The position numbers were made by a program, and so were the translations under genes. This document shows positions 1 to 64,000 of a stretch of DNA of 64,000 nt, one piece after another; position 1 is the first letter of the stretch, and every line of letters begins with the position of its first letter. The notes beneath the pieces are model-generated. The model searched no databases and was not told the origin of the DNA. It worked only from the letters and a program-made list of their open reading frames with translations. Origin of the DNA: an uncultured Leptolyngbyaceae cyanobacterium. GTDB taxonomy: Bacteria; Cyanobacteriota; Cyanobacteriia; Leptolyngbyales; Leptolyngbyaceae. The stretch covers positions 1-64,000 of the forward strand of contig CALIDI010000026.1 in NCBI GenBank assembly GCA_938023035.1, in the 5' to 3' direction.

Positions 1-164
1 TGTCATACGTTTCGCTATAGTTTTGCGACGCATTTATTGCAGAATGGCTATGATATTCGCACGGTGCAAGAGTTGCTGGGCCACAAGGATGTGAAGACGA
101 CGATGATTTATACCCATGTGCTGAATCGGGGTGGATGGGGGTGCGGAGTCCGTTGGATGGGTGA
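1..164 (+). pseudogene. Integron-type tyrosine recombinase, 3' end, frameshifted
   Basis: The gene enters from the left edge, so only the C-terminal catalytic end is present. Visible are the HxxR box ([12 protein letters not shown]), the GH of LLGHKDV and the catalytic tyrosine in [11 protein letters not shown], wording very characteristic of integron integrases (IntI). After VLNRGGW the open frame runs into unrelated residues and stops only at 348, inside the convergent pcrA gene. One extra G in the run at 137-141 would restore the family-like ending GVRSPLDG and a TGA at 162-164. So either the gene carries a one-base deletion or the assembly has a homopolymer error. Family assignment is good; whether it is inactive cannot be told from the tail. 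Confidence 0.75.
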
Positions 165-221
165 GGCAAGGGGTGAGGGCGATCGCCCGCTTTCTTCTAT
201 CCTTTCATTCCTCTGTCAGCC

Positions 222-2582
222 CTATTCCACCCGTTGCACTGGGGTTACTTTAGGATCGACAATTTTTTGCCCCAAGTTGGGGAATTTGGCTGCGAAGCAA
301 ATCTTATTGCCCTTCCCAAAGATGTTGGTAATATGCCCTACGCCATAAGCCGGATGCACCACCTGATCGCCGACGCTCCAATCATTTTCATGGGTGCCAG
401 GGCGCTGCACCCCTTCGGTCAGGTTGCGTTTACGAAACGCTCCGGCAGATTGAGTCCACCTGCTGGGGATTGCAGAAGGTTTATTGCTGGCCAGCAGTTC
501 TTTGGGAATTTCTGCCAGAAATAGGGAAGGGCTAGCAGGTTCGCGATTGCCATAGAGGCGACGTTCACGGGCGTAGGAGATAAATAATCGATCCTGGGCG
601 CGGGTAATGCCGACGTAGCAGAGGCGGCGCTCTTCTTCCAAGGCGGCGGGGTCTTCCAAAGAGCGAAAGTTAGGAAATAGCCCCTGCTCTAGACCGACTA
701 GAAAGACTACAGGGAACTCTAGCCCCTTAGAAGAGTGGAGGGTCATTAGAGAAACCTTTTCAGCCCCTTCTTCTAGGTTATCTAGATCAGAGGCCAGGGA
801 TGCACTGGCCAGAAAACCACTGAGACTGTTGTCGTCTGGGTTTTCTTCCTGGAATTGCTGCACGGCGTTGTAAAGTTCGCTGACGTTGCGCAGCCGGTCT
901 TCAGCTTCATCGGTATTTTGAGCTTTGAGGTCATCTACATAGCCAGAGTCGTCTAAAATCCCCTGGATAATTGCATCGGCGGGCAGGGTATCGAGCTGTT
1001 CATGCCAGCGCTGCATTGTTTGGGCGAAGTTTAGGATGGATTTGGCAGCCCGCCCACCTACGCTTTTCACGAGAGTTTCGTCGGTGACTACCTGCCAGAG
1101 GGGCTGGTTAAGTTCTTGGGCGGCTTTGACTAGGGCTTCGATGGTGGTTTTGCCGATGCCACGACGGGGGGTGTTGATGATGCGGAGCAAACTGACGCTA
1201 TCGGCGGGGTTGGCGATCGCCCGCAGGTAGGCCAAAACGTCTTTAATTTCTTTGCGATCATAGAAGCGCAGTCCGCCTACAATTTTGTAGTCAATCCCGG
1301 CTCTCACTAGACTTTCTTCAATCGCGCGCGATTGGGCGTTTGTCCGATAGAGCACAGCAAACTTGCCAAGGTGCAGATCGGGGTGCTGGTTGGTGAGGGT
1401 ACGAATCTGCTGCACAATAAATTCGGCTTCAGCGACTTCATCTTCTGCTCGGTGCAGTTGAATTGTTTCACCCTCGCCCCGAGTAGGCTTGAGCACTTTG
1501 TCGATTCGCTCAGTGTTGTGATCAATCAAGGCGTTGGCGGCTTCTAGAATATTGGCAGTAGAGCGGTAATTTTCCTCCAATTTGACCATGGTGCGGGTGT
1601 CGTCATCCGGTAGGCGATCGCCAAAGTCATTCTGAAAGTTCATCAAAATCGTAAAATCGGCGGCTCTAAAGGAATAGATCGACTGGTCGGCATCTCCTAC
1701 GACAAAGACGGAGCGGTAATCCCACCGATCAAACTGGCGGGTATCTTCGCCATTGGTCACCAGTAGGCGAATCAGATCATATTGAGTTCGGTTTGTGTCT
1801 TGATATTCATCCACCAGCACATGGCGAAAGCGCTGATGCCAATAGGCCCGTACCTGTTCATTTTGCTGAAATAGTTGAACTGGCTTCAAAATCAAATCAT
1901 CAAAATCCAGGGCGTTATTGGCTGCCAGCGCATCTTGATACATGCTGTAGACATTGGCAATGACCCGCCCTCGATAGTTGGGTTGTTCTTTTTCTAGATC
2001 GGCAGGCGACCAGTTTTGGTTTTTGGCGTTGCTAATGGCGTAGCGTACAGACCGCGGGTCAAACTTTTTATCATCTAGGTTGAGTTGATTCACCACAATA
2101 TCTTTGACCAGGCTTTGGGCATCAGACTCATCAAAAATGGAGAAGGTTCGAGTCCATTGGCGGCCATTGGAATCCACATATTTCTCGATGTCAAACCGCA
2201 GAATGCGAGCACAAAGGGCATGGAAGGTGCCAATCCAGAGGTCTTTGGTATAGCTTTTGTACGCCTGAGATTTGAGCTTGGTCTGCTCCACGGGGGGCAG
2301 TGCTTCTAGGGGTTTGCCATGCTTCTGTTGGGCCTGCTGTTCGGCGAATAATTTCTCGATCCGTTCTTTCATTTCCCGGGCGGCTTTGTTGGTAAAGGTC
2401 ACTGCCAGGATGTTTTCGGGATCAACCCGATGGGTAAGCACTAGATTGGCAATCCGAAAGGTGAGTGCTCGTGTTTTGCCTGAACCGGCCCCAGCCACGA
2501 CCAGCAGAGGGCCGCAATAATGCTCAACGGCACGACGTTGAGAAGGGTTGAGGGTACTAAGAAAATCGAGGGTTTGAGTCAT
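222..2582 (-). CDS. pcrA: ATP-dependent DNA helicase PcrA/UvrD
   Basis: Superfamily 1A 3'-5' DNA helicase acting in nucleotide excision and recombination repair; 786 residues, close to the usual family size. Helicase motifs appear in order: Walker A GAGSGKT at residues 31-37, Walker B DEYQDTN near 257, [13 protein letters not shown] (motif III), LEENYRST (motif IV), [14 protein letters not shown] (motif V) and [12 protein letters not shown] (motif VI). The C-terminus carries the short [11 protein letters not shown]-type tail usual in PcrA. The ATG at 2580-2582 matches the family N-terminus. It is the last gene of a five-gene minus-strand run, 71 bp after the DUF72 gene, and faces the integrase remnant. 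Confidence 0.97.
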
Positions 2583-2653
2583 GGGTGTGGCAGCGGTCTA
2601 TCTCAATCAGGTTATCGCATCTCGTGGGTTTGCGCAGGTACACCCAACAAGAA

Positions 2654-3523
2654 TCAGCCCTGCTCAAAGAGGCTGAGTTGGGCTGGAGGCGGCTCCAGTA
2701 AATCCCAGGGAAGGGGGGGCACAGAAAGCCCCTGCTGCTGGAGCTGATGATAGAAGTGGCGGGCATTGCGGGGCGATCGCACTTCTAAGGGGCAGTGGAC
2801 AAAGTAGTAAATGCGGGTGCCCTGGCCTAACCAGGCTGCTATTCGCCCCATCCATTCCTGAAAATAGGGTTGATTTAGGGCCAAATCGGGATGGCTAATG
2901 TAACGAATCAGGCTAAAGGGGGCGGTCACGCTCGGTTGAAGGGGTAAACGGGGTTTTTTACGCTCTGACTGTAATTGAGGATTGTCAGGGCAGTCGTAAA
3001 TTGGGCGGGTATCGAGCAGCACTCGCCCAATTCTCAGCGATCGCAGCAAATCATCGAGGGTACTGGCCTGGGGTTCACGAAACCAGTCGGGATGACGAAC
3101 CTCTAGGGCAAACTCAAACAACGAATGGGGTAGCTCCTGCAAGAAGGCTGCCAAGTCTGGCAGTTGGTGCGGCCCGTAACTAGGGGGCAGTTGGGCGAAG
3201 AAAGGCCCCAGGCGATCGCCGAGGGGCTGCATCTGTTCTAAAAAGGCCAAGGTCGCGGGCAATTGGGGCTGTAGCATCCCCCCATGGGTGAGCGATCGAG
3301 GCAGCTTTAAACAAAACTGGAAGCCATCCTGGGTGTCGCGCCGCCAGCGGGCCACTGTCCGGGCATCAGGCACCGAGTAAAAGGTCGTATTGCCCTCCAC
3401 CGTGTGAAACCGCCGACTGTAGAGGGAGAGCAACTGGCCAGCTCGACTACCCGGCGGGTACAGTTCACCCACCCACTGAGAGTAGGCCCAAATCGCACAG
3501 CCCATCGCAAGGGGTAAGGCCAT
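2654..3523 (-). CDS. DUF72 family protein (YecE-like)
   Basis: A 289-residue member of the DUF72/YecE family, TIM-barrel proteins of unknown biochemical role. Recognisable family features are the start GCAIWAYSQWVGELYP, the EGNTTFYSVP segment, the FCLKLPRSLTH strand and a late YYFVHCPLEVRSPRNA segment. Its ATG shares one base with the stop of the upstream small gene (TGATG), so translation is probably coupled. Family membership is clear; no activity can be claimed. Confidence 0.9.
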   Translation of the reverse strand: MALPLAMGCAIWAYSQWVGELYPPGSRAGQLLSLYSRRFHTVEGNTTFYSVPDARTVARWRRDTQDGFQFCLKLPRSLTHGGMLQPQLPATLAFLEQMQPLGDRLGPFFAQLPPSYGPHQLPDLAAFLQELPHSLFEFALEVRHPDWFREPQASTLDDLLRSLRIGRVLLDTRPIYDCPDNPQLQSERKKPRLPLQPSVTAPFSLIRYISHPDLALNQPYFQEWMGRIAAWLGQGTRIYYFVHCPLEVRSPRNARHFYHQLQQQGLSVPPLPWDLLEPPPAQLSLFEQG

Positions 3524-3819
3524 CAGCGCGAATGAAAGGAGACTCTGGGCAAAAGCGGATCTTCCACCAGGCCAATGCCCTTGAACCCCCAGCGTTTGAG
3601 TAACCCATTCAATTGGGTAGGCAGCAATGACTCTACCGCAAATTGATGGGCTAAATCCGCCGCGTGGGTATTCAAGTAACTCAGGGCATCTGCATGGTCA
3701 CTAAAAATTAAGATGAATCCAGGTGCAGGCTGATCGGTCGGGGCCGCACCTTGGGGCCGGGCCACCAGGTAACTCCCATCCTGTCGAGAACGAATTAGAT
3801 AGTAAATTTCAGACAGCAT
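3523..3819 (-). CDS. Conserved hypothetical protein, about 98 residues
   Basis: Small soluble protein starting MLSEIYYLIRS. I do not recognise a named family. A longer reading from 3867 would overlap the permease gene by about 35 bp, so the internal ATG at 3819, leaving a 13-bp gap, is preferred. The sequence looks alpha/beta with no membrane segment or signal peptide. It sits between a dppB-type permease and DUF72 in a tight minus-strand run, and its TGA overlaps the DUF72 ATG by one base. Confidence 0.7.
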   Translation of the reverse strand: MLSEIYYLIRSRQDGSYLVARPQGAAPTDQPAPGFILIFSDHADALSYLNTHAADLAHQFAVESLLPTQLNGLLKRWGFKGIGLVEDPLLPRVSFHSR

Positions 3820-3832
3820 GGTCAGCGTCCTG

Positions 3833-4900
3833 TCAATCCTCTGCTCCGAGCTTAATGCGCGGATCAACCACCCGCAGCAGCAGATCTGCTAGCAAGTTAC
3901 CGACGATCAACATCACGGCCCCCATCATTAAGCTACCCATGACCAGATAGAGGTCGATGGCAAAAAAGGCCTGCAAAATCAACCGTCCCAGCCCTGGCCA
4001 GTTAAAGAATTGCTCCGTAATAAAGGCCCCACTCAGCAGGCTGGCAAATTCAAACCCCAACAGAGTGATCAGTGGGTTAACAGCATTTCGCAGCGCGTGG
4101 ATGTAAATCACTTTGTTTTCGGGCAAGCCCTTTGCTCGTGCCGTTTGGATATAGTCTTGCCGCAACACGTCTAGCAATTCCCCTCGGGTAATCCGCTGTA
4201 AGCCGGCAAAGCTAGTGATGCTGAGGGCGGTGGTGGGCAAAATCATATGCCAGCCAATATCTAAAATTTTGCCAATCATGTTCAAGTCATCGTGGTACAC
4301 GCTGGTCATATCCCCAATTGGGAAGAGGGGAGAGGTGTTTTGAGCCACGATGAGTAAAAGCAAGGCGGTGATAAAACTGGGAAACCCCTGGCCAATATAG
4401 CTAAGGGTACGAAGAAACCGATCCACCCAGGTGTTTTGGTTGACGGCGCTGATAATCCCCATGGGGATCGCGATCGCCCAAGTGACAATCAAAGCGGCGA
4501 TCGCCAGCAGTAGGGTGGCAGGCACCCGCTCCCACAGTAGTGAAGCCACCGGACGGTTATAGACAAAACTATTGCCAAAGTTGCCCCGCGTCACAATTTG
4601 CCCAAGCCAGCGCAAGTACTGCTCATACCAGGGCCGATCCAGACCAAATTGCTGCCGTAATTGATTCACCGTTTCCGCAGAGATGCGGGGATTTTGTTGG
4701 AGCGTCGTGAGATAGTCGCCGGGTGCTAGTTGAATCACAAAGAAGCACAGAGCAGAGGCCAAGAGCAGGGTAATTAACGCCTGAAATACCCGCTTCAGCA
4801 CGAAGCTAAACCCATCGCTGTTGAGAAATCCGATCAGGGCATCAACAATGACTTCTAGACGAGTGCGCTCGGTGAGCATAGTGCCAGCCAGAAACAACAA
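3833..4900 (-). CDS. ABC transporter permease, DppB/OppB type
   Basis: Inner-membrane permease of the peptide/nickel ABC importer family (BPD_transp_1), 355 residues. After a hydrophilic N-terminus there is a first membrane helix (about residues 38-58), the family segment APGDYLTTL, and the C-terminal helices with the ATPase-contacting EAA-like loop ARAKGLPENKVIYIHALRN. The ATG at 4879 (MLTERTRLE) is an equally good start and avoids abutting apt. No partner permease, ATPase or binding protein is nearby, so the rest of the importer must be elsewhere. Substrate cannot be predicted. Confidence 0.9.
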   Translation of the reverse strand: MLFLAGTMLTERTRLEVIVDALIGFLNSDGFSFVLKRVFQALITLLLASALCFFVIQLAPGDYLTTLQQNPRISAETVNQLRQQFGLDRPWYEQYLRWLGQIVTRGNFGNSFVYNRPVASLLWERVPATLLLAIAALIVTWAIAIPMGIISAVNQNTWVDRFLRTLSYIGQGFPSFITALLLLIVAQNTSPLFPIGDMTSVYHDDLNMIGKILDIGWHMILPTTALSITSFAGLQRITRGELLDVLRQDYIQTARAKGLPENKVIYIHALRNAVNPLITLLGFEFASLLSGAFITEQFFNWPGLGRLILQAFFAIDLYLVMGSLMMGAVMLIVGNLLADLLLRVVDPRIKLGAED

Positions 4901-5416
4901 TCAATATTCCACTAGTGTAATCACTGGTACATCCGGCAGGTGCCTGCGCCCTGCTAAATCTCGCAGTTCGACCAGAAAGGTAAAACCTGCCACCCGAGAA
5001 CCCGATTGCTCAACCAGTTTCGCCGTTGCCGCTGCTGTGCCCCCGGTAGCAATTAAGTCATCAACTATCAACACATTCGACCCTGGTGGTAGGAGCGCAT
5101 CTTGATGAATTTCGAGCTTATCGGTGCCATACTCCAGCGCATACTCCACAGAATGCACGGCTGCCGGCAACTTACCCGCCTTGCGCACGGGCACAAAGCC
5201 CAGATTCAACTGATAGGCCAGGGGGGTGCCAAAAATAAACCCACGGGACTCGATCCCTACAATAAAGTCAGCTCCCAAGGGAGCGCACTTCTCAGTCAAG
5301 GCGTCAACGGCATAGCGCAGCCCGCTGGCATCACGCAGGAGCGTGGTAATGTCACGAAATAAAATGCCTGGTTTAGGAAAATCGGGAATGTCGCGAATCA
5401 GTGTTTTCAGATCCAT
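4901..5416 (-). CDS. apt: Adenine phosphoribosyltransferase
   Basis: Cytosolic purine-salvage enzyme converting adenine and PRPP to AMP; 171 residues, the usual size. The PRPP-binding motif [16 protein letters not shown] is intact, as are the N-terminal [19 protein letters not shown] segment and [16 protein letters not shown] longer open frame reaches back to 5761, but the family start [11 protein letters not shown] begins at 5416, so the ATG there is chosen. It is the first gene of the run apt, permease, hypothetical, DUF72, pcrA, and diverges from the gene at 5521. Confidence 0.96.
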
Positions 5417-5520
5417 GGAAGTGTTCCAACAGCGTCGGCAGGAATTTCCCGTTAGATTAGCGCAAATTGGGGCGATTTTTTGCAAGGAGCACCCGGCGAT
5501 CGCGTAAAGTGGCAGCAGAC

Positions 5521-5889
5521 GTGACAAATAAAGCAGACGTTGTGAAGTATTTCTTTCTCTCGGATGGTTGGGTGGTCGGCAGAGTATGGGAGTTAGGAGG
5601 GCTGTGGAACGAATCAGCCTGGCGGCGCAAGCCAGATATTCAGCGGCTAGATCTCTGTATTTGGGAGCAGGCCGAGCAACTCTGGCTCTATCGCGTTGAA
5701 ACAGCAGTGCTGATGGTAGAAGTGACTCCGGGGGAGTCTGCCCAACTAGACTCCACAGCAAAAAGTATCGGGCAGGTGGTACTAAAGCGACTCATGACCT
5801 CTGATCAAGTGATTGACCGCCTTTGTCAGGCCGAGCGGCTGGAAACCTTCCACCGTAACCCCCTGATGACTACAGGCTTCGATGAGTAA
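5521..5889 (+). CDS. Conserved cyanobacterial hypothetical protein
   Basis: About 122 residues, soluble, without a domain I can name. The frame is open from a TTG at 5467, but the compact core ([18 protein letters not shown], then [17 protein letters not shown]) begins just after the GTG at 5521, which I take as the start. The order resembles small conserved proteins found across cyanobacteria, recalled rather than checked. It diverges from apt and converges on the secreted-protein gene at 5927. Confidence 0.7.
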
Positions 5890-5926
5890 AGCCTAGCGAA
5901 GTCACAAATCCAGATCAGAACTTAAC

Positions 5927-6655
5927 TTACCGAGACAGAGCAGCAGTATCGATCGCCTGACGCAACAGCACAACGCGCCGCCCATCCACCACAATCGACC
6001 AAAAGCCGCGATCGCCCAAAATCTTCAAGAGTTCATTCACATTGACGAGATCGGGTGTATAAGTCGCCAACAGATAGGGCCGTTGTTTGTAAGCAACCAA
6101 CCCCACATCGCGACCAGTAGCCTGCTGTAGCTTGGCTGCCAACTCTGGTTTATTTTGAAAATCGACTAAAACGGCATAACCTGGGCCCAATGGTTGTGGG
6201 TCATAACCCGATGAGTGGTGGAGCGTTGGTTGGCTGGAGGTGGGAGAGGGAGAAGTGGCCACGGTTGCCGCCGGCTTCACCACATAGGCTGTCAGGCCTT
6301 TTGTATCCCGCATGTAGCGAACCCAGGAGGCTGCCGATTCTTGACTGGTGAAGCCGCCAACGCGAGTCACCACTGCTTCCTGATAAGTACAAACTCCCAG
6401 CGAAACACTGGAAGGGAAAGATTTCTGCACCGCTTCCATGCTGTCTGGCGTTGGGGTCACCACTAGCAGCAAGTGCTCACGGGCATTAGGCGGCTGGCAC
6501 TCTGGATAAATTACTGAAGGCATGGGGGCTTGCGGCATATCGAGAAGTGGGGCCGCTGTCTGGGCGATCGCAGGCAGGAAATCTACCATCCCCTGTCCTA
6601 CCAAACTCCCTAGCGTGACGACAGTTGTCAGTGCGAAGCCGATTCCTGTGTGCAT
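5927..6655 (-). CDS. Secreted or periplasmic hypothetical protein
   Basis: A 242-residue protein beginning MHTGIGFALTTVVTLGSL, a plausible signal peptide ending near the AIAQTA segment. The longer start at 6694 would put 13 hydrophilic residues before the signal, so the ATG at 6655 is preferred. After the signal come two repeated alpha/beta halves, each with a segment like GVCTYQEAVVTRVGGFTSQE or YAVLVDFQNKPELAAKLQQA, joined by a Ser/Thr/Pro-rich linker. The halves vaguely recall SPOR domains, but this is not secure. It lies 67 bp downstream of ycf54 on the same strand. Confidence 0.75.
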   Translation of the reverse strand: MHTGIGFALTTVVTLGSLVGQGMVDFLPAIAQTAAPLLDMPQAPMPSVIYPECQPPNAREHLLLVVTPTPDSMEAVQKSFPSSVSLGVCTYQEAVVTRVGGFTSQESAASWVRYMRDTKGLTAYVVKPAATVATSPSPTSSQPTLHHSSGYDPQPLGPGYAVLVDFQNKPELAAKLQQATGRDVGLVAYKQRPYLLATYTPDLVNVNELLKILGDRGFWSIVVDGRRVVLLRQAIDTAALSR

Positions 6656-6722
6656 TAATCCCTTCCCTCCCGGAGCGCTAGGCCCCAAACACAAGATTTA
6701 GCACCCAATACTAGCAAACAAG

Positions 6723-7052
6723 TCATGAAACAGATGCTAAAGATGCTAACGGTTCTGGAATCGTAGCGGAAGGGGCTTGAAATTGACCAACCAGAACAAA
6801 TTCTAAACGCAGTTTTAGCCAGGTAATCAACTGGGAGTTGGTTGAAATAATGGCAGAGGCCGGTTGAGGGCACTTTGTCTTGAATTCTGCCATTTCAGGA
6901 GCGTCTAGAAAGGCCGGTTGGTGGACAAACCAAAAGTCAATCTCTTTTTCCTGTTCCTGGTAGTAGCGCCGCCGCTCCCGGAAGACCTCATCTAAGGGTT
7001 CTTCTTCGGTCAAAAAGCGGGTGCTGGCGATTAAAAAGTGATAGGTCTGCAT
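6723..7052 (-). CDS. ycf54: Ycf54, Mg-protoporphyrin IX monomethyl ester cyclase accessory protein
   Basis: A 109-residue member of the Ycf54 (DUF2488) family, restricted to oxygenic phototrophs. Family hallmarks are the N-terminal TYHFLIASTRFLTEEEP, the ERRRYYQEQEKEIDFWFV helix, the PAFLDAPEMAE segment and the AIISTNSQLITWLKLRLE strand-helix. In this family the protein associates with the aerobic oxidative cyclase (AcsF/CycI) that makes the fifth ring of chlorophyll, and is needed for normal chlorophyll accumulation. The cyclase itself is not in this window. Confidence 0.93.
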   Translation of the reverse strand: MQTYHFLIASTRFLTEEEPLDEVFRERRRYYQEQEKEIDFWFVHQPAFLDAPEMAEFKTKCPQPASAIISTNSQLITWLKLRLEFVLVGQFQAPSATIPEPLASLASVS

Positions 7053-7256
7053 GGTCTCTACGAGGGAATCTACTAAGGTTATGGATTGTGTGACAAGTGC
7101 GATCGCAAAGCAACCCTCAGTTTAAACCAAGTCCAGCTCGAAACCGCTCGTTTCCTGCCAGACATCGCCGCGACTTAAACCACTCAACCCTGTTCAACAG
7201 GGCCTAACCCCTTTCGCTCCTAGGCCGAGATCAACGATGTTCAGGGTACCAGTGTG

Positions 7257-7487
7257 ATGACTGACTTGTTAGAAGCTTTGCAGACCCATCTACTGATGAC
7301 CAAGACGAGTCAGACAAAAATTTACAACCACTTGCGCAAATGCAAACAGGGCTCTACTATCCCCATGTTGGAAAAGCACCGGCAACGTCGTTTCTGGCAT
7401 CTTACTTCTGTTGAAATTTCGCCAGCGCATCACTACGAGCTAGAAAACTTGCAAATAGCTGATATGTGGCGATCGCCTGGCGACTGA
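7257..7487 (+). CDS. Possible small hypothetical protein
   Basis: An open frame of about 76 codons (MTDLLEALQTHLLMTKTS) that overlaps no other gene and is basic and helix-rich. GTG at 7254 immediately precedes the ATG at 7257. I recognise no family, and its last codons run through a HIP1-like GCGATCGCC, common in non-coding cyanobacterial DNA. It could equally be a chance frame in the 600-bp gap between ycf54 and the next small gene. Confidence 0.3.
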   Translation: MTDLLEALQTHLLMTKTSQTKIYNHLRKCKQGSTIPMLEKHRQRRFWHLTSVEISPAHHYELENLQIADMWRSPGD

Positions 7488-7661
7488 ATCCATTGGGGGT
7501 TAAGAGCGTAAGGAAAACTACCCCCAACCAAGGGGTCTTCCCCTACACTCCATCCTCAATCAAGCGGCTGTTACCAGCCTAGGTCTGCTCATAGAGACCA
7601 CTGTCCACTGACTCCGAGGGTCGGTCACCTACTGAAGCAGTGTAGACAAACCACTCGATGA

Positions 7662-7889
7662 CTACTGGATCGACTGGCGCTGTTGCTTCATTGCCTGCAA
7701 CTGCTGTAAGAGCGACTCGGCCTCAGCCTGTAGTCTGAGAAACTTAGCCTGTTGATCCAACTGGTACTGCGCCTTCATCGCTGCCAGGGTCCGAGGCTGT
7801 AGGGTCAAAGTTGTTTCACCAGAGTAGGTTTGCTCTAAGTTAGAGGGGGCTGAAGCAAGACGATCCATCGTTAAAACAGGGTTGGTCAT
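7662..7889 (-). CDS. Small conserved hypothetical protein with C-terminal coiled coil
   Basis: A 75-residue protein: a polar, likely disordered N-terminal 30 residues followed by an amphipathic helix rich in Gln, Leu and Lys (from QYQLDQQAKFLRLQAEAE to the end) that looks like a coiled coil. No membrane segment. Isolated on the minus strand between two plus-strand genes. The heptad pattern and lack of overlap with other genes favour a real gene; function unknown. Confidence 0.65.
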   Translation of the reverse strand: MTNPVLTMDRLASAPSNLEQTYSGETTLTLQPRTLAAMKAQYQLDQQAKFLRLQAEAESLLQQLQAMKQQRQSIQ

Positions 7890-8083
7890 ACTCTAATCAC
7901 TCACACCACGTAACGTTATCTTAAACTAGACTTTACATTCGATCCTATCTTGTGCCAATAAGCATATTACGGATTAGGGTCAGTTTGTTAACTGGCAAAA
8001 AAATCTCTGTGGTTTCCGATTGGGATGTCGTGGAGGATCGCGGTAGACTGAAGGCTCAAACCGACTGTTTTTGTTAAAATCCC

Positions 8084-9205
8084 GTGACTGTAAGTACTGC
8101 TAATTCTCAAACCGTGCCTCCGGCTCATTCACCACTAATGCCCCATGCCCGTGGTTGGCGCGGGCTGATTGAAGAGTATCGTCCTTACCTGCCTGTCACT
8201 CCAGCAACGCCTATCATTACTCTCCATGAAGGCAATACACCCCTTATCCCTGCACCGGCGATCGCCGCCCAAGTTGGTCGGGGGGTCAAGGTCTTCGTGA
8301 AATATGACGGTTTAAACCCTACCGGAAGTTTCAAAGATCGGGGAATGACGATGGCGCTCTCCAAGGCAAAGGAGGCGGGAGCCAAGGCTGTGATTTGCGC
8401 CAGTACAGGGAACACCTCGGCGGCGGCAGCGGCTTATGCTCGCCGGGGGGGGATGCGTGCTTTTGTGCTGATTCCCGATGGCTACGTGGCCCTGGGTAAA
8501 CTGGCTCAAGCCTTGCTTTATGGGGCGGAGGTCTTAGCCATTCAGGGTAATTTTGACAAAGCTCTGGAAATTGTGCGGGCGGTGTCAGAGCAGTATCCTA
8601 TCACTCTGGTGAATTCCCTCAATCCCTACCGTTTGGAAGGACAAAAAACTGCCGCCTTTGAGGTGGTGGATGTCTTGGGGGATGCACCGGATTGGCTCTG
8701 CATCCCTGTGGGGAATGCAGGCAATATCACTGCCTACTGGATGGGGTTTTGCCAATATCACCAGGAGCAGCGCTGTAGCAAGCTGCCCCGAATGATGGGG
8801 TTTCAGGCAGCGGGTGCCGCCCCAATGGTCGCTGGCCATACCTTTGAGCACCCAGAAACGATTGCCACGGCCATTCGTATCGGTAATCCAGCGAATCGCG
8901 ATCGGGCGATCGCCGTGCAGGCAGCCAGTCAGGGAGCCTTTACCGCCGTGAGCGATGAAGAAATTTTAGATGCCTATCGTCTCCTGGCCGCAGAAGAGGG
9001 GATCTTTTGTGAACCAGCCAGTGCTGCTTCAGTGGCTGGGCTACTGCAAGTGAAAGAGCAGGTGCCAGCCGAGGCAACGGTCGTTTGTGTGCTTACTGGC
9101 AATGGTTTGAAGGATCCCGATACAGCGATTCAGCACAGTCGCAGTCAGATGCAACAGGGCATTGCTCCAACGATGGCTGCGGTAGCTGCGGCCATGGGGT
9201 TTTAG
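8084..9205 (+). CDS. thrC: Threonine synthase
   Basis: PLP enzyme converting O-phospho-L-homoserine to threonine, last step of threonine synthesis; 373 residues, the short class typical of cyanobacteria and many other bacteria. The PLP lysine is K84 in [10 protein letters not shown]; the phosphate-binding loop is [16 protein letters not shown] second conserved glycine segment is [13 protein letters not shown]. Translation starts at a GTG (8084), since no ATG lies nearby and the family core begins around residue 24. Confidence 0.96.
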
Positions 9206-9244
9206 GCGATTTCTCACAGTCGATTCCTTACTTGGATCATCGTC

Positions 9245-9988
9245 ATGGGTTATGGACTCTATCTCTACGGCATTTTCCCAGCTCCGGGACCTCAGGGCTT
9301 AGCCATCACCGGTTTAGATCAGCAGCCCGTGCAAACAAAACAAGTAGACGATTTTGTGTTTCTCTATTCCGAAGCCCAGCAAGACCGGTACCTGGCCAGT
9401 CGCAAAAACCTGTTAGGGCATGAGCGGGCGCTAGAGCAAGCAATGCAGGCAGGTTATCGCACCCTACTGCCGCTGCAATTTGGGTTGATTATTGCTGATT
9501 GGGGCGATGTTCAAGAACAACTCACCACTCCCTATGGGGATAGTCTCCAGCACCTTTTTAGCAAGCTAGATGGGAAGCGCGAGGTCGGGGTCAAAATCTT
9601 CTGGCAACAGGATAGCGAACTGCAAATGTTGTTGGAAGAAAAGCCAGACCTAAAAGCGCAGCGGGATAACTTGGAGGGAAAAAATCTGAGCATGGACGAG
9701 GTGGTGTCCATTGGTCAGGCAATTGAGCGATCGCTGGCAGAGCGCAAGCAATCGATTATTCAAGCATTTCGAGCAAGGTTAAACCCGTTTGCGGTGGAGG
9801 TGGTGGAAAACGACACCCTTACTGAATCAATGATCTATAATGCGGCTTACTTGATTGATTGGGAAGCCGAAGCTGACTTTGGTGCTCAAGTAGAAGACTT
9901 AGACCGGCAATTTAGCGATCGCCTCACGATTCGCTACAACAATTTCACCGCACCCTATAACTTTGCTCAGCTGGATCGGTTGGGCTAG
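9245..9988 (+). CDS. GvpF/GvpL-family gas vesicle protein, standing alone
   Basis: A 247-residue GvpF/GvpL-family protein. Family features are the N-terminal YGLYLYGIFPAPGPQGL, the segment RALEQAMQAGYRTLLPLQFG, the REVGVKIFW strand and the C-terminal MIYNAAYLIDW and FTAPYNFAQL motifs. In gas-vesicle clusters these proteins are accessory factors in shell assembly. Here there is no gvpA, gvpC, gvpN or other gvp gene within the window. The ATG at 9245 lies 39 bp after thrC, so the two may be cotranscribed. Family assignment is firm; role outside gas vesicles is unknown. Confidence 0.9.
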   Translation: MGYGLYLYGIFPAPGPQGLAITGLDQQPVQTKQVDDFVFLYSEAQQDRYLASRKNLLGHERALEQAMQAGYRTLLPLQFGLIIADWGDVQEQLTTPYGDSLQHLFSKLDGKREVGVKIFWQQDSELQMLLEEKPDLKAQRDNLEGKNLSMDEVVSIGQAIERSLAERKQSIIQAFRARLNPFAVEVVENDTLTESMIYNAAYLIDWEAEADFGAQVEDLDRQFSDRLTIRYNNFTAPYNFAQLDRLG

Positions 9989-10150
9989 TGCTGCTACGCG
10001 GAATGTATGTGCAATACAAGCAACATGTAAAATTCAAAGTGAACAATGCTGAGTGTATCCGTGTTACAAGCTTCCTGAATCGGCAAACGATTTCTGCCGG
10101 GTTTCCTAGTATCACCACGCAGAAGGCAAGCACAATTCACAGTACAATTG

Positions 10151-11026
10151 TTACCAATTGCGCCAGCCGCCAGCCGCCCTAGTTTGTTGCTGTAATTGGG
10201 GCGGGCGCGCTTGCAAAAGTGCCTGATAATCTTGACTGCTAGCCCAACGGTCGATTTCTTTTGCTCGTAAAACGGGAACAGGGTGAGTAAGTTGAGCCGT
10301 TGTCGCTTGTTTAAGCACCGCCCCCAGCTGATCCTGGCTAATGGCTTCATAGTCGCGGGCCTGTGCCAAAAAGGCATCTAAATTCAGTTGACTGGCCAGA
10401 GTTGGGGAGCCACCCGCCAATTTCATCAGCACAGACGCCACAACTCGCGGGTTTTGGGTCGCCAGCAGAGCAGCGCGATCGCAACTAAACTCAGCACAAC
10501 GCACCCACTCCAACAATTGAGCCTGGAGACTTTGGGCCAGCGCCATGCCAATCCCTGGGAGTTGTCCTGCGGCCAGCACCAATAAATTGGCCACAGTCAT
10601 GTAAACACTATGCTCACACTTGAGGTGACCCAGCTCATGGGCCAAAACTGCCTGAATTTCAAGTGGCGTTAGCAAGTCGATTAATGCCGTATGCACGACG
10701 ATAAACGGCTGGTGACCCCGCATCGCAAAGGTATAGGCATTGGGCACAGGGTGCTGCCGCACATAGAGTTGAGGAGGCTCTAGGTCTAAAACTTGGCAAG
10801 CTTCTAGGAGTAACTGGTGCAAATGGGGAAGTTGCTGCTCCCCCACGCGCACACTAGCCGCAATATTCTCTAGGTAAAAAAACTGCTCGGCAACGGAACC
10901 TAACAGACCGCGGATAGCCAGATCAAGCCCCGGTACACGCTTCAGATTAGCCGTCGCTTGCAAATCTAGAGGGTGGCGAAAATGATCAGAGCGCAAGCCC
11001 AGCAATAGGGTCTTAGGAATCGACAT
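10151..11026 (-). CDS. M48-family zinc metallopeptidase
   Basis: A 291-residue M48 (HtpX/Oma1-like) peptidase. The zinc motif HELGH is at residues 130-134 within VLAHELGHLKCEH, and the third ligand is the Glu of AEFSCDRAAL (about 179). A hydrophobic stretch follows the motif (about 143-170: ANLLVLAAGQLPGIGMALA), fitting membrane association. The N-terminal half with ANLKRVPGLDLAIR matches the family form common in cyanobacteria. Likely role is membrane protein quality control; substrates unknown. It converges on the gvpF-like gene. Confidence 0.9.
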   Translation of the reverse strand: MSIPKTLLLGLRSDHFRHPLDLQATANLKRVPGLDLAIRGLLGSVAEQFFYLENIAASVRVGEQQLPHLHQLLLEACQVLDLEPPQLYVRQHPVPNAYTFAMRGHQPFIVVHTALIDLLTPLEIQAVLAHELGHLKCEHSVYMTVANLLVLAAGQLPGIGMALAQSLQAQLLEWVRCAEFSCDRAALLATQNPRVVASVLMKLAGGSPTLASQLNLDAFLAQARDYEAISQDQLGAVLKQATTAQLTHPVPVLRAKEIDRWASSQDYQALLQARPPQLQQQTRAAGGWRNW

Positions 11027-11409
11027 GGGGCGATCGCCGTTAATAAACTCTTTACGCCAGTATAACGAGAGTAGAGCAAAAGTGGCGAAACCAAGCCTAG
11101 CTTAAACCAGCTACCCTTCTGGATAGATCGTGTCTGGATAGATCGTGTCTCTGAAAAACAGGGCGATAGCAAGCTAGAAAGCTTACCCAGTGTTAGTGGT
11201 TGAGCACCGGGTTTTATCCTCAGCTTTCTGCCCAAAGTGATAGAGAACCCTGCGTTGAGAAACTAGGATAGGGTTTCATTGAGTCCGCTGCGAGTGGATT
11301 GTGACCAGTCCTCCTGGTAGTCGCCTGGGTTGACCACTGCGGGTCGCTGCGCTTTGGCTGACGCTTCTGCTATATACTTTCGAGGGGAAAATCAACGGAT
11401 ACTAAGTAC
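11027..11409. other. Intergenic region between M48 peptidase and glmU
   Basis: Divergent 383-bp spacer that must hold the promoters of both flanking genes. Apart from the 15-bp tandem duplication at 11118 and a G/C-rich stretch around 11300-11370 (ACCACTGCGGGTCGCTGCG), no conserved element is obvious. Confidence 0.5.
11118..11147. repeat. 15-bp tandem duplication
   Basis: TCTGGATAGATCGTG occurs twice head to tail without mismatch (11118-11132 and 11133-11147) in the non-coding gap between the M48 peptidase and glmU. It is one of several such two-copy duplications in the intergenic DNA of this window. Confidence 0.9.
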
Positions 11410-12813
11410 ATGGTAGCGGTAGCAATCCTGGCGGCTGGTAAGGGAACAAGGATGCGGTCTGATCTCCCCAAAGTGCTGCATCGTCTGGGGGGCAAATCTC
11501 TGTTAGAGTGGGTCTTGACAAGTCTGGCTGACATTCAGCTAGCACGGCGACTCGTCATTGTTGGCTATCGCAGCGATCTCGTATGCGAAGCCCTGGCCCA
11601 TTCTGTGACGGCCGCCGGTCATCCTCCCCTGGAGTTTGTTGAGCAAACAGAACAACTGGGAACCGGTCACGCGGTACAACAACTCCTTCCCCACTTGCAG
11701 GGTTTCACGGGTGATTTGCTGATATTAAATGGGGACGTGCCGCTATTACGCACGGCAACTCTCAGTCATTTGCTCCAAATCCACCGGGATAGGGGCAATC
11801 CAGCTACAATTTTGACGGCCCATGTACCCGTCCCAAAGGGCTATGGGCGGGTGTTTTGCGATAGCCAAAATCTATTACAGCAGATTGTTGAAGATCGGGA
11901 TTGTACCGATGCCCAGAAACAAAATCGGCGAATTAATGCTGGGGTCTATTGTTTTCACTGGCCAGATCTGGCCGCAGTTTTGCCCCAACTCAAGTCCGAA
12001 AATGACCAAAAAGAGTATTACTTAACAGATGCTGTCAATTTTCTTAGCCCTGTAAATGTGGTCGATGTCGAAGACTATCGGGAAATTTTAGGCGTCAACG
12101 ATCGCAAACAACTCGCGACAGCTTACACCATTCTGCAAACCCGCATTAAAGACGATTGGATGCAGCGGGGGGTAACATTCATCGATCCAGACAGCACCAC
12201 AATTGATGATACGGTTCAACTGGAAACGGATGTGGTTGTTGAACCCCAAACCCACCTGCGTGGCCAGACCTTGATTCAGGCTGGTAGCCGAATTGGCCCC
12301 GGCAGCTTAATCGAAAATAGCCAAATCGGCAAGAATGTTACTGTGATGTTTTCGGTTGTGCTGAATAGCCGGGTTGCCGATGGCACCCGAGTTGGTCCCT
12401 ATGCCCATTTACGCGGTGGGGTAGAGACCGGCACCGGCTGCCGCATTGGCAACTTTGTCGAATTGAAGAATACAAAATTGGGCGATCGCACCAATGTTGC
12501 CCACCTTTCCTACCTGGGAGATACAACCACAGGAAATCAAGTCAACATTGGTGCCGGTACCATTACGGCAAACTACGATGGGGTCAACAAACATCCCACA
12601 ATTTTGGGCGATCGTGTTAAGACCGGTGCAAATACAGTTCTAGTTGCCCCCTTGACCATCGGCTCCGACGTGACGATCGCCGCTGGTTCAGCAGTGACAG
12701 AAAATGCACCAGATGATTGCTTAATCATTGCTCGCTCACGCCAGGTGATCAAGCCGGGTTGGCGGCTACAATCCTCATCGGCAGCAGACCCTAAATCGGC
12801 AGACCCTAAGTAA
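11410..12813 (+). CDS. glmU: Bifunctional GlmU: UDP-GlcNAc pyrophosphorylase / glucosamine-1-P acetyltransferase
   Basis: Makes UDP-N-acetylglucosamine for peptidoglycan and lipopolysaccharide. The N-terminal uridylyltransferase has [18 protein letters not shown] and the ligand loop [14 protein letters not shown]. The C-terminal half is a left-handed beta-helix of hexapeptide repeats, with the acetyltransferase segment [15 protein letters not shown]. Length is 467 residues, normal apart from a short polar tail containing two copies of ADPKS. The ATG at 11410 directly precedes the catalytic N-terminus. Confidence 0.97.
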
Positions 12814-13414
12814 AACAGGTAAGACAGTTAAAGCAACGTCTTGTCACCATAGCCACCTGATTGAGGACGGGGTCCAGGAGTTTCACCCCTGGCTGGGGCC
12901 AATGCCCCCAATCTCCTCACCGCCAATAAACCCAGCAACCTGGCGATAGCCGTACCTGAGAAACAGCCTCAAATGCTCAGCAAGATTGCCCGAAGTTCCT
13001 AGTATTCCTCCGGATAGTGGGCACTGGGCTGTGTTTTTTTTGAAATTTGGGAAATCTAAACCTATTGTTTTCGTTTGTCAGTTCTGGGAAAGATCGACTC
13101 TGTCCAGCCGCTTTTCGAGGCGGTCAGCTTGTTACCATCGTCTGGCATTCTGAGCTTCATCCCTCCCACCTTTGTGTATGGTGGATGAGCGCGCAGTACA
13201 AACGAAGGTCAGGATGAGATGCAACGATGAAACCCCTGAACTCCCAGTCGGGGCTGATGTTTCATCTCTCCTTTTTGTCAAACCGTACTGACACTTTTGC
13301 ATCGTGTTATGTAGGGGGCAGAAGTCCCAGCAAAATCACTCAATTTCGACTGGTTACTGAGTCAGATCTTCAGCAGCAAACCACCGATCTTATCTTTCCT
13401 ATTTCACAATAGCC
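12814..13414. other. Intergenic region with several hairpins upstream of the CHASE2-GGDEF gene
   Basis: A 600-bp gap with no convincing gene but several inverted repeats. TGGGG/CCCCA at 12894-12910, just after glmU, could be a 3'-end hairpin, although no T-run follows. CCGC/GCGG lies around 13110-13125. CCACC/GGTGG, flanked by TCAT/ATGA, spans 13157-13188. A long hairpin with a T-run is annotated separately. The concentration of structure suggests a structured leader or a small RNA. Confidence 0.5.
13226..13276 (+). terminator. Intrinsic-terminator-like hairpin 140 bp before a diguanylate cyclase gene
   Basis: Perfect 8-bp arms GATGAAAC (13226-13233) and GTTTCATC (13259-13266) enclose a smaller CCCC/GGGG pairing, followed by a T-run at 13272-13276. 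The shape is that of a plus-strand Rho-independent terminator. It lies too far from glmU (410 bp) to be its simple end, so it may close a small RNA or act as an attenuator ahead of the gene at 13415. Confidence 0.55.
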
Positions 13415-15619
13415 ATGCTAAGTAAGCGCTTCTCGTTATTCAGGAATGTATGGCATCAACTGCATCAAAGACAGCGTTCCCTGTTTACGGCATTTGGGGT
13501 CACGGGTTGCATTTTTCTATTGCGTAGCTTTGGTTGGCTTGAAGTCTGGGAATTAGCGATTTTAGATCAGAGCTTTCGCTTACGTCCACTAGAGCCTGTG
13601 GATGAACGCATTGTGCTGGTTGGGATTGAAGAGTCCGATTTAAGAAAGCTGCAGCGGTTTCCGATTCCTGATGGAGTGATGGCTGACCTGCTTCGGAAGC
13701 TGAAAACCTACCAACCTAGAGCCATTGGTCTGGATATTTATCGCGACTTACCTGTTGAACCAGGGCATCAGGAGTTACTCCAAATTTATCGAACGACCCC
13801 GCATTTGATTGGTATTCAACAAATTAAAGATTCGCGCAGTCAAGGGGTGCTGCCACCACCCATTTTAGCGGCTCATAATCGGGTTGGGTTTAACAATTTG
13901 GTTCACGATCCTGATAGTAAAGTGCGACGCGGCTTACTCTACTGGGAAGTGGATGGCAAAAGTTACCAAAGTTTTGCGTTGAAGTTAGCGCTGATCTACC
14001 TCAAAGCTGAAGCAATAGACCCAGCAAGCAGCGCAGATGGGTTAAATCAACTACAGTTGGGTAAAGCCGTATTCCCCATCTTTACGGCTAATAGTGGCGG
14101 CTATGCCAATGCGGATGATGGCGGCTATCAGTTCTTAGCAAATCTGCGGGGGCCTGCAAACCGATTTCCTCGGGTTTCTTTATCGCAGGTGTTAGAAGGA
14201 AAGGTCAAGCCAGACTTGTTTCGCGATCGCATTGTCTTAATTGGCTCAACCGCCATTAGCCTGAAAGACTACTTCTACACCTCGTACAGCAGCAGCGCGC
14301 CTGGCTCCCACGAGCTAGAACCCATGTCAGGAGTTGAATTGCAGGCAAACCTGATTAGTCAAATTATTAGCGCAGCCTTGGATGGACGGCCCATGATTCA
14401 GGTTTGGCCCGAACCGGCTGAGTGGCTCTGGATCTTTGCCTGGATCTGGCTAGGTGCAGCGGTTGCTTGGCGGTTGCGATCGCCGCTGAAAACGGCAGCC
14501 ATGATTGTTTTGGCAACCCTCTGCTTAGGGGGAGTCACCTACAGCACGTTTCTCTTGGGCTGGTGGATTCCGCTAATGCCTGCGGCCATTGGTCTGGTTG
14601 CGGCTGCAATCGTCATCATTGCCCATTTTGCCTACTTAGAAGAAGAGTTAAAACGTTCTAAGGAGTTTCTCCATAGCATTATCAACACGATTCCTGATCC
14701 CATCTATGTTAAAGACCAACAGCATCGCCTGATTGTCATCAATCAAGCCTTTTGCCAACTCCTCGGTTTCAAGACAACTGACATTGATCAAAACTCCAAT
14801 CCTTCCATTCAAGACTTACTCACTAATGCATTTAACGCCTCCCAAGATCAGCTCGTTTTTACTACCCGACAAGCATCGGAAACCGAGGCAAGTTTGCTAA
14901 ACTCAGCTGGGGTCATGCGCCAAGTTGCGATCAAGCGATCGCTGCATCAAGATGCGGCGGGCAATACCTTTCTAGTGGGAGTGATGCACGACATCACCGA
15001 ACGTAAACGAATGGAAGAAGAATTGAAACGGACAGCCGCTGAATTGGTGCGATCAAATCAAGAGTTACAACAGTCTGCCAACCGGTTACAGTACCAAGCC
15101 ACCCATGATCCCCTCACAGGGCTACCCAACCGCCATTTGTTTGAAGAACGGCTCACCCAATCCCTAATCTGGGCCGCTGAAAACAATCAAAAGGTTGCAC
15201 TGCTCTTCCTTGACCTGGATGGGTTTAAGTTAATCAATGATACATGGGGACATGATATCGGCGATTTATTGCTCAAAGCCGTTGCTCAACGATTAACCCG
15301 CTGTTTGCGTGGCAGTGACACCGTTGCCCGTCTAGGCGGTGACGAATTTACAGTAATCTTACCAGCGATTCCCTCCGTTGCCGATGCAGCCAGAGTTGCC
15401 GAAAAAATTCTGCACACAATCACTCAAGCCCTTACGATTGGCGGTCATGTCATCTACGTAACCTCTAGCATTGGTGTTAGCCTTTACCCCCACTCTGGAA
15501 GGGATGTTGAAACGCTAGTTAAAGCTGCTGACAATGCCATGTACCAGGCCAAAGGGCAAGGAAAGAACCGCTACTTGATTGATGCCCCAACTTCAACTGT
15601 GATAGAGATGGAAGCCTAG
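13415..15619 (+). CDS. CHASE2-PAS-GGDEF diguanylate cyclase
   Basis: Membrane-anchored 734-residue sensor making cyclic di-GMP. An N-terminal helix (about 23-40) leads to a CHASE2 sensor domain (about 45-320; DQSFRLRPLEPVDERIVLVGI, later DRIVLIGSTA), then three membrane helices (about 338-405). A PAS domain (about 415-530) and a short coiled linker follow, then GGDEF (about 560-722). The active site GGDEF is intact at 641-645, and an allosteric inhibition site RGSD is at 632-635, five residues upstream as expected. There is no EAL domain, so it should only synthesise the messenger. Confidence 0.95.
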   Translation: MLSKRFSLFRNVWHQLHQRQRSLFTAFGVTGCIFLLRSFGWLEVWELAILDQSFRLRPLEPVDERIVLVGIEESDLRKLQRFPIPDGVMADLLRKLKTYQPRAIGLDIYRDLPVEPGHQELLQIYRTTPHLIGIQQIKDSRSQGVLPPPILAAHNRVGFNNLVHDPDSKVRRGLLYWEVDGKSYQSFALKLALIYLKAEAIDPASSADGLNQLQLGKAVFPIFTANSGGYANADDGGYQFLANLRGPANRFPRVSLSQVLEGKVKPDLFRDRIVLIGSTAISLKDYFYTSYSSSAPGSHELEPMSGVELQANLISQIISAALDGRPMIQVWPEPAEWLWIFAWIWLGAAVAWRLRSPLKTAAMIVLATLCLGGVTYSTFLLGWWIPLMPAAIGLVAAAIVIIAHFAYLEEELKRSKEFLHSIINTIPDPIYVKDQQHRLIVINQAFCQLLGFKTTDIDQNSNPSIQDLLTNAFNASQDQLVFTTRQASETEASLLNSAGVMRQVAIKRSLHQDAAGNTFLVGVMHDITERKRMEEELKRTAAELVRSNQELQQSANRLQYQATHDPLTGLPNRHLFEERLTQSLIWAAENNQKVALLFLDLDGFKLINDTWGHDIGDLLLKAVAQRLTRCLRGSDTVARLGGDEFTVILPAIPSVADAARVAEKILHTITQALTIGGHVIYVTSSIGVSLYPHSGRDVETLVKAADNAMYQAKGQGKNRYLIDAPTSTVIEMEA

Positions 15620-15697
15620 TTGACAAATGCCCTGCAACAATGGAAGAAGCGACACAAACAGCTTTTGCCATCATGAATCCGCGATCGCCAGGCATCT

Positions 15698-16138
15698 CTA
15701 TGCCATAACCAAGTTCTCACCAACTTCAGAAAACTCCCGCTCTCCAAAAATGGCAGCGGCATTACGGTAGAACTTAAACTCCAGCAAATTGTAGAAGGGA
15801 TCTTCAAGAAAGAAGGTACGGTGCTCCAGAGGCATTCCAGGAAAGCGGTGCTTTGGCTCAACCGCAAAGGTCAAATTGTGCTGCTGCGCCCTTGCTAACA
15901 AAGCTTCCCAATCTGCTTCTACTGGAAAAACTAGGCCAAAGTGCCGTGGGTAAATACCTTTTTGGGGGGTTAAAGGCTCAGGGGTAACATGGGCTACTAG
16001 CTGATGCCCATAAAGATTCAAGATCACGGAGACAGGGCTTTCTCGCCCAATCTCGCAACCCAAGCCAGCACTGTAAAACGCTTTTGTTTGAGGGATATTG
16101 TTAACCGGAAATGCCAAATGGAATAGAACTTGACTCAT
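15698..16138 (-). CDS. VOC-superfamily (glyoxalase-like) protein
   Basis: A 146-residue vicinal-oxygen-chelate fold protein. It begins MSQVLFHLAFPVNNI with the typical first metal-site His (H7), continues FYSAGLGCEIGR, and ends with FFLEDPFYNLLEFKFY carrying the C-terminal Glu. The frame opens at 16237, but the added residues have no family match and the ATG at 16138 starts the fold. Members range from lyases to dioxygenases, so the substrate is unknown. Confidence 0.87.
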   Translation of the reverse strand: MSQVLFHLAFPVNNIPQTKAFYSAGLGCEIGRESPVSVILNLYGHQLVAHVTPEPLTPQKGIYPRHFGLVFPVEADWEALLARAQQHNLTFAVEPKHRFPGMPLEHRTFFLEDPFYNLLEFKFYRNAAAIFGEREFSEVGENLVMA

Positions 16139-16201
16139 AGGTAAAAATCGAAGGTAGAGTGGCAAAATTATAAAATGTGTTGTTATCGTCAGCCTGGTCA
16201 A

Positions 16202-16231
16202 AGCGAGGTATAACACAGCGAGGTGTAACAG
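16202..16231. repeat. 15-bp imperfect tandem duplication
   Basis: AGCGAGGTATAACAC (16202-16216) is followed immediately by AGCGAGGTGTAACAG (16217-16231), 13 of 15 bases identical, just upstream of the VOC gene's chosen start. Confidence 0.8.
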
Positions 16232-16373
16232 AGTCATTGCCCGACAGCACCGATAACTTGGCCCCTAGCGGGGCAGTTTGTCTCTAGCTTCGCCAAACAC
16301 TGTAACCCCAACTTTCTCCTGTTTCAGGTTCTCCTAAGTAGACGGCATATAGCGATACCAGGACAAAAGGCTC

Positions 16374-17201
16374 ATGAACTTTGCTGTACTGACTCTGTCG
16401 CTAATAGCGGCTTTGGGCCTTGCATCTATCAGCACTGAAGCCCTGCTACCATGGGCAGTTGCTGGAATCATCAACACAATCTTAGCGGCGATCGCTCTGG
16501 CTGCGCCCAAAAAGCTGTTAACCCTCACTGGAATTTTACACGGCTGGTTTCTGGGAGTCTTAATTTGGGGAAGCCTCGGCTGGCAGGGCTACCTGGTCGT
16601 GATCATGTATTTTCTCGTGGGTTCTGCGGTCACGCGCGTTGGCATTGCCACCAAAGAAGCGGCTGGCATTGCTGAAAAGCGCTCTGGGGCAAGGGGGCCG
16701 GAGAATGTCTGGGGGTCAGCCCTGACAGCGGCCCTTTGTGCGTTAGGGGTGGGGGTGGTACGGGCTGTGGCACCAGCAATCGCCCTCTGGCTGGTACCAT
16801 TACTGCTGTTAGGGTATGTGGCGAGCTTTAGCACCAAGTTATCGGATACCTGCGCCAGCGAAATCGGCAAAGCCTACGGCAAGCGGACTTTTTTAATTAC
16901 CACCCTACAGCCCGTCCCCCCCGGAACTGAGGGAGCCATTAGCCTGGAGGGAACTCTAGCAGGGATGGTGGCCTCTTTTGCGATCGCGATCGCAGGGTGG
17001 GCCGTGGGTTTCATTTCTCCGTTGGGTATTGCTATCTGTGTGCTGGCAGCTTTTATCGCCACTCATCTAGAAAGTGTGATCGGGGCTACCCTCCAAACGC
17101 GGTTCGCCTGGCTGACCAATGAAGTCGTGAATGGCATCAACACCTTGATTGGAGCCAGCGTCGCGATCGCAGTTGCCTTAGCGATCGCCCACTGGATCTA
17201 G
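16374..17201 (+). CDS. DUF92 membrane protein (VTE6-like, putative phytyl-phosphate kinase)
   Basis: A 275-residue membrane protein with about six to seven helices, belonging to the DUF92/TIGR00297 family. Signature segments are the loop GIAEKRSGARGPENVWGSA, the helix FSTKLSDTCASEIGKAYG and the polar loop TTLQPVPPGTEGAISLEGT. The plant homologue VTE6 phosphorylates phytyl phosphate in salvage of chlorophyll phytol for tocopherol synthesis, and cyanobacterial members are thought to do the same. The family is clear; the specific activity here is inferred. Confidence 0.85.
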   Translation: MNFAVLTLSLIAALGLASISTEALLPWAVAGIINTILAAIALAAPKKLLTLTGILHGWFLGVLIWGSLGWQGYLVVIMYFLVGSAVTRVGIATKEAAGIAEKRSGARGPENVWGSALTAALCALGVGVVRAVAPAIALWLVPLLLLGYVASFSTKLSDTCASEIGKAYGKRTFLITTLQPVPPGTEGAISLEGTLAGMVASFAIAIAGWAVGFISPLGIAICVLAAFIATHLESVIGATLQTRFAWLTNEVVNGINTLIGASVAIAVALAIAHWI

Positions 17202-17365
17202 CACACGCTCTCAAATGCGCTCTAAGGCAAGCAACGAATATCAGGGCTCAAGATTCAAGAATCAAAACAAAAAACAGCCCAAGCAAAGCCTTCAAACCGT
17301 TCGATTGTCCTCACCAGCTCATCGACGGCCATGGATAAGCGAGGGTTGATTTTCACACCAACCCC

Positions 17366-18532
17366 TTAAACTGACGGCACAGCCGGTAACTGCTGACTTT
17401 CGTCATAGCTACCTAAGTTCCCCGGATCAATCGTTCCCAGGGTCAAAAATCGGAACGTTTCTTGATACAGACTTTTCCAATACCGGTTGCTCATATTTTG
17501 GCTAACTTCAGTAGGATCAACCATCGGGTGTGGCACAAACATATCCTGTTCATAGAAAAAGAACTGGTGCCCTCGACTGGTGCCCCCAATCAGGTCAAAG
17601 AAGCGCCGATTAGTAGGAATATCGGCTGCATCTTCATTCGCGGTTAACACCATGAACGTGGGAGTATTGCGGAGGGATTGCAGCGATGCTGGACTCATCA
17701 CCTCACTACTGCCAAAACGGTTGGCGGCAGTTAGACAACCCACTGGAAACTGTAAGTCAGGATCCCAGCCCGATTCCTTAATATCTAGAGGCCCCGCCAA
17801 ATTGACATACTTCAAATTATCGTCTCCGTAAATGCGCAGCAATGGGGCATAGGCCACAACTCGTTTAATTCGATCTGGGCGGGCAGCCGCCAAACCCAAC
17901 GCCACAGAGCCGCCTACTGAGAGGCCCACTGTATAAATCTCGCCAGGCATCGCCGCCAATTCATTCAGCCGGGCCTCTGCATCGGTTAAAAACTCCCGGT
18001 GGGAGGAGATGAAATAGGTGTCGAAATCAGGGTCATCGGGACTTTGAATCGCTTTGGCAATGTCTAGCAGGCGCGGTTCAATTTTGAGCAAGCGGGTGGT
18101 TAATGCAATTTGCTCATTCAGGTTGGGATGGGTAAACCCCGTGGGACTGTTGGCAATATTGGTTAAATAGGTTTGCAACACCGGGTCTCGTTGCACTTTT
18201 GCCTTGAGTGGTTCCGCAATTTCTGGCTTTAGATCCACCTGGGGCCAGTTTTTGGCAGGGTTGATATAAACATGGCCAGCGATCGCCGGTTGATAGACAT
18301 TAAACCCATTGAGAAACAAATAATCAGCCAGCCGCCACATTTGGTGAGGTTTGGCACTAAACCCATGGAAGATCATCACCGTTCCCCGAATGGGTTGCCC
18401 CGGCTCATGAAACAGGTAATAGGGATAGGCCCCAACCCGCCGTTCTGGATGCCGGTCAATCTGGTAAATGTAACGATCAATCTGCTGCCTTGTCTGCTCG
18501 ATGTGATCCCTTGTGGGGGTAACCTGAGGCAT
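17366..18532 (-). CDS. Alpha/beta hydrolase
   Basis: A 388-residue alpha/beta-hydrolase-fold protein. The oxyanion-region segment GTVMIFHGFSAKPHQMWRLA and the nucleophile elbow GLSVGG in IYTVGLSVGGSVALGLAAA are visible. The frame opens at 18655, but family-like sequence begins after the ATG at 18532 (MPQVTPTRDHIEQT). No signal peptide or lipobox is seen. The long cap between the two motifs is unusual for small esterases. Substrate unknown. Confidence 0.82.
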   Translation of the reverse strand: MPQVTPTRDHIEQTRQQIDRYIYQIDRHPERRVGAYPYYLFHEPGQPIRGTVMIFHGFSAKPHQMWRLADYLFLNGFNVYQPAIAGHVYINPAKNWPQVDLKPEIAEPLKAKVQRDPVLQTYLTNIANSPTGFTHPNLNEQIALTTRLLKIEPRLLDIAKAIQSPDDPDFDTYFISSHREFLTDAEARLNELAAMPGEIYTVGLSVGGSVALGLAAARPDRIKRVVAYAPLLRIYGDDNLKYVNLAGPLDIKESGWDPDLQFPVGCLTAANRFGSSEVMSPASLQSLRNTPTFMVLTANEDAADIPTNRRFFDLIGGTSRGHQFFFYEQDMFVPHPMVDPTEVSQNMSNRYWKSLYQETFRFLTLGTIDPGNLGSYDESQQLPAVPSV

Positions 18533-19010
18533 GGTACTCGCTCCTAAATAGTCGATAGATGGGAGAGGGAAGGGTGTTGACGGTCTCAGCTTTGAGGGTT
18601 TACTTAGACTTGGCTTAATGTGACCCTGTACCAACCTCACCAGAAGGGCAGGCACACCAAACTCTCAGATTTTCTGGGGGGCACCTTTGCCATCCATCCT
18701 TCAGCCTGAGAAGTGCTGCTTCCTCAATATGAGGGATACCTGAAATCCATCATGGTGGTCTACCTGGCCAGTTTGGATCTGGGGCGTGGGTCAGTTTGTC
18801 GAACGATTAGCGATTTTGGTAGCCGCTGCCCAGCAGGGCCAAGTCTGCAATCGGGTATCTGCCGCAGTCTTTGTTGAAATTGGCATCATCTTGTTGCAAC
18901 CAACACCATTGGGTCTTGCATTCTGGGGGATTAGAGGGTGAGCGTTGTATCGTTCCCTCCAATCTACAACTGTGGCTAGCCAGATTCCCTAAGGAAAAAA
19001 CAGGGATTTT

Positions 19011-19026
19011 TCACTCAATCGAGTGA
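19011..19026. repeat. Short perfect hairpin TCACTC/GAGTGA
   Basis: TCACTC (19011-19016) and GAGTGA (19021-19026) are separated by four bases, downstream of apcD. On the minus strand it is followed by A-rich then T-rich sequence, so it may be part of a transcript end. Confidence 0.5.
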
Positions 19027-19041
19027 TGGCTCATTGCAAAA

Positions 19042-19105
19042 AATTCCCCACGAGTGTTGATTCAACGACGCCTTCAACGCCATTAACCAATACCCGTGGG
19101 GAATT
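19042..19105 (-). terminator. Long inverted repeat downstream of apcD
   Basis: Eleven-base perfect arms AATTCCCCACG (19042-19052) and CGTGGGGAATT (19095-19105) enclose 42 bases, including the small palindrome GTTGATTCAAC. It starts 42 bp past the apcD stop, so it probably ends or stabilises the apcD mRNA. The minus-strand product is not followed by a clean U-tract, so processing rather than intrinsic termination is possible. Confidence 0.55.
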
Positions 19106-19147
19106 GATTCAACTGATGGAATGGATCAACCGTAAGCAGAAGTTGCC

Positions 19148-19639
19148 TTAGCTCTGAGCCATCGCTTGGATAACATAGTCAAAGTAGGGAGCTGCTTCAG
19201 CAGCATCTGGCTCAGACAACAGGGCAAGAGCAGCAGCCTTGAGGCAGCGCATGGCTTCTACCATACCGGGCATCGGCACGCCCAGGGCATTGTACATTTC
19301 CCGTGCCCCGATAATGCCAATTTTCTCAATTGGCTCGGTTTCACCTGCAATCACCCCATAGGTAACGAGGCGCAGATACCAACCAAAGTCACGAATACAC
19401 TGAGCACGTTCCCGCTGACCATAGGCATTACCACCGGGGGAAATAAAATCAGGGCGACGCTTCCACAGTTCTTTCGTGGCTTCTTGAACGATTTTTCGCT
19501 CGTTTGTGCCTAGCGTTTCAGCAATGCGAGTACGCTGTTCACCGGTTTTCAAAAAGGCTTGAATGCTCTGCAATTCACCAGAGGTGGGATAACGCAGTTC
19601 GTCGTCGGCTTTAAGGATGACTTGGCTAACTACACTCAT
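19148..19639 (-). CDS. apcD: Allophycocyanin alpha-B subunit
   Basis: Phycobilisome core subunit that passes energy to chlorophyll, especially toward photosystem I. The start [23 protein letters not shown] is diagnostic of ApcD rather than ApcA. The phycocyanobilin-binding cysteine is C81 in [19 protein letters not shown]. It is 163 residues long; ApcD proteins are about 161. The gene is monocistronic here and divergent from the glycosyltransferase gene, as expected since apcD is usually outside the apcABC operon. Confidence 0.96.
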
Positions 19640-19851
19640 AATTATGGCTGTCTTGCGGATATAATTCTGTAGTGTAGCGACTCTGGGGGACGCTGCGAAA
19701 GGGGTTAATCGGGTAATGTGAGAAAGCTTAAATAAGTGCAGCAGCAGGAAGGCTCCCCTGAGAATCGTTCTTGGAAGGTGTCCCTAAAGCTTTGGGCTGA
19801 GACGCGTTCAAGTCGATTTTCAAAAAGCTTGAGGATGTTTCACGGTGGATT

Positions 19852-20943
19852 ATGGTGGGTTTGCGATCGCTCCGAATTTTATTGCTCTCGACCCCTGTCG
19901 GCCCACTAGGTTCAGGATTGGGTGGGGGTGTTGAACTGACATTACAAAATATTGCAAAGATTCTCCAGGCGCAGGGGCACCAGATTGCGATCGCCGCTCC
20001 AGCCGGATCCATTTATCCCGGGTTTGCTGTGGTCGAAATTCCCGGCCACCCTCAACCCACGGCCCAGAGTGCAGGGCGGGATGCTCTCATAACCCTGCCA
20101 GAGAACTCGGTACTAGGTAACCTTTGGGAATATGCCTGGCGCGTGCAGGCAGACTACGATTTGCTGTTGAACTTTGCCTATGACTGGTTACCCTTTTACT
20201 TGACGCCATTTTTTCAGACCGTGGTTGCCCATCTGGTCAGCATGGGGTCTCTAACCGATGCCATGGATGAAATCATTGACCGGGTCGCGCGGCAATTTCC
20301 TGGAACAATTGGGGTGCATAGCGCTGCCCAGGCAGCGACCTTTACCTTTGCTGAGCACTGCCGGGTTTTAGGGAATGGCCTGGATTTATCTCTCTATGAA
20401 TTTTGTTCGACTCCAGAGCCTTACCTGGGCTGGGTCGGTCGCCTTGCCCCAGAAAAAGGCTTAGAAGATGCCGTCATCGTGGCAGAAAAAACGGGGATAC
20501 CGTTAAAGATTTGGGGGGTGATGCCAGATGTTCCCTACTGGCACGATATCTGTGACCAGTACCCCGATGCCCCGATCGCCTATGAAGGGTTTTTGCCCAC
20601 TGCCGAATTGCAACGGGCATTAGGGCGCTGTCAGGCCCTGTTAATGACTCCTCACTGGGTAGAGGCCTTTGGCAATGTGGCCATCGAGGCGCTAGCCTGT
20701 GGCGTGCCGGTGATTGCCTACCGCCGGGGTGGGCCAGCGGAGATTGTCAGCCATGGTAAAACAGGTTGGCTGGTGGAGCCGGGATCGATCGAGGGCTTGG
20801 TGGAGGCGGTGCATCGCCGGTCGGAAATCAACCGCTTTACCTGCCGGGCTGAAGCAGAAGCCAAGTATTCCCTGACGGCCATGGGCGATCGCCTGGAAGA
20901 GTGGTTCCGTTACCTCCTTCCTTCGATACAATCAAGACCTTGA
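19852..20943 (+). CDS. Family 4-type glycosyltransferase
   Basis: A 363-residue GT-B fold glycosyltransferase. The N-terminal glycine-rich loop is GPLGSGLGGGVELTLQNIAK; the C-terminal nucleotide-sugar site is EAFGNVAIEALACGVPVIAY followed by GGPAEIV. The segment YLGWVGRLAPEKGLEDAV is the usual start of the second Rossmann half. No membrane segment. Sugar and acceptor are unknown. The stop codon lies inside a 14-bp tandem duplication (20934-20961), and hisIE begins 36 bp later, so the two may share a transcript. Confidence 0.9.
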   Translation: MVGLRSLRILLLSTPVGPLGSGLGGGVELTLQNIAKILQAQGHQIAIAAPAGSIYPGFAVVEIPGHPQPTAQSAGRDALITLPENSVLGNLWEYAWRVQADYDLLLNFAYDWLPFYLTPFFQTVVAHLVSMGSLTDAMDEIIDRVARQFPGTIGVHSAAQAATFTFAEHCRVLGNGLDLSLYEFCSTPEPYLGWVGRLAPEKGLEDAVIVAEKTGIPLKIWGVMPDVPYWHDICDQYPDAPIAYEGFLPTAELQRALGRCQALLMTPHWVEAFGNVAIEALACGVPVIAYRRGGPAEIVSHGKTGWLVEPGSIEGLVEAVHRRSEINRFTCRAEAEAKYSLTAMGDRLEEWFRYLLPSIQSRP

Positions 20944-20961
20944 GATTAAGACCTTGAGCAG
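20934..20961. repeat. 14-bp imperfect tandem duplication over a stop codon
   Basis: AAGACCTTGAGATT (20934-20947) is followed by AAGACCTTGAGCAG (20948-20961); the first 11 bases are identical. The TGA stop of the glycosyltransferase gene is within the first copy. Confidence 0.85.
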
Positions 20962-20979
20962 CAGGAGAGATTCGTAATC

Positions 20980-21612
20980 ATGTCATTTCAAACCGCCATT
21001 CCTCTAGATGGCATTCGTTACGATGCGCAGGGTCTGGTTCCTGCAATTGTGCAAGATTTTCTGGATGGCACGGTGTTGATGATGGCCTGGATGAACCGGG
21101 AATCACTGCAAAAAACCCTAGAAACAGGTGAAACCTGGTTTTGGAGCCGCTCACGGCAGGAACTGTGGCATAAGGGCGCGACTTCGGGGCATCTGCAAAA
21201 GGTGCAATCGCTCCGCTATGACTGTGATAGTGATTGTCTGCTCGTGGTAGTAGAGCAAATCGGAGAGATTGCCTGTCATACGGGGGAGCGCAGTTGCTTT
21301 CACCGAGTGGAAGGGCAAATTGCTCCACCCCCAGCGGATATACTGTCTCAGGTCTATGGTGTGATTTGCGATCGCCGCGATCATCCCCAACCAGATTCAT
21401 ATACCTGTAAGTTGTTTGCCGGGGGCGACAACCTAATTTTGAAAAAGATCGGAGAAGAAGGGGCAGAAGTCGTCATGGCTTGTAAGGATGATGACAAAGC
21501 AGCGATTGTAGGTGAGGTGGCCGATTTGTTCTACCACACGCTGGTGGCTTTGGCCCACCATCAGGTCGATCTCCGCGATGTCTATCACAAGCTACAGGCA
21601 CGCCGCCGCTGA
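20980..21612 (+). CDS. hisI: Bifunctional HisIE: phosphoribosyl-AMP cyclohydrolase / phosphoribosyl-ATP diphosphatase
   Basis: Catalyses steps two and three of histidine synthesis. The N-terminal HisI half shows [14 protein letters not shown], the active-site segment [14 protein letters not shown] and zinc-site cysteines in DCDSDC and CHTGERSCF. The C-terminal HisE half has the MazG-like [18 protein letters not shown] helix. Length of 210 residues is standard for the fused form. The other his genes are not in the window. Confidence 0.97.
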
Positions 21613-21633
21613 GTACTTATGCTGAGTACTCAT
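21608..21633. repeat. 13-bp imperfect tandem duplication after hisIE
   Basis: GCTGAGTACTTAT (21608-21620) is followed by GCTGAGTACTCAT (21621-21633), one mismatch, starting in the last codons of hisIE. Confidence 0.85.
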
Positions 21634-21749
21634 AGTGAGTGAGCAATGGGCGGGGTGCATCCCACTTTTGCAGTTATGAAAATGGGGTGCACTTAAGGAA
21701 CAAAGTGGATGTGGACATTGCAAAGTGAATGGGTTTCTAGAGCAAAGAT

Positions 21750-22433
21750 ATGAAGACACTGGCAGTGGATATTGGCGGCACTGGAACGAAGGTGATGGTA
21801 CTGGATGTAGAGGGCAATCCGCTGACGCCGCGCGATCGCCTGGAAACTCCAACTCCCGCTACCCCGGCGGCAGTGCTTGAGACCCTATTTCAACTGGCGG
21901 CGGGTAAAGAATTTGATCGGGTTTCTGTGGGGTATCCGGGAGTAGTGCGCAGTGGGGTTATCCAAACAGCAGCGAATCTGGATCCGGGTTGGATTGGCTT
22001 TGAGTTGGAGTCGGTTCTTACCGAAAAGTTTATGAAGCCCGTGCGGGTAATCAATGATGCCGATATGCAGGGGTTAGGAGCGATCTCAGGCGCAGGGGTA
22101 GAGCTGATGATTACCCTAGGAACGGGGGTGGGTTCGGCCCTGTTTGTCGATGGCCGACTGGTGCCCAACCTAGAGTTGGGGCATCATCCCTTTCGCAAGG
22201 GCGAAACCTATGAGCAGCAACTGGGGCGCGATGCCTACGATAAGGTTGGCAAAAAGCGCTGGAACGAACGCCTTGAGCGAGCGATCGCAACCTTGAGCGC
22301 GATTTTTAACTTTGATACGCTCTACTTGGGGGGAGGCAATGCTAAAAAGGTAGAACTGGCATTACCCCAACAGGTGAAGACCGTTCCCAACGTGGCGGGC
22401 TTACTGGGAGGCATCGCTCTCTGGCGAGAGTAG
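21750..22433 (+). CDS. ROK-family sugar kinase, polyphosphate-glucokinase-like
   Basis: A 227-residue ROK kinase. The phosphate-binding motif is DIGGTGTK at residues 7-14, and the sugar site lies around INDADMQGLGA. The second phosphate segment is LGTGVGSALFVDGRLVPNLELGHHP. Length and the GHHPF segment resemble polyphosphate/ATP glucokinases (PpgK), which phosphorylate glucose using polyphosphate. The usual ROK zinc cluster CxCGxxGC is absent, as in PpgK. Polyphosphate use is inferred from family resemblance. Confidence 0.82.
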   Translation: MKTLAVDIGGTGTKVMVLDVEGNPLTPRDRLETPTPATPAAVLETLFQLAAGKEFDRVSVGYPGVVRSGVIQTAANLDPGWIGFELESVLTEKFMKPVRVINDADMQGLGAISGAGVELMITLGTGVGSALFVDGRLVPNLELGHHPFRKGETYEQQLGRDAYDKVGKKRWNERLERAIATLSAIFNFDTLYLGGGNAKKVELALPQQVKTVPNVAGLLGGIALWRE

Positions 22434-22479
22434 CGACGTTATTCCATCTTTGACAAACCGCTCAAGCTTCGACACGCCC

Positions 22480-25400
22480 CTAAGCTGAGCGCTGCGCAAC
22501 GGGCGGATACTCCTCCAGCACATGCTTCAAGTATTGCCCCGTGTAGGAGCGCTCATTCTGCGCTACTTCCTCTGGGGTGCCGATCGCCACAATTTCGCCG
22601 CCGCGATCGCCCCCCTCTGGCCCCAGGTCAATAAGCCAATCAGCGCAGCGAATTACATCTAAATTATGCTCAATCACGAGAATCGAGTTGCCCTTATCCA
22701 CCAGCCGCTGCATCACATCCAGGAGTTTGTGAACATCATAAAAAGACAGCCCCGTCGTTGGTTCATCAATCAGGTAAAGGGTTTTACCAGTTGCCCGCCG
22801 AGAGAGTTCAGTCGCTAACTTTACCCGTTGGGCCTCCCCGCCAGAGAGGGTCGGAGCCGACTGTCCCAGACGAATGTAGCCCAATCCTACATCCGATAGG
22901 GTTTGCAACTTCGCCGCTGCCTGAGGAATATTTCTAAAAAATTCCAGGGCTTCATCCACCGTCATTGAGAGGACATCGGCGATCGACTTGCCCTTAAACT
23001 TCACTTGCAACGTTTCCCGGTTGTAGCGCGCGCCCTTGCAAACCTCGCATTGCACATAAACATCGGGCAGGAAATTCATCTCAATGACGTTCACCCCCTG
23101 ACCAGCACAGGCTTCGCAACGTCCACCCTTGACATTAAAAGAGAACTGCCCTGGCTTATAGCCCCGTGCCTTGGCCTCAATCGTGCCAGCAAAAACATCC
23201 CGAATAATGTCAAATACACCCGTATAGGTGGCCGGGTTTGATCGGGGAGTGCGTCCAATCGGGGATTGATCAATCACGATCGCCTTATCCAGAGCATTGA
23301 GGCCAGTCACTTCCTTCACTTCCTTCGGTTGGGGAATTTTGTGCCCAAAATGGTGTTGAATCGCAGGATAGAGCAATTCATTGATCAGTGTGGATTTTCC
23401 CGACCCAGAAACCCCCGTAACACACACCAGCTTCCCTAGGGGAATCTCAACATCCACATGCTTCAAGTTATTACGGTGAGCATCTCGAATCTTCAGCGAT
23501 CGACCATTGCCAGGGCGACGCTGAGCTGGAGTCTCAATCACCCGACGGCGGGAGAGATAGGCACCCGTGAGCGATTCGGTGGCATTGAGAATATCCTCCA
23601 ACTGGCCTTGGGCAACAATTTGGCCCCCATGGACTCCCGCCCCTGGCCCAATATCTACCAGGTGATCGGCGGCTCGAATTGTTTCTTCATCGTGTTCGAC
23701 CACAATCAGCGTGTTACCGAGATTGCGCAGCTTAAACAAGGTATTCAGCAGACGTGTATTATCCCGCTGGTGCAAACCAATACTGGGTTCATCCAAGACG
23801 TAGAGCACTCCTGTCAGACCTGCCCCAATCTGGGTCGCCAGTCGAATTCGCTGGGCCTCCCCTCCCGATAGAGTCATGGCAGTACGATCCAGTGTCAGGT
23901 AATCTAGCCCGACGTCTAGCAAGAATTGCAAACGGGCTTTGATTTCGCGGAGAGCTAGGTCGGCGATTTGGGCCTGTCGTGGTGTCAGCTTCATCTGATT
24001 CACCCGGTGCAAACATTCGCGAATGGATACGCTCAACAAGTCGGTGATTGCATACTGCCCCAACCGCACCGCCAACGCTTCTGGCTTGAGGCGCTTGCCA
24101 CCACACACTTCGCAGGGTTGTTCGACCAGATACTGTTCTAGCTTTTGCTTATAGGTGTCCGAGCCAGACTCGTTATATTGTCGCTCCAACATGGGTAAAA
24201 CCCCTTCATAGCGGCGTTGATAGCCCTTACTTTCACGATAGCGAGAATCCACTTCAATCCAAATGGGGTTCTCAGAGCCATGGAGTAGCACTGTTTGCTG
24301 CTCTGGAGTGAGCTTTTTCCACGGAGTTTGGATATCAAAGTCAAAGGCTGTGGCGACGCTGCAAAGCAGAGAAAGATAGTAGGTGTTGTCCTTATCAGAC
24401 CAGGGGGCGATCGCCGCATAGACGGGCAAATCTGGATTGGGTATCACCAACTCTGGCGAAAACTTGCGGTGACTCCCCAGGCCGTGGCAGTTGGGGCAGG
24501 CCCCATAGGGGGAGTTAAAGGAAAACAGCCGGGGCGATAACTCTTCCATCACAGCCCCATGCTCTGGACAGGCAAAATTTTCTGAGAACACGAGGGGTGA
24601 GGGGACAGGGGCTGGTTCTACCGCTCCATAGGCTGCCCCTGGTTCTGCGGCCTTAAGGGCTGAGCCAGTGGGCAACTCCACCACCTTGTCAGCGGTGCTG
24701 GCTTTTTCTTCTGGCACAATATCGATTACAGCAATGCCACCGGAGTGTTTGAGGCAGGTTAGTAGGGAGTCGGCCAACCGTTCTTCAATCCCCTCTTTTT
24801 TGATCAGCCGATCTACCACAATCTCAATCGTGTGCTGTTGGTTTTTGTCGAGGTCGATCGCATCGCCTAACTCTCGAACTTCCCCATCAATCCTGACCCG
24901 GACAAAGCCATCAGCAGCCAGACTCGCCAGGGTTTTCTTGTGGGTTCCTTTTTTACCCCGCACGACAGGCGCAAGCACTTGGAAGCGGGTGCGTTCCGGC
25001 AGTTCCATCACCCGATCTACCATCTGGTCGATGGTTTGAGGTGCAATTGAGCGATCGCAATGGGGGCAGTGGGGTTCACCCGCCCGCCCGTAGAGCAGTC
25101 GCAAATAGTCGTATATCTCCGTTACCGTGCCCACCGTTGAACGGGGGTTATGGGAAGTCGACTTTTGGTCAATCGAAATCGCCGGACTCAGTCCCTCAAT
25201 CGCATCGACATCGGGTTTATCCACCTGGCCTAAAAACTGGCGAGCATAGGCACTGAGGGACTCAACATAACGACGCTGCCCTTCAGCAAAGATGGTGTCA
25301 AAGGCCAGGGAAGATTTGCCCGAACCCGACACACCAGTAAAAACAATGAGACGATCGCGGGGAATTTCTAAATCAACATTCTTAAGATTATGCTGCCGTG

Positions 25401-25506
25401 CGCCGCAGATGCGGATGCAATTTAAGCTCACAGGCACCTGCGCCCCGTGGCCATTGGGGGGGCTTGCTGCGGCTGAGCGCTCCGAACCTTTGGCACGTTG
25501 GGACAT
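22480..25506 (-). CDS. uvrA: Excinuclease ABC subunit A
   Basis: DNA-damage recognition ATPase of nucleotide excision repair. Two ABC halves are present, with Walker [11 protein letters not shown] at 58-67 and [10 protein letters not shown] near 690, and two LSGGEAQR signatures. Zinc-finger cysteines appear in [15 protein letters not shown] and CEACAGQG...CEVCKGAR. At 1008 residues it is longer than the usual 940-970. Much of the excess is an Ala/Pro/Glu-rich insert at about residues 268-304, just before [10 protein letters not shown]. The ATG at 25504-25506 precedes a Ser/Ala-rich extension. Confidence 0.97.
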
Positions 25507-26030
25507 AGGGGCAGGAAGAAACAGTTCTTAACGATTGTACCGTCTCAAGCTTCGGATGCGTGCGTTTACGAACCTTGAAATCAGTATGCAACCGGTTCAG
25601 ATTCAGAAAAGCGATCGAAGACAGCCGTTAGCAACAGGGATAAACACGAAGAATATACGCCGCCGCTGGCTCCAAATATGAATTACCCCCTTCGCCCTCA
25701 CTCTAGCCCTCTCCCAAAGGGATGCAGTGGCCTGATTTTTACTGCCTGCTTCAGGGGAATACTAAATCATGCACTTTGCCCGCTCTCAGGACAATCAAAA
25801 AGCTGGCTGTTAGCCACAAAATGCATGGGTTCGCCTCTTTAGAATCTACAAATGGCACCAGAATCTAAAACGGCACCCCGATTCCAGTCGCTCAACTTAA
25901 TGTTTTGGATAAGTTCTAGCAACCGTTGCTTGTCTGACTATCCTCAGTGAAGCTATGGTAAACCTGATGATTTTTCTTTCCTCCAAGTATCCCTTCCAAA
26001 TATCCCCCACGTTACGGAGCAACTTTGACA
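25507..26030. other. Divergent intergenic region uvrA / manC
   Basis: About 520 bp that must hold both promoters. It includes one degenerate member of the dispersed repeat family (about 25690-25735, CCCTCACTCTAGCCCTCTC). No gene or clear LexA-type operator was recognised. Confidence 0.5.
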
Positions 26031-27095
26031 ATGACAATCTCTCCTCTGGTACCGATGATTTTAGCAGGTGGCAAAGGTGAGCGGTTTTGGCCCCTGAGTC
26101 GGCGGCAACGCCCCAAACAGTTCCTCAGTCTCGACGGTAGCGGTAGAAGTCTATTACAAGCGACTGCGGCGCGCTTATTTCCGCTTGTTGGTGCCTGGGA
26201 TGATCTCTGGGTGATTACCTCTGCTCATTTGGCCGAGGGCGTACGAGAGCAATTGCCCGACTTACCCACAGCGAATCTACTGATCGAACCGGAAGGGCGA
26301 GATACTGCGCCAGCGGTAGCGTGGGGTACGCTAGAAGTGGTCAAACGTTACGGTAAAGAGGCCGCTGTGGGTTTTTTCCCGGCTGACCCCTGGATTGGAG
26401 ATGAGGCCGCGTTTTTGTCAACGCTGCAAGCTGCGGCAGAACTAGCTGCTCAGGCCCCGGCGATCGTCACTCTAGGCATTACTCCCACTTACCCGGCAAC
26501 GGGCTATGGCTATATTCACCAGGGTGAGGAGGTCGGGCACTTTGGCCAGCACCCAGCCTATCGGGTTAAACGATTTACAGAAAAACCCGACCTAGAAACG
26601 GCGCAGCAATTTTTAGCCACAGGGGAGTTTAGCTGGAACAGTGGGATGTTCATCTTTCGGGCCGAGGTTGCTCTGGTAGAGTTGCATACCCATGCCCCAG
26701 AAATCATTCAGATCTTGGAACAAAAGGGGATAGCTGGCTATGCCGAGGTTCCTAAAATCAGTATTGACTATGCCTTGATGGAGAAAACGGGTCAGGCTTA
26801 TGTGATTCCAGCTCAGTTTGGCTGGGATGACTTGGGCGATTGGAATGCGATTGATCGGCTCTTTAAGGGTGACCAAGCAAACGTAGAGATCGGGCGACAT
26901 ATCGGCCTAGACACCCAAAATGCGTTGATCTATAACAGCAATCCAGAGGAAGTGATTGTGACAATTGGTCTTGAGGATATGGTGATTGTGCGGGATGGGA
27001 AGGCCACGCTGATTGCACGCAAAGATCGCACTCAAGATATTAAAAAAGTGTTGAATGAATTGAAAGCGGATCCCCGCATGAATCATTTGCTCTAG
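26031..27095 (+). CDS. manC: Mannose-1-phosphate guanylyltransferase
   Basis: Makes GDP-mannose from mannose-1-phosphate and GTP for polysaccharide and GDP-fucose pathways. The pyrophosphorylase motif MILAGGKGERFWPLSRRQRP is intact, and the metal/sugar segments FTEKPDLETAQQFL, WNSGMFIF and FGWDDLGDW match the family. Length of 354 residues corresponds to the single-domain form without a C-terminal isomerase. The ATG at 26031 is preferred over the TTG at 26025. Confidence 0.95.
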   Translation: MTISPLVPMILAGGKGERFWPLSRRQRPKQFLSLDGSGRSLLQATAARLFPLVGAWDDLWVITSAHLAEGVREQLPDLPTANLLIEPEGRDTAPAVAWGTLEVVKRYGKEAAVGFFPADPWIGDEAAFLSTLQAAAELAAQAPAIVTLGITPTYPATGYGYIHQGEEVGHFGQHPAYRVKRFTEKPDLETAQQFLATGEFSWNSGMFIFRAEVALVELHTHAPEIIQILEQKGIAGYAEVPKISIDYALMEKTGQAYVIPAQFGWDDLGDWNAIDRLFKGDQANVEIGRHIGLDTQNALIYNSNPEEVIVTIGLEDMVIVRDGKATLIARKDRTQDIKKVLNELKADPRMNHLL

Positions 27096-27152
27096 TCTTC
27101 TGTCTGCCTAAAGGGAGAAAAGGGGGTGCAGGGGAAAAAAACGGCAATGGAT

Positions 27153-27671
27153 TCAGCAACCTAGCGATCGCGACTCTAGTTTAGTAGAGGATGTAAAAGG
27201 CATGGTCCAGCGGTAAAGGGTTGTTTCTTCTTCCCCGGCTAGGATGAGCTGCGATCGCTCAGGTGGCCAATCGCCCATGGTAAAGTCCCGCGAGATCACC
27301 CGTGTACCTGGCTGCAATTGCTGCTGGAGTTGAGGCAGTAGCTTTGCATTCAGGTGAGGCAAAAGATATAGAATCACCACCGTTGCCGCTGAAAACTCAG
27401 CCGCATACAAATCTCCCTGGATAAACTGCACCTGGGTATCGACACCTGCTTGCTGAGCCGCCTGTCGTGCCTCACGAATGCGTACTGGGTCAATATCGAT
27501 GCCACAACCTCGGCAGCCAAAGCGCTGGGCTGCGGCAATCACAATTCTGCCGTCGCCACAGCCTAGGTCGTAGACTCTATCAGCCGCTGTGACTTGGGCC
27601 AGGGCTAAAATCGCCTCCACAATCGGCAGCGCCGTAGGAATAAAGCCAATATCAGGTTTCCGCAGAGCCAT
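27153..27671 (-). CDS. SAM-dependent methyltransferase (class I)
   Basis: A 172-residue Rossmann-fold methyltransferase. The SAM-binding loop VYDLGCGDGRIVIAAAQ is at about residues 33-49, followed by the acidic GIDIDPVRIREAR and the QGDLY motif. The catalytic region is short (LYLLPHLNAKLLPQL), similar to small cyanobacterial and archaeal methyltransferases of unknown substrate. It follows the GlcE-like gene by 60 bp on the same strand. Confidence 0.85.
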   Translation of the reverse strand: MALRKPDIGFIPTALPIVEAILALAQVTAADRVYDLGCGDGRIVIAAAQRFGCRGCGIDIDPVRIREARQAAQQAGVDTQVQFIQGDLYAAEFSAATVVILYLLPHLNAKLLPQLQQQLQPGTRVISRDFTMGDWPPERSQLILAGEEETTLYRWTMPFTSSTKLESRSLGC

Positions 27672-27731
27672 GGGGCAAGGGGTTGAGTGTTGAAGATGGA
27701 GTAAACCGCTATTCGCTGCTGGCCCGTCATG

Positions 27732-29063
27732 TCAGGGCTTGCTGTTGTCTGCCTGCTCCTTGATCAAGCGACCAGGACTCAAAATTCCCTGAGGATCAAA
27801 TTGCTGTTTCAGGCGTTGCATGAGACTCAGGACATTGCCAGGGATGCCCCAGAGGTCGAGCGACTGCTTGAGGGCCGCAGGGGCTTGGAGAAGGGTGAGA
27901 AAACCTGCCTGGCTCTGGCAAAGTTGGCGCAGTTGCAGCAGGGTCGCTGCGTCGGGGGCTGCTTGCCAGGTCAGTCGGCCCAACCCGCTGGCAGCGTGAA
28001 TTTGGCCCAATCCAGTGGGGGCGATCGCCCTGATCGCCTGCAACACCGATAAGGCTGTGGCAGGTTTGACTCCTATTTTGCAGACCAGGCCCGTTTGTGA
28101 GTCTGGCTGGGTCAAACAGGTGGTCAACCGTTGCCAGAAAGCGTTACCCTCCTGATCAGGGAGGGCCACAATTGCCAACTTTAAGGCCGTAGCCATCTCT
28201 GTCAGATGGGCAACCTGAGCCTGCACACTCGCGGCCAGGCTTTGGTATTGCGTGGCCATCCCAGGAGTGGCAGCCAGCCCCAGCGCCATTGCAGTTGACG
28301 CTGATAGCCAATCCCAACGAGTGGGGGTTAAGTAGGAACGTGCCAGCGATCGCCCCAGTTGCCCCAGAGCCTCAGGATCTCCCTGTACGATCACAGTTTG
28401 GGACGCTTCTGGCAAGGGATAGACTCGCAACGTGACTTGGGTAAGAATACCCAGCGTACCGTAAGAGCCAGTCAGTAGCTTCATCAGGTCGTAGCCAGCG
28501 ACATTCTTAACAACACGCCCACCGGCTTTGGCCATCTGCCCATCGGCTCGGACAAAGCTGACTCCCAGCACCATGTCGCGTACACTGCCATAGCGTTGCC
28601 GCAGAGATCCCGTATCCCCAGTGGCAATCAGGCCACCCACGGTAGCGCGTTCAGGGAAAGCCGGATCAACCGGAAGAAACTGGCCAGCTTGAGCTAGGGT
28701 CTGCTGCACCGCCTGCAAGCAGATTCCAGCTTCAACGGTGATGGTTAAATCACCCACTGCATGCTCAATCAATTGGTTAAGGTGGCGCGTGCAGAGGACG
28801 AAATCGGCCCTACCGAGTCCACCCCAGGCTAACTTGCTGCCTGCCCCGCAGGGCAAAACCCGCCAGTTCTGCTGCTGAGCCAGGGCCATCACTGCCGCCA
28901 GGGCTTCAGGGTTAGGGGGCGTGACCATCGCCACAGAGGGATGATTGGCTTCCAATGCTGCCGCGATCGCCCCCTGCCAGCCGTGATCAAGCCGCTCCCA
29001 AGACTGAAGATTCGTTGAGCCAACCAGGGCCTCAAGCGCTGACAAGTTCACCGAGTTTCTCAC
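27732..29063 (-). CDS. FAD-binding oxidoreductase, GlcE-like
   Basis: A 443-residue FAD-linked oxidase of the VAO/PCMH fold, resembling the GlcE subunit of glycolate dehydrogenase. FAD-binding segments are VLPCGAGSKLAWGG, TVGGLIATGDTGSLRQRYG and GGRVVKNVAGYDLMKLLTGS. In known enzymes GlcE works with GlcD and GlcF, neither of which is in the window. The GTG start at 29061-29063 lies in the second copy of a 12-bp tandem duplication; an in-frame GTG four codons later is an alternative. Confidence 0.85.
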   Translation of the reverse strand: MRNSVNLSALEALVGSTNLQSWERLDHGWQGAIAAALEANHPSVAMVTPPNPEALAAVMALAQQQNWRVLPCGAGSKLAWGGLGRADFVLCTRHLNQLIEHAVGDLTITVEAGICLQAVQQTLAQAGQFLPVDPAFPERATVGGLIATGDTGSLRQRYGSVRDMVLGVSFVRADGQMAKAGGRVVKNVAGYDLMKLLTGSYGTLGILTQVTLRVYPLPEASQTVIVQGDPEALGQLGRSLARSYLTPTRWDWLSASTAMALGLAATPGMATQYQSLAASVQAQVAHLTEMATALKLAIVALPDQEGNAFWQRLTTCLTQPDSQTGLVCKIGVKPATALSVLQAIRAIAPTGLGQIHAASGLGRLTWQAAPDAATLLQLRQLCQSQAGFLTLLQAPAALKQSLDLWGIPGNVLSLMQRLKQQFDPQGILSPGRLIKEQADNSKP

Positions 29064-29071
29064 CGAGTTCC
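29048..29071. repeat. 12-bp tandem duplication over the GlcE-like start
   Basis: TCACCGAGTTTC (29048-29059) and TCACCGAGTTCC (29060-29071) are adjacent with one mismatch. On the minus strand each unit contains an in-frame GTG (29049-29051 and 29061-29063), giving two possible start codons 12 bp apart. Confidence 0.85.
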
Positions 29072-29842
29072 ACCATTTCTACATAATCAGGCCATCCGAA
29101 TAATCAGGCCATTCGAGGATGTTTTCAAAGCCTATCTCCTGGTAGCCCTGACGCCTAAAATCGCCACTATACAGGCCCAACCCTGCCTCCGCCGGTTATA
29201 GAAGACTCCAGGTGAAGGATTTGTTTCCACCTGCCAAAAAGTGCCATCGTAGCCACAATACCATCGCCTGGGTGAGAAGAGTGCGACCCAGCCAATGGAT
29301 GCTAAAAGTTAAAGTATTCGCCTTGGTCAGAAATTGAGACCCTTTTGAATGTTGGATGAGTGACTTTAGCTAGCAGAAGCCCCGCAGCGCCAAATGTTCA
29401 GTTGAATATCTGTCGGATTCTCTGGTTCAATCGGTATTAAGACAAAACCAGGCGCTCAACGGCTAATGCTGACTAGGCTTTCTGACTCGCCCCTGCTCAA
29501 AACCTTTGCCGTTCATGCCATTTTGGGGAAAGATCGTTTAGGGTTTCCTTCCTCTGGCGTCAAGTTCCTTTGAGGTAAAAACTAGGGGTGGATAGTTTCA
29601 CCCCCCTGGAAAAGCCGTTGGGCTGCTCAGATGGTTGAGGAGAGATCTGAGCAAGAAACGAACACTACGGGCGAAACCTGAGATGCTAGAACAAGTTGTG
29701 CTTTCTCATCCATCGTTAGTATCCAGCCGTGTCGCCAGGGTAACAGCCAAACCATCTGGCTGAGTTTACCAGATCGACCCGCTCTAGCTGGTTCAGGTGG
29801 TCAACAATGATAGAAATAGGTTAAGGCAAGTGACTGAATCGA
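29064..29842. other. Intergenic region upstream of the first REC-kinase gene
   Basis: About 780 bp between divergent genes. A 17-bp tandem duplication at 29084-29117 (TAATCAGGCCATCCGAA then TAATCAGGCCATTCGAG) is the only repeat recognised. No open frame of convincing length and no known RNA were seen. Confidence 0.5.
29084..29117. repeat. 17-bp imperfect tandem duplication
   Basis: TAATCAGGCCATCCGAA (29084-29100) is directly followed by TAATCAGGCCATTCGAG (29101-29117), 15 of 17 bases identical, in non-coding DNA. Confidence 0.85.
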
Positions 29843-30946
29843 ATGAAAAAAATTTTAGTCATTGAAGATACGCTCTCAATTCGAGCATCTACGTTGGAGA
29901 TCCTTCAAGAGGAGGGGTTTGAAGCGATCGCCGCCGAGAATGGTAAGCAAGGTATCCAGATGGCGCAAACTTACCAGCCAGACATGATCCTGTGCGATGT
30001 GATGATGCCAGAAATGGATGGCTATGGGGTCTTAGAGCGGTTGCGGCGCAATCCCCAGACGGCAACCATTCCTTTTATTTTCTTGACAGCCCGGACAGCT
30101 AAAGCGGATATACGCCAAGGAATGGAATTGGGGGCGGATGACTACCTCACAAAGCCCTACTCCAGGGAAGAATTAGTGGGGGCGATCGCCAGCCGATTTG
30201 CCAAACAGGCGATGCTTCAGAGCCAATCAGAACAGCAGTTGAAAGAACTGCGAAACAGTATTGCCCTCTCTCTTCCCCATGAATTGCGCACCCCCCTCCA
30301 CGGCATTTTGGGGTTAGCAGAAGTGCTGATGGACGATTACGCCCGCATTCCCCGTACTGAAATTTTTGAGATTGCCCAGGGCATTCATCAGTCGGCAGAC
30401 CGCCTGTATCGGCTGATTCAAAACTTCTTACTGTACGCTGAGTTAGAAATGACCCTCCAAGACCCGCAACGTTTAGCTGCGTACCATGGGAGCGAAACTC
30501 ATTATCCTCAGGTGCTGATTGCCAATAGTGCCACCAAAATTGCCACCCGTGTAGAGCGGTCGGGCGACCTCCGCCTCGATCTCAAAAATCTGCCGGTTCG
30601 ATTTAGTGATATCCACTTAAAAAAAGTAATAGAGGAATTGGTCGATAACGCCTTTAAGTTCTCCCAGCCGGGCACACTAGTCAGCCTCAGCAGCAATATC
30701 ACTGACACAACGCTCCAGCTCAAAATTACGGATCAGGGGCGGGGGATGACGGCTCAGCAAATTGCCCAGTTAGGGGCCTATATGCAATTTGACCGGCACT
30801 TTTATGAGCAGCAGGGGGCAGGGCTGGGGCTAGCGATCGCCAAGCGGCTTGTGGAACTCCATGGGGGCCGACTGGAAATTCGGAGTATTCCAGAACGACA
30901 AACAACCGTTTTAGTTGAGTTACAGCGCATTATTGAACCGACCTAG
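29843..30946 (+). CDS. Hybrid response regulator-histidine kinase (REC-HisKA-HATPase)
   Basis: A 367-residue soluble protein with the receiver in front of the kinase. REC spans about 1-120 with phospho-acceptor D52 (ILCDVMMPEMDGYG), T82 and K104 (YLTKPYSREE). The kinase has H146 in SLPHELRTPLHGILGLAE and an ATP-binding domain with N-box EELVDNAFKFS, G1 box DQGRGM and GAGLGLAIAKRLVELHGG. With no sensor of its own, it probably receives phosphate or signal from a partner kinase and passes it on. Confidence 0.94.
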   Translation: MKKILVIEDTLSIRASTLEILQEEGFEAIAAENGKQGIQMAQTYQPDMILCDVMMPEMDGYGVLERLRRNPQTATIPFIFLTARTAKADIRQGMELGADDYLTKPYSREELVGAIASRFAKQAMLQSQSEQQLKELRNSIALSLPHELRTPLHGILGLAEVLMDDYARIPRTEIFEIAQGIHQSADRLYRLIQNFLLYAELEMTLQDPQRLAAYHGSETHYPQVLIANSATKIATRVERSGDLRLDLKNLPVRFSDIHLKKVIEELVDNAFKFSQPGTLVSLSSNITDTTLQLKITDQGRGMTAQQIAQLGAYMQFDRHFYEQQGAGLGLAIAKRLVELHGGRLEIRSIPERQTTVLVELQRIIEPT

Positions 30947-31453
30947 TCAAAACCTGGCACACCAGGGTAAAGATAGGGCAAATTCCAGACAAGGATTGGC
31001 ACCTCAGTATTGCGCTGCGACGACCCTCAAAGCACAAGCTGGCTTCAGCGCCACCCTAAGTAGACAAAGGTATCCGTCTGTCTGCCCTCGCCCCCACCCC
31101 TCTCCCAAAGCAGCAGCAGGGCTTTGATCCGGTTCAAGACGTCTTACGTTGTACCACAGAACCCGGAACCGTCTCTCCCAAAACAGCAGCGGGGCTTCGA
31201 TCTTCCCTTCTCCCTCGATAGCAGCAGGGGCGAAGGGATGCGGGTGGCTGAGACGAGTTCAGAAATTTCCGCCTTGCTGGACTAGTCAGCCGGTCGTTTA
31301 TTCTTTAGCAGCCTCCTCATGTAGTCATCGCCTGTTGATGACTTTGATATCGGCTTGATCGGAAATCTCCTCATTTCTTTTTTCTCTTTTCCCTTCCAAA
31401 GGATGGCAACGGTTATACTGTGGCTGTTCTGCCATTGTGAGCACCTTGCCTCT
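30947..31453. repeat. Dispersed G/C-rich intergenic repeat, copy near 31.1-31.3 kb
   Basis: The gap before the Nudix gene has two modules beginning CTCTCCCAAA (around 31101 and 31173). It also has CCCTTCTCCCTCGAT followed by CAGAAATTTCCGCCTTGCTGG, which recurs near 47000-47075. These belong to a dispersed family also seen near 25.7, 32.1, 40.85, 46.95 and 54.5 kb. No gene was recognised. Confidence 0.65.
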
Positions 31454-32029
31454 ATGCCCTACGGTTCTGAACCAGCTCAGATTTTGTCCCAACAACTCGT
31501 TTTTCAAGGGCGTAAGTTTGCCTTTGAGTCGCTGCAATTGCGCTTACCCAACCAGCAAGAGGGAACTTGGCAATGCATTCGGCATCCGGGAGGGGCACTG
31601 GCCGTACCAGTAACGTCCCAGGGAAAGTTTGTTTTGGTGAACCAATATCGCTTTACCGTGCAGGGGCGATTACTAGAATTTCCTGCTGGCACGGTTGAGC
31701 CAGATGAAACCCCAGAATCCACCATTCAGCGAGAAATTGAAGAAGAAACCGGCTACCGGGCGCACCAGTGGCAAAAACTAGGGGAGTTCTTTGTTGCCCC
31801 TGGCTACTCGGATGAGATCATTTACGCCTTTCTCGCTCAGGAGTTAGAACGACTGGCGCAGCCCCCCAGCCAGGATGAAGATGAAGATATTGAGGTGGTG
31901 GAGTTAACCGCTCAGGAAGTCGAGCAAGCGATTTATCGAGGCGAATTAGCCGATGCGAAATCGATTTCTAGCTTTATGCTAGCCCGCCCTTATCTCAATC
32001 GGGTCTTTCCCACTCTGGGAGATTCATAG
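31454..32029 (+). CDS. Nudix hydrolase (ADP-ribose pyrophosphatase-like)
   Basis: A 191-residue Nudix protein. The catalytic Nudix box GX5EX7REUXEEXGU is complete at residues 79-101 (GTVEPDETPESTIQ, then REIEEETGY). Upstream FVLVNQYRFTVQGRLLEFPAG and downstream FFVAPGYSDEIIYAFLAQEL match the ADP-ribose/sugar-nucleotide pyrophosphatase group (NudF-like). The frame opens at 31355, but the ATG at 31454 (MPYGSEPAQIL) starts the family-like region. Substrate is inferred only. Confidence 0.9.
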   Translation: MPYGSEPAQILSQQLVFQGRKFAFESLQLRLPNQQEGTWQCIRHPGGALAVPVTSQGKFVLVNQYRFTVQGRLLEFPAGTVEPDETPESTIQREIEEETGYRAHQWQKLGEFFVAPGYSDEIIYAFLAQELERLAQPPSQDEDEDIEVVELTAQEVEQAIYRGELADAKSISSFMLARPYLNRVFPTLGDS

Positions 32030-32614
32030 TGCTGAGTCTCAAGAAAATCGGGCATTGCTGAGCGCAGGGATAAATGGCCCTCACCCCCTTTCTTGAATGC
32101 TTGCTAAAGCGATACCCCGCGCCTGTTGAGGAACAAGGAGCAAGTGCATCCTAGTTTCCTAACCCCACCCTAAAGCTCTCTCCCAAGGAGGGAAAGGGAC
32201 TTTGAATCTGGCTTCCCTTCGCTCGTTTGGAGAGAAGGGGTTGCGGGATGTAGTGCTCTGCTCTTCCCACAGGGTGGGGAACTAGCAAAAGTGAGATGCA
32301 ATCCAGGGAGTGAGCAATCCGGTTCTCTCTCACAAAAGACTGGGGTTAGGGAGAAGGCGAATTGGGTAATTCCTATCCAGATTCAGCAATGTCAAAAATC
32401 GAACCTTTTGGATGATTTTGAGACTTGCGTGACTTCTCTCATCGGTCGTCTGATTTCTTGGCGTGGTGTGATATGCAGGAGTGCTTCTTAATCGTGACTC
32501 AAATCGAGATTGAGGGTTTTGGTTGAGGAGAACAAGCGGTTTTGAGATGGATGAAGTCGCGACTGCTGAGAGTTCCTAACTTATGATAAATCTACGACGG
32601 ATCTAAATAGATGC
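32030..32614. repeat. Dispersed repeat copy and leader before the giant kinase gene
   Basis: From 32078 the gap reads CCCTCACCCCCTTTCTTGAA, matching copies near 40841 and 46936. TCTCTCCCAAGGAGGGAAAG follows near 32172, then GGAGAGAAGGGG near 32230. The remaining 300 bp up to the gene contain no recognised motif. Confidence 0.65.
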
Positions 32615-35600
32615 ATGGTTCAATCTCGCCCGTGGCAACACTCTCAAAAACGAATTCCTCTGTGGTTGACTTTGGCTTTGCCTTTTGTGGTGCAGACGGT
32701 CGGGTCTGTGGCACTAGTGGGCTACACCTCTGACCGCAGTGGGCAGAAAACCGTAACGGATCTGGCGACCCGATTGCTCGATCAAGCGGGCGATCGCATC
32801 GTCCAACACTTGGAAACCTACTTTGAAGGACCTCAGCAGGTTGTTGAAGAAACTCAGGTGGCAGCGCAGTCGGGAATTTTAGACTGGCGCAATCTTCCTT
32901 TAGTCGAGTCTTATTTCATCCAGCAACTGAGGGTTCGCAAAAATCTCAGTGGGTTAATGCTTAGCACAGAAACTCAAGCGTTTTCAGACGTTCGTCGGGC
33001 TGCTCCTAAGCAACTTTCAATTCGCCGCCACAACCTTCAAACCGGTCGCCTGGAAAGTTATTCCGCGAATTTACAGGGAAAACGCCTAGAGTTGAAGGAG
33101 ACCATTCCAGATGACGCCCCTCCGACTGTGCCCCACTCTGCCCCTTGGTACCAGGCAACCAAACAGAAACCAGAGGGACACTGGCGACCCGTTGTTTCTC
33201 ACCTGCGGGGGCAGGGGGCAAAGCTGCCACTGCTAATGATGGCCTATTTTTTGCCCCTAGTTGACACCAAGGGTCGAGTGCAGGGGATGTTGAGTGCCAG
33301 CGCCCCCACTGAGCCGATCGGGGCATTTTTACGGCAGTTACAGATGGGCGATGGGCAAGCGTTTCTGCTAGATGAGCAGGGCTTCTTGATTGCGAGCTCA
33401 ACTTCAGAAATTCCTTTTCGGCAAGATTTGTCAACCTCGCCACTGCCGTCTTCGGAACCCGCTTTGCTGCGCCTGCGGGCTGAGGCCAGCCAGAATCCTT
33501 TAACACAAGCTTTAGCGACCTGGTTACAACAAAACCCCCAGCGCCATCAAACCGAGGTGCAGCGCGTGCGGTTATGGCAGAGGGGGCAACCTTACTTTGT
33601 GCGCACGCTGCCGTTTCAGTTAGACGACCAAACCCGCTGGACAATTGCGGTGGTGGTGCCAGAATCTGCCTTTATGGCCGAAATTCAAAACCATCGTCGC
33701 ACGACCCTGGTAATTTGCCTGGGCACGCTGGGGCTGGCGCTTGGCCTGGGGGTATGGACAGGGAAACGGGTGACCCAGCACCTTAACCAGATTAGCCGAG
33801 CCAGTCAAGCCATCGCTGCGGGTGATCTACAGCAACAACTTTCGACCCAAACGAGTATGGGTGAACTAGCCGACGTGGCTCAATCCTTTAATCAGATGGT
33901 AGCCCAGGTGCACCAATCCTTTGAGCAGGCGCACGTGGCCCTAGCCGAGTCAGAAGCAAAATTTGCCACCGTGTTTCGCACCAGCCCCGATCCGCTAGCT
34001 ATTCTGGCCTTTGCAGAAGGTCACATTCTAGCGGCGAATGATCAGCTTGTTGATTTCTTAGGCTACAGCCGCGCCGATTTGATCGGTAAAACCCCGATGG
34101 AATTGGGGTTATGGGTGGATCTGGAGGAACGCAGGCAGCTTCGGCAGCAACTCCAAATGGCAGGACAAATCCACAACCGGGAGGCAACCTTCCGGCTGTC
34201 GTCGGGGCAAATCAAAACGGTGCTGTTATCTGCAGAGACTTGTGCCCTGGATGGGCAAACCTGTGTAATTGCGGCCATTAAAGATATTACTGATCGCAAA
34301 CGGCTAGAGCGAGCACTGCAAGCCTCTCAAGCCAAACTCTCAGAAGTGCTGGATACGGCGATCGCTGGCATTATTCGCTTACGCCTCTACCCAGATTTAT
34401 CTTTTCAGTACGACTATGTTTCGCCCCATTACCGTACCCTCTTTGGCTGTACAGATCAGGAGTGGGAGCTTAGTTTTGATGTCTGGCGATCGCGCATTCA
34501 CCCAGATGATTGGCGCGATGTCGTTTTTCCAACAGTGCAAAGCCTGCTCAACCAGCAGGGCAGCGCCACCTTTAGCATGGAGTACCGGCTTCAGCGGCTG
34601 GATGGGTCTCTTTACTGGGTGATTGAAAAGGTTTGGGCCCAGTGGCAAGCAACGGCAGGGTGTTGGGCGCTGACGATTGTGCAAACAGATATTAGCGATC
34701 ACAAAGCCGCGGAAATCGCATTGCAGCAAAGTGAGGCCCGCTTCCGCAAAATTTCTGATATTTCTCCGGCTAATATCTACATTCTGGTCAGGCGTTCAGA
34801 TGGCTCCTTTTATTTTGAGCACATCAGTCAGGCGATCGAAGCCATCCACGAACTCAAGGTCGAAGACATACTGGCCGATTCTAGTATTCTGCTGGAGCGG
34901 ATCCATCCAGAGGATCAGCCCGGTTATGCTGCGGCTGTGCAACAGAGCCTAGCAACCCTGCAACCCTTTCGCCATGAGTGGCGTGTGATTACCCCTTCTG
35001 GCAAGGTGAAGTGGCTTCAGGGCTACTCGCAACCCCAACCCCGTGACAATGGAGAAGTGGCCTGGTACGGGGCAGTGATTGATATTAGCGATCGCAAACG
35101 CGCCGAAACCGCCCTGCTCCAAACCAATCAGGAGATGGCCGCCATTTTTACCGCCTTTCCAGATCTGATTTTTTACATCACGGCTGATGGTCAGATCCGC
35201 AACTTTCAGGCAAAAGATCCCCGTGACCTCTTCATTCATCCGGCTCAGTTTTTAAACCAACCCTTGACGACGGTGCTGCCACTTGAGGTGGGCCAATCCT
35301 TACACGAAGCGGTGCAACAGAGTTTAGCCACCAACACGTTGGTGACCGTGGAATACACTCTATCCCTGCCAGAGGGCGATGCCTTTTTCGATGCGAGAAT
35401 TGCCCCGATGGATGAAACCACTGTAATTGCTGTTGTGCGCAATATCACTGTGCGTAAACAGGCCGAAGCTGCCTTAAGTGCCAGTGAACAAAAATTTCGG
35501 AGTATTTTCAACTCCACTGTTCTCTTCATTGGGTTGCTCTCGCCAGAAGGAAAGATATTGGATATCAACGAGGCGGCATTACAGGTCGCAGATGTCGCGA

Positions 35601-38215
35601 TCGACGCAGTTGTGGGTCAATACCTCTGGCAGGGGTGCTGGTTTAGTGGCCTGCTCGACAGCCAGCAACGCCTGCAAACCCACTTTCAAATGGCGTTAGC
35701 AGGCACCACCCCCCGATTTGAGGTGGTGGCACGCAGGGGGGCTGATACCTATTTCTGGATTGAGATCACTTTTAAGCCCCTCTTCAATGGGGCAGGCCAA
35801 ATCGATGCTGTTTTAGCCGAAGGCTGGAATATTACTGACCGCAAGCAATCCGAATTGGCCTTGCAACGCATTAATCAACAATTACGGGCGTTTTTAGAAA
35901 ATGCACCGCTGGTGATTAGTTTGTTTAATGCTGAGGGCTGCTACTTACAGGTCAACCCAGCTTTTGCCGCTCTCATAGGAAAACCTGAGGCCGAGATTGT
36001 TGGGCGTACCTTTGCAGACTTTTTCCCACCCACCGTGGTTCAGACTTTTCAGGCCCGAATTGCCTGGCTGATTGAGCATGGGAGTTCCTTGGAAATTGAA
36101 GACGAGTTGCTTATCAATGGCACCCGTCGGACTTTTCAGTCTACGCTGTTTCCGGTGCCAGATGAGAATGGCCAAGCCACCACCTTTTGGGGGATCGCGA
36201 CGGATATTACCGATCGCAAACGCGCTGAAGCCGCCCTACAACATCTAAATGAAGAACTGGAGCAACGGGTACAGCAACGCACCCAGGAACTAGCGAGATC
36301 GGAGCAAGATCTGCGCACCATCTTTAATCATGTCTACGACGCTATCTTCATTCACGACTTAGATGGCACAATTTTGGCTGTGAATGACCGCGCCCTCACC
36401 CTCCATGGCGCAACTCGCGAGCAAATCTTAACCGGAGGGATAGCGATTATCTCTGGGCCAAATGCACCGGTCAACCAGTTTCCCAAGTTAATGCAACGGG
36501 TGCAACGAGAGAGGATTATGCAACTGGAATGGTGCAGCCGCCGCCTAGATACAGGAGAAATCTTTGATGTTGAGGTCTCTCTATGTGCTGTCACTCTAGG
36601 CAATCGTCCGGTAATTTTAGCTGGAGTACGAGACATTCGCGATCGCAAACGGGCCGAAGCGGCTCTGCATCAGCTCAACCTAGAGCTAGAACAACGCATC
36701 CGCGATCGCACCTGTGACTTACAAAAAGCGCTGCAAGCTGCCGAAGTTGCCAATCAGACCAAAAGTCTATTCCTGGCCAGTATGAGCCATGAACTGCGTA
36801 CCCCCCTTAATGTTATCCTTGGCTTTACCCAATTACTCCGTACTGATCTTTCCCTCAGTGCTGAGCAGCGAGAATACATCCATATTATGCAGCGGAGTGG
36901 AGATCATCTACTCCGTCTAATTAATGATATTCTCGATTTATCTAAAATTGAAGCGGGGCAAAGTATTTTAGAAGATACTAGTCTTGATTTTTTAGAATTT
37001 CTGAATGACTTGCAGACAATGTTTAGAGAGATTGCCCATGATAAAGGCCTTATATTTAATCTCGAGCTTTCACCCGATTTGCCGACCTATATAAAAATAG
37101 ATCCCAATAAACTCCGTCAGATTTTGATTAATTTGATTAGTAATGCCATTAAATTCACGACTCAAGGGAGTGTCACTCTGCGAGTCACCCCCTGTTTATC
37201 AACCGCTGCTGCTCCCAGTCATCTTTGTTTTGAGGTTGAAGACACGGGGGTTGGTATTGCCCCTGAAGAACAGACGGCCATCTTCGATGCCTTCACCCAG
37301 GCCAGAGCGGGCCGCCTCTCTCTAGAAGGAACTGGCCTAGGCTTGGCCATTAGTTCTCGACTGGTGCACCTGCTAGGGGGAGAACTCACCGTTGACAGCA
37401 CTTTGGGGCAAGGTAGCACCTTTCGATTTACGCTCCCATTGCGTTTAGCCAATACTGAGAATGTCCCCACCAAAGGCCGAAAAGAAGCCGTTATTGGGCT
37501 AGCTCCAGGGCAGCCTGTTTACCGCATTTTGGTGGTAGATGATCAACCTGATAACCGCTATCTTTTGGTGAAGTTATTAATGCAGATGGGTCTCCAAGTA
37601 CGGGAAGCTGCGAATGGTAGAGAGGCGATCGCCCAGTGGCAACAGTGGCATCCTCACTTGATCTGGATGGACATATGCATGCCTGACATAGATGGCTGTG
37701 AAGCAGCCCGTCAGATTCGAGTCGAGGAGCAGCAAAGTGAAGAATCGATCTATCCTGTCACTAAAATCATTGCCCTGACCGCCCAGGCATTGAGCGATGA
37801 GCAGAGCCGTGCCTTTGCCGCAGGTTGTGATGACTTTGTGATCAAGCCCCTCCAAATCGAAAAAATATGGGCAAAAATGGCAAAGCACCTGGGCCTGTCC
37901 TATCTCTATCAGGACAGGGAGCCAGATCAGTCACCTCCGGTTGCGGCTCGGGCCGGTCAGAAGGTCACTTCTGCTGCACTGGATGCGCTTGGAGCAGCCA
38001 TCCAGGAGATGCCCTTGGAATGGGTTGCAGCTCTGCGCCAAGCGGCGTTGCATTGTGACGAGTTTGAAACAGCCATCCTCATTCAGCAAATTCCTGCGGC
38101 CCAAGGCCCACTCGCTAACAGCCTGAGCGATTTGCTCCACAATTATTGCTTTGAGGTGATTGTGCAACTGACCGAGCAACGGAGTCATCCGAACACTACC
38201 CCCAATTCTCAGTAG
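32615..38215 (+). CDS. Giant hybrid sensor histidine kinase: Cache-HAMP-7xPAS-HisKA-HATPase-REC
   Basis: An 1866-residue membrane sensor. A helix at about 14-36 leads to a large extracytoplasmic Cache-like domain (about 40-360), a second helix (361-383) and HAMP (384-437). Seven PAS modules follow at about 445-560, 570-695, 705-830, 840-950, 957-1078, 1085-1203 and 1230-1345. Most are closed by a DITDRKRAE-type linker. The kinase has H1392 (SHELRTPLNV), N-box LINLISNAIKF and GTGLGLAIS. The receiver (about 1636-1760) carries D1686 in WMDICMPDIDG. A 100-residue C-terminal tail resembles the response-regulator-associated helices seen in related kinases. Ligands are unknown. Confidence 0.95.
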   Translation: MVQSRPWQHSQKRIPLWLTLALPFVVQTVGSVALVGYTSDRSGQKTVTDLATRLLDQAGDRIVQHLETYFEGPQQVVEETQVAAQSGILDWRNLPLVESYFIQQLRVRKNLSGLMLSTETQAFSDVRRAAPKQLSIRRHNLQTGRLESYSANLQGKRLELKETIPDDAPPTVPHSAPWYQATKQKPEGHWRPVVSHLRGQGAKLPLLMMAYFLPLVDTKGRVQGMLSASAPTEPIGAFLRQLQMGDGQAFLLDEQGFLIASSTSEIPFRQDLSTSPLPSSEPALLRLRAEASQNPLTQALATWLQQNPQRHQTEVQRVRLWQRGQPYFVRTLPFQLDDQTRWTIAVVVPESAFMAEIQNHRRTTLVICLGTLGLALGLGVWTGKRVTQHLNQISRASQAIAAGDLQQQLSTQTSMGELADVAQSFNQMVAQVHQSFEQAHVALAESEAKFATVFRTSPDPLAILAFAEGHILAANDQLVDFLGYSRADLIGKTPMELGLWVDLEERRQLRQQLQMAGQIHNREATFRLSSGQIKTVLLSAETCALDGQTCVIAAIKDITDRKRLERALQASQAKLSEVLDTAIAGIIRLRLYPDLSFQYDYVSPHYRTLFGCTDQEWELSFDVWRSRIHPDDWRDVVFPTVQSLLNQQGSATFSMEYRLQRLDGSLYWVIEKVWAQWQATAGCWALTIVQTDISDHKAAEIALQQSEARFRKISDISPANIYILVRRSDGSFYFEHISQAIEAIHELKVEDILADSSILLERIHPEDQPGYAAAVQQSLATLQPFRHEWRVITPSGKVKWLQGYSQPQPRDNGEVAWYGAVIDISDRKRAETALLQTNQEMAAIFTAFPDLIFYITADGQIRNFQAKDPRDLFIHPAQFLNQPLTTVLPLEVGQSLHEAVQQSLATNTLVTVEYTLSLPEGDAFFDARIAPMDETTVIAVVRNITVRKQAEAALSASEQKFRSIFNSTVLFIGLLSPEGKILDINEAALQVADVAIDAVVGQYLWQGCWFSGLLDSQQRLQTHFQMALAGTTPRFEVVARRGADTYFWIEITFKPLFNGAGQIDAVLAEGWNITDRKQSELALQRINQQLRAFLENAPLVISLFNAEGCYLQVNPAFAALIGKPEAEIVGRTFADFFPPTVVQTFQARIAWLIEHGSSLEIEDELLINGTRRTFQSTLFPVPDENGQATTFWGIATDITDRKRAEAALQHLNEELEQRVQQRTQELARSEQDLRTIFNHVYDAIFIHDLDGTILAVNDRALTLHGATREQILTGGIAIISGPNAPVNQFPKLMQRVQRERIMQLEWCSRRLDTGEIFDVEVSLCAVTLGNRPVILAGVRDIRDRKRAEAALHQLNLELEQRIRDRTCDLQKALQAAEVANQTKSLFLASMSHELRTPLNVILGFTQLLRTDLSLSAEQREYIHIMQRSGDHLLRLINDILDLSKIEAGQSILEDTSLDFLEFLNDLQTMFREIAHDKGLIFNLELSPDLPTYIKIDPNKLRQILINLISNAIKFTTQGSVTLRVTPCLSTAAAPSHLCFEVEDTGVGIAPEEQTAIFDAFTQARAGRLSLEGTGLGLAISSRLVHLLGGELTVDSTLGQGSTFRFTLPLRLANTENVPTKGRKEAVIGLAPGQPVYRILVVDDQPDNRYLLVKLLMQMGLQVREAANGREAIAQWQQWHPHLIWMDICMPDIDGCEAARQIRVEEQQSEESIYPVTKIIALTAQALSDEQSRAFAAGCDDFVIKPLQIEKIWAKMAKHLGLSYLYQDREPDQSPPVAARAGQKVTSAALDALGAAIQEMPLEWVAALRQAALHCDEFETAILIQQIPAAQGPLANSLSDLLHNYCFEVIVQLTEQRSHPNTTPNSQ

Positions 38216-38391
38216 TCAATCCTCCTCAATTGAAGATATAGTTTGGGGATGTTCTTATCCTGGGGGTATCTGTTTACCTAGGAGCCGGGCATTAAATTCT
38301 TTTCCTCAGGGGTTTAAGCGACCCTTGACCAATGCACTGCTCAGCAACAATTTGATCAAGCGGCCGTGCTCCTTTCCTGACCGCTATTTAC

Positions 38392-39780
38392 ATGGTTTGG
38401 CAGCCCTATCATCACCAGCCTATGGTAAGTACTGAATCTGGTCAAAAAGCAAATGTCCTCATCGTAGATGACCAGCCTGATAACTTGCGCTTACTGTCTA
38501 CGATTCTACAAACCGAAGGCTATCGAGTCAGGCAGGCAATGAGTGGTGCGATGGCCCTCGAAACGGTCTCATTTCAAGTACCAGACTTAATTCTGCTAGA
38601 TATTCGCATGCCTGTCATGGATGGGTTTGCTGTTTGTCAGGCCTTGAGACAACTGCCCCTAGCCCGGGAAATTCCAATTCTGTTTATTAGTGCGTCAGAT
38701 GCAATTGATGATAAGGTCAAAGCTTTTGAAATTGGTGGCTCTGACTACATTACCAAACCTTTTAGTGCGCGCGAAGTGCTAGCGCGAGTGCAGTACCAAT
38801 TAACCATTCAGCAGCAACAGCAAGAACTAGTGACGCTCTATCGACAGGTACAGCAGTTCAATGCCCATCTAGAAGAGCAAGTTCAAGCTCGTACCCACGA
38901 ATTGCAACAGGCCCTAGAAAAGATCCAGCGGCTGAATCAGCTCAAAGATGACTTCCTCAGTACCATCTCCCACGAGCTACGCACGCCCCTGGCGAACATT
39001 CGGATGGTGGTGCAATTACTGGTTGCGGCCACCCAAGATCATGATTTCTTCCAAAATCGACCTGATGTTGAGGCTAACGCTACCACAGAGACACCTATCA
39101 TCTCTGGCCATAAAATTACGCAGTATCTCACCATTTTGCAACAGGAGTGCGATCGCGAACTGCGTCTCGTTCAAGACCTACTAGATTTACAACAATTGAG
39201 AGCAGATGTTGCTTTACTACAGCCCATCCCCATCAACCTGTACGACTGGGTTCCTCATGTTCTAGAACCCTTTGAAACTCGTACCCAAACTCACCAGCAA
39301 ACCCTCAGGATGCATCTAGCGCCCAACCTTCCCTTGCTAGAAACAGACCCCCATAGTCTCACTCGAATTCTCACTGAACTACTTGATAACGCCTGTAAAT
39401 ACACTCCACCAGGAGAAGGCATCTGGGTCGAAGCTCATTTAACAGAAGTCAAAGAAACGAGTAATCAGCCAGCGGAGGGTGCAAAAGCTCCAACAAATCA
39501 AGGCTTCCCTGAACAACCCAACAGGTCAATCCACCCAAAATCTGAAATTGTCATTTGTGTCATGAACTCTGGGGTAGAAATCCCCGTGGAAGAACTCCCC
39601 CGCGTTTTTGACAAGTTCTACCGCATCCCCAGTCGTGATCCCTGGAAGCATGGCGGCACAGGACTAGGGTTAGCGCTAGTCAAAAAGCTTGCTGAGCATT
39701 TGCAGGGAAGCATTGAAGTGACTAGTTTCAATCAGCTAACCCGCTTTACCCTCCGTTTGCCGATACGCATCGCGCCCTAG
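38392..39780 (+). CDS. Hybrid response regulator-histidine kinase (REC-coil-HisKA-HATPase)
   Basis: A 462-residue soluble protein, 176 bp downstream of the giant kinase. The receiver carries D70 (LILLDIRMPVMDGF) and K122. A Gln-rich coiled coil (about 135-190) leads to H194 in TISHELRTPLANIR. In the ATP domain the N-box LLDNACKY is normal, but the G1 box reads NSGVEIP rather than DxGxGI; GGTGLGLALVKK is intact. The insert between N and G1 boxes is polar and Pro-rich. This G1 variant recurs in a cyanobacterial kinase subgroup, so loss of activity should not be assumed. Confidence 0.92.
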   Translation: MVWQPYHHQPMVSTESGQKANVLIVDDQPDNLRLLSTILQTEGYRVRQAMSGAMALETVSFQVPDLILLDIRMPVMDGFAVCQALRQLPLAREIPILFISASDAIDDKVKAFEIGGSDYITKPFSAREVLARVQYQLTIQQQQQELVTLYRQVQQFNAHLEEQVQARTHELQQALEKIQRLNQLKDDFLSTISHELRTPLANIRMVVQLLVAATQDHDFFQNRPDVEANATTETPIISGHKITQYLTILQQECDRELRLVQDLLDLQQLRADVALLQPIPINLYDWVPHVLEPFETRTQTHQQTLRMHLAPNLPLLETDPHSLTRILTELLDNACKYTPPGEGIWVEAHLTEVKETSNQPAEGAKAPTNQGFPEQPNRSIHPKSEIVICVMNSGVEIPVEELPRVFDKFYRIPSRDPWKHGGTGLGLALVKKLAEHLQGSIEVTSFNQLTRFTLRLPIRIAP

Positions 39781-40022
39781 GAGCCTATTTGAGGCCCATC
39801 TTAAAGCCCGTCACCCAGCAGCCCTGACGACTCCAGTTGCAGCGATCCAGCCGGAACCCCAACGCCACAAGTTACAGCAGGCTCCGATGAGGTGATGTTC
39901 GCAGCAGCAGATTTGGACTCCTATCATCCTGGGTTTAATTGCCCAACACTTTTCCAGAACCCTCTGAATCCCCTTCCCAGCACCGAGGTTGTCAGGTTCT
40001 CCTTATGTCTGCACAGCACCCA

Positions 40023-40391
40023 TCAAGCATCCAGCGCGTGCTGCTTGAGATCGGCCAGAGAAACGTATTCCAGCGCAGCCGCATGGGTTGCCGCTAAAAT
40101 GACCGGTGGGGCAACTCCATCATCGAAGGCCTCCTTCCAGCGTAGAGCACACAAACACCAGCGATCGCCCGGCTTCAAACCTGGGAAAGCAAAGGCTGGC
40201 ACTGGCGTCGATAGGTCATTGCCCTGAGCTTTGGTATAAGTTAAAAACTCCTCTGTCATTTGGGCACACACCACATGCATCCCGACATCGCCCGCCCCAG
40301 TATTGCACATGCCATCTCGATAAAAGCCTGTCATAGGGTTCGTGCAGCAGGTTTCTAGTTGGCTACCTAACACATTCTTTGCTCCACTCAT
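40023..40391 (-). CDS. DUF2237 family protein
   Basis: A 122-residue DUF2237 protein of unknown function. Features are the start SGAKNVLGSQLETCCTNPMT, the repeated CxNP/GFYRDG region, the strand GMHVVCAQMTEEFLTYTKAQ and the GDRWCLCALRW core. The several conserved cysteines and a neighbouring thiol protein gene fit a redox or metal link, but this is inference. It lies 35 bp downstream of the Spx/ArsC-like gene on the same strand and is probably cotranscribed. Confidence 0.9.
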   Translation of the reverse strand: MSGAKNVLGSQLETCCTNPMTGFYRDGMCNTGAGDVGMHVVCAQMTEEFLTYTKAQGNDLSTPVPAFAFPGLKPGDRWCLCALRWKEAFDDGVAPPVILAATHAAALEYVSLADLKQHALDA

Positions 40392-40426
40392 GGTGCGATC
40401 TCCCTAGCTCAAGCTGATTTAGCCTA

Positions 40427-40783
40427 TTATCCTAACGTTTGGCGCAACATGGCATCTGTTGCTCGAAAACCGACGAACACAGCCTCCCCATCTTTTACAA
40501 AGAGAGGACGCTTGAGCAGCATAGCATCCCGGGCAAAGGCATCGATCCAGTCTGCATCACTCCAAGTCTCCTTTATGGCTCCCAGTGCCCGGTAAGATTG
40601 GCCAGACGTGTTCCGCATTGGTTTAGTCGTTAGTGTCTGTGCCCAAGCCGCGATCATGGCTTTCGTTGGAGGCTGCTCCTTCGTGTTGATAAATTCGTAG
40701 CGAATCCCATTATCTTCTAGCCACTGCAAGGCTTTTTTGCAAGTGCCGCAGTTGGGAATTCCATAAACTTGTAAAGTTATAAT
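40427..40783 (-). CDS. Spx/ArsC-like thioredoxin-fold protein without a canonical start codon
   Basis: About 118 residues of the ArsC/Spx/YffB superfamily. The core VYGIPNCGTCKKALQWLEDN carries a CxxC active site, followed by INTKEQPPTKAMIAAW, MRNTSGQSYRALG and LLKRPLFVKDG, all family-typical. The first normal initiator in frame (TTG at 40727-40729) would remove the CxxC strand. Upstream, back to an in-frame TGA (40796-40798), no ATG, GTG, TTG or CTG exists; only ATT (40781-40783) and ATA (40778-40780) occur where family members begin. Translation may use ATT/ATA, the ATG may have mutated, or there is a sequence error. Confidence 0.82.
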   Translation of the reverse strand: MITLQVYGIPNCGTCKKALQWLEDNGIRYEFINTKEQPPTKAMIAAWAQTLTTKPMRNTSGQSYRALGAIKETWSDADWIDAFARDAMLLKRPLFVKDGEAVFVGFRATDAMLRQTLG

Positions 40784-41177
40784 GGTCTCAAGAGATCAAT
40801 TCATTTCTACAATAGTCAAGGCACTTTTGCGCCGAACCAGCCTCATCCCCCTTGCTTGAATGCCTGTCAGGGCTATACCCCTTCTCCCTGTTTGGGAGAG
40901 GAGTTTCGGGTGGAGGCTAGAGCTAACCCCGTGGCAAGGATTTTCAGCATTTTCACAAAAATTGTCCGAAGTATTCTTTCCAGATAATCAGACTTTGTTA
41001 GCAGAATCAACTGATTCAGCCGTTTGATCAGGCTTTCCGGCCCTGAAACCAACCCCTTTTAACCCGGCTAACAGACTGAAAAATCTGTCAAAAGACAGAC
41101 CAAAATTTCGTTACATCTCTTGGCAAGCTGGGCATCTTAGGTTGGCCATGCCTAGTCGCAAAGGAAGTTTCCTAGCC
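40784..41177. other. Intergenic region with a dispersed repeat copy
   Basis: Divergent gap of about 390 bp. A copy of the dispersed repeat (CCTCATCCCCCTTGCTTGAA from 40841, then GGGCTATACCCCTTCTCCCT) occupies about 40841-40920. The remainder, with A/T-rich stretches near 40960-41110, should contain the promoter of the fusion kinase. Confidence 0.55.
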
Positions 41178-44100
41178 ATGAATATCGCTCATTCGCCCGA
41201 GGCAATTGCTGGATACCAATTGACGCAGCTGCTGTATTCCAGTTCTAGAACCTTTGTGTACCGAGCGCTTCATCAGGAGTCCCAGCAGGCGGTTATTGTT
41301 AAAATCTTGCGGCAGGAGTACCCCACCGCCAGTGAACTGATCCAGTTTCGCAACCAATATACACTGACTAAAGATTTGAATTTACCGGGGGTAGTGCAAC
41401 CCTACAAGCTGGAAAATTACGGCAATGGCTATGCCTTAATCATGGAAGACTATGGCGGAGTGTCCCTGCAAAGCCATTACCAAGCTAAGGCACTGACCAT
41501 GCAGGAGTTCTTCCCGATCGCGCTACAACTGGCCGATATCCTAGATGGGTTATGTCGTCATTGCATTATTCATAAAGATATTAAACCGGACAATATCCTC
41601 ATCAACCCCCAAACGGGGCAGGTGAAGCTGATTGACTTTAGTATTGCTTCACTGTTGCCGCGAGAAACCCAAACCCTGCTCAACCCTAGCGTTTTAGAGG
41701 GAACCCTGGCCTACCTGTCGCCAGAGCAAACAGGCCGCATGAACCGGGGCGTTGACTACCGCACCGATTTTTACTCGTTAGGAGTCACGTTTTACCAATT
41801 GCTCACCGGGCAACTTCCCTTTCAAGCAAATGATCCCCTGGAGTGGGTGCACTGCCACATCGCAAAGCAGCCGGAAATGGCCCACCAAGTCAATCCAACG
41901 ATTCCGCCAATGCTCTCTCACCTGCTCCATAAGTTGATGGCAAAAAATGCGGAAGACCGCTATCAAAGTGCTCTGGGGCTAAAGCATGACTTGTGGCAAT
42001 GTCAGCAAGCTTGGCAAACGCTAGGGGAAATCCCAGACTTTTCCCTAGGTCAACGGGATGTTTCTGACCGGTTTACAATCCCTGAAAAACTCTATGGCCG
42101 AGCCGCAGAAGTTGCGTCGCTGCTAAGTGCCTTTCAACGAGTCGCTGGGATTGCCCCGGACACTGTTAGCTTGGAGGCAACAGCGAAACAACAGCACGCA
42201 ACGCCCCTTGCCTCGAGCGAGTTGATGCTCATTACTGGGTTTTCTGGTATTGGTAAGACCGCAATTGTCAACGAGATTCATAAGCCCATTGCCCAGCAGC
42301 GAGGTTATTTCATTCGTGGCAAATTTGATCAGTTTCAGCGCAATATTCCCTTTTCGGGCTTTGTTCAGGCTTTTCGGGATTTGTTAGAGCAGCTACTGAC
42401 AAAGAGTGATGCTCAGATTGAGCGTTGGAAGCGAAAGATTCTCAATGCCTTGGGAGAAAATGCCCAGGTCATGCTGGATGTGATGCCAGGGCTGGAAGCG
42501 ATTATTGGGAAGCAGCCTGTTGTGCCAGAGTTATCCGGTGTGGCAGCGCAACATCGCTTTAACCTGGTGTTCCAAAAATTTATCCAGGTGTTTATCTCTG
42601 CCGACCATCCCCTGGTGATTTTCTTGGATGATTTACAATGGGCTGATTCAGCCTCATTGAAGTTAATGCAACTGCTAATGGGCGAGGCAAACAATCCCTA
42701 TTTGTTCATGATTGGAGCCTATCGTGACAATGAGGTGAATCCGGCTCATCCGCTAATGCTGACTGTGGATGCCATTCGGCAAGCGGGAACAACTGTGAAT
42801 GCGATCGCTCTTGCCCCTTTATCCCTAGCTGACTTAAATCATCTGGTAGCAGATACTCTCCACATCTCTTTAGAAGAGGCCCTACCGTTAACTCAACAGG
42901 TGTATCAAAAAACTCAGGGCAATCCCTTTTTTAGCAGTCAGTTTCTCAAGTCGCTTTATGAACAAGGGTACCTCACCTTTGACTATGAAAAGGGCAAATG
43001 GCAATATGCCCTAAGCCAAATTCAGTTGTTGGCCCACCAAGGGGATTTACTAGAGTTTATAGGGCAACAACTACGCCAGTTACCTTCAGCAACCCAAGAA
43101 CTGCTCAAACTAGCCGCTTGTATTGGGAATCCGTTTAGCTTGCTGCTATTGGCCGTAGTCGCTGAGAAATCACCAGCAGAAGTGGCCGCAGATCTATGGC
43201 CGGCTCTGCAAGAAGGGGTAGTGCTGCCGACCGGAGAAACCTACAAGCTATTTCAGACGGGGGAGATCGAGTCAGATCCTCTGATTCAAGCCGTCAGTCA
43301 AGGAGAGGCGATAGCAAACAAATCGCCCCTTCACTTCACTGCGTCGGGCGCGGTGCAAATCACTTATCAGTTTCTCCATGACCGGGTGCAGCAAGCCGCC
43401 TATTGTCTGATCCCAGAAGCCGAGAAGCCCCAAACTCATTGGCGAATCGGCCAGTTATTGCAGCAGCATACCCCTGTTGAGGCGCAGCAGGAATCTATTT
43501 TTGCGATTGTCAATCAACTAAATGCAGGTCTGACACTGATTACCCATGGCAATCAGCGCGAGCAATTGGCTCAACTCAACCTAAAGGCCGCCGATAAAGC
43601 TCAGGCAGCTACAGCCTATACAGATGCCTATCAGTATGCGGCAATAGGGCTAGAGCTGCTTGCAGACGACTGTTGGCAGAGTCAATATCCTCTAGCATTG
43701 GCATTATCTGAAAGAGCAGCAGAAGCAGCCTATCTAAGCGGTGACTTGGCTCAAATGGATCGATGGATTGAGCAAATTTTGCGCCATGCTAACGGTTTGA
43801 GCGATCGCCTCAAGAGCTATCAAATCAAAATTGAAGCCTATAAAGCCCAAAATCAACGCCTTGAAGCCGTGCAAACGGGGCTTTACGTGCTCAAGTTGTT
43901 GCAGGTTGAGTTCCCTGAATGTCCAACTAGTGCAGATATTCAACAGGCCATGGCCGACGTTCAGACCCATTTGAATGGGCGAGCTGTACAGGATCTCTTG
44001 CACTTACCAGAAATGCGTGATGCCCAGGCTCAGGCGATTATGCGAATTTTAGCCAGCATGACGGCTGCCGCCTACTTTGCTAAACCCAGCCTATTCCCCC

Positions 44101-46796
44101 TTTTGGTGTTTAAGCAAGTGAGTCTATCGATCCAGTATGGCAACGCGGTTGAGTCTGCGTTTGCTTACGCTTGCTATGGCATCAGTCTATGTGGAGTGGT
44201 CGGAGACATTGCGACTGGCTATCAGTTTGGGCAGGTTGCCCTGGAGTTGGTCGATCAGTTTAATGCCGAAGCCGTGCGATCGGTCACCACCTATGTAGTC
44301 AATGTCCTGATTCAACACTGGCAAAGCCCAATCAGTCAAACCATTGCACCGTTGCTCAGCGCTTACCAAAGTGGCCTCGATACGGGTGATTTAGAACATG
44401 CCGCCTTTGCCGCCGCCATGTATTGTTACCACGCCTATCTGAGCGGACGAGAATTGCATGGGTTAGCACGCGAAATGGCTACCTATGGGGATGTGTTGGT
44501 GAAACTGCGACAAGAAACCCCCCTTTATCAGCATCAACTGTACTGGCAGGTGGTGAATAATCTCACCAACCCTGGTGAAACCCCTTACTTATTGGTGGGC
44601 CCAATCTATGACAAGCAAACCATGCTACCGGTACACCAGCAGGCAAATGACCGCAGTACTTGCTGTATAGTTTATATCCAAAAAGCCCATCTCCATTATC
44701 TATTTCAAAACTACGCGCAAGCTTTAGAAGCTTTAGAAAAAGCTGTACAGTATTTAGATGCAGTCACTTCTAAAACCGATATTCCTCTCTTCTATTTCTA
44801 TGAAGCGTTAACTTATCTTGCTGTTTATCCCTGGCTAGAACTGAAAGATCAGCAAACTTGTCTCGAAAAAATTGCGACAACTCAGGCAAAGTTTGCTCAA
44901 TGGGCAACCTTTGCGCCGATGAATTATTTACACAAGCTCCATCTGATTGAGGCAGAAAAATATCGGATATTAAACCAACCTCTAGAAGCGATTGAAGCCT
45001 ATGACCAAGCGATCGCGATCGCCGAAAAAAATAACTACATTCAAGATAAGGCATTAGCCCATGAATTAGCGGCTCGGTTTTATTTAAACTGGGGCAAGCC
45101 TAAGCTAGCTCAGGTATACCTCGCTGATGCCTATTACAGCTATGCACGCTGGGGAGCAACCGCAAAAACCAAGGATCTAGAAAAGCATCATTCCCAATTG
45201 CTCAGTGCCATATTGAGCCAGGAGCCAAAATTACAAACGAGGGAGACAACAGCCTCCAGTACCCCTCTTAGTAGCAGTGCCCGGATTGCACAAATGCTGG
45301 ATTTTGCTTCGGTGATGAAAGCCTCACAGGTCTTATCAGGAGAAATCCAGCTAGAGAAGTTGCTGACCACTTTAATGGAAATCGTGATCGAAAACTCTGG
45401 AGCCGAAAAAGGATTACTGCTATTACCCCACGAGGGAGATTGGCGCGTTGCGGCAAAGTCTGACCCAAACACCAATAAGCATCTTGTTGTCACGTTCCAA
45501 TCAACTTATCCAACCGAATCAAACCTAGCTCCTCTCGTTTCAATGGCTCCGGGGCAGGTCGTACCCCAATCAGTGATTAACTATGTTTCACGCACCCTGG
45601 AGACGCTAGTGCTGAATGATGCGGCAGCAGAAGCAACCTTTGCAATGGATGCCTACATGCTCAGTCACAGGCCCAAAAGTGTCTTGTGTGCACCGATTCG
45701 GCAACAGGGGAGCCTGATTGGAATTTTGTATCTGGAAAATAACCTGGCCAATGGAGTGTTTACCCGCGATCGCCTAGAAGTCATCCAACTGCTGACCGCT
45801 CAAGCCGGCATTTCTCTGCAAAATGCGATGCTTTACGACTCTTTAGAGCAGAAAGTCAGCCAGCGCACCCAGGAGCTAAACGAAAAAAACCAATCACTTT
45901 CGCTAGCCCTACAGGAATTAAAAAAAGCGCAAACCCAGCTTATCCAAACAGAAAAAATGTCATCCCTGGGACAAATGGTCGCAGGGATTGCCCATGAAAT
46001 TAATAACCCCATTAACTTCATCTACGGTAACTTGAGCCATGCCTATAGCTATTGTCACAATCTACTAGAACTAATTGAAACCTATCAAAGTCACTATCCT
46101 CAAGAGGTTTCAGCAATTCAACAAAAGCTAGAAGAAATGGACTTTGACTTCTTAAAAGAAGATTTAGAAAAGCTAATGAAGTCCATGCAAATCGGAGCCG
46201 ATCGCATTCGTCAGATTGTGCTCTCTCTGCGCAACTTCTCGCGTCTAGATGAGGCCGAAATGAAACCAGTCGATATCCACGAAGGGCTAGACAGTACCCT
46301 GCTCATTTTGCAGCACCGTCTCAAGGAGAAAAATCAGCACGCAACAATTGAGGTGATTAAAAACTATGCGGCCTTACCAGAGGTCGTCTGCTACGCCAGC
46401 CAGTTAAACCAGGTCTTTATGAATATTCTCAGCAACGCGATCGACGCACTGGAAATTCAGAGTAGTTATTTAGCCCCCACCACAACAAAGGCAAACACCT
46501 GGAAACCGCAAATTCGGATTACCACAGGGCTTAACGATGAGGGATTCGCTTTCATTACTATTGCCGATAATGGGCCTGGCATTCCTGAAGATGTCAAGCA
46601 ACGATTATTTGATCCATTCTTCACAACCAAACCCATTGGCCGAGGTACAGGGTTAGGGCTATCGATTAGCTACTCCATTATCGAAAAACACAAAGGTCAT
46701 ATCCAGGTTGTGTCTGAGGTCGGGGTAGGAAGTGAATTTATCATTTCAGTTCCTCTACAACAAACATTTTGTGAAAAACCAGTGTTGGCCAGATAA
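41148..46796 (+). CDS. Fusion of Ser/Thr kinase, AAA-type ATPase, GAF domain and histidine kinase
   Basis: About 1882 residues from the ATG at 41148; ATG at 41178 (MNIAHSPEAIAGYQ) is an alternative, TTG at 41142 less likely. Numbering here counts from 41142. A protein kinase (about 22-290) has K54, HKDIKPDN at 144-151 and DFS in place of DFG at 165-167. The glycine loop is degenerate. An ATPase region follows with Walker A GFSGIGKT (366-373) and Walker B VIFLDDLQWAD, then a long helical repeat region. GAF lies at about 1400-1590, and the histidine kinase has H1618 in IAHEINNPINF with a C-terminal GTGLGLSISYSI. It joins both phosphorylation chemistries in one protein. Confidence 0.94.
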   Translation: MPSRKGSFLAMNIAHSPEAIAGYQLTQLLYSSSRTFVYRALHQESQQAVIVKILRQEYPTASELIQFRNQYTLTKDLNLPGVVQPYKLENYGNGYALIMEDYGGVSLQSHYQAKALTMQEFFPIALQLADILDGLCRHCIIHKDIKPDNILINPQTGQVKLIDFSIASLLPRETQTLLNPSVLEGTLAYLSPEQTGRMNRGVDYRTDFYSLGVTFYQLLTGQLPFQANDPLEWVHCHIAKQPEMAHQVNPTIPPMLSHLLHKLMAKNAEDRYQSALGLKHDLWQCQQAWQTLGEIPDFSLGQRDVSDRFTIPEKLYGRAAEVASLLSAFQRVAGIAPDTVSLEATAKQQHATPLASSELMLITGFSGIGKTAIVNEIHKPIAQQRGYFIRGKFDQFQRNIPFSGFVQAFRDLLEQLLTKSDAQIERWKRKILNALGENAQVMLDVMPGLEAIIGKQPVVPELSGVAAQHRFNLVFQKFIQVFISADHPLVIFLDDLQWADSASLKLMQLLMGEANNPYLFMIGAYRDNEVNPAHPLMLTVDAIRQAGTTVNAIALAPLSLADLNHLVADTLHISLEEALPLTQQVYQKTQGNPFFSSQFLKSLYEQGYLTFDYEKGKWQYALSQIQLLAHQGDLLEFIGQQLRQLPSATQELLKLAACIGNPFSLLLLAVVAEKSPAEVAADLWPALQEGVVLPTGETYKLFQTGEIESDPLIQAVSQGEAIANKSPLHFTASGAVQITYQFLHDRVQQAAYCLIPEAEKPQTHWRIGQLLQQHTPVEAQQESIFAIVNQLNAGLTLITHGNQREQLAQLNLKAADKAQAATAYTDAYQYAAIGLELLADDCWQSQYPLALALSERAAEAAYLSGDLAQMDRWIEQILRHANGLSDRLKSYQIKIEAYKAQNQRLEAVQTGLYVLKLLQVEFPECPTSADIQQAMADVQTHLNGRAVQDLLHLPEMRDAQAQAIMRILASMTAAAYFAKPSLFPLLVFKQVSLSIQYGNAVESAFAYACYGISLCGVVGDIATGYQFGQVALELVDQFNAEAVRSVTTYVVNVLIQHWQSPISQTIAPLLSAYQSGLDTGDLEHAAFAAAMYCYHAYLSGRELHGLAREMATYGDVLVKLRQETPLYQHQLYWQVVNNLTNPGETPYLLVGPIYDKQTMLPVHQQANDRSTCCIVYIQKAHLHYLFQNYAQALEALEKAVQYLDAVTSKTDIPLFYFYEALTYLAVYPWLELKDQQTCLEKIATTQAKFAQWATFAPMNYLHKLHLIEAEKYRILNQPLEAIEAYDQAIAIAEKNNYIQDKALAHELAARFYLNWGKPKLAQVYLADAYYSYARWGATAKTKDLEKHHSQLLSAILSQEPKLQTRETTASSTPLSSSARIAQMLDFASVMKASQVLSGEIQLEKLLTTLMEIVIENSGAEKGLLLLPHEGDWRVAAKSDPNTNKHLVVTFQSTYPTESNLAPLVSMAPGQVVPQSVINYVSRTLETLVLNDAAAEATFAMDAYMLSHRPKSVLCAPIRQQGSLIGILYLENNLANGVFTRDRLEVIQLLTAQAGISLQNAMLYDSLEQKVSQRTQELNEKNQSLSLALQELKKAQTQLIQTEKMSSLGQMVAGIAHEINNPINFIYGNLSHAYSYCHNLLELIETYQSHYPQEVSAIQQKLEEMDFDFLKEDLEKLMKSMQIGADRIRQIVLSLRNFSRLDEAEMKPVDIHEGLDSTLLILQHRLKEKNQHATIEVIKNYAALPEVVCYASQLNQVFMNILSNAIDALEIQSSYLAPTTTKANTWKPQIRITTGLNDEGFAFITIADNGPGIPEDVKQRLFDPFFTTKPIGRGTGLGLSISYSIIEKHKGHIQVVSEVGVGSEFIISVPLQQTFCEKPVLAR

Positions 46797-46935
46797 GTTT
46801 TGTACCTGTCACCGTCAAGATGCGTAGTGCCTTCTCGGCTGGGGACTATGGCATCAGTCTGTTGCCCCCACCCCCACTCGCGGTTAGACCGCATCCGCTC
46901 CAGCGGAACTGAAGGCTAAAGCATCAGTCTATCTA

Positions 46936-47075
46936 CCCTCACACCCTTTCTTGAATGCCCGCTAGGGCTATACCCCTTTTCCAGAGTGGGAAAGAGCCAG
47001 CTCCCCTTCTCCCTCGATGGGAGCGCTAAGGAATAAGGGTTGTTTAAGCTTGTCCAGAAATTTCTGCCCTGCTGG
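46936..47075. repeat. Dispersed G/C-rich intergenic repeat copy
   Basis: Begins CCCTCACACCCTTTCTTGAA, then GGGCTATACCCCTTTT, CCCCTTCTCCCTCGAT and CAGAAATTTCTGCCCTGCTGG near 47055. The first parts match copies at 32078 and 40841, the last part the copy near 31.2 kb. Confidence 0.75.
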
Positions 47076-47431
47076 CTTGAAGACCACGCTAGCAGCATAG
47101 CTTCTAAAGTGCAGCAACGCAGATCTCACCCATTTCCGCCATTCCCTTGTTCACCCATCTTCTTGAATCTCTGAGAATTAAGCTTTTGGCTTCATACCTC
47201 TCAGATTTTTTAATATCTCTTCAATGGTTCAGTATAATTACAATTTTTAAGTCACGAAAACATAGATCCAATCAAATAGCATTGCAAGCTAAATCAGTAA
47301 TTATACGGATTTATTTACAAGATCTTTCGGGGTAAAACTTTGTCATGAAAAACATCTGTAGAAAACACAGGCAGTATTTTCTGCAAATTCTGTGAATATT
47401 TGATTCTGCTCCTGATCAGGATGTCGGATGT

Positions 47432-47447
47432 GTAAACCTTGGTTTAC
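47432..47447. promoter_or_regulatory. Perfect palindrome GTAAACC-TT-GGTTTAC
   Basis: Seven-base arms with a two-base centre form an operator-like palindrome in non-coding DNA, 16 bp before a set of three direct repeats. It resembles a dimer-binding site, but the spacing (GTA-N10-TAC) is not that of NtcA (GTA-N8-TAC). The binding protein and target gene are unknown. Confidence 0.4.
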
Positions 47448-47462
47448 CTCACCGTGTGCTCC

Positions 47463-47502
47463 TCATTAAGTTCTCATTAGGGAAGTTTTCATTAAGGTGA
47501 AG
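47463..47502. repeat. Three direct repeats of TCATTARG
   Basis: TCATTAAG (47463), TCATTAGGGAAG (47474) and TCATTAAGGTGAAG (47489) follow each other at spacings of 11 and 15 bp. Helical-turn-like spacing suggests a regulator binding site, but no known box was matched. Confidence 0.4.
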
Positions 47503-48174
47503 CTACCCTTCAGATGATAGCTCGCAACTCAGGCACCTTACCTTTAGCTAGTGTGAATCTGAATAATTAGGCTCGATTTTCTATACAGATGGTCTTCTGT
47601 GTTCCTATGATCTATCTAAAGGTCGATTGATGAATGTGCTCTTTCAGATCCATTATTGATGGCTGAAATCTCATTAACTTGGATCTTTAAAACCTGTTTG
47701 GGTTTCTCATGAATTTCTGTTCTCTGTTCCTTTCCGAGTCTCAGGATGGCATAAATTACCATCAATCTGAGTCATCTTCAGGTTGAGTTTTGCCCCATCC
47801 TTTGGCCGGCATGGTGCTGAATCATCGGTTTTGCCAATCTGTCAATCAGGTTTCGCTCAAAGCCCTTTTTGTTCTTTGAGCAAAGCACTTCTGCTTGAGT
47901 TTGATTGAATGCTTTGAGTCTGCTTGGCGATCGCGGCGGCTATTCGGAAGCTGTACATACGACATCTCCGGATATCCGCAAGATCAGCGACCGGTAGCGG
48001 TCGTCAGGATAAATGGAGCCGCATAACGATTACCAGACATTTTGGTTTTTTCCATCCGGTTTTTTCTATGCTGCTGAGAGCGTTGCTGTCAGCAGGGCAT
48101 TAGCGGGACGGCGAGAGTCCGTTGTGAGTGAGGGTGATGTGAGTAACAGTGAACAATATCAACTTTTAGGTTTT

Positions 48175-48191
48175 AGGAGGGTCTTAAAGTG
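48175..48191 (+). promoter_or_regulatory. Strong ribosome-binding site that fixes a GTG start
   Basis: AGGAGG at 48175-48180 is followed after eight bases by GTG at 48189, ideal spacing. This near-perfect Shine-Dalgarno is unusual among the genes here and supports GTG as the true start of the downstream gene. Confidence 0.8.
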
Positions 48192-48971
48192 AAAGACGTG
48201 ATGCAACTTGTTGAGCGCAGAAAGCAAGAGTTTGCGCGGTTACCACTATGCCAGTTTCTCGAAGATGAAACGATTGACCCGCGCCAGCGGCTTGCCTGGG
48301 CACCTTGCCTGGCACCCTTTGCTCTGGGGTTTGGTGATCTAAATAAATATGCGTTGCGTCATGAGCCAACAGATGATCCTATTCAGCAGTTAATTAATCG
48401 CCATACCTATGAGGATGATCATCACTGGGTCTGGTTTCTAGAAGATTTGGAAAAACTAGGTCTGGATCTATCTCTGAAATTTAGTGACGCGATGCGCTTT
48501 TTCTGGGGAAACCAAACTTACAAAACGCGTCAGGTCTGTCAGCAGATTGCAATGGCTACCTACGGTAAGGAGCCAATTGTCGTCTTAGCAGCGATTGAGG
48601 CGATCGAGGCTACTGGTAACGTGGTACTTTCTCGCACAGCAAAAGCTGCTGAGGAACTGAGAAGGATCACGCAGCAAAATTATCGTTACTTCGGGCAACA
48701 TCACTTTTGTGTGGAAACGGGGCATGCCATGGGCACAGATGATGTTGAAGATCTTCTAGAGACTATTGAGCTGAATGAAACTCAGCGATCGCAAGCCTAT
48801 GAACTAGTTGAACTGGTTTTTGATGTATTTACTGATTGCTTGAATGAGTTAATGGATTCCATGACTCAGCAGCGTGCTGAAAGTCCCTATGCCAAGTCTG
48901 GACAAAAGATACTTGAGATGCAGCGGCAGGAAGAAAAAGTCAGCGATATGCCAGAATTAGAACGGGTTTAA
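48189..48971 (+). CDS. Putative heme-oxygenase-fold metalloprotein
   Basis: A 260-residue, mostly helical soluble protein of no named family. It has two ExxH motifs, E75-D-D-H78 in YEDDHHWVWF and E176-T-G-H179 in HHFCVETGHAM. Extra candidates are E137/E140 in AAIEAIEATG and H171/H172. Paired Glu/His motifs on separate helices of a 240-260 residue all-helical protein are what TenA-like, heme-oxygenase-like diiron oxidases (HDO family) show. I therefore infer a metal-dependent oxidase or oxygenase; no substrate can be named. The last 40 residues are polar and probably disordered. It stands alone after a 1.4 kb leader region. Confidence 0.7.
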   Translation: MKDVMQLVERRKQEFARLPLCQFLEDETIDPRQRLAWAPCLAPFALGFGDLNKYALRHEPTDDPIQQLINRHTYEDDHHWVWFLEDLEKLGLDLSLKFSDAMRFFWGNQTYKTRQVCQQIAMATYGKEPIVVLAAIEAIEATGNVVLSRTAKAAEELRRITQQNYRYFGQHHFCVETGHAMGTDDVEDLLETIELNETQRSQAYELVELVFDVFTDCLNELMDSMTQQRAESPYAKSGQKILEMQRQEEKVSDMPELERV

Positions 48972-49067
48972 TCTCCATTCGCCAGAATCACCTTAATGAG
49001 GTAGCCGCTCTTTTAAGACATTGGTGCTCTCTTCGATAAGCGGGCGCAATTAGTGGGGCTTGGTGAC

Positions 49068-49844
49068 TCAAGAAGGGGTAATAAACGCTTCGATTTGCGC
49101 GATCGCTCGTTTTACCTCGGCTTGACCAACATACTCCTGATGAATTGGGATATGCGCCCCTCCCTGCAATACTAAGATGGCTCGATAGGTTTTGCCATGG
49201 CGTGTGCGCTGTTCTTGCATATCCAGATGTTTAATCGTTTGCAGGGCGTACTCACTGGTGCGGGCGTTACGCACACCTCTTGCAATCAGCCGAATTCTTT
49301 GTGGTTGCCCCTTGTCAATCACGCAAACAGTGACAGGGGCTGCCGCTAAAAACAAACCGGCTACTCCTAGCCCGCCCCCCATCAAAGCTAGGAACAATCG
49401 CTCTAGGCGAGCATTTTGCTGCACGGTCAACCGACGGCGATCGCTGGCGATAAAGTTTGCAACCTGCTCGGTCACTTTACGACTCTCATTGTAGCGACCA
49501 CTGCCCTGAGGCAACAGGGGAAGATAGCCGCGATCGCGGGTTGAAAGGTAAACCGTGTAAGTAGCGCTACCACGACTGCCCCGATGCGATACTTGGTTGA
49601 CAGCGACAATCTCACCAATAGCTTCGGTTTTGCCAAAACCAATTAAGTTACTACGGCGCAACCAGCAACGAGGAAGTTGTTGCGGCGATCGCTCACAAGT
49701 TAAACGAGCATGGGCTGTAAACAGCAGGGTCATACTAATACCCGGCACACCTCCCATCAAAGTCAGCAGCACTCCCAATAGCCAACTCTTAATTGGGCGA
49801 TGTTGCAGCGTCAGGCGCTGCTCCGTTTGTTCCAGAATTTTCAT
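49068..49844 (-). CDS. Membrane hypothetical protein
   Basis: A 258-residue protein with a helix at about 20-45 (SWLLGVLLTLMGGVPGISM) and a second at about 150-172 (LFLALMGGGLGVAGLFLAAA), separated by a basic loop of about 100 residues. The C-terminal half alternates beta strands (TYRAILVLQGGAHIPIHQEY). No named family recognised; similar two-helix proteins occur in other cyanobacteria. It faces the 48.2 kb gene convergently and diverges from ppk2. Confidence 0.75.
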   Translation of the reverse strand: MKILEQTEQRLTLQHRPIKSWLLGVLLTLMGGVPGISMTLLFTAHARLTCERSPQQLPRCWLRRSNLIGFGKTEAIGEIVAVNQVSHRGSRGSATYTVYLSTRDRGYLPLLPQGSGRYNESRKVTEQVANFIASDRRRLTVQQNARLERLFLALMGGGLGVAGLFLAAAPVTVCVIDKGQPQRIRLIARGVRNARTSEYALQTIKHLDMQEQRTRHGKTYRAILVLQGGAHIPIHQEYVGQAEVKRAIAQIEAFITPS

Positions 49845-50229
49845 TTCAGCTCAGTATTGTTCAAGCGAGTGATAGTCGGGTACGCCTGCTTTTAGGGTAC
49901 GCTAGCGGGTGTGCCCCGCGCCCGCAGGCAAACTATCGCTCTGGGTAGAAAGCCTAGGACAAACCCAGGGCTTAGCCGCCAAGGCTGGGTACGCTTTCTG
50001 ATGCGCTATCGCCATCAGGAAACACAGCGACGGCTACCTTCACCTACCAGTTGTTTCGTTTGTCTCATTTTCTGAATAAGCCGTAATAAATAGGTGACCC
50101 AGATCCTGAGAGAAATCCCCTATCTAGCTTGCCCAGTTTTGGCCCAACCCGTACAGCTTTCTTAAAAATCACGCCCCCCTTCTAAAAATTTCGACTAAAG
50201 TGGCAACAAGAATCATTGGTTGGCTGACT
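49845..50229. other. Intergenic region upstream of ppk2
   Basis: Divergent 385-bp gap. From about 49890 to 50010 there is G/C-rich sequence with GGGTACGCT occurring twice and several local inverted repeats, resembling palindromic intergenic elements of cyanobacteria. The last 150 bp are A/T-richer and likely hold the ppk2 promoter. Confidence 0.5.
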
Positions 50230-51093
50230 ATGGATGACTCGCCCTTTCTTGTCAGACCTGGTGTTAAGGTTTCGCTCAAGGACTTTAACCCACGCTACAC
50301 AGGTGATTTTCATGATAAAGCTGAGGCCCATAACAAGCTCCAGATTGGGGTGCAAAAGCTAGGCGAATATCAAGATGTGTTGTATGCCCAAAATACCTAT
50401 GCTTTGTTGATTATCTTTCAGGCAATGGATGCTGCTGGGAAAGACAGCACGATTAAGCATGTGATGTCGGGGGTAAACCCCCAGGGCTGTCAGGTATTTA
50501 GTTTTAAGGCTCCGTCAGTAGAAGAGCTAGATCACGACTATCTCTGGCGCAATATGAAGGCCTTGCCCGAACGGGGACGCATCGGTATTTTTAACCGCTC
50601 TTACTACGAAGAGGTGCTGGTTGTGCGGGTACATCCCGAAATTTTGGCACGGCAGCAGTTGCCTAAAATTCCCAAGGGCGATCGCATCTGGCAACAACGA
50701 TTTGAAGAAATTAATAACTTTGAAAAATATCTGGTAAATAATGGGATTGTGATTCTCAAGTTTTTTCTAAATGTCTCAAAAGAAGAACAGAAAAAACGTT
50801 TTTTAGAGCGGATTGATCGACCAGAAAAAAACTGGAAATTCGAACTAGGAGATGTTCGAGAACGGAGACACTGGGATAATTATATGCATGCCTACGAAGA
50901 GACATTGACCCATACCAGCACTCCTTGGGCACCCTGGTATGTGATTCCTGCTGATCGCAAGTGGTTTACCCGGTTGGCCGTTGCTCACATCATCTGCGAT
51001 CGCCTGAAAGCACTCAACCTGCGCTATCCCACCGTTAGCGCTGCGCACAAACAAGAGTTGCTCAAAGCCAGAGACTTGCTAGAAAACGAGTAG
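50230..51093 (+). CDS. ppk2: Polyphosphate kinase 2 family protein
   Basis: A 287-residue PPK2 enzyme, which transfers phosphate between polyphosphate and nucleotides. Walker A is [10 protein letters not shown] (65-74); the lid segment [17 protein letters not shown] and the [13 protein letters not shown] region are family-typical. The single PPK2 domain with [17 protein letters not shown] suggests the class that phosphorylates AMP or ADP using polyphosphate, an inference from general length and motifs. The ATG at 50230 begins the family region; GTG at 50200 is possible. Confidence 0.92.
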
Positions 51094-51163
51094 CCGCAAT
51101 GATTAATGCCGGCAGTATTCAGACATTCCCTAGAAATGGCTCGCTCCTATTCTCAGCTCATCC

Positions 51164-52726
51164 CTACTCTTCGCCCAATAGAGCCGTCTCAAGCAACGGT
51201 GAAAGCTCCTGGTTCAAGCGACCGACCCTGACCATTTCCGCATAGGCTTCGGCCTCCACAGCCAATAATTCTTCCTTGAGTTGCTCTGTTGCAAATTTCC
51301 GCAAATTGGGATGCTCTTCCTGCAATTTTTCCATTTCACTCTCAATCTGGCTAATTTCTCCCTTAATCAAAGACTCTTGATAGCGGTAAAACTCTAAATC
51401 AATGCCAGGGCGATCTTCGACCTTTAACAGATACTGGAGAACGCGCTTGAGGGCTGTGCGGCGAGCTAATTGCTCTGCCAGCTTTTGCCGCAGGGGTTGA
51501 TCCCCAATTAGGTTAAGGCGGCTCAATAGTGGCTCTACCGTTAAACCCTGTACCAGCAGTGTAAACAGCACCACCCCAAACACCACTGAAATCACCGTTT
51601 CGCGCTCAGGAAAGGTATTAGGCAGACTTAAGGCCAGGGCAATAGAAACCGCTCCACGTAATCCACCCCACCACAACACTGTCTGCTCCTTGAGGGACAA
51701 ATCCACCTGAGTGATTTGATTGCTAATTGCCCCAAACAAGTAAATGGCGATCGCACGAGCCGTGACTAGAGCCGCCACTGTAATGGCGATCGCCCCCAAG
51801 TTGATATCTAAATTCTCAAACTGGATTTGGTCACCAATGAGCAAAAAGACAATAGAGTTTACAAAGAACGCCAGAAATTCCCAAAACTCAGTCACAATCA
51901 GCCGCGTGCGCGGACTCATGCCAATCCGAGAACCAAAATTTCCTAAAATTAAGGCCGTCGTCACAACGGCGATGACCCCGGAGCCACCGAGATCTTCTGC
52001 AACCAGGTAAACCGCATAGGCCGAAACAAGGGTAAGGGATTGCTCCACCAAAGGCAGATCAAAGCGCTGGGTCAGGTAAGAAATGCCAAAACCCGTAACC
52101 AAGCCTGTACCAACTCCAACCCCCACAACCACAAAAAACTCCACCAAAACTGGCTTGACTGCCAGATCCGCTGTGCCCATGGCTGCTGCCAGTAAAAAAC
52201 CAAAGGCCACTACGGCCATGCCATCATTGCAGAGGCTCTCCCCTTCCATAACCGTGCTGAGGCGACGACCCACCCCTAACTCACGAAATAGGGCTGTCAC
52301 AGAAACTGGGTCGGTAGCAGACAGGCAAGCCCCAATCAGTAAGGCTGTCGAAAGGGCAACATCAGTTAATTGGTCAAGGGCAATCGCAATACCAACCACA
52401 ACAATAATGACCCCAAAAACCGCATAGAAGGCCACAGGCACTGCATTTTGCTTGAGTTTCTCCCAATTTAAATTCCAGGCTGCCTCAAATAACAGAGGCG
52501 GCAGAAAAATGGTCAGAATTAACTCTGGCGATAAATTAGCTAGTCTGACATCCACAAAGGCCAAACATAACCCCACAATCACCAATAACAGCGTGTAAGG
52601 AATACGCCTAAGAAAAGGCACAAGCTTTGAGAGCGCGGCCACACTCAAAGAAACCGCTAACACAATCAAAAATGGCTTAAGGCTGGCCTCGATCGCCACC
52701 TCACTGATTCCAGACTCAACTGCCAT
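51164..52726 (-). CDS. Na+/H+ antiporter, CPA1 family
   Basis: A 520-residue cation/proton antiporter with about 12 membrane helices. The hallmark segment SATDPVSVTALFRELGVGRR followed by MEGESLCNDG gives the ion-binding aspartates of the CPA1 (NhaP/NHE) type. The cytosolic tail from about residue 405 is helical and charged (EISQIESEMEKLQEEHP). Likely role is pH and sodium homeostasis at the plasma membrane. Similar NhaS-type genes are common in cyanobacteria; which paralogue this is cannot be told. Confidence 0.93.
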   Translation of the reverse strand: MAVESGISEVAIEASLKPFLIVLAVSLSVAALSKLVPFLRRIPYTLLLVIVGLCLAFVDVRLANLSPELILTIFLPPLLFEAAWNLNWEKLKQNAVPVAFYAVFGVIIVVVGIAIALDQLTDVALSTALLIGACLSATDPVSVTALFRELGVGRRLSTVMEGESLCNDGMAVVAFGFLLAAAMGTADLAVKPVLVEFFVVVGVGVGTGLVTGFGISYLTQRFDLPLVEQSLTLVSAYAVYLVAEDLGGSGVIAVVTTALILGNFGSRIGMSPRTRLIVTEFWEFLAFFVNSIVFLLIGDQIQFENLDINLGAIAITVAALVTARAIAIYLFGAISNQITQVDLSLKEQTVLWWGGLRGAVSIALALSLPNTFPERETVISVVFGVVLFTLLVQGLTVEPLLSRLNLIGDQPLRQKLAEQLARRTALKRVLQYLLKVEDRPGIDLEFYRYQESLIKGEISQIESEMEKLQEEHPNLRKFATEQLKEELLAVEAEAYAEMVRVGRLNQELSPLLETALLGEE

Positions 52727-53428
52727 AGTCTTCCTTTAATGACTAACGGGCACATCATAGGCCAGGAAACCCAAATGTAGGGAAATTTTCAGTACCGTTC
52801 GGTGAATTCAGGCCAGTCTTGCCGCACCGCAGTGATCGCCGTCGATACACTTGTGTTAGGCCAATCGAAAGTCTTGAAAACCTTGATTAAGCAGTCTTTC
52901 AGTCCTGAACTCTAAACCCCTATCCCTGAACCTTCCCATCCCAGGTATAACGAAAACACTCCTCAATGCGTCGATGGTTTATCGCGATCGCCCGATTGCT
53001 GCGTCTGTTAGCGGTTATGGCGATAGACTTTGTTTCCAGCTTTGCGGACAGCAGGCTGATGGCCGCCATGGTGTTAAGAGTGTTTCGTCAGAAAAATATT
53101 TTGATGGGTTGCCAATCTTAAAGATTGAACTCTATCCGCCTTTGGGTGCTTCAATAACGCAGTCAATCGAATTTAACAGCCGACTCAGTTCTAGAAAGAT
53201 CAGATGGGGGAATTGTTCTATTTCTGGGGGCTAGCTTTATTGGTCAGTCTATCGTGGATCAATGAGACAGCGCTAGAACAGTAAAATCACCTAGAGATCC
53301 GTAGCTAAAGACACCAAAACTTAGAATCCTTGCGCTTATTCCTTGAAAAACTGAGGAATTTGGCTAGAAAGAAAAATCTTTCAAGTGTAGTATATCCCCG
53401 TGACCTATCTTTCTCATGTACTGTTGCG
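52727..53428. other. Intergenic region with a possible very small ORF
   Basis: About 700 bp. An ATG at 52966 opens a 51-codon frame to TAA at 53119-53121, encoding a basic, hydrophobic peptide (MRRWFIAIARLLRLLAVMA). It has no clear ribosome site or relative known to me. A longer frame at 52974 in another phase is also open, so neither is compelling. No repeats seen. Confidence 0.35.
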
Positions 53429-53956
53429 ATGCAGCGGCAAAAATTTAGCGATACTGAGTGGATGGCCCTTCTGCAAGCACCAACCCAAGCCGTGCTAGAC
53501 GTTGTCCTTGCGGATAAGACGGATCCTGTCAGTTCTTTAAAGGAATTGCGTGCTGCCGCCGAAATTTTGCTAAATGAGCAAAGCCGTACTGACATTTCTA
53601 ATCCTTTGATTAATGCGGTGAGTACCGCTCTAAAGAAGGCAGATACCCTAATGGGTCTCCAGGGCGACGATTGCTTGTGGCGTAAAGAGTTGAGTCTGAT
53701 TACCCAGTTGCGATCGCTCAAAATGGCTTCTGAAGGTCGCCAATTGGCTCTGGAGCAGTGCCGTCAGGTTGCGGCGGCACTAGTCAATGGGGTCGCGGAA
53801 GCTCAAGATTTTAAGGTATGGCTGATGTCCCTAGCCCAAAAAGTGGCCGAAGCCTTCAAAGAAGATAGGTTTCTTGGGATTGGGGGAGCGTGCATCTTTG
53901 GCAGTGAACGAGTGATATTAGCGGACTTAGAGACAGCATTAGGAGTATCTGTTTAG
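53429..53956 (+). CDS. Conserved hypothetical helical protein
   Basis: About 175 residues, all-helical, soluble, beginning MQRQKFSDTEWMALLQAP. Segments such as LAQKVAEAFKEDRFLGIGG and SERVILADLETALG give it a compact look, and Trp/Leu-rich N-terminal wording recurs in cyanobacterial proteins of unknown role. The frame is open from a TTG at 53330, but the residues before the ATG at 53429 are of poor quality. It precedes a membrane protein gene by 72 bp. Confidence 0.7.
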   Translation: MQRQKFSDTEWMALLQAPTQAVLDVVLADKTDPVSSLKELRAAAEILLNEQSRTDISNPLINAVSTALKKADTLMGLQGDDCLWRKELSLITQLRSLKMASEGRQLALEQCRQVAAALVNGVAEAQDFKVWLMSLAQKVAEAFKEDRFLGIGGACIFGSERVILADLETALGVSV

Positions 53957-54028
53957 TTCAGGCAATCTTGTCGATTGAGGTTGCCAGCCCACTTTCAAAC
54001 AGTGTTTTTATAGTTGAGGATTCAACCC

Positions 54029-54397
54029 ATGGCCATTGTTCCCTTTTTGATTACTGTTGTGGTTTTAGCTATTAGCCTTTTTGTCGTTTCTAAGTTGCCC
54101 CTAGGGGTGGATATCGATAGCCCCGGTGCAGCCCTATTGGGCGGTGCCATTATTGGCGCGCTCAGTGGGATCTATCACTTTTTACCCAGTGGCTTTCGAG
54201 CAGCGACTGGTTGGTTAAGTCTGGGGTTGATTCCCTTAGTTGGTGCGGTGATTGTGTTTGGTCTAGCCGCTTGGCTGGTAGAAGGGTTTCGACTCCGCTG
54301 GGGCATTTTAAGTGCATTTCTAGGCGCGATCGCCCTGGCCATTGTTAACTCTATCCTGACGAGCATTTTGACCGCAGTGAACCTGCTCCCTGCCTAG
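54029..54397 (+). CDS. Four-helix membrane protein, phage-holin-IV-like
   Basis: A 122-residue protein almost entirely hydrophobic: helices at about 2-22, 36-55, 62-85 and 95-117. The pattern and the segment VSKLPLGVDIDSPGAALLGG resemble the mycobacterial-type 4-TM holin superfamily (DUF/phage_holin_4_2), common as ordinary chromosomal genes in cyanobacteria. No phage genes are nearby, so holin activity is not implied. Start at the ATG 54029 rather than the TTG at 54014. Confidence 0.8.
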   Translation: MAIVPFLITVVVLAISLFVVSKLPLGVDIDSPGAALLGGAIIGALSGIYHFLPSGFRAATGWLSLGLIPLVGAVIVFGLAAWLVEGFRLRWGILSAFLGAIALAIVNSILTSILTAVNLLPA

Positions 54398-54852
54398 TGC
54401 TCCGCTAGGGCGATTTCCCAGAGAGCGCTTCTCCTTTCAGTGAGAGATGAGGTGGGGTTGAGAGCATGTTACCTTTGCAGGCCTTCATCCCCCAGCCCCT
54501 TTTCCAGGTTAGCAGAAGGGGAACTGAGCCATCTCAAGGTTCTTCTCGCCACTCCCCTGCAAACGGGGGGTAGCGAGAGCAATTTAAGGTGAGGGCAAAA
54601 GTGACCTGCACCCGTTGGGTTTGCTGCTATGCTGCGAAACCACCCTCAAGCGGCACAAATAGTCCAGAGGCCAACTGTTGGGTGGTCAGGCTCAATCCAA
54701 CCACAAGGCTTTACTCGCTTGTCAGCATCGCGATATTGGGTAGGCGATGCGTGACTGTCTACCCAGAAAAAGTCATGCTCCCGAATTACCCAAGCGCTCT
54801 CGGTTTAGACTAAGGATAAAAGGATAAGTCGAACCATACTCAGAGTTCAGAA
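54398..54852. repeat. Dispersed repeat copy in the gap before the SDR gene
   Basis: From about 54480 the sequence CTTCATCCCCCAGCCCCTT, followed by AGCAGAAGGGGAACTGAG and CACTCCCCTGCAAACGGGGGG, is a diverged member of the G/C-rich dispersed repeat family. The remainder shows no gene or known motif. Confidence 0.55.
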
Positions 54853-55512
54853 ATGAAAGCTTTTGTGGCAGGGGCGACGGGTGAAACCGGTCGCCGGATT
54901 GTGAAGGAACTGGTCAAACGCGGTGTGTCAGTGCGGGCGATGGTGCGCAATTTGGAGGCGGCCAGAGCAGTATTGCCGCCAGAGGCAGAACTGGTGGTAG
55001 GAGATATCTTGCAACCGGCGACGATTGAGGCCGCGATCGCCGATTGCACAGTGCTCTTGTGTGCCACTGGGGCCAGACCAGGTTTTGACCCCACGGCTCC
55101 CTACCGGGTCGATTTTGAGGGCACCCGGAATCTGGTCGATGTCGCCAAAGCCAAGGGAATTGAGCACTTTGTCTTCGTTTCTTCTCTCTGTGTTTCGCGA
55201 TTCTTCCATCCTCTCAATCTGTTCTTTTTGATTCTGGTGTGGAAGAAAAAAGCAGAAGAGTACTTGCAGCGCAGTGGCTTAACTTATACGATTGTGCGCC
55301 CTGGCGGCTTAAGAAATGATGACACAACCGATGCAGTGGTCATGTCCAGTGCAGATACCCTGTTTGAGGGCAGTATTCCTCGCACTCAGGTGGCACAAGT
55401 CTGCGTAGAGGCCCTCTATCAACCGGCGGCTAAAAATAAGGTGGTGGAAATTGTGGCCAAGTCCAATCGCCCTTTCACAGAAGTGGCCGAGCTATTTGCT
55501 AGTGTGGCTTAG
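54853..55512 (+). CDS. Atypical SDR-family NAD(P)-binding protein
   Basis: A 219-residue extended/atypical short-chain dehydrogenase-like protein. The nucleotide-binding loop is GATGETGRR near the N-terminus, with the acidic/basic discrimination residue region AMVRNLE and the segment VGDILQP. The usual YxxxK catalytic pair is replaced by WKKKAEEYLQRSGLTYTIVRPGGL, as in the Ycf39/Tic62-like group. It may bind NADP(H) without classical reductase activity. The ATG at 54853 fits the Rossmann start. Confidence 0.88.
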   Translation: MKAFVAGATGETGRRIVKELVKRGVSVRAMVRNLEAARAVLPPEAELVVGDILQPATIEAAIADCTVLLCATGARPGFDPTAPYRVDFEGTRNLVDVAKAKGIEHFVFVSSLCVSRFFHPLNLFFLILVWKKKAEEYLQRSGLTYTIVRPGGLRNDDTTDAVVMSSADTLFEGSIPRTQVAQVCVEALYQPAAKNKVVEIVAKSNRPFTEVAELFASVA

Positions 55513-55601
55513 CCCCTTTTTCTTCGGTCGCAAAGATAATTAATTGAGTAAATCTACTTTACACTTTAGAGAAGATTCGTTTGAACGCCGGGAGAGCCTC
55601 T

Positions 55602-55934
55602 TTGAAAAAGCTGATGATGGTAACTTGTTTAATGATTGCCTTCTGGTTTGGCGGAGCCAGTGCGATCGCCCAAGCGGCTGACTTAACCAGTGGGGCAAAA
55701 ATCTTTAATGCTAATTGTGTCGCCTGTCATGTGCGGGGCGGTAATGTTGTCATTGTTAGCAAAACCTTGAAAAAAGAAGCTCTGGAAAAATATGGTATGT
55801 ACTCGCTGGAGGCCATTAAAAACCAAGTGACGAAGGGCAAAAACGCCATGCCTGCCTTTGTTGGGCGGCTCAGCCCCAGTCAGATTGAGGACGTTGCCAG
55901 CTATGTTATGATGCAAGCCCAAAAGGGATGGTAA
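55602..55934 (+). CDS. petJ: Cytochrome c6
   Basis: Lumenal electron carrier from the cytochrome b6f complex to photosystem I or oxidase. A signal peptide ([17 protein letters not shown] to AQA) precedes a mature protein of about 85 residues. The haem motif is CVACH, the axial Met lies in KNAMPAF, and the end QAQKGW is typical. Translation most likely starts at the TTG at 55602, which supplies the Lys-rich n-region; ATG at 55614 would lose it. It lies 89 bp after the SDR gene. Confidence 0.92.
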
Positions 55935-56307
55935 TTCATCCAAAACATACCTGTTACAAGTTGTCTCCACCACGCTCAAGCAGATTTCTGACTGACTAGC
56001 CCTGCGTTTGAACGCCGCCGCAGCGCGTTTCCCTTCCAGTGTGGGTAACTGTAGTGATATGGGAGGTTTCTATCAGGAAGAACAGGTGGATACCAGATGG
56101 GGTAATTCGTGTGAGTGGATGCCCACCGCAATCTGTCGCACTATGTAAGGTTTCTGTAAGGGGAGGTAGGGTGATTCCCCGGAACGAATCAGCAATGCTA
56201 AGCTTTTGATAATCTGAACTTTTCAGGCGCTCCTGAGAGCAGGGTAATCGGTCGGTATTATGATTGCACTACTTCTGCATTCCGGGAATCTGGTTGGAAA
56301 TGAAGGG

Positions 56308-56416
56308 GTAGCGCAAGCGAATCTTTCGCCGACCAGCCGGAAATAGGTAGGCTTTCTTTGTCTATAGCTTTTAGAGTCTAGTAGCGCAAGCGAATCTTTC
56401 GCCGACCAGCCGGAAA
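56308..56416. repeat. Two identical 36-bp direct repeats with a 37-bp spacer
   Basis: A 36-base unit beginning GTAGCGCAAGCGAATCTTTC and ending GCCGACCAGCCGGAAA occurs at 56308-56343 and again, without mismatch, at 56381-56416. The unit contains the small hairpin GCGAA-TCT-TTCGC. The 37-base spacer is A/T-rich and unrelated. Dimensions match a one-spacer CRISPR, but there are no cas genes or further repeats. It could equally be a pair of palindromic intergenic elements. Confidence 0.7.
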
Positions 56417-56498
56417 AGCCACTTTTAATCAGCAGTGGGCATCTACTCTGAAGCCAACGGTTTCAATTGTGAGGCTGATTTCTAGTTGCTAGAGAGTA

Positions 56499-56528
56499 GC
56501 TGCAAAGCTCAGGGCTGTAAAGCTCAAC
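56499..56528. repeat. 15-bp imperfect tandem duplication
   Basis: GCTGCAAAGCTCAGG (56499-56513) followed by GCTGTAAAGCTCAAC (56514-56528), 12 of 15 identical. Confidence 0.75.
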
Positions 56529-56868
56529 ACTCACGTAACTCCCCGCTCCTCCGTACTGCTAGCGCTAAAAGGGGGAAATGGTTGGAAGATCCCTTAAAGG
56601 GGCGTAGCTTCAGGGAGGTCGTAAACGTGAGCGATGGCAGGATGCCTGAATCAAGCGGACTCTCAAGCAGGTTGGTGTTGTTTCCTTGATCTCTGCCCAA
56701 TCAGAACTGCTTTCCCACAGGTAGGGTGCTTCGCTGACTTTGGACAACGCTTAAGTTCCTTGTGAGGCTTGATTTCATCAACTTAATTGCATCAAGTAGA
56801 GCGATTTCTGGATAGGATTGCGGCACACTAGGCTCATCCTGAGTCGTTGCTTTTAGAATGAGGTTACT

Positions 56869-59238
56869 ATGCATAGCTCTGAGTCGATTTCTCGCCATGC
56901 CCCCGCTTCCCAAAAAGGCAATGATCGGTCAGAGTTGTCAGAACCGCGCACAATTGGGGAGAAAGCTCAGGCTCCTGCTTCTGAGCTAGGGCAACGACGT
57001 CATTTGCTGGTAGAGCAAATTGACTGGTTGCGCTATTTTCATCGCTGTAGTCGCCTTTTGGTCGCTGTTCTAGAACCTGGCACCCTGCAACTGCGCTATG
57101 CCAATGCCTTTTTCTGCCAATTGGTGGGGGTTACGCCGACGGGCCTTAATCCGACTCAAGCGGATTCCCCAAACCCAGAAATTCGCCTAGAGCAATTACT
57201 CTCACCCGCTGACTATGAATGCGTTCTCAGGCTTTATCGCAAGCACCTTTTATACCAGGTTTTGCAAGACTTTTACCAGATTGACCCAGCCGGCTATCGG
57301 CTCTTAGATGAACCGATTTTAGTCGCGATCGCCAGCCCTCTCTATGAGCAACCCCGTTATGTCGAGTTTGGCCTGCGTTCTGAACAACTCAAAATTCGTC
57401 GAGTGGATCCGACCATTGATGAGTTTGCTGAGTTTGGCTGGCATAATTTAGCACCAGAAACCTTAGCCCTGCGGTTAGCCGATGTTGACTATTTGCGCCA
57501 GCTTGTGGAGCAGCTACGGCTAGATAACTACCAGGTAGAAGGGCGATTGCTACTGGAAGGGGTGGATGTTACTGCCACGGAAATTATTCGCCGTATTACT
57601 CAGCTTTTGATTGATCAGGACTCGATTTTGCAACCGAATAAGTTTTCTGAGGTCAACCAACAGATATGTCGGCTGTTTGGTGCGCAAAATACGGCAGTTG
57701 CCAGCATTGATGGCGACCAAGTTCGATTGTTCACTGGCTCTATCAGCCAAGAGCTGGACAGTGTGACCTATTCCCTCAACGATTTACAAACCTCCCACTT
57801 TTTCCGAGCACTGCAAGAAAACCGTGTATTAATTGTTCCCGATCTGGCTTGCGACCATCGCAATGCCTATGGGCGCAAGCTGTTAGAGTTGGGTGTGCGA
57901 TCGCTCTTACTCATTCCCTTGGTGCATCAAGTAGAGGCTCATCAACCCACCGCCACTGTCGCCTCCTTAAAGTCTATTGGTTTGGTCGGGGTAATGAGCC
58001 ATCGCCCAAATCACTTTGATGCCCTCCACTGTCGCCAAGCTGAACAACTGATTCCAGCATTTACCGCTGCTATGACAGCGGCTCAGCGGCAATTGGTGCA
58101 ACGCCGCTTTATCACTAATATTCACCCCTCAGTCGAGTGGCGCTTTTTGCAGGAGGCCGAGCGGCGCAGCTTGGGCCTTCCTCCTGAACCGATTGTGTTT
58201 AACGATGTCTTCCCTCTCTATGGCATTTCAGATATTCGCGGCTCCTCTGATGAACGCAACCGGGCGATTCAATCCGACCTCCTGGAACAGTTCCGGTTGG
58301 GGTTAGAGGTTGTCGAAACAGCCGCCGCCGCCAATCCTGATGCGGCTCTGATCAGCCAGCTTCGCCTGGATCTGCTCGATCACATTCGGGGTCTTGAAGA
58401 ACGGGTGACCGTGGATGTGGAGGTGAGCCTGATTCGGTACCTGCGCGACCATGTTGAAAGCTATTTCGACTACTTTGCCAAAATTAGTCCTGCAACGGCT
58501 CAGGCGATCGCCACCTATCAGGCCGCTTGCGCCAACGAACACAACTGCGTATATCGCGCCCGCGCCAGCTACGATAACACAGTCGGTAAAATCAATTCCC
58601 TCTTGCGAGACACCTGGGAGCGCTGGCAAAGTCGGATGCAACGCCTTTCTCCTCACTATTGTGATATTGAAGCTACCGATGGCATCGACCACATGATGTA
58701 CGTGGGCAAGTCGATTGATCCCAATTTTGGGGATTTTCAGTTGCGCAGTTTGCGCTACGAACAGCTACGGGCCGTTTGCGATTGTGCCCGTACCGCTTTC
58801 CGGATTCAGCAAGAATACGATACCCAGATGCAAGTAACCCATCTGGTCTTAGTACAAGATTCGACGGTTGATATTTTTCATGACGAAACGACTGAGCGCT
58901 TATTTGATGTTCGAGGTACCCGCGATACCCGCTACGAAATCGTTAAAAAGCGCATCGATAAGGCGATCGATGAGGACACCCAGGCTCGAATCACCCAACC
59001 GGGCATGTTAACGCTGGTTTACTCCACCGAGGAGGAGTGGGTCGAGTATCAACGGTATTTTCGTTACCTGATGCGCGAAGGCTGGATTGAACCACCTATT
59101 GAACAGGGGATGGTTCAACCCTTGCAGGGGGTGAGTGGCTTAAAATACGCTAGGGTCAAAATTCTCCCTCAGCAGCCCGCCGCTGCCAGTGCTCCCAAGA
59201 AAAGCTCAAGTCCCCCGCAAGGAAGCACTCAGAAATAA
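56869..59238 (+). CDS. GAF-domain protein with a long uncharacterised C-terminus
   Basis: A 789-residue soluble protein. After a polar N-terminus there is a PAS-like segment (about 50-180), a GAF domain (about 240-405) and a signature region at about 443-471 (VFPLYGISDIRGSSDERN). The rest is a 300-residue helical and mixed region with no domain I can name (HLVLVQDSTVDIFHDE). The signature also occurs in GAF proteins of other bacterial phyla. No kinase, cyclase or DNA-binding domain is seen, so the output is unknown. It ends in a 33-bp convergent overlap with the panE-like gene. Confidence 0.82.
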   Translation: MHSSESISRHAPASQKGNDRSELSEPRTIGEKAQAPASELGQRRHLLVEQIDWLRYFHRCSRLLVAVLEPGTLQLRYANAFFCQLVGVTPTGLNPTQADSPNPEIRLEQLLSPADYECVLRLYRKHLLYQVLQDFYQIDPAGYRLLDEPILVAIASPLYEQPRYVEFGLRSEQLKIRRVDPTIDEFAEFGWHNLAPETLALRLADVDYLRQLVEQLRLDNYQVEGRLLLEGVDVTATEIIRRITQLLIDQDSILQPNKFSEVNQQICRLFGAQNTAVASIDGDQVRLFTGSISQELDSVTYSLNDLQTSHFFRALQENRVLIVPDLACDHRNAYGRKLLELGVRSLLLIPLVHQVEAHQPTATVASLKSIGLVGVMSHRPNHFDALHCRQAEQLIPAFTAAMTAAQRQLVQRRFITNIHPSVEWRFLQEAERRSLGLPPEPIVFNDVFPLYGISDIRGSSDERNRAIQSDLLEQFRLGLEVVETAAAANPDAALISQLRLDLLDHIRGLEERVTVDVEVSLIRYLRDHVESYFDYFAKISPATAQAIATYQAACANEHNCVYRARASYDNTVGKINSLLRDTWERWQSRMQRLSPHYCDIEATDGIDHMMYVGKSIDPNFGDFQLRSLRYEQLRAVCDCARTAFRIQQEYDTQMQVTHLVLVQDSTVDIFHDETTERLFDVRGTRDTRYEIVKKRIDKAIDEDTQARITQPGMLTLVYSTEEEWVEYQRYFRYLMREGWIEPPIEQGMVQPLQGVSGLKYARVKILPQQPAAASAPKKSSSPPQGSTQK

Positions 59239-60156
59239 TAACTGCTGATACAACATTTCTATTTTTGGAGTAGCGACTGCTTTGGCCTGAGCGACCCGCA
59301 GGGGGTTGCCAAACATCGTTTCAATTTCCATCGGTCTGTGGGCATCGTAATCGAGCTTCATACTGGTGCGATAGGGGCACATATTTTCAGTATGGGTCAG
59401 CATCGTCTCCAAAAAATCGGGAGGAATGGTACGCCCCACAGCCGCTGCGGCGGCGGCCACTTCTTGCATGAGCGAAAATGCGAGCGATCTCGCCGCCGGG
59501 TTAGCCATCAGCGCATCGGTCTGGGCATTTAGCACCACAGACAACCCGTTAAAGGGAATGTTCCATACCAGTTTTTGCCAGCGCGCCAAGAGCAAATCCG
59601 GTTCGAGGCGTAGGGCGATTCCTGCTTGCCGAAAGTCCGCAGCCACCTGCTCCATCTCTGGCGTAATCCCTGCGGGTACGTCTCCCGGTTGATAGGCACC
59701 TAGAACAATTTGTCCATAGTCCAGATGCCGAATGTGGCCTGGCCCCACCTTGTTGGCACAAAGAAAACAGAGACCGCCGAGGATCCGGGCTTGGGGAACG
59801 ATGGCAGCAATTTCAGGCTCAATTCCTAAGCCATTTTGCAGCACTAACACCACTCCACCGGGCTGAATGAGCGGGGGCAACAGGTCGGGCAAGAGGCCAT
59901 TTTGTGTGGTTTTGAGGGCGATCGCCACCACATCACAGGTTGGCATTTGTTGCACGGATTGATACGCATTGACCTGAGGCAGAACAAAATCCCCATCCAC
60001 CGATTCAATTTTGAGGCCATACTGTTTGACGTGGTCGTAGTCACGATGCAGCAAATAATGAACCTCCAGACCCGCCCGTTGCAGTCGTGCCCCGTAAAAA
60101 CCACCCAATCCACCGACGCCTAAAATGGCATACTTTCGTCTCTGCATTGTTGGCAT
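59206..60156 (-). CDS. Ketopantoate reductase family protein (PanE-like)
   Basis: A 316-residue member of the 2-dehydropantoate 2-reductase family, NADPH-dependent enzymes of pantothenate synthesis and related 2-keto acid reductions. The nucleotide loop GVGGLGGFYGARL is near the start, the LVLQNGLG motif marks the active site region, and K in WQKLVWNIPFNGLSVVL corresponds to the catalytic lysine helix. ATG at 60147 (MQRRKYAIL) is an alternative start. Several paralogues of unclear substrate exist in cyanobacteria, so the name is held at family level. Confidence 0.88.
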   Translation of the reverse strand: MPTMQRRKYAILGVGGLGGFYGARLQRAGLEVHYLLHRDYDHVKQYGLKIESVDGDFVLPQVNAYQSVQQMPTCDVVAIALKTTQNGLLPDLLPPLIQPGGVVLVLQNGLGIEPEIAAIVPQARILGGLCFLCANKVGPGHIRHLDYGQIVLGAYQPGDVPAGITPEMEQVAADFRQAGIALRLEPDLLLARWQKLVWNIPFNGLSVVLNAQTDALMANPAARSLAFSLMQEVAAAAAAVGRTIPPDFLETMLTHTENMCPYRTSMKLDYDAHRPMEIETMFGNPLRVAQAKAVATPKIEMLYQQLLFLSASLRGT

Positions 60157-60253
60157 TGTTGTCTATCCTAAATCCATCGGTCAAATGAAATTTGACGCCT
60201 AATAGAGTACCGCAAGGTCAATTGCAGCCCGCATTGGAGGGGTTGCGACCGAT

Positions 60254-61510
60254 TCAAGTTTTTCTTAACGGCACTGAACCAAGCAACGGCCCGACGGCTT
60301 CAATGGCAGCTTCCAGGGCGATCGCCACATGGCTCCAGTGGGTGCCTCCCTGACAAAACACCACATAGGGTTCTCGCAATGGCCCATCCGCAGAAAATTC
60401 TGCTGTACTGCCATCAATAAATGTGCCCCCGGCCATGACTAGCTGACTCTCATAGCCTGGCATCTCCGCCGGTACCGGTTCCAGATAAGAACCAATCGGC
60501 GAATGTTGTTGAATCGCGCGACAAAAGGCAATCACTCTCTCGGCGCTGCCCAGCTTAATCGCCTGAATCACATCACGTCGGGGAGCAAACGGCAGCGGAT
60601 TTACCGCATAGCCCAACCGCTCAAACACATAGGCAACCAGGTGATTGCCCTTCATGGCTTCGCCCACCATCTGGGGAGCCAGGAACAAGCCCTGAAACAA
60701 CAGGCGATTTTGTTCAAAGGTTGCGCCTCCACTACTGCCAATACCAGGCGCCGTGAGCCGACAGGTGGCCTGCTCAACCAAATCGGCCCGTCCAGCCACA
60801 TAGCCTCCGGCAGTGACAATGGTTCCTCCTGGGTTTTTAATCAGCGAGCCAGCCATGAGATCAGCCCCTACTGCTGTCGGCTCTCGATCTGCAACAAATT
60901 CCCCATAACAGTTATCAACAAAACAAATCGTCTGAGGATTTTGCTGTTTCACCAGGGCAATGATTTTTTCAATCTCCTCAAGACTCAAACTCGGTCGCCA
61001 GGAATAGCCACAGGAGCGCTGAATCAGTACCATCCGGGTTTGGGGCTGTACCGCCTTAGCCAGCCCCTGCCAATTTATTTCACCTGATGGGGCGAGGGGC
61101 AATTCTCGGTAATTGATGTCATAATCCAACAGGGAGCCTTGGTTATGACCTCGCGTACCAATCACTTCTTCTAATGTGTCGTAAGGGGAACCGACTACTG
61201 ATAACAGCTCATCACCGGGACGTAATACCCCGTAAAGGGCACAGGCGATCGCATGGGTACCTGAGACAAACTGCACCCGAACAGCCGCCGCTTCTGCCCC
61301 CATCACCTCAGCAAAAACAGCGTCCAGCGTTTGTCTGCCTAAATCGCTGTGCCCATAACCAGAAACACTCGCAAAGTGATGGGCACCTACCCGGTGACGG
61401 CGAAAAGCCGCTAAAACCCGCCGCAAGTTTTTCTTGACCTGAGAATCGATCCCAGAAAAAATTTGAGATAGTGCCTGTTCTGCTTCCTGTAAAAGGGAAA
61501 TACTGTTCAT
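60254..61510 (-). CDS. Methionine-gamma-lyase-family PLP enzyme (aluminium-resistance type, YnbB-like)
   Basis: A 418-residue fold-type I PLP protein of the Met_gamma_lyase (PF06838) family. The likely PLP lysine is K225 in AGSLIKNPGGTIVTAGGY, with the aspartate of CFVDNCYGEF upstream. The segment SGYGHSDLGRQTLDAVFAEV and FVSGTHAIACALYGVLRPGD are family signatures. The frame opens at 61567, but the ATG at 61510 begins the family region. True substrate is not established for this group. Confidence 0.9.
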   Translation of the reverse strand: MNSISLLQEAEQALSQIFSGIDSQVKKNLRRVLAAFRRHRVGAHHFASVSGYGHSDLGRQTLDAVFAEVMGAEAAAVRVQFVSGTHAIACALYGVLRPGDELLSVVGSPYDTLEEVIGTRGHNQGSLLDYDINYRELPLAPSGEINWQGLAKAVQPQTRMVLIQRSCGYSWRPSLSLEEIEKIIALVKQQNPQTICFVDNCYGEFVADREPTAVGADLMAGSLIKNPGGTIVTAGGYVAGRADLVEQATCRLTAPGIGSSGGATFEQNRLLFQGLFLAPQMVGEAMKGNHLVAYVFERLGYAVNPLPFAPRRDVIQAIKLGSAERVIAFCRAIQQHSPIGSYLEPVPAEMPGYESQLVMAGGTFIDGSTAEFSADGPLREPYVVFCQGGTHWSHVAIALEAAIEAVGPLLGSVPLRKT

Positions 61511-61649
61511 TTTTTCCGCTTTCCTGGGTGACGCCAAGCGCGTATGCTGGTTGGTTAGGGCTGACAACAGCCACCACGGTTGCCCGGCTAAGTGACGAAA
61601 ATGTATTGTCGCGCAGATCGAGCATCGTGATCCACTTTGAGATGAATGA

Positions 61650-62465
61650 ATGACTACTGCGACCTACAAAAATCTTCCAATCGACTGGGCCGTTGTGATT
61701 TTCATGACGGCAATTCACATCGGTGCCCTGTTTGCTTTTCTGCCTAGTAACTTTAATTGGACGGCCGTGGCCCTGGCCCTTTTTCTGCACTGGGTTACCG
61801 GCGGCCTTGGGATTACCCTGGGTTGGCATCGTCTGGTGACTCACCGCAGCTTTCAAACCCCTAAGTGGCTAGAATATGTGCTGGTCTTTTGTGGCACTTT
61901 ATCCATGCAAGGGGGGCCAATTTGGTGGGTTGGGTTACACCGTCACCATCACCTCTACTCCGATCAAGATAATGACCACCACGATTCGAATAAGGGCTTT
62001 TGGTGGAGCCATATGGGCTGGATGTTGCGGGATGTACCCGCGGAAAAAGAAGTCGGTAAGTTCACCAAAGACATTGAGAATGACCCGATTTATCAATTCT
62101 TTGATAACTATTTCTTATGGCTACAAGTGGGGTTGGCGATCGCGCTCTACTTAATCGGTAGCTGGCCATTCGTGGTATGGGGCATTTTTGTGCGTCTGGT
62201 GGCTGTTTATCATTGCACCTGGTTAGTTAACAGTGCCACCCACAAATTTGGTTACCGCACCTATGAATCTAGTGATAAATCAACCAATTGCTGGTGGGTG
62301 GCGCTTCTAGCCTACGGTGAAGGCTGGCATAACAACCACCACGCCTTTCAATACTCTGCCCGCCATGGCTTGAAGTGGTGGGAAATTGATATGACCTGGA
62401 TGATGATTCGCGTGTTACAGATGTTAGGGTTGGCCACTAAAATCAAGCTTGCAGAAACAAAGTGA
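61650..62465 (+). CDS. desC: Acyl-lipid delta-9 desaturase (DesC type)
   Basis: Membrane diiron desaturase introducing the first double bond into fatty acids on membrane lipids. Three histidine boxes are intact: HRLVTH (60-65), HRHHH (97-101) and HNNHH (227-231). Four membrane helices flank them. The 271 residues fit the cyanobacterial DesC size. The ATG at 61650 overlaps no other gene. Expression is often cold-responsive in cyanobacteria, but no element for that was identified here. Confidence 0.94.
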   Translation: MTTATYKNLPIDWAVVIFMTAIHIGALFAFLPSNFNWTAVALALFLHWVTGGLGITLGWHRLVTHRSFQTPKWLEYVLVFCGTLSMQGGPIWWVGLHRHHHLYSDQDNDHHDSNKGFWWSHMGWMLRDVPAEKEVGKFTKDIENDPIYQFFDNYFLWLQVGLAIALYLIGSWPFVVWGIFVRLVAVYHCTWLVNSATHKFGYRTYESSDKSTNCWWVALLAYGEGWHNNHHAFQYSARHGLKWWEIDMTWMMIRVLQMLGLATKIKLAETK

Positions 62466-62671
62466 GTCTTAAACGGGGACAAAGTCAGGATGGGTTTAAA
62501 CGACATTCGGATACAATCTATCTTGTTAAACCTTGTCTCAGCCTAGGCGAGTCGTTTTGCTGGTGGAGAAATTGAAGATTTTAAGCTGGACTGGGAGTTG
62601 ATGCAGAAAACTTGCCCTCATGGCAGCTTAATTCAAGCCATAATCTGCAAGTGAATTGGATCTAAACAACT

Positions 62672-62705
62672 AAAAAGGGCAGGTTACTAAAACCAAGCCC
62701 TTTTT
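62672..62705. terminator. Bidirectional terminator between desC and psbK
   Basis: Nine-base perfect arms AAAAAGGGC (62672-62680) and GCCCTTTTT (62697-62705) with a further GGTT/AACC pairing in the loop. T-rich sequence on both strands fits termination of psbK (50 bp after its stop) and of the desC transcript. Confidence 0.85.
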
Positions 62706-62754
62706 GTTTGTTTGATTAAAAACCAGATTAATGAAGTAGTGACACGTTTCAAAC

Positions 62755-62892
62755 TTATCTAAAACCAACAGCCGCTTGCCAAACAAACGCTAGCAGCAAG
62801 AAAAACACAGGAATAATTGGCAGAACATCCACCAAGGGGTCGAAAATCTGATACGCCTCAGGCAGCTTTGCCAGCAACAGTGCAGCTTGCAT
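62755..62892 (-). CDS. psbK: Photosystem II reaction center protein K
   Basis: A 45-residue thylakoid protein. The mature region has the invariant [17 protein letters not shown], followed by one membrane helix [14 protein letters not shown] and the end AAVGFR. A short leader (MQAALLLA) precedes it, as in other PsbK precursors. GAGAGG lies about ten bases upstream of the ATG. PsbK stabilises photosystem II near CP43. The gene is monocistronic and minus-strand, converging on desC. Confidence 0.96.
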
Positions 62893-63355
62893 GAACCAAC
62901 AACCTCTCTAATAAAACATCAGAATTACCGTTTATCCTAACATGAGCAAAACTGCTAAAACTCAATAAAATTAGGCCATTCCTGCAATCTTTCTTAACAA
63001 AACTCGCAACTCTTAGAGCGATCGCCCATGCCCCTAGCGCAACGCTCTGGCATTGCTGATTCTGGTAATTCTAAGAGATAAGGATTCTATCATCTGAACC
63101 CTGACTACAGAGCACACAGCGCCAGATTTCTGTGCCTTCCGCCTCTGTTGTAAAGCGTTCAGGTTTACATTTCCAAGGGCAACGATTGAAAAATCCCGTT
63201 AATCTTGTCCTTACCACTTCACCGATACCCCCGGTTTAGCAGGATCAGAGATGGCCTGGTAACAAAATGGGCAAACGGGCAAACTGATGGCAAGATAGCT
63301 ACATCCAACACAGAATGGCTGCCTGTAACAACGATGAGGGCAAGGGTTATCAGCA
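62893..63355. other. Intergenic region upstream of psbK
   Basis: Divergent 463-bp gap expected to carry the promoters of psbK and the secreted-protein gene. A 65-codon minus-strand frame (63211-63408) overlaps the start of the next gene and looks spurious. No repeat or known RNA was seen. Confidence 0.5.
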
Positions 63356-63901
63356 ATGGCTAAAAACTGGGTGATTGGAATCGGTATGGTAACGCTGGCG
63401 ATCGCCACTTCGGGTCAGCCGGGAGCAGCGATTCCTGGGCAGACGATTGAAGAAGCGATCGCCTGGATTCAAGCCCATCCCACCCTGAAGCCAGCTCCGG
63501 GAGAGCGCCTACTAGTGCGAAAATTTGATACCCCTGCCAAACGCTTTACCTTTCAAGCCTTGCCCTTACCGGTGGGTCGCCTTGCCCCTGGTGCGAGTAC
63601 GAGAGTGATTCGGAGTGAAGAAATTTTGCTGGTGGATCTAGTCAACGGTGTCAGCCGCGATCGCCTGAGTGAATCGTTGCGCACGATTTATGGTGCCAAC
63701 ATTTATCATGACTACAATCGTGCACCCACGGTTCAAACTTTCCCTAATGGGGAACTGCGGGAAGGAGACTTTTTTGCTTATCAAATTGAGCTGTTTCCCA
63801 GTCGTCCTGACTTTTCAGAAGCGGGCAGAATCATCGTTTTTCTAAGGGCTGATTTAGACAAGCGCCAAACCGAAATCAAAGAACGATTGGAAGGTCTCTG
63901 A
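63356..63901 (+). CDS. Secreted hypothetical protein
   Basis: A 181-residue protein with a signal peptide (MAKNWVIGIGMVTLAIATSG, cleavage likely near GAAIPG). The mature part is a single alpha/beta-like domain with TIYGANIYHDYNRAPTV and LREGDFFAYQIELFPSRPDF. No named family recognised; a periplasmic or extracellular location is inferred from the signal only. Confidence 0.75.
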   Translation: MAKNWVIGIGMVTLAIATSGQPGAAIPGQTIEEAIAWIQAHPTLKPAPGERLLVRKFDTPAKRFTFQALPLPVGRLAPGASTRVIRSEEILLVDLVNGVSRDRLSESLRTIYGANIYHDYNRAPTVQTFPNGELREGDFFAYQIELFPSRPDFSEAGRIIVFLRADLDKRQTEIKERLEGL

Positions 63902-64000
63902 GGATGGCTTCAACCATGACTTCATTAAAACACCGCCGATGCGGCAATTCGACTTGATTGCTGCCGGTAGGATTCCCAAATATCTAAGCAGTTCAATTGC

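Follow-up and report, generated by a model that had tools for sequence, protein, structure and literature searches.

A predicted AetD-family diiron oxidase gene in a Leptolyngbyaceae cyanobacterium, with a pocket unlike that of AetD and a giant HstK-type dual kinase as a recurrent neighbour

The window, by which we mean the whole 64,000-nucleotide stretch of contig CALIDI010000026.1 analysed here, contains a gene at 48189 that a sequence-only reading had put forward as an undescribed diiron enzyme of the heme-oxygenase-like type, preceded by a long, structured non-coding leader with a regulatory role of its own. This raises the question of which enzyme the gene encodes, on what it might act, and whether the leader or the neighbouring genes tell us how it is used. 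The locus comprises the following features.

41142..46796, + strand: giant HstK-type (cbSTKIII) Ser/Thr-His dual kinase, assigned with Pfam, about 1,870-1,884 aa
46797..48188, + strand: intergenic region and putative leader, 1,392 bp, not conserved
46913..47074, no strand assigned: copy of a dispersed repeat of ~160 bp, which has eight more main copies across the genome (72-86% identity)
48175..48181, + strand: Shine-Dalgarno sequence AGGAGGG, with 8 nt between AGGAGG and GTG
48189..48971, + strand: AetD-type heme-oxygenase-like diiron oxidase (HDO) gene, 260 aa, GTG start

The placing of an oxidase gene at 48189 behind a near-ideal Shine-Dalgarno sequence was confirmed. AGGAGG stands 8 nt before the GTG, and M1 is at least 90% conserved among 50 aligned homologues; the GTG start is supported because the family alignment begins at this same residue. 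In addition, GAGGAG occurs at the matching place upstream of the oxidase genes of the nearest relatives. From the kinase stop (46796) to the oxidase start there are 1,392 bp without a clear gene. A 59-aa ORF at 48013-48192 was considered as a leader coding sequence and rejected, as it is without a homologue in 41 genomes of the taxonomic family; it overlaps the oxidase start codon as GTGA, probably by chance.

The leader is indeed long and does contain small palindromes and hairpins, but the description of it as structured holds only weakly. It is very improbable, in our view, that the 1.4 kb region controls the oxidase gene as a riboswitch or as structured RNA of another kind: its length, its hairpins and palindromes and a 150-nt window with a folding z of -2.6 near 47847-47996 speak for such a role, but the last 311 nt fold with a z of just -0.59 relative to shuffled sequence, the leader gave no Rfam match, and the strongest of its 150-nt windows (z -2.8) lies inside the dispersed repeat. 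Promoter- and terminator-like sites were fewer in the leader than in shuffles, and across the 41 family genomes its conservation did not go beyond short repeat-like or chance-level matches. With none of these scans giving anything convincing, the riboswitch was set aside as a candidate, and the proposal that a structured leader provides the gene with its own regulation is not supported, since this region is unconserved and holds a dispersed repeat. Apart from its copy of a genomic repeat, the leader is for the most part unremarkable spacer and only weakly structured. Short matches related to the 46913-47074 repeat are also present in relatives' genomes.

The identity of the protein is much clearer. 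A phmmer search of the PDB gave AetD as the only significant match (E 1e-59), with 41% identity over residues 1-231 and no gaps, so that the residue numbering of the window oxidase is identical to that of AetD. Against the Pfam family PF14518 (Haem_oxygenas_2) it scores 22.6 bits, below the gathering cut-off of 28.9, and the protein looks unassigned because this match stays sub-threshold. An AlphaFold model built with 50 homologues has a mean pLDDT of 91.4, and when used in a fold search it retrieved AetD (8JI3) with a Z of 32.0 and an rmsd of 1.1 Å over 223 residues, whereas the other heme-oxygenase-like folds listed all had Z values of 16 or below; the model thus predicts a heme-oxygenase-like seven-helix fold that is closest to AetD. 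Judged from these alignments and the model, the window oxidase is almost certainly a member of the AetD family. Weak NCBIfam and PDB matches to PtsI/enzyme I (E 0.0014 and 0.46) were dismissed as helical-bundle noise, and a possible second homologue in the window genome at 15083-15412 (E 0.04, 24% identity) was treated as chance.

In AetD crystal structures, Fe1 is held by H79, H172 and E176, and Fe2 by D76, E140, E176 and H179 (PMC10654658, PMC11611611). The ungapped alignment places all six of these iron ligands in the window oxidase, at the following codons.

48414..48416, + strand: D76, Fe2 ligand, aligned to AetD D76 (PMC10654658)
48423..48425, + strand: H79, Fe1 ligand, invariant in 50 aligned homologues
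48606..48608, + strand: E140, Fe2 ligand, invariant in 50 aligned homologues
48702..48704, + strand: H172, Fe1 ligand, invariant in 50 aligned homologues
48714..48716, + strand: E176, bridging ligand, at least 90% conserved and otherwise D
48723..48725, + strand: H179, Fe2 ligand, invariant in 50 aligned homologues

Where relatives have kept the full ligand set, position 76 is nearly always D or E. The extra Glu ligand is replaced in the window oxidase by F48 (3H/3C set), as expected of an AetD-type enzyme, and both F48 and Y167, which contacts the substrate carboxylate, are nearly invariant in the 50 homologues. The earlier proposal of a heme-oxygenase-like diiron oxidase is therefore supported by the AetD match, the Z of 32 for the model and the conserved ligands, and structure prediction with a fold search, the check it had suggested, returned a predicted heme-oxygenase-like fold with one diiron centre. 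Its individual ligands fared less evenly: E140, E176 and H179 stand, whereas E75, H78 and E137 are not ligands and H172 had been missed; likewise, by the AetD alignment and crystal structures, one of the two supposed ExxH motifs is E176xxH179, but the other is really D76xxH79. The notion of an undescribed or unassigned enzyme has to be given up, as the family has a characterised founder in AetD and a second characterised member in SktA.

The 50-sequence alignment left out a subgroup of five loci (L101, L102, L104, L106 and L107) that has lost several iron ligands, with Y at positions 79 and 172, and is possibly non-catalytic; next to it lies a conserved group of genes that includes an amino-acid-kinase/PUA gene. 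More distant homologues, at ~27% identity, are encoded by about 290 plasmids of Escherichia and Salmonella and by 36 of Piscirickettsia, and among the matches listed these (e.g. L196:6001-7503) are annotated as hypothetical proteins; the homologue on an E. fergusonii plasmid lies in an ORF of about 500 aa.

Comparison with characterised relatives places the protein more precisely. It shares with UndA, BesC, CADD, SznF, HrmI, PolF and FlcD a heme-oxygenase-like fold and a diiron (or Mn/Fe) centre, but it differs from the other HDOs found by fold searches in that these reach Z values of at most 16 and 8-16% identity. With AetD, the aetokthonotoxin nitrile synthase (8JI2-8JI7, 8TWN/8TWT/8TWW, 8ZVG/8ZVH), it shares 41% identity over 231 residues, the Z of 32, six identical iron ligands and both Y167 and F48. 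Unlike AetD, however, it has a C-terminal extension of ~30 residues and carries I139, T142 and F214 in its pocket where AetD has M139, A142 and S214; among aligned homologues T142 and F214 are usual and I139 is common, so that it is the AetD residues that are the odd ones out. These three positions argue against the window oxidase being an AetD orthologue, although they choose no product, and with these differences nitrile formation cannot be taken for granted.

Which amino acid such a pocket would accept can be approached from what is known of the two closest enzymes. AetD makes the indole-3-carbonitrile from 5,7-dibromo-Trp and 5-bromo-Trp and also, though less efficiently, from unhalogenated L-Trp, which is converted to about 35% (PMC10654658), and SktA, according to a review, converts 5-bromo-Trp into 5-bromoskatole and differs from AetD by M139T, A142T and S214F (PMC13108848, citing J. 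Am. Chem. Soc. 2025, 147, 6326). A profile search of the window genome (G000; 96% complete) found no PF04820 halogenase, and the substrate is therefore probably not halogenated by that route. The likely substrate, as far as the sequence can indicate it, would be an aromatic amino acid without halogen, whether L-Trp or another one. We know of no activity for any family member besides AetD and SktA.

A skatole synthase resembling SktA, which would turn L-Trp into skatole and cyanide and not into a nitrile, is a real possibility for the window oxidase, if one somewhat short of likely. By the residues that the review names (PMC13108848), the two proteins share T142 and F214, which AetD lacks, and the SktA ligand set is predicted to be that of AetD; by the same review SktA has T139, whereas residue 139 here is Ile, neither Met nor Thr, and T142 and F214, being the commonest states in the family, do not settle the product. 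We think it rather doubtful that the enzyme acts instead on some other aromatic or hydrophobic amino acid (Phe, Tyr or Leu-like) to give a non-indole product. AetD has been crystallised with L-Phe (8ZVH) and L-Tyr (8ZVG), both among the fold-search matches, the related HDO PolF uses L-Ile (PMC12614342), and the indole-facing positions 139, 146, 214 and 221 of the window oxidase all differ from those of AetD; against this, F44, F48 and Y167 of the aromatic amino-acid site that binds Trp are kept, and both of the closest characterised enzymes use Trp.

The gene upstream of the leader gives the locus a second aspect, which AetD's does not share. Its product has the Pfam domain order Pkinase - AAA_16 - GAF - HisKA - HATPase_c, that is, an N-terminal Ser/Thr kinase, at least one GAF domain and a C-terminal HisKA with HATPase, and so is a dual kinase of the cyanobacterial HstK or cbSTKIII class (PMC2176072); it is one of two HstK-type kinases found in the window genome. 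Two further sensor kinases lie directly upstream of it, one at 32615-38215 (dCache-HAMP-PAS-HisKA-response regulator) and one at 38392-39780 (response regulator-HisKA).

A survey of neighbours in other genomes, as the sequence-only reading had recommended, showed an HstK-type dual kinase to be a recurrent companion of the oxidase. AetD-family genes are carried by 34 of 386 sampled cyanobacterial genomes, and at the 64 oxidase loci that we collected a kinase lies within 6.5 kb in 28 cases; others carry Trp halogenases (6 loci, by blast), O-methyltransferases (4) and FMO-like flavoenzymes of two kinds (6 and 7). Many loci show no conspicuous partner besides the kinase, which is convergent and 5-311 bp from the oxidase (L066, L067, L068, L069). 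Several loci are distinctive in other ways. In Acaryochloris sp. IP29b (L005:8001-10673) the oxidase is fused to a Pyr_redox_3 flavoenzyme and a DUF4388-like tail in an 890-aa ORF, and at L052, L053 and L054 this flavoenzyme is a separate downstream gene; at L095 (G429) a family oxidase stands beside polyketide-synthase-like and P450-like genes; and at L075/L192 (G177) the genes that come after an oxidase with T139/T142/F214, the SktA-type pocket, are a Trp halogenase, an FMO-like gene and a convergent dual kinase, together probably a halogenated-indole gene cluster.

Across 19 genomes, 15 of the 28 AetD-type genes have a kinase core no more than 8 kb away, where 0.68 would be expected (P about 4e-18), a value that assumes uniform placement and serves as a guide only, since the loci share ancestry and are not independent. 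As a control, an O-methyltransferase family in the same genomes had none of its 10 members within 8 kb of a kinase, with positions compared by eye. The remaining 13 AetD-type genes are without a kinase nearby and the pairing is therefore not obligatory; the large kinase family, for its part, often occurs without any oxidase. On the kinase tree, those that are linked tend to group together (12 changes vs 23.3, a result reached in 0 of 500 shuffles), but the linked label requires at least 8-9 changes on both the kinase and the oxidase tree, so that linkage arose or was lost several times, and a single clade of linked kinases is ruled out. The arrangement in the window is not the usual one: its kinase precedes the oxidase by 1.4 kb on the same strand, whereas 14 of the 15 linked cases have the kinase downstream, mostly in convergent orientation.

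The two genes also tend to stay in one genome even when unlinked. The clade of the window kinase, within its own taxonomic family, comprises the window genome, G007, G047 and G048, and all four carry a window-type oxidase; in G007 the two genes are megabases apart, yet both have been kept. The branching order in the two trees is alike, namely window, G048, (G007, G047), with the exception of a long-branched oxidase (L060) that falls beside the window's in the oxidase tree. In genus g7, the kinase is present in all three oxidase-bearing genomes; for the five genomes of this genus without the oxidase, the best kinases of four belong to other clades, and the matches in the fifth are no more than partial, at 43%. 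G050 and G017, from another clade, have likewise kept both genes but unlinked. Vertical descent explains part of this co-retention. Taken on position and co-retention statistics, the oxidase and the dual kinase are probably functional partners.

These data have to be set against ordinary secondary metabolism, in which the enzyme would be a tailoring oxidase of the AetD or SktA type for an indole natural product and the kinase a chance or passive neighbour. AetD itself serves a toxin pathway (PMC10654658), and relatives of the window oxidase adjoin Trp halogenases (the six blast loci and the PF04820 gene beside the L075 oxidase) as well as FMO-like enzymes, O-methyltransferases and a polyketide-synthase-like gene. 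However, there is no adjacent tailoring gene in the window, nor any match to PF04820 or to the flavoenzyme partner in its genome, and kinase proximity is ~20 times expectation, even at loci free of tailoring genes (L066, L067, L068, L081 and L100). We therefore regard a tailoring role as rather unlikely, and think much the same of its corollary that the genes for the remaining steps lie elsewhere or have been lost.

The explanation that we favour, and consider reasonably likely, is that of an AetD-family diiron oxidase that acts on an aromatic amino acid and has the HstK-type dual kinase next to it as its partner. The amino acid, in free form and most likely unhalogenated L-tryptophan, would coordinate Fe1 with both its amino and its carboxyl group. 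Activation of O2 would then give a peroxo-diferric species, after which cleavage and rearrangement of the side chain would leave a small indole. This may be indole-3-carbonitrile as in AetD, skatole together with cyanide as in SktA, or something related. The kinase might control when the oxidase is used or might read its product via the GAF domain, although both the direction and the molecule are guesses. A bolder form of this proposal, which we hold to be unlikely, is that the pair constitutes a two-gene module widespread in cyanobacteria, in which a volatile made by the oxidase (indole nitrile, skatole or cyanide) is the GAF ligand of the HstK-type kinase; if true, it would give this kinase family its first chemical signal.

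What is new here is an AetD-family member with a pocket unlike AetD's and a recurrent pairing with HstK-type kinases; an association of AetD-type oxidases with a subset of HstK or cbSTKIII kinases was not found in the literature searched. AetD chemistry has so far been tied to one toxin pathway and one skatole pathway, but the family is common in cyanobacteria, mostly with a pocket unlike that of AetD and often beside a giant dual kinase. To our knowledge, the inputs of HstK kinases are largely unknown, and if the pairing is functional it would provide a concrete candidate signal for them, as well as a source of candidate enzymes for the single-step conversion of tryptophan into a nitrile or into skatole. 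Given how frequently a giant kinase is their neighbour, our findings suggest that cyanobacterial AetD-type enzymes make or serve a chemical signal.
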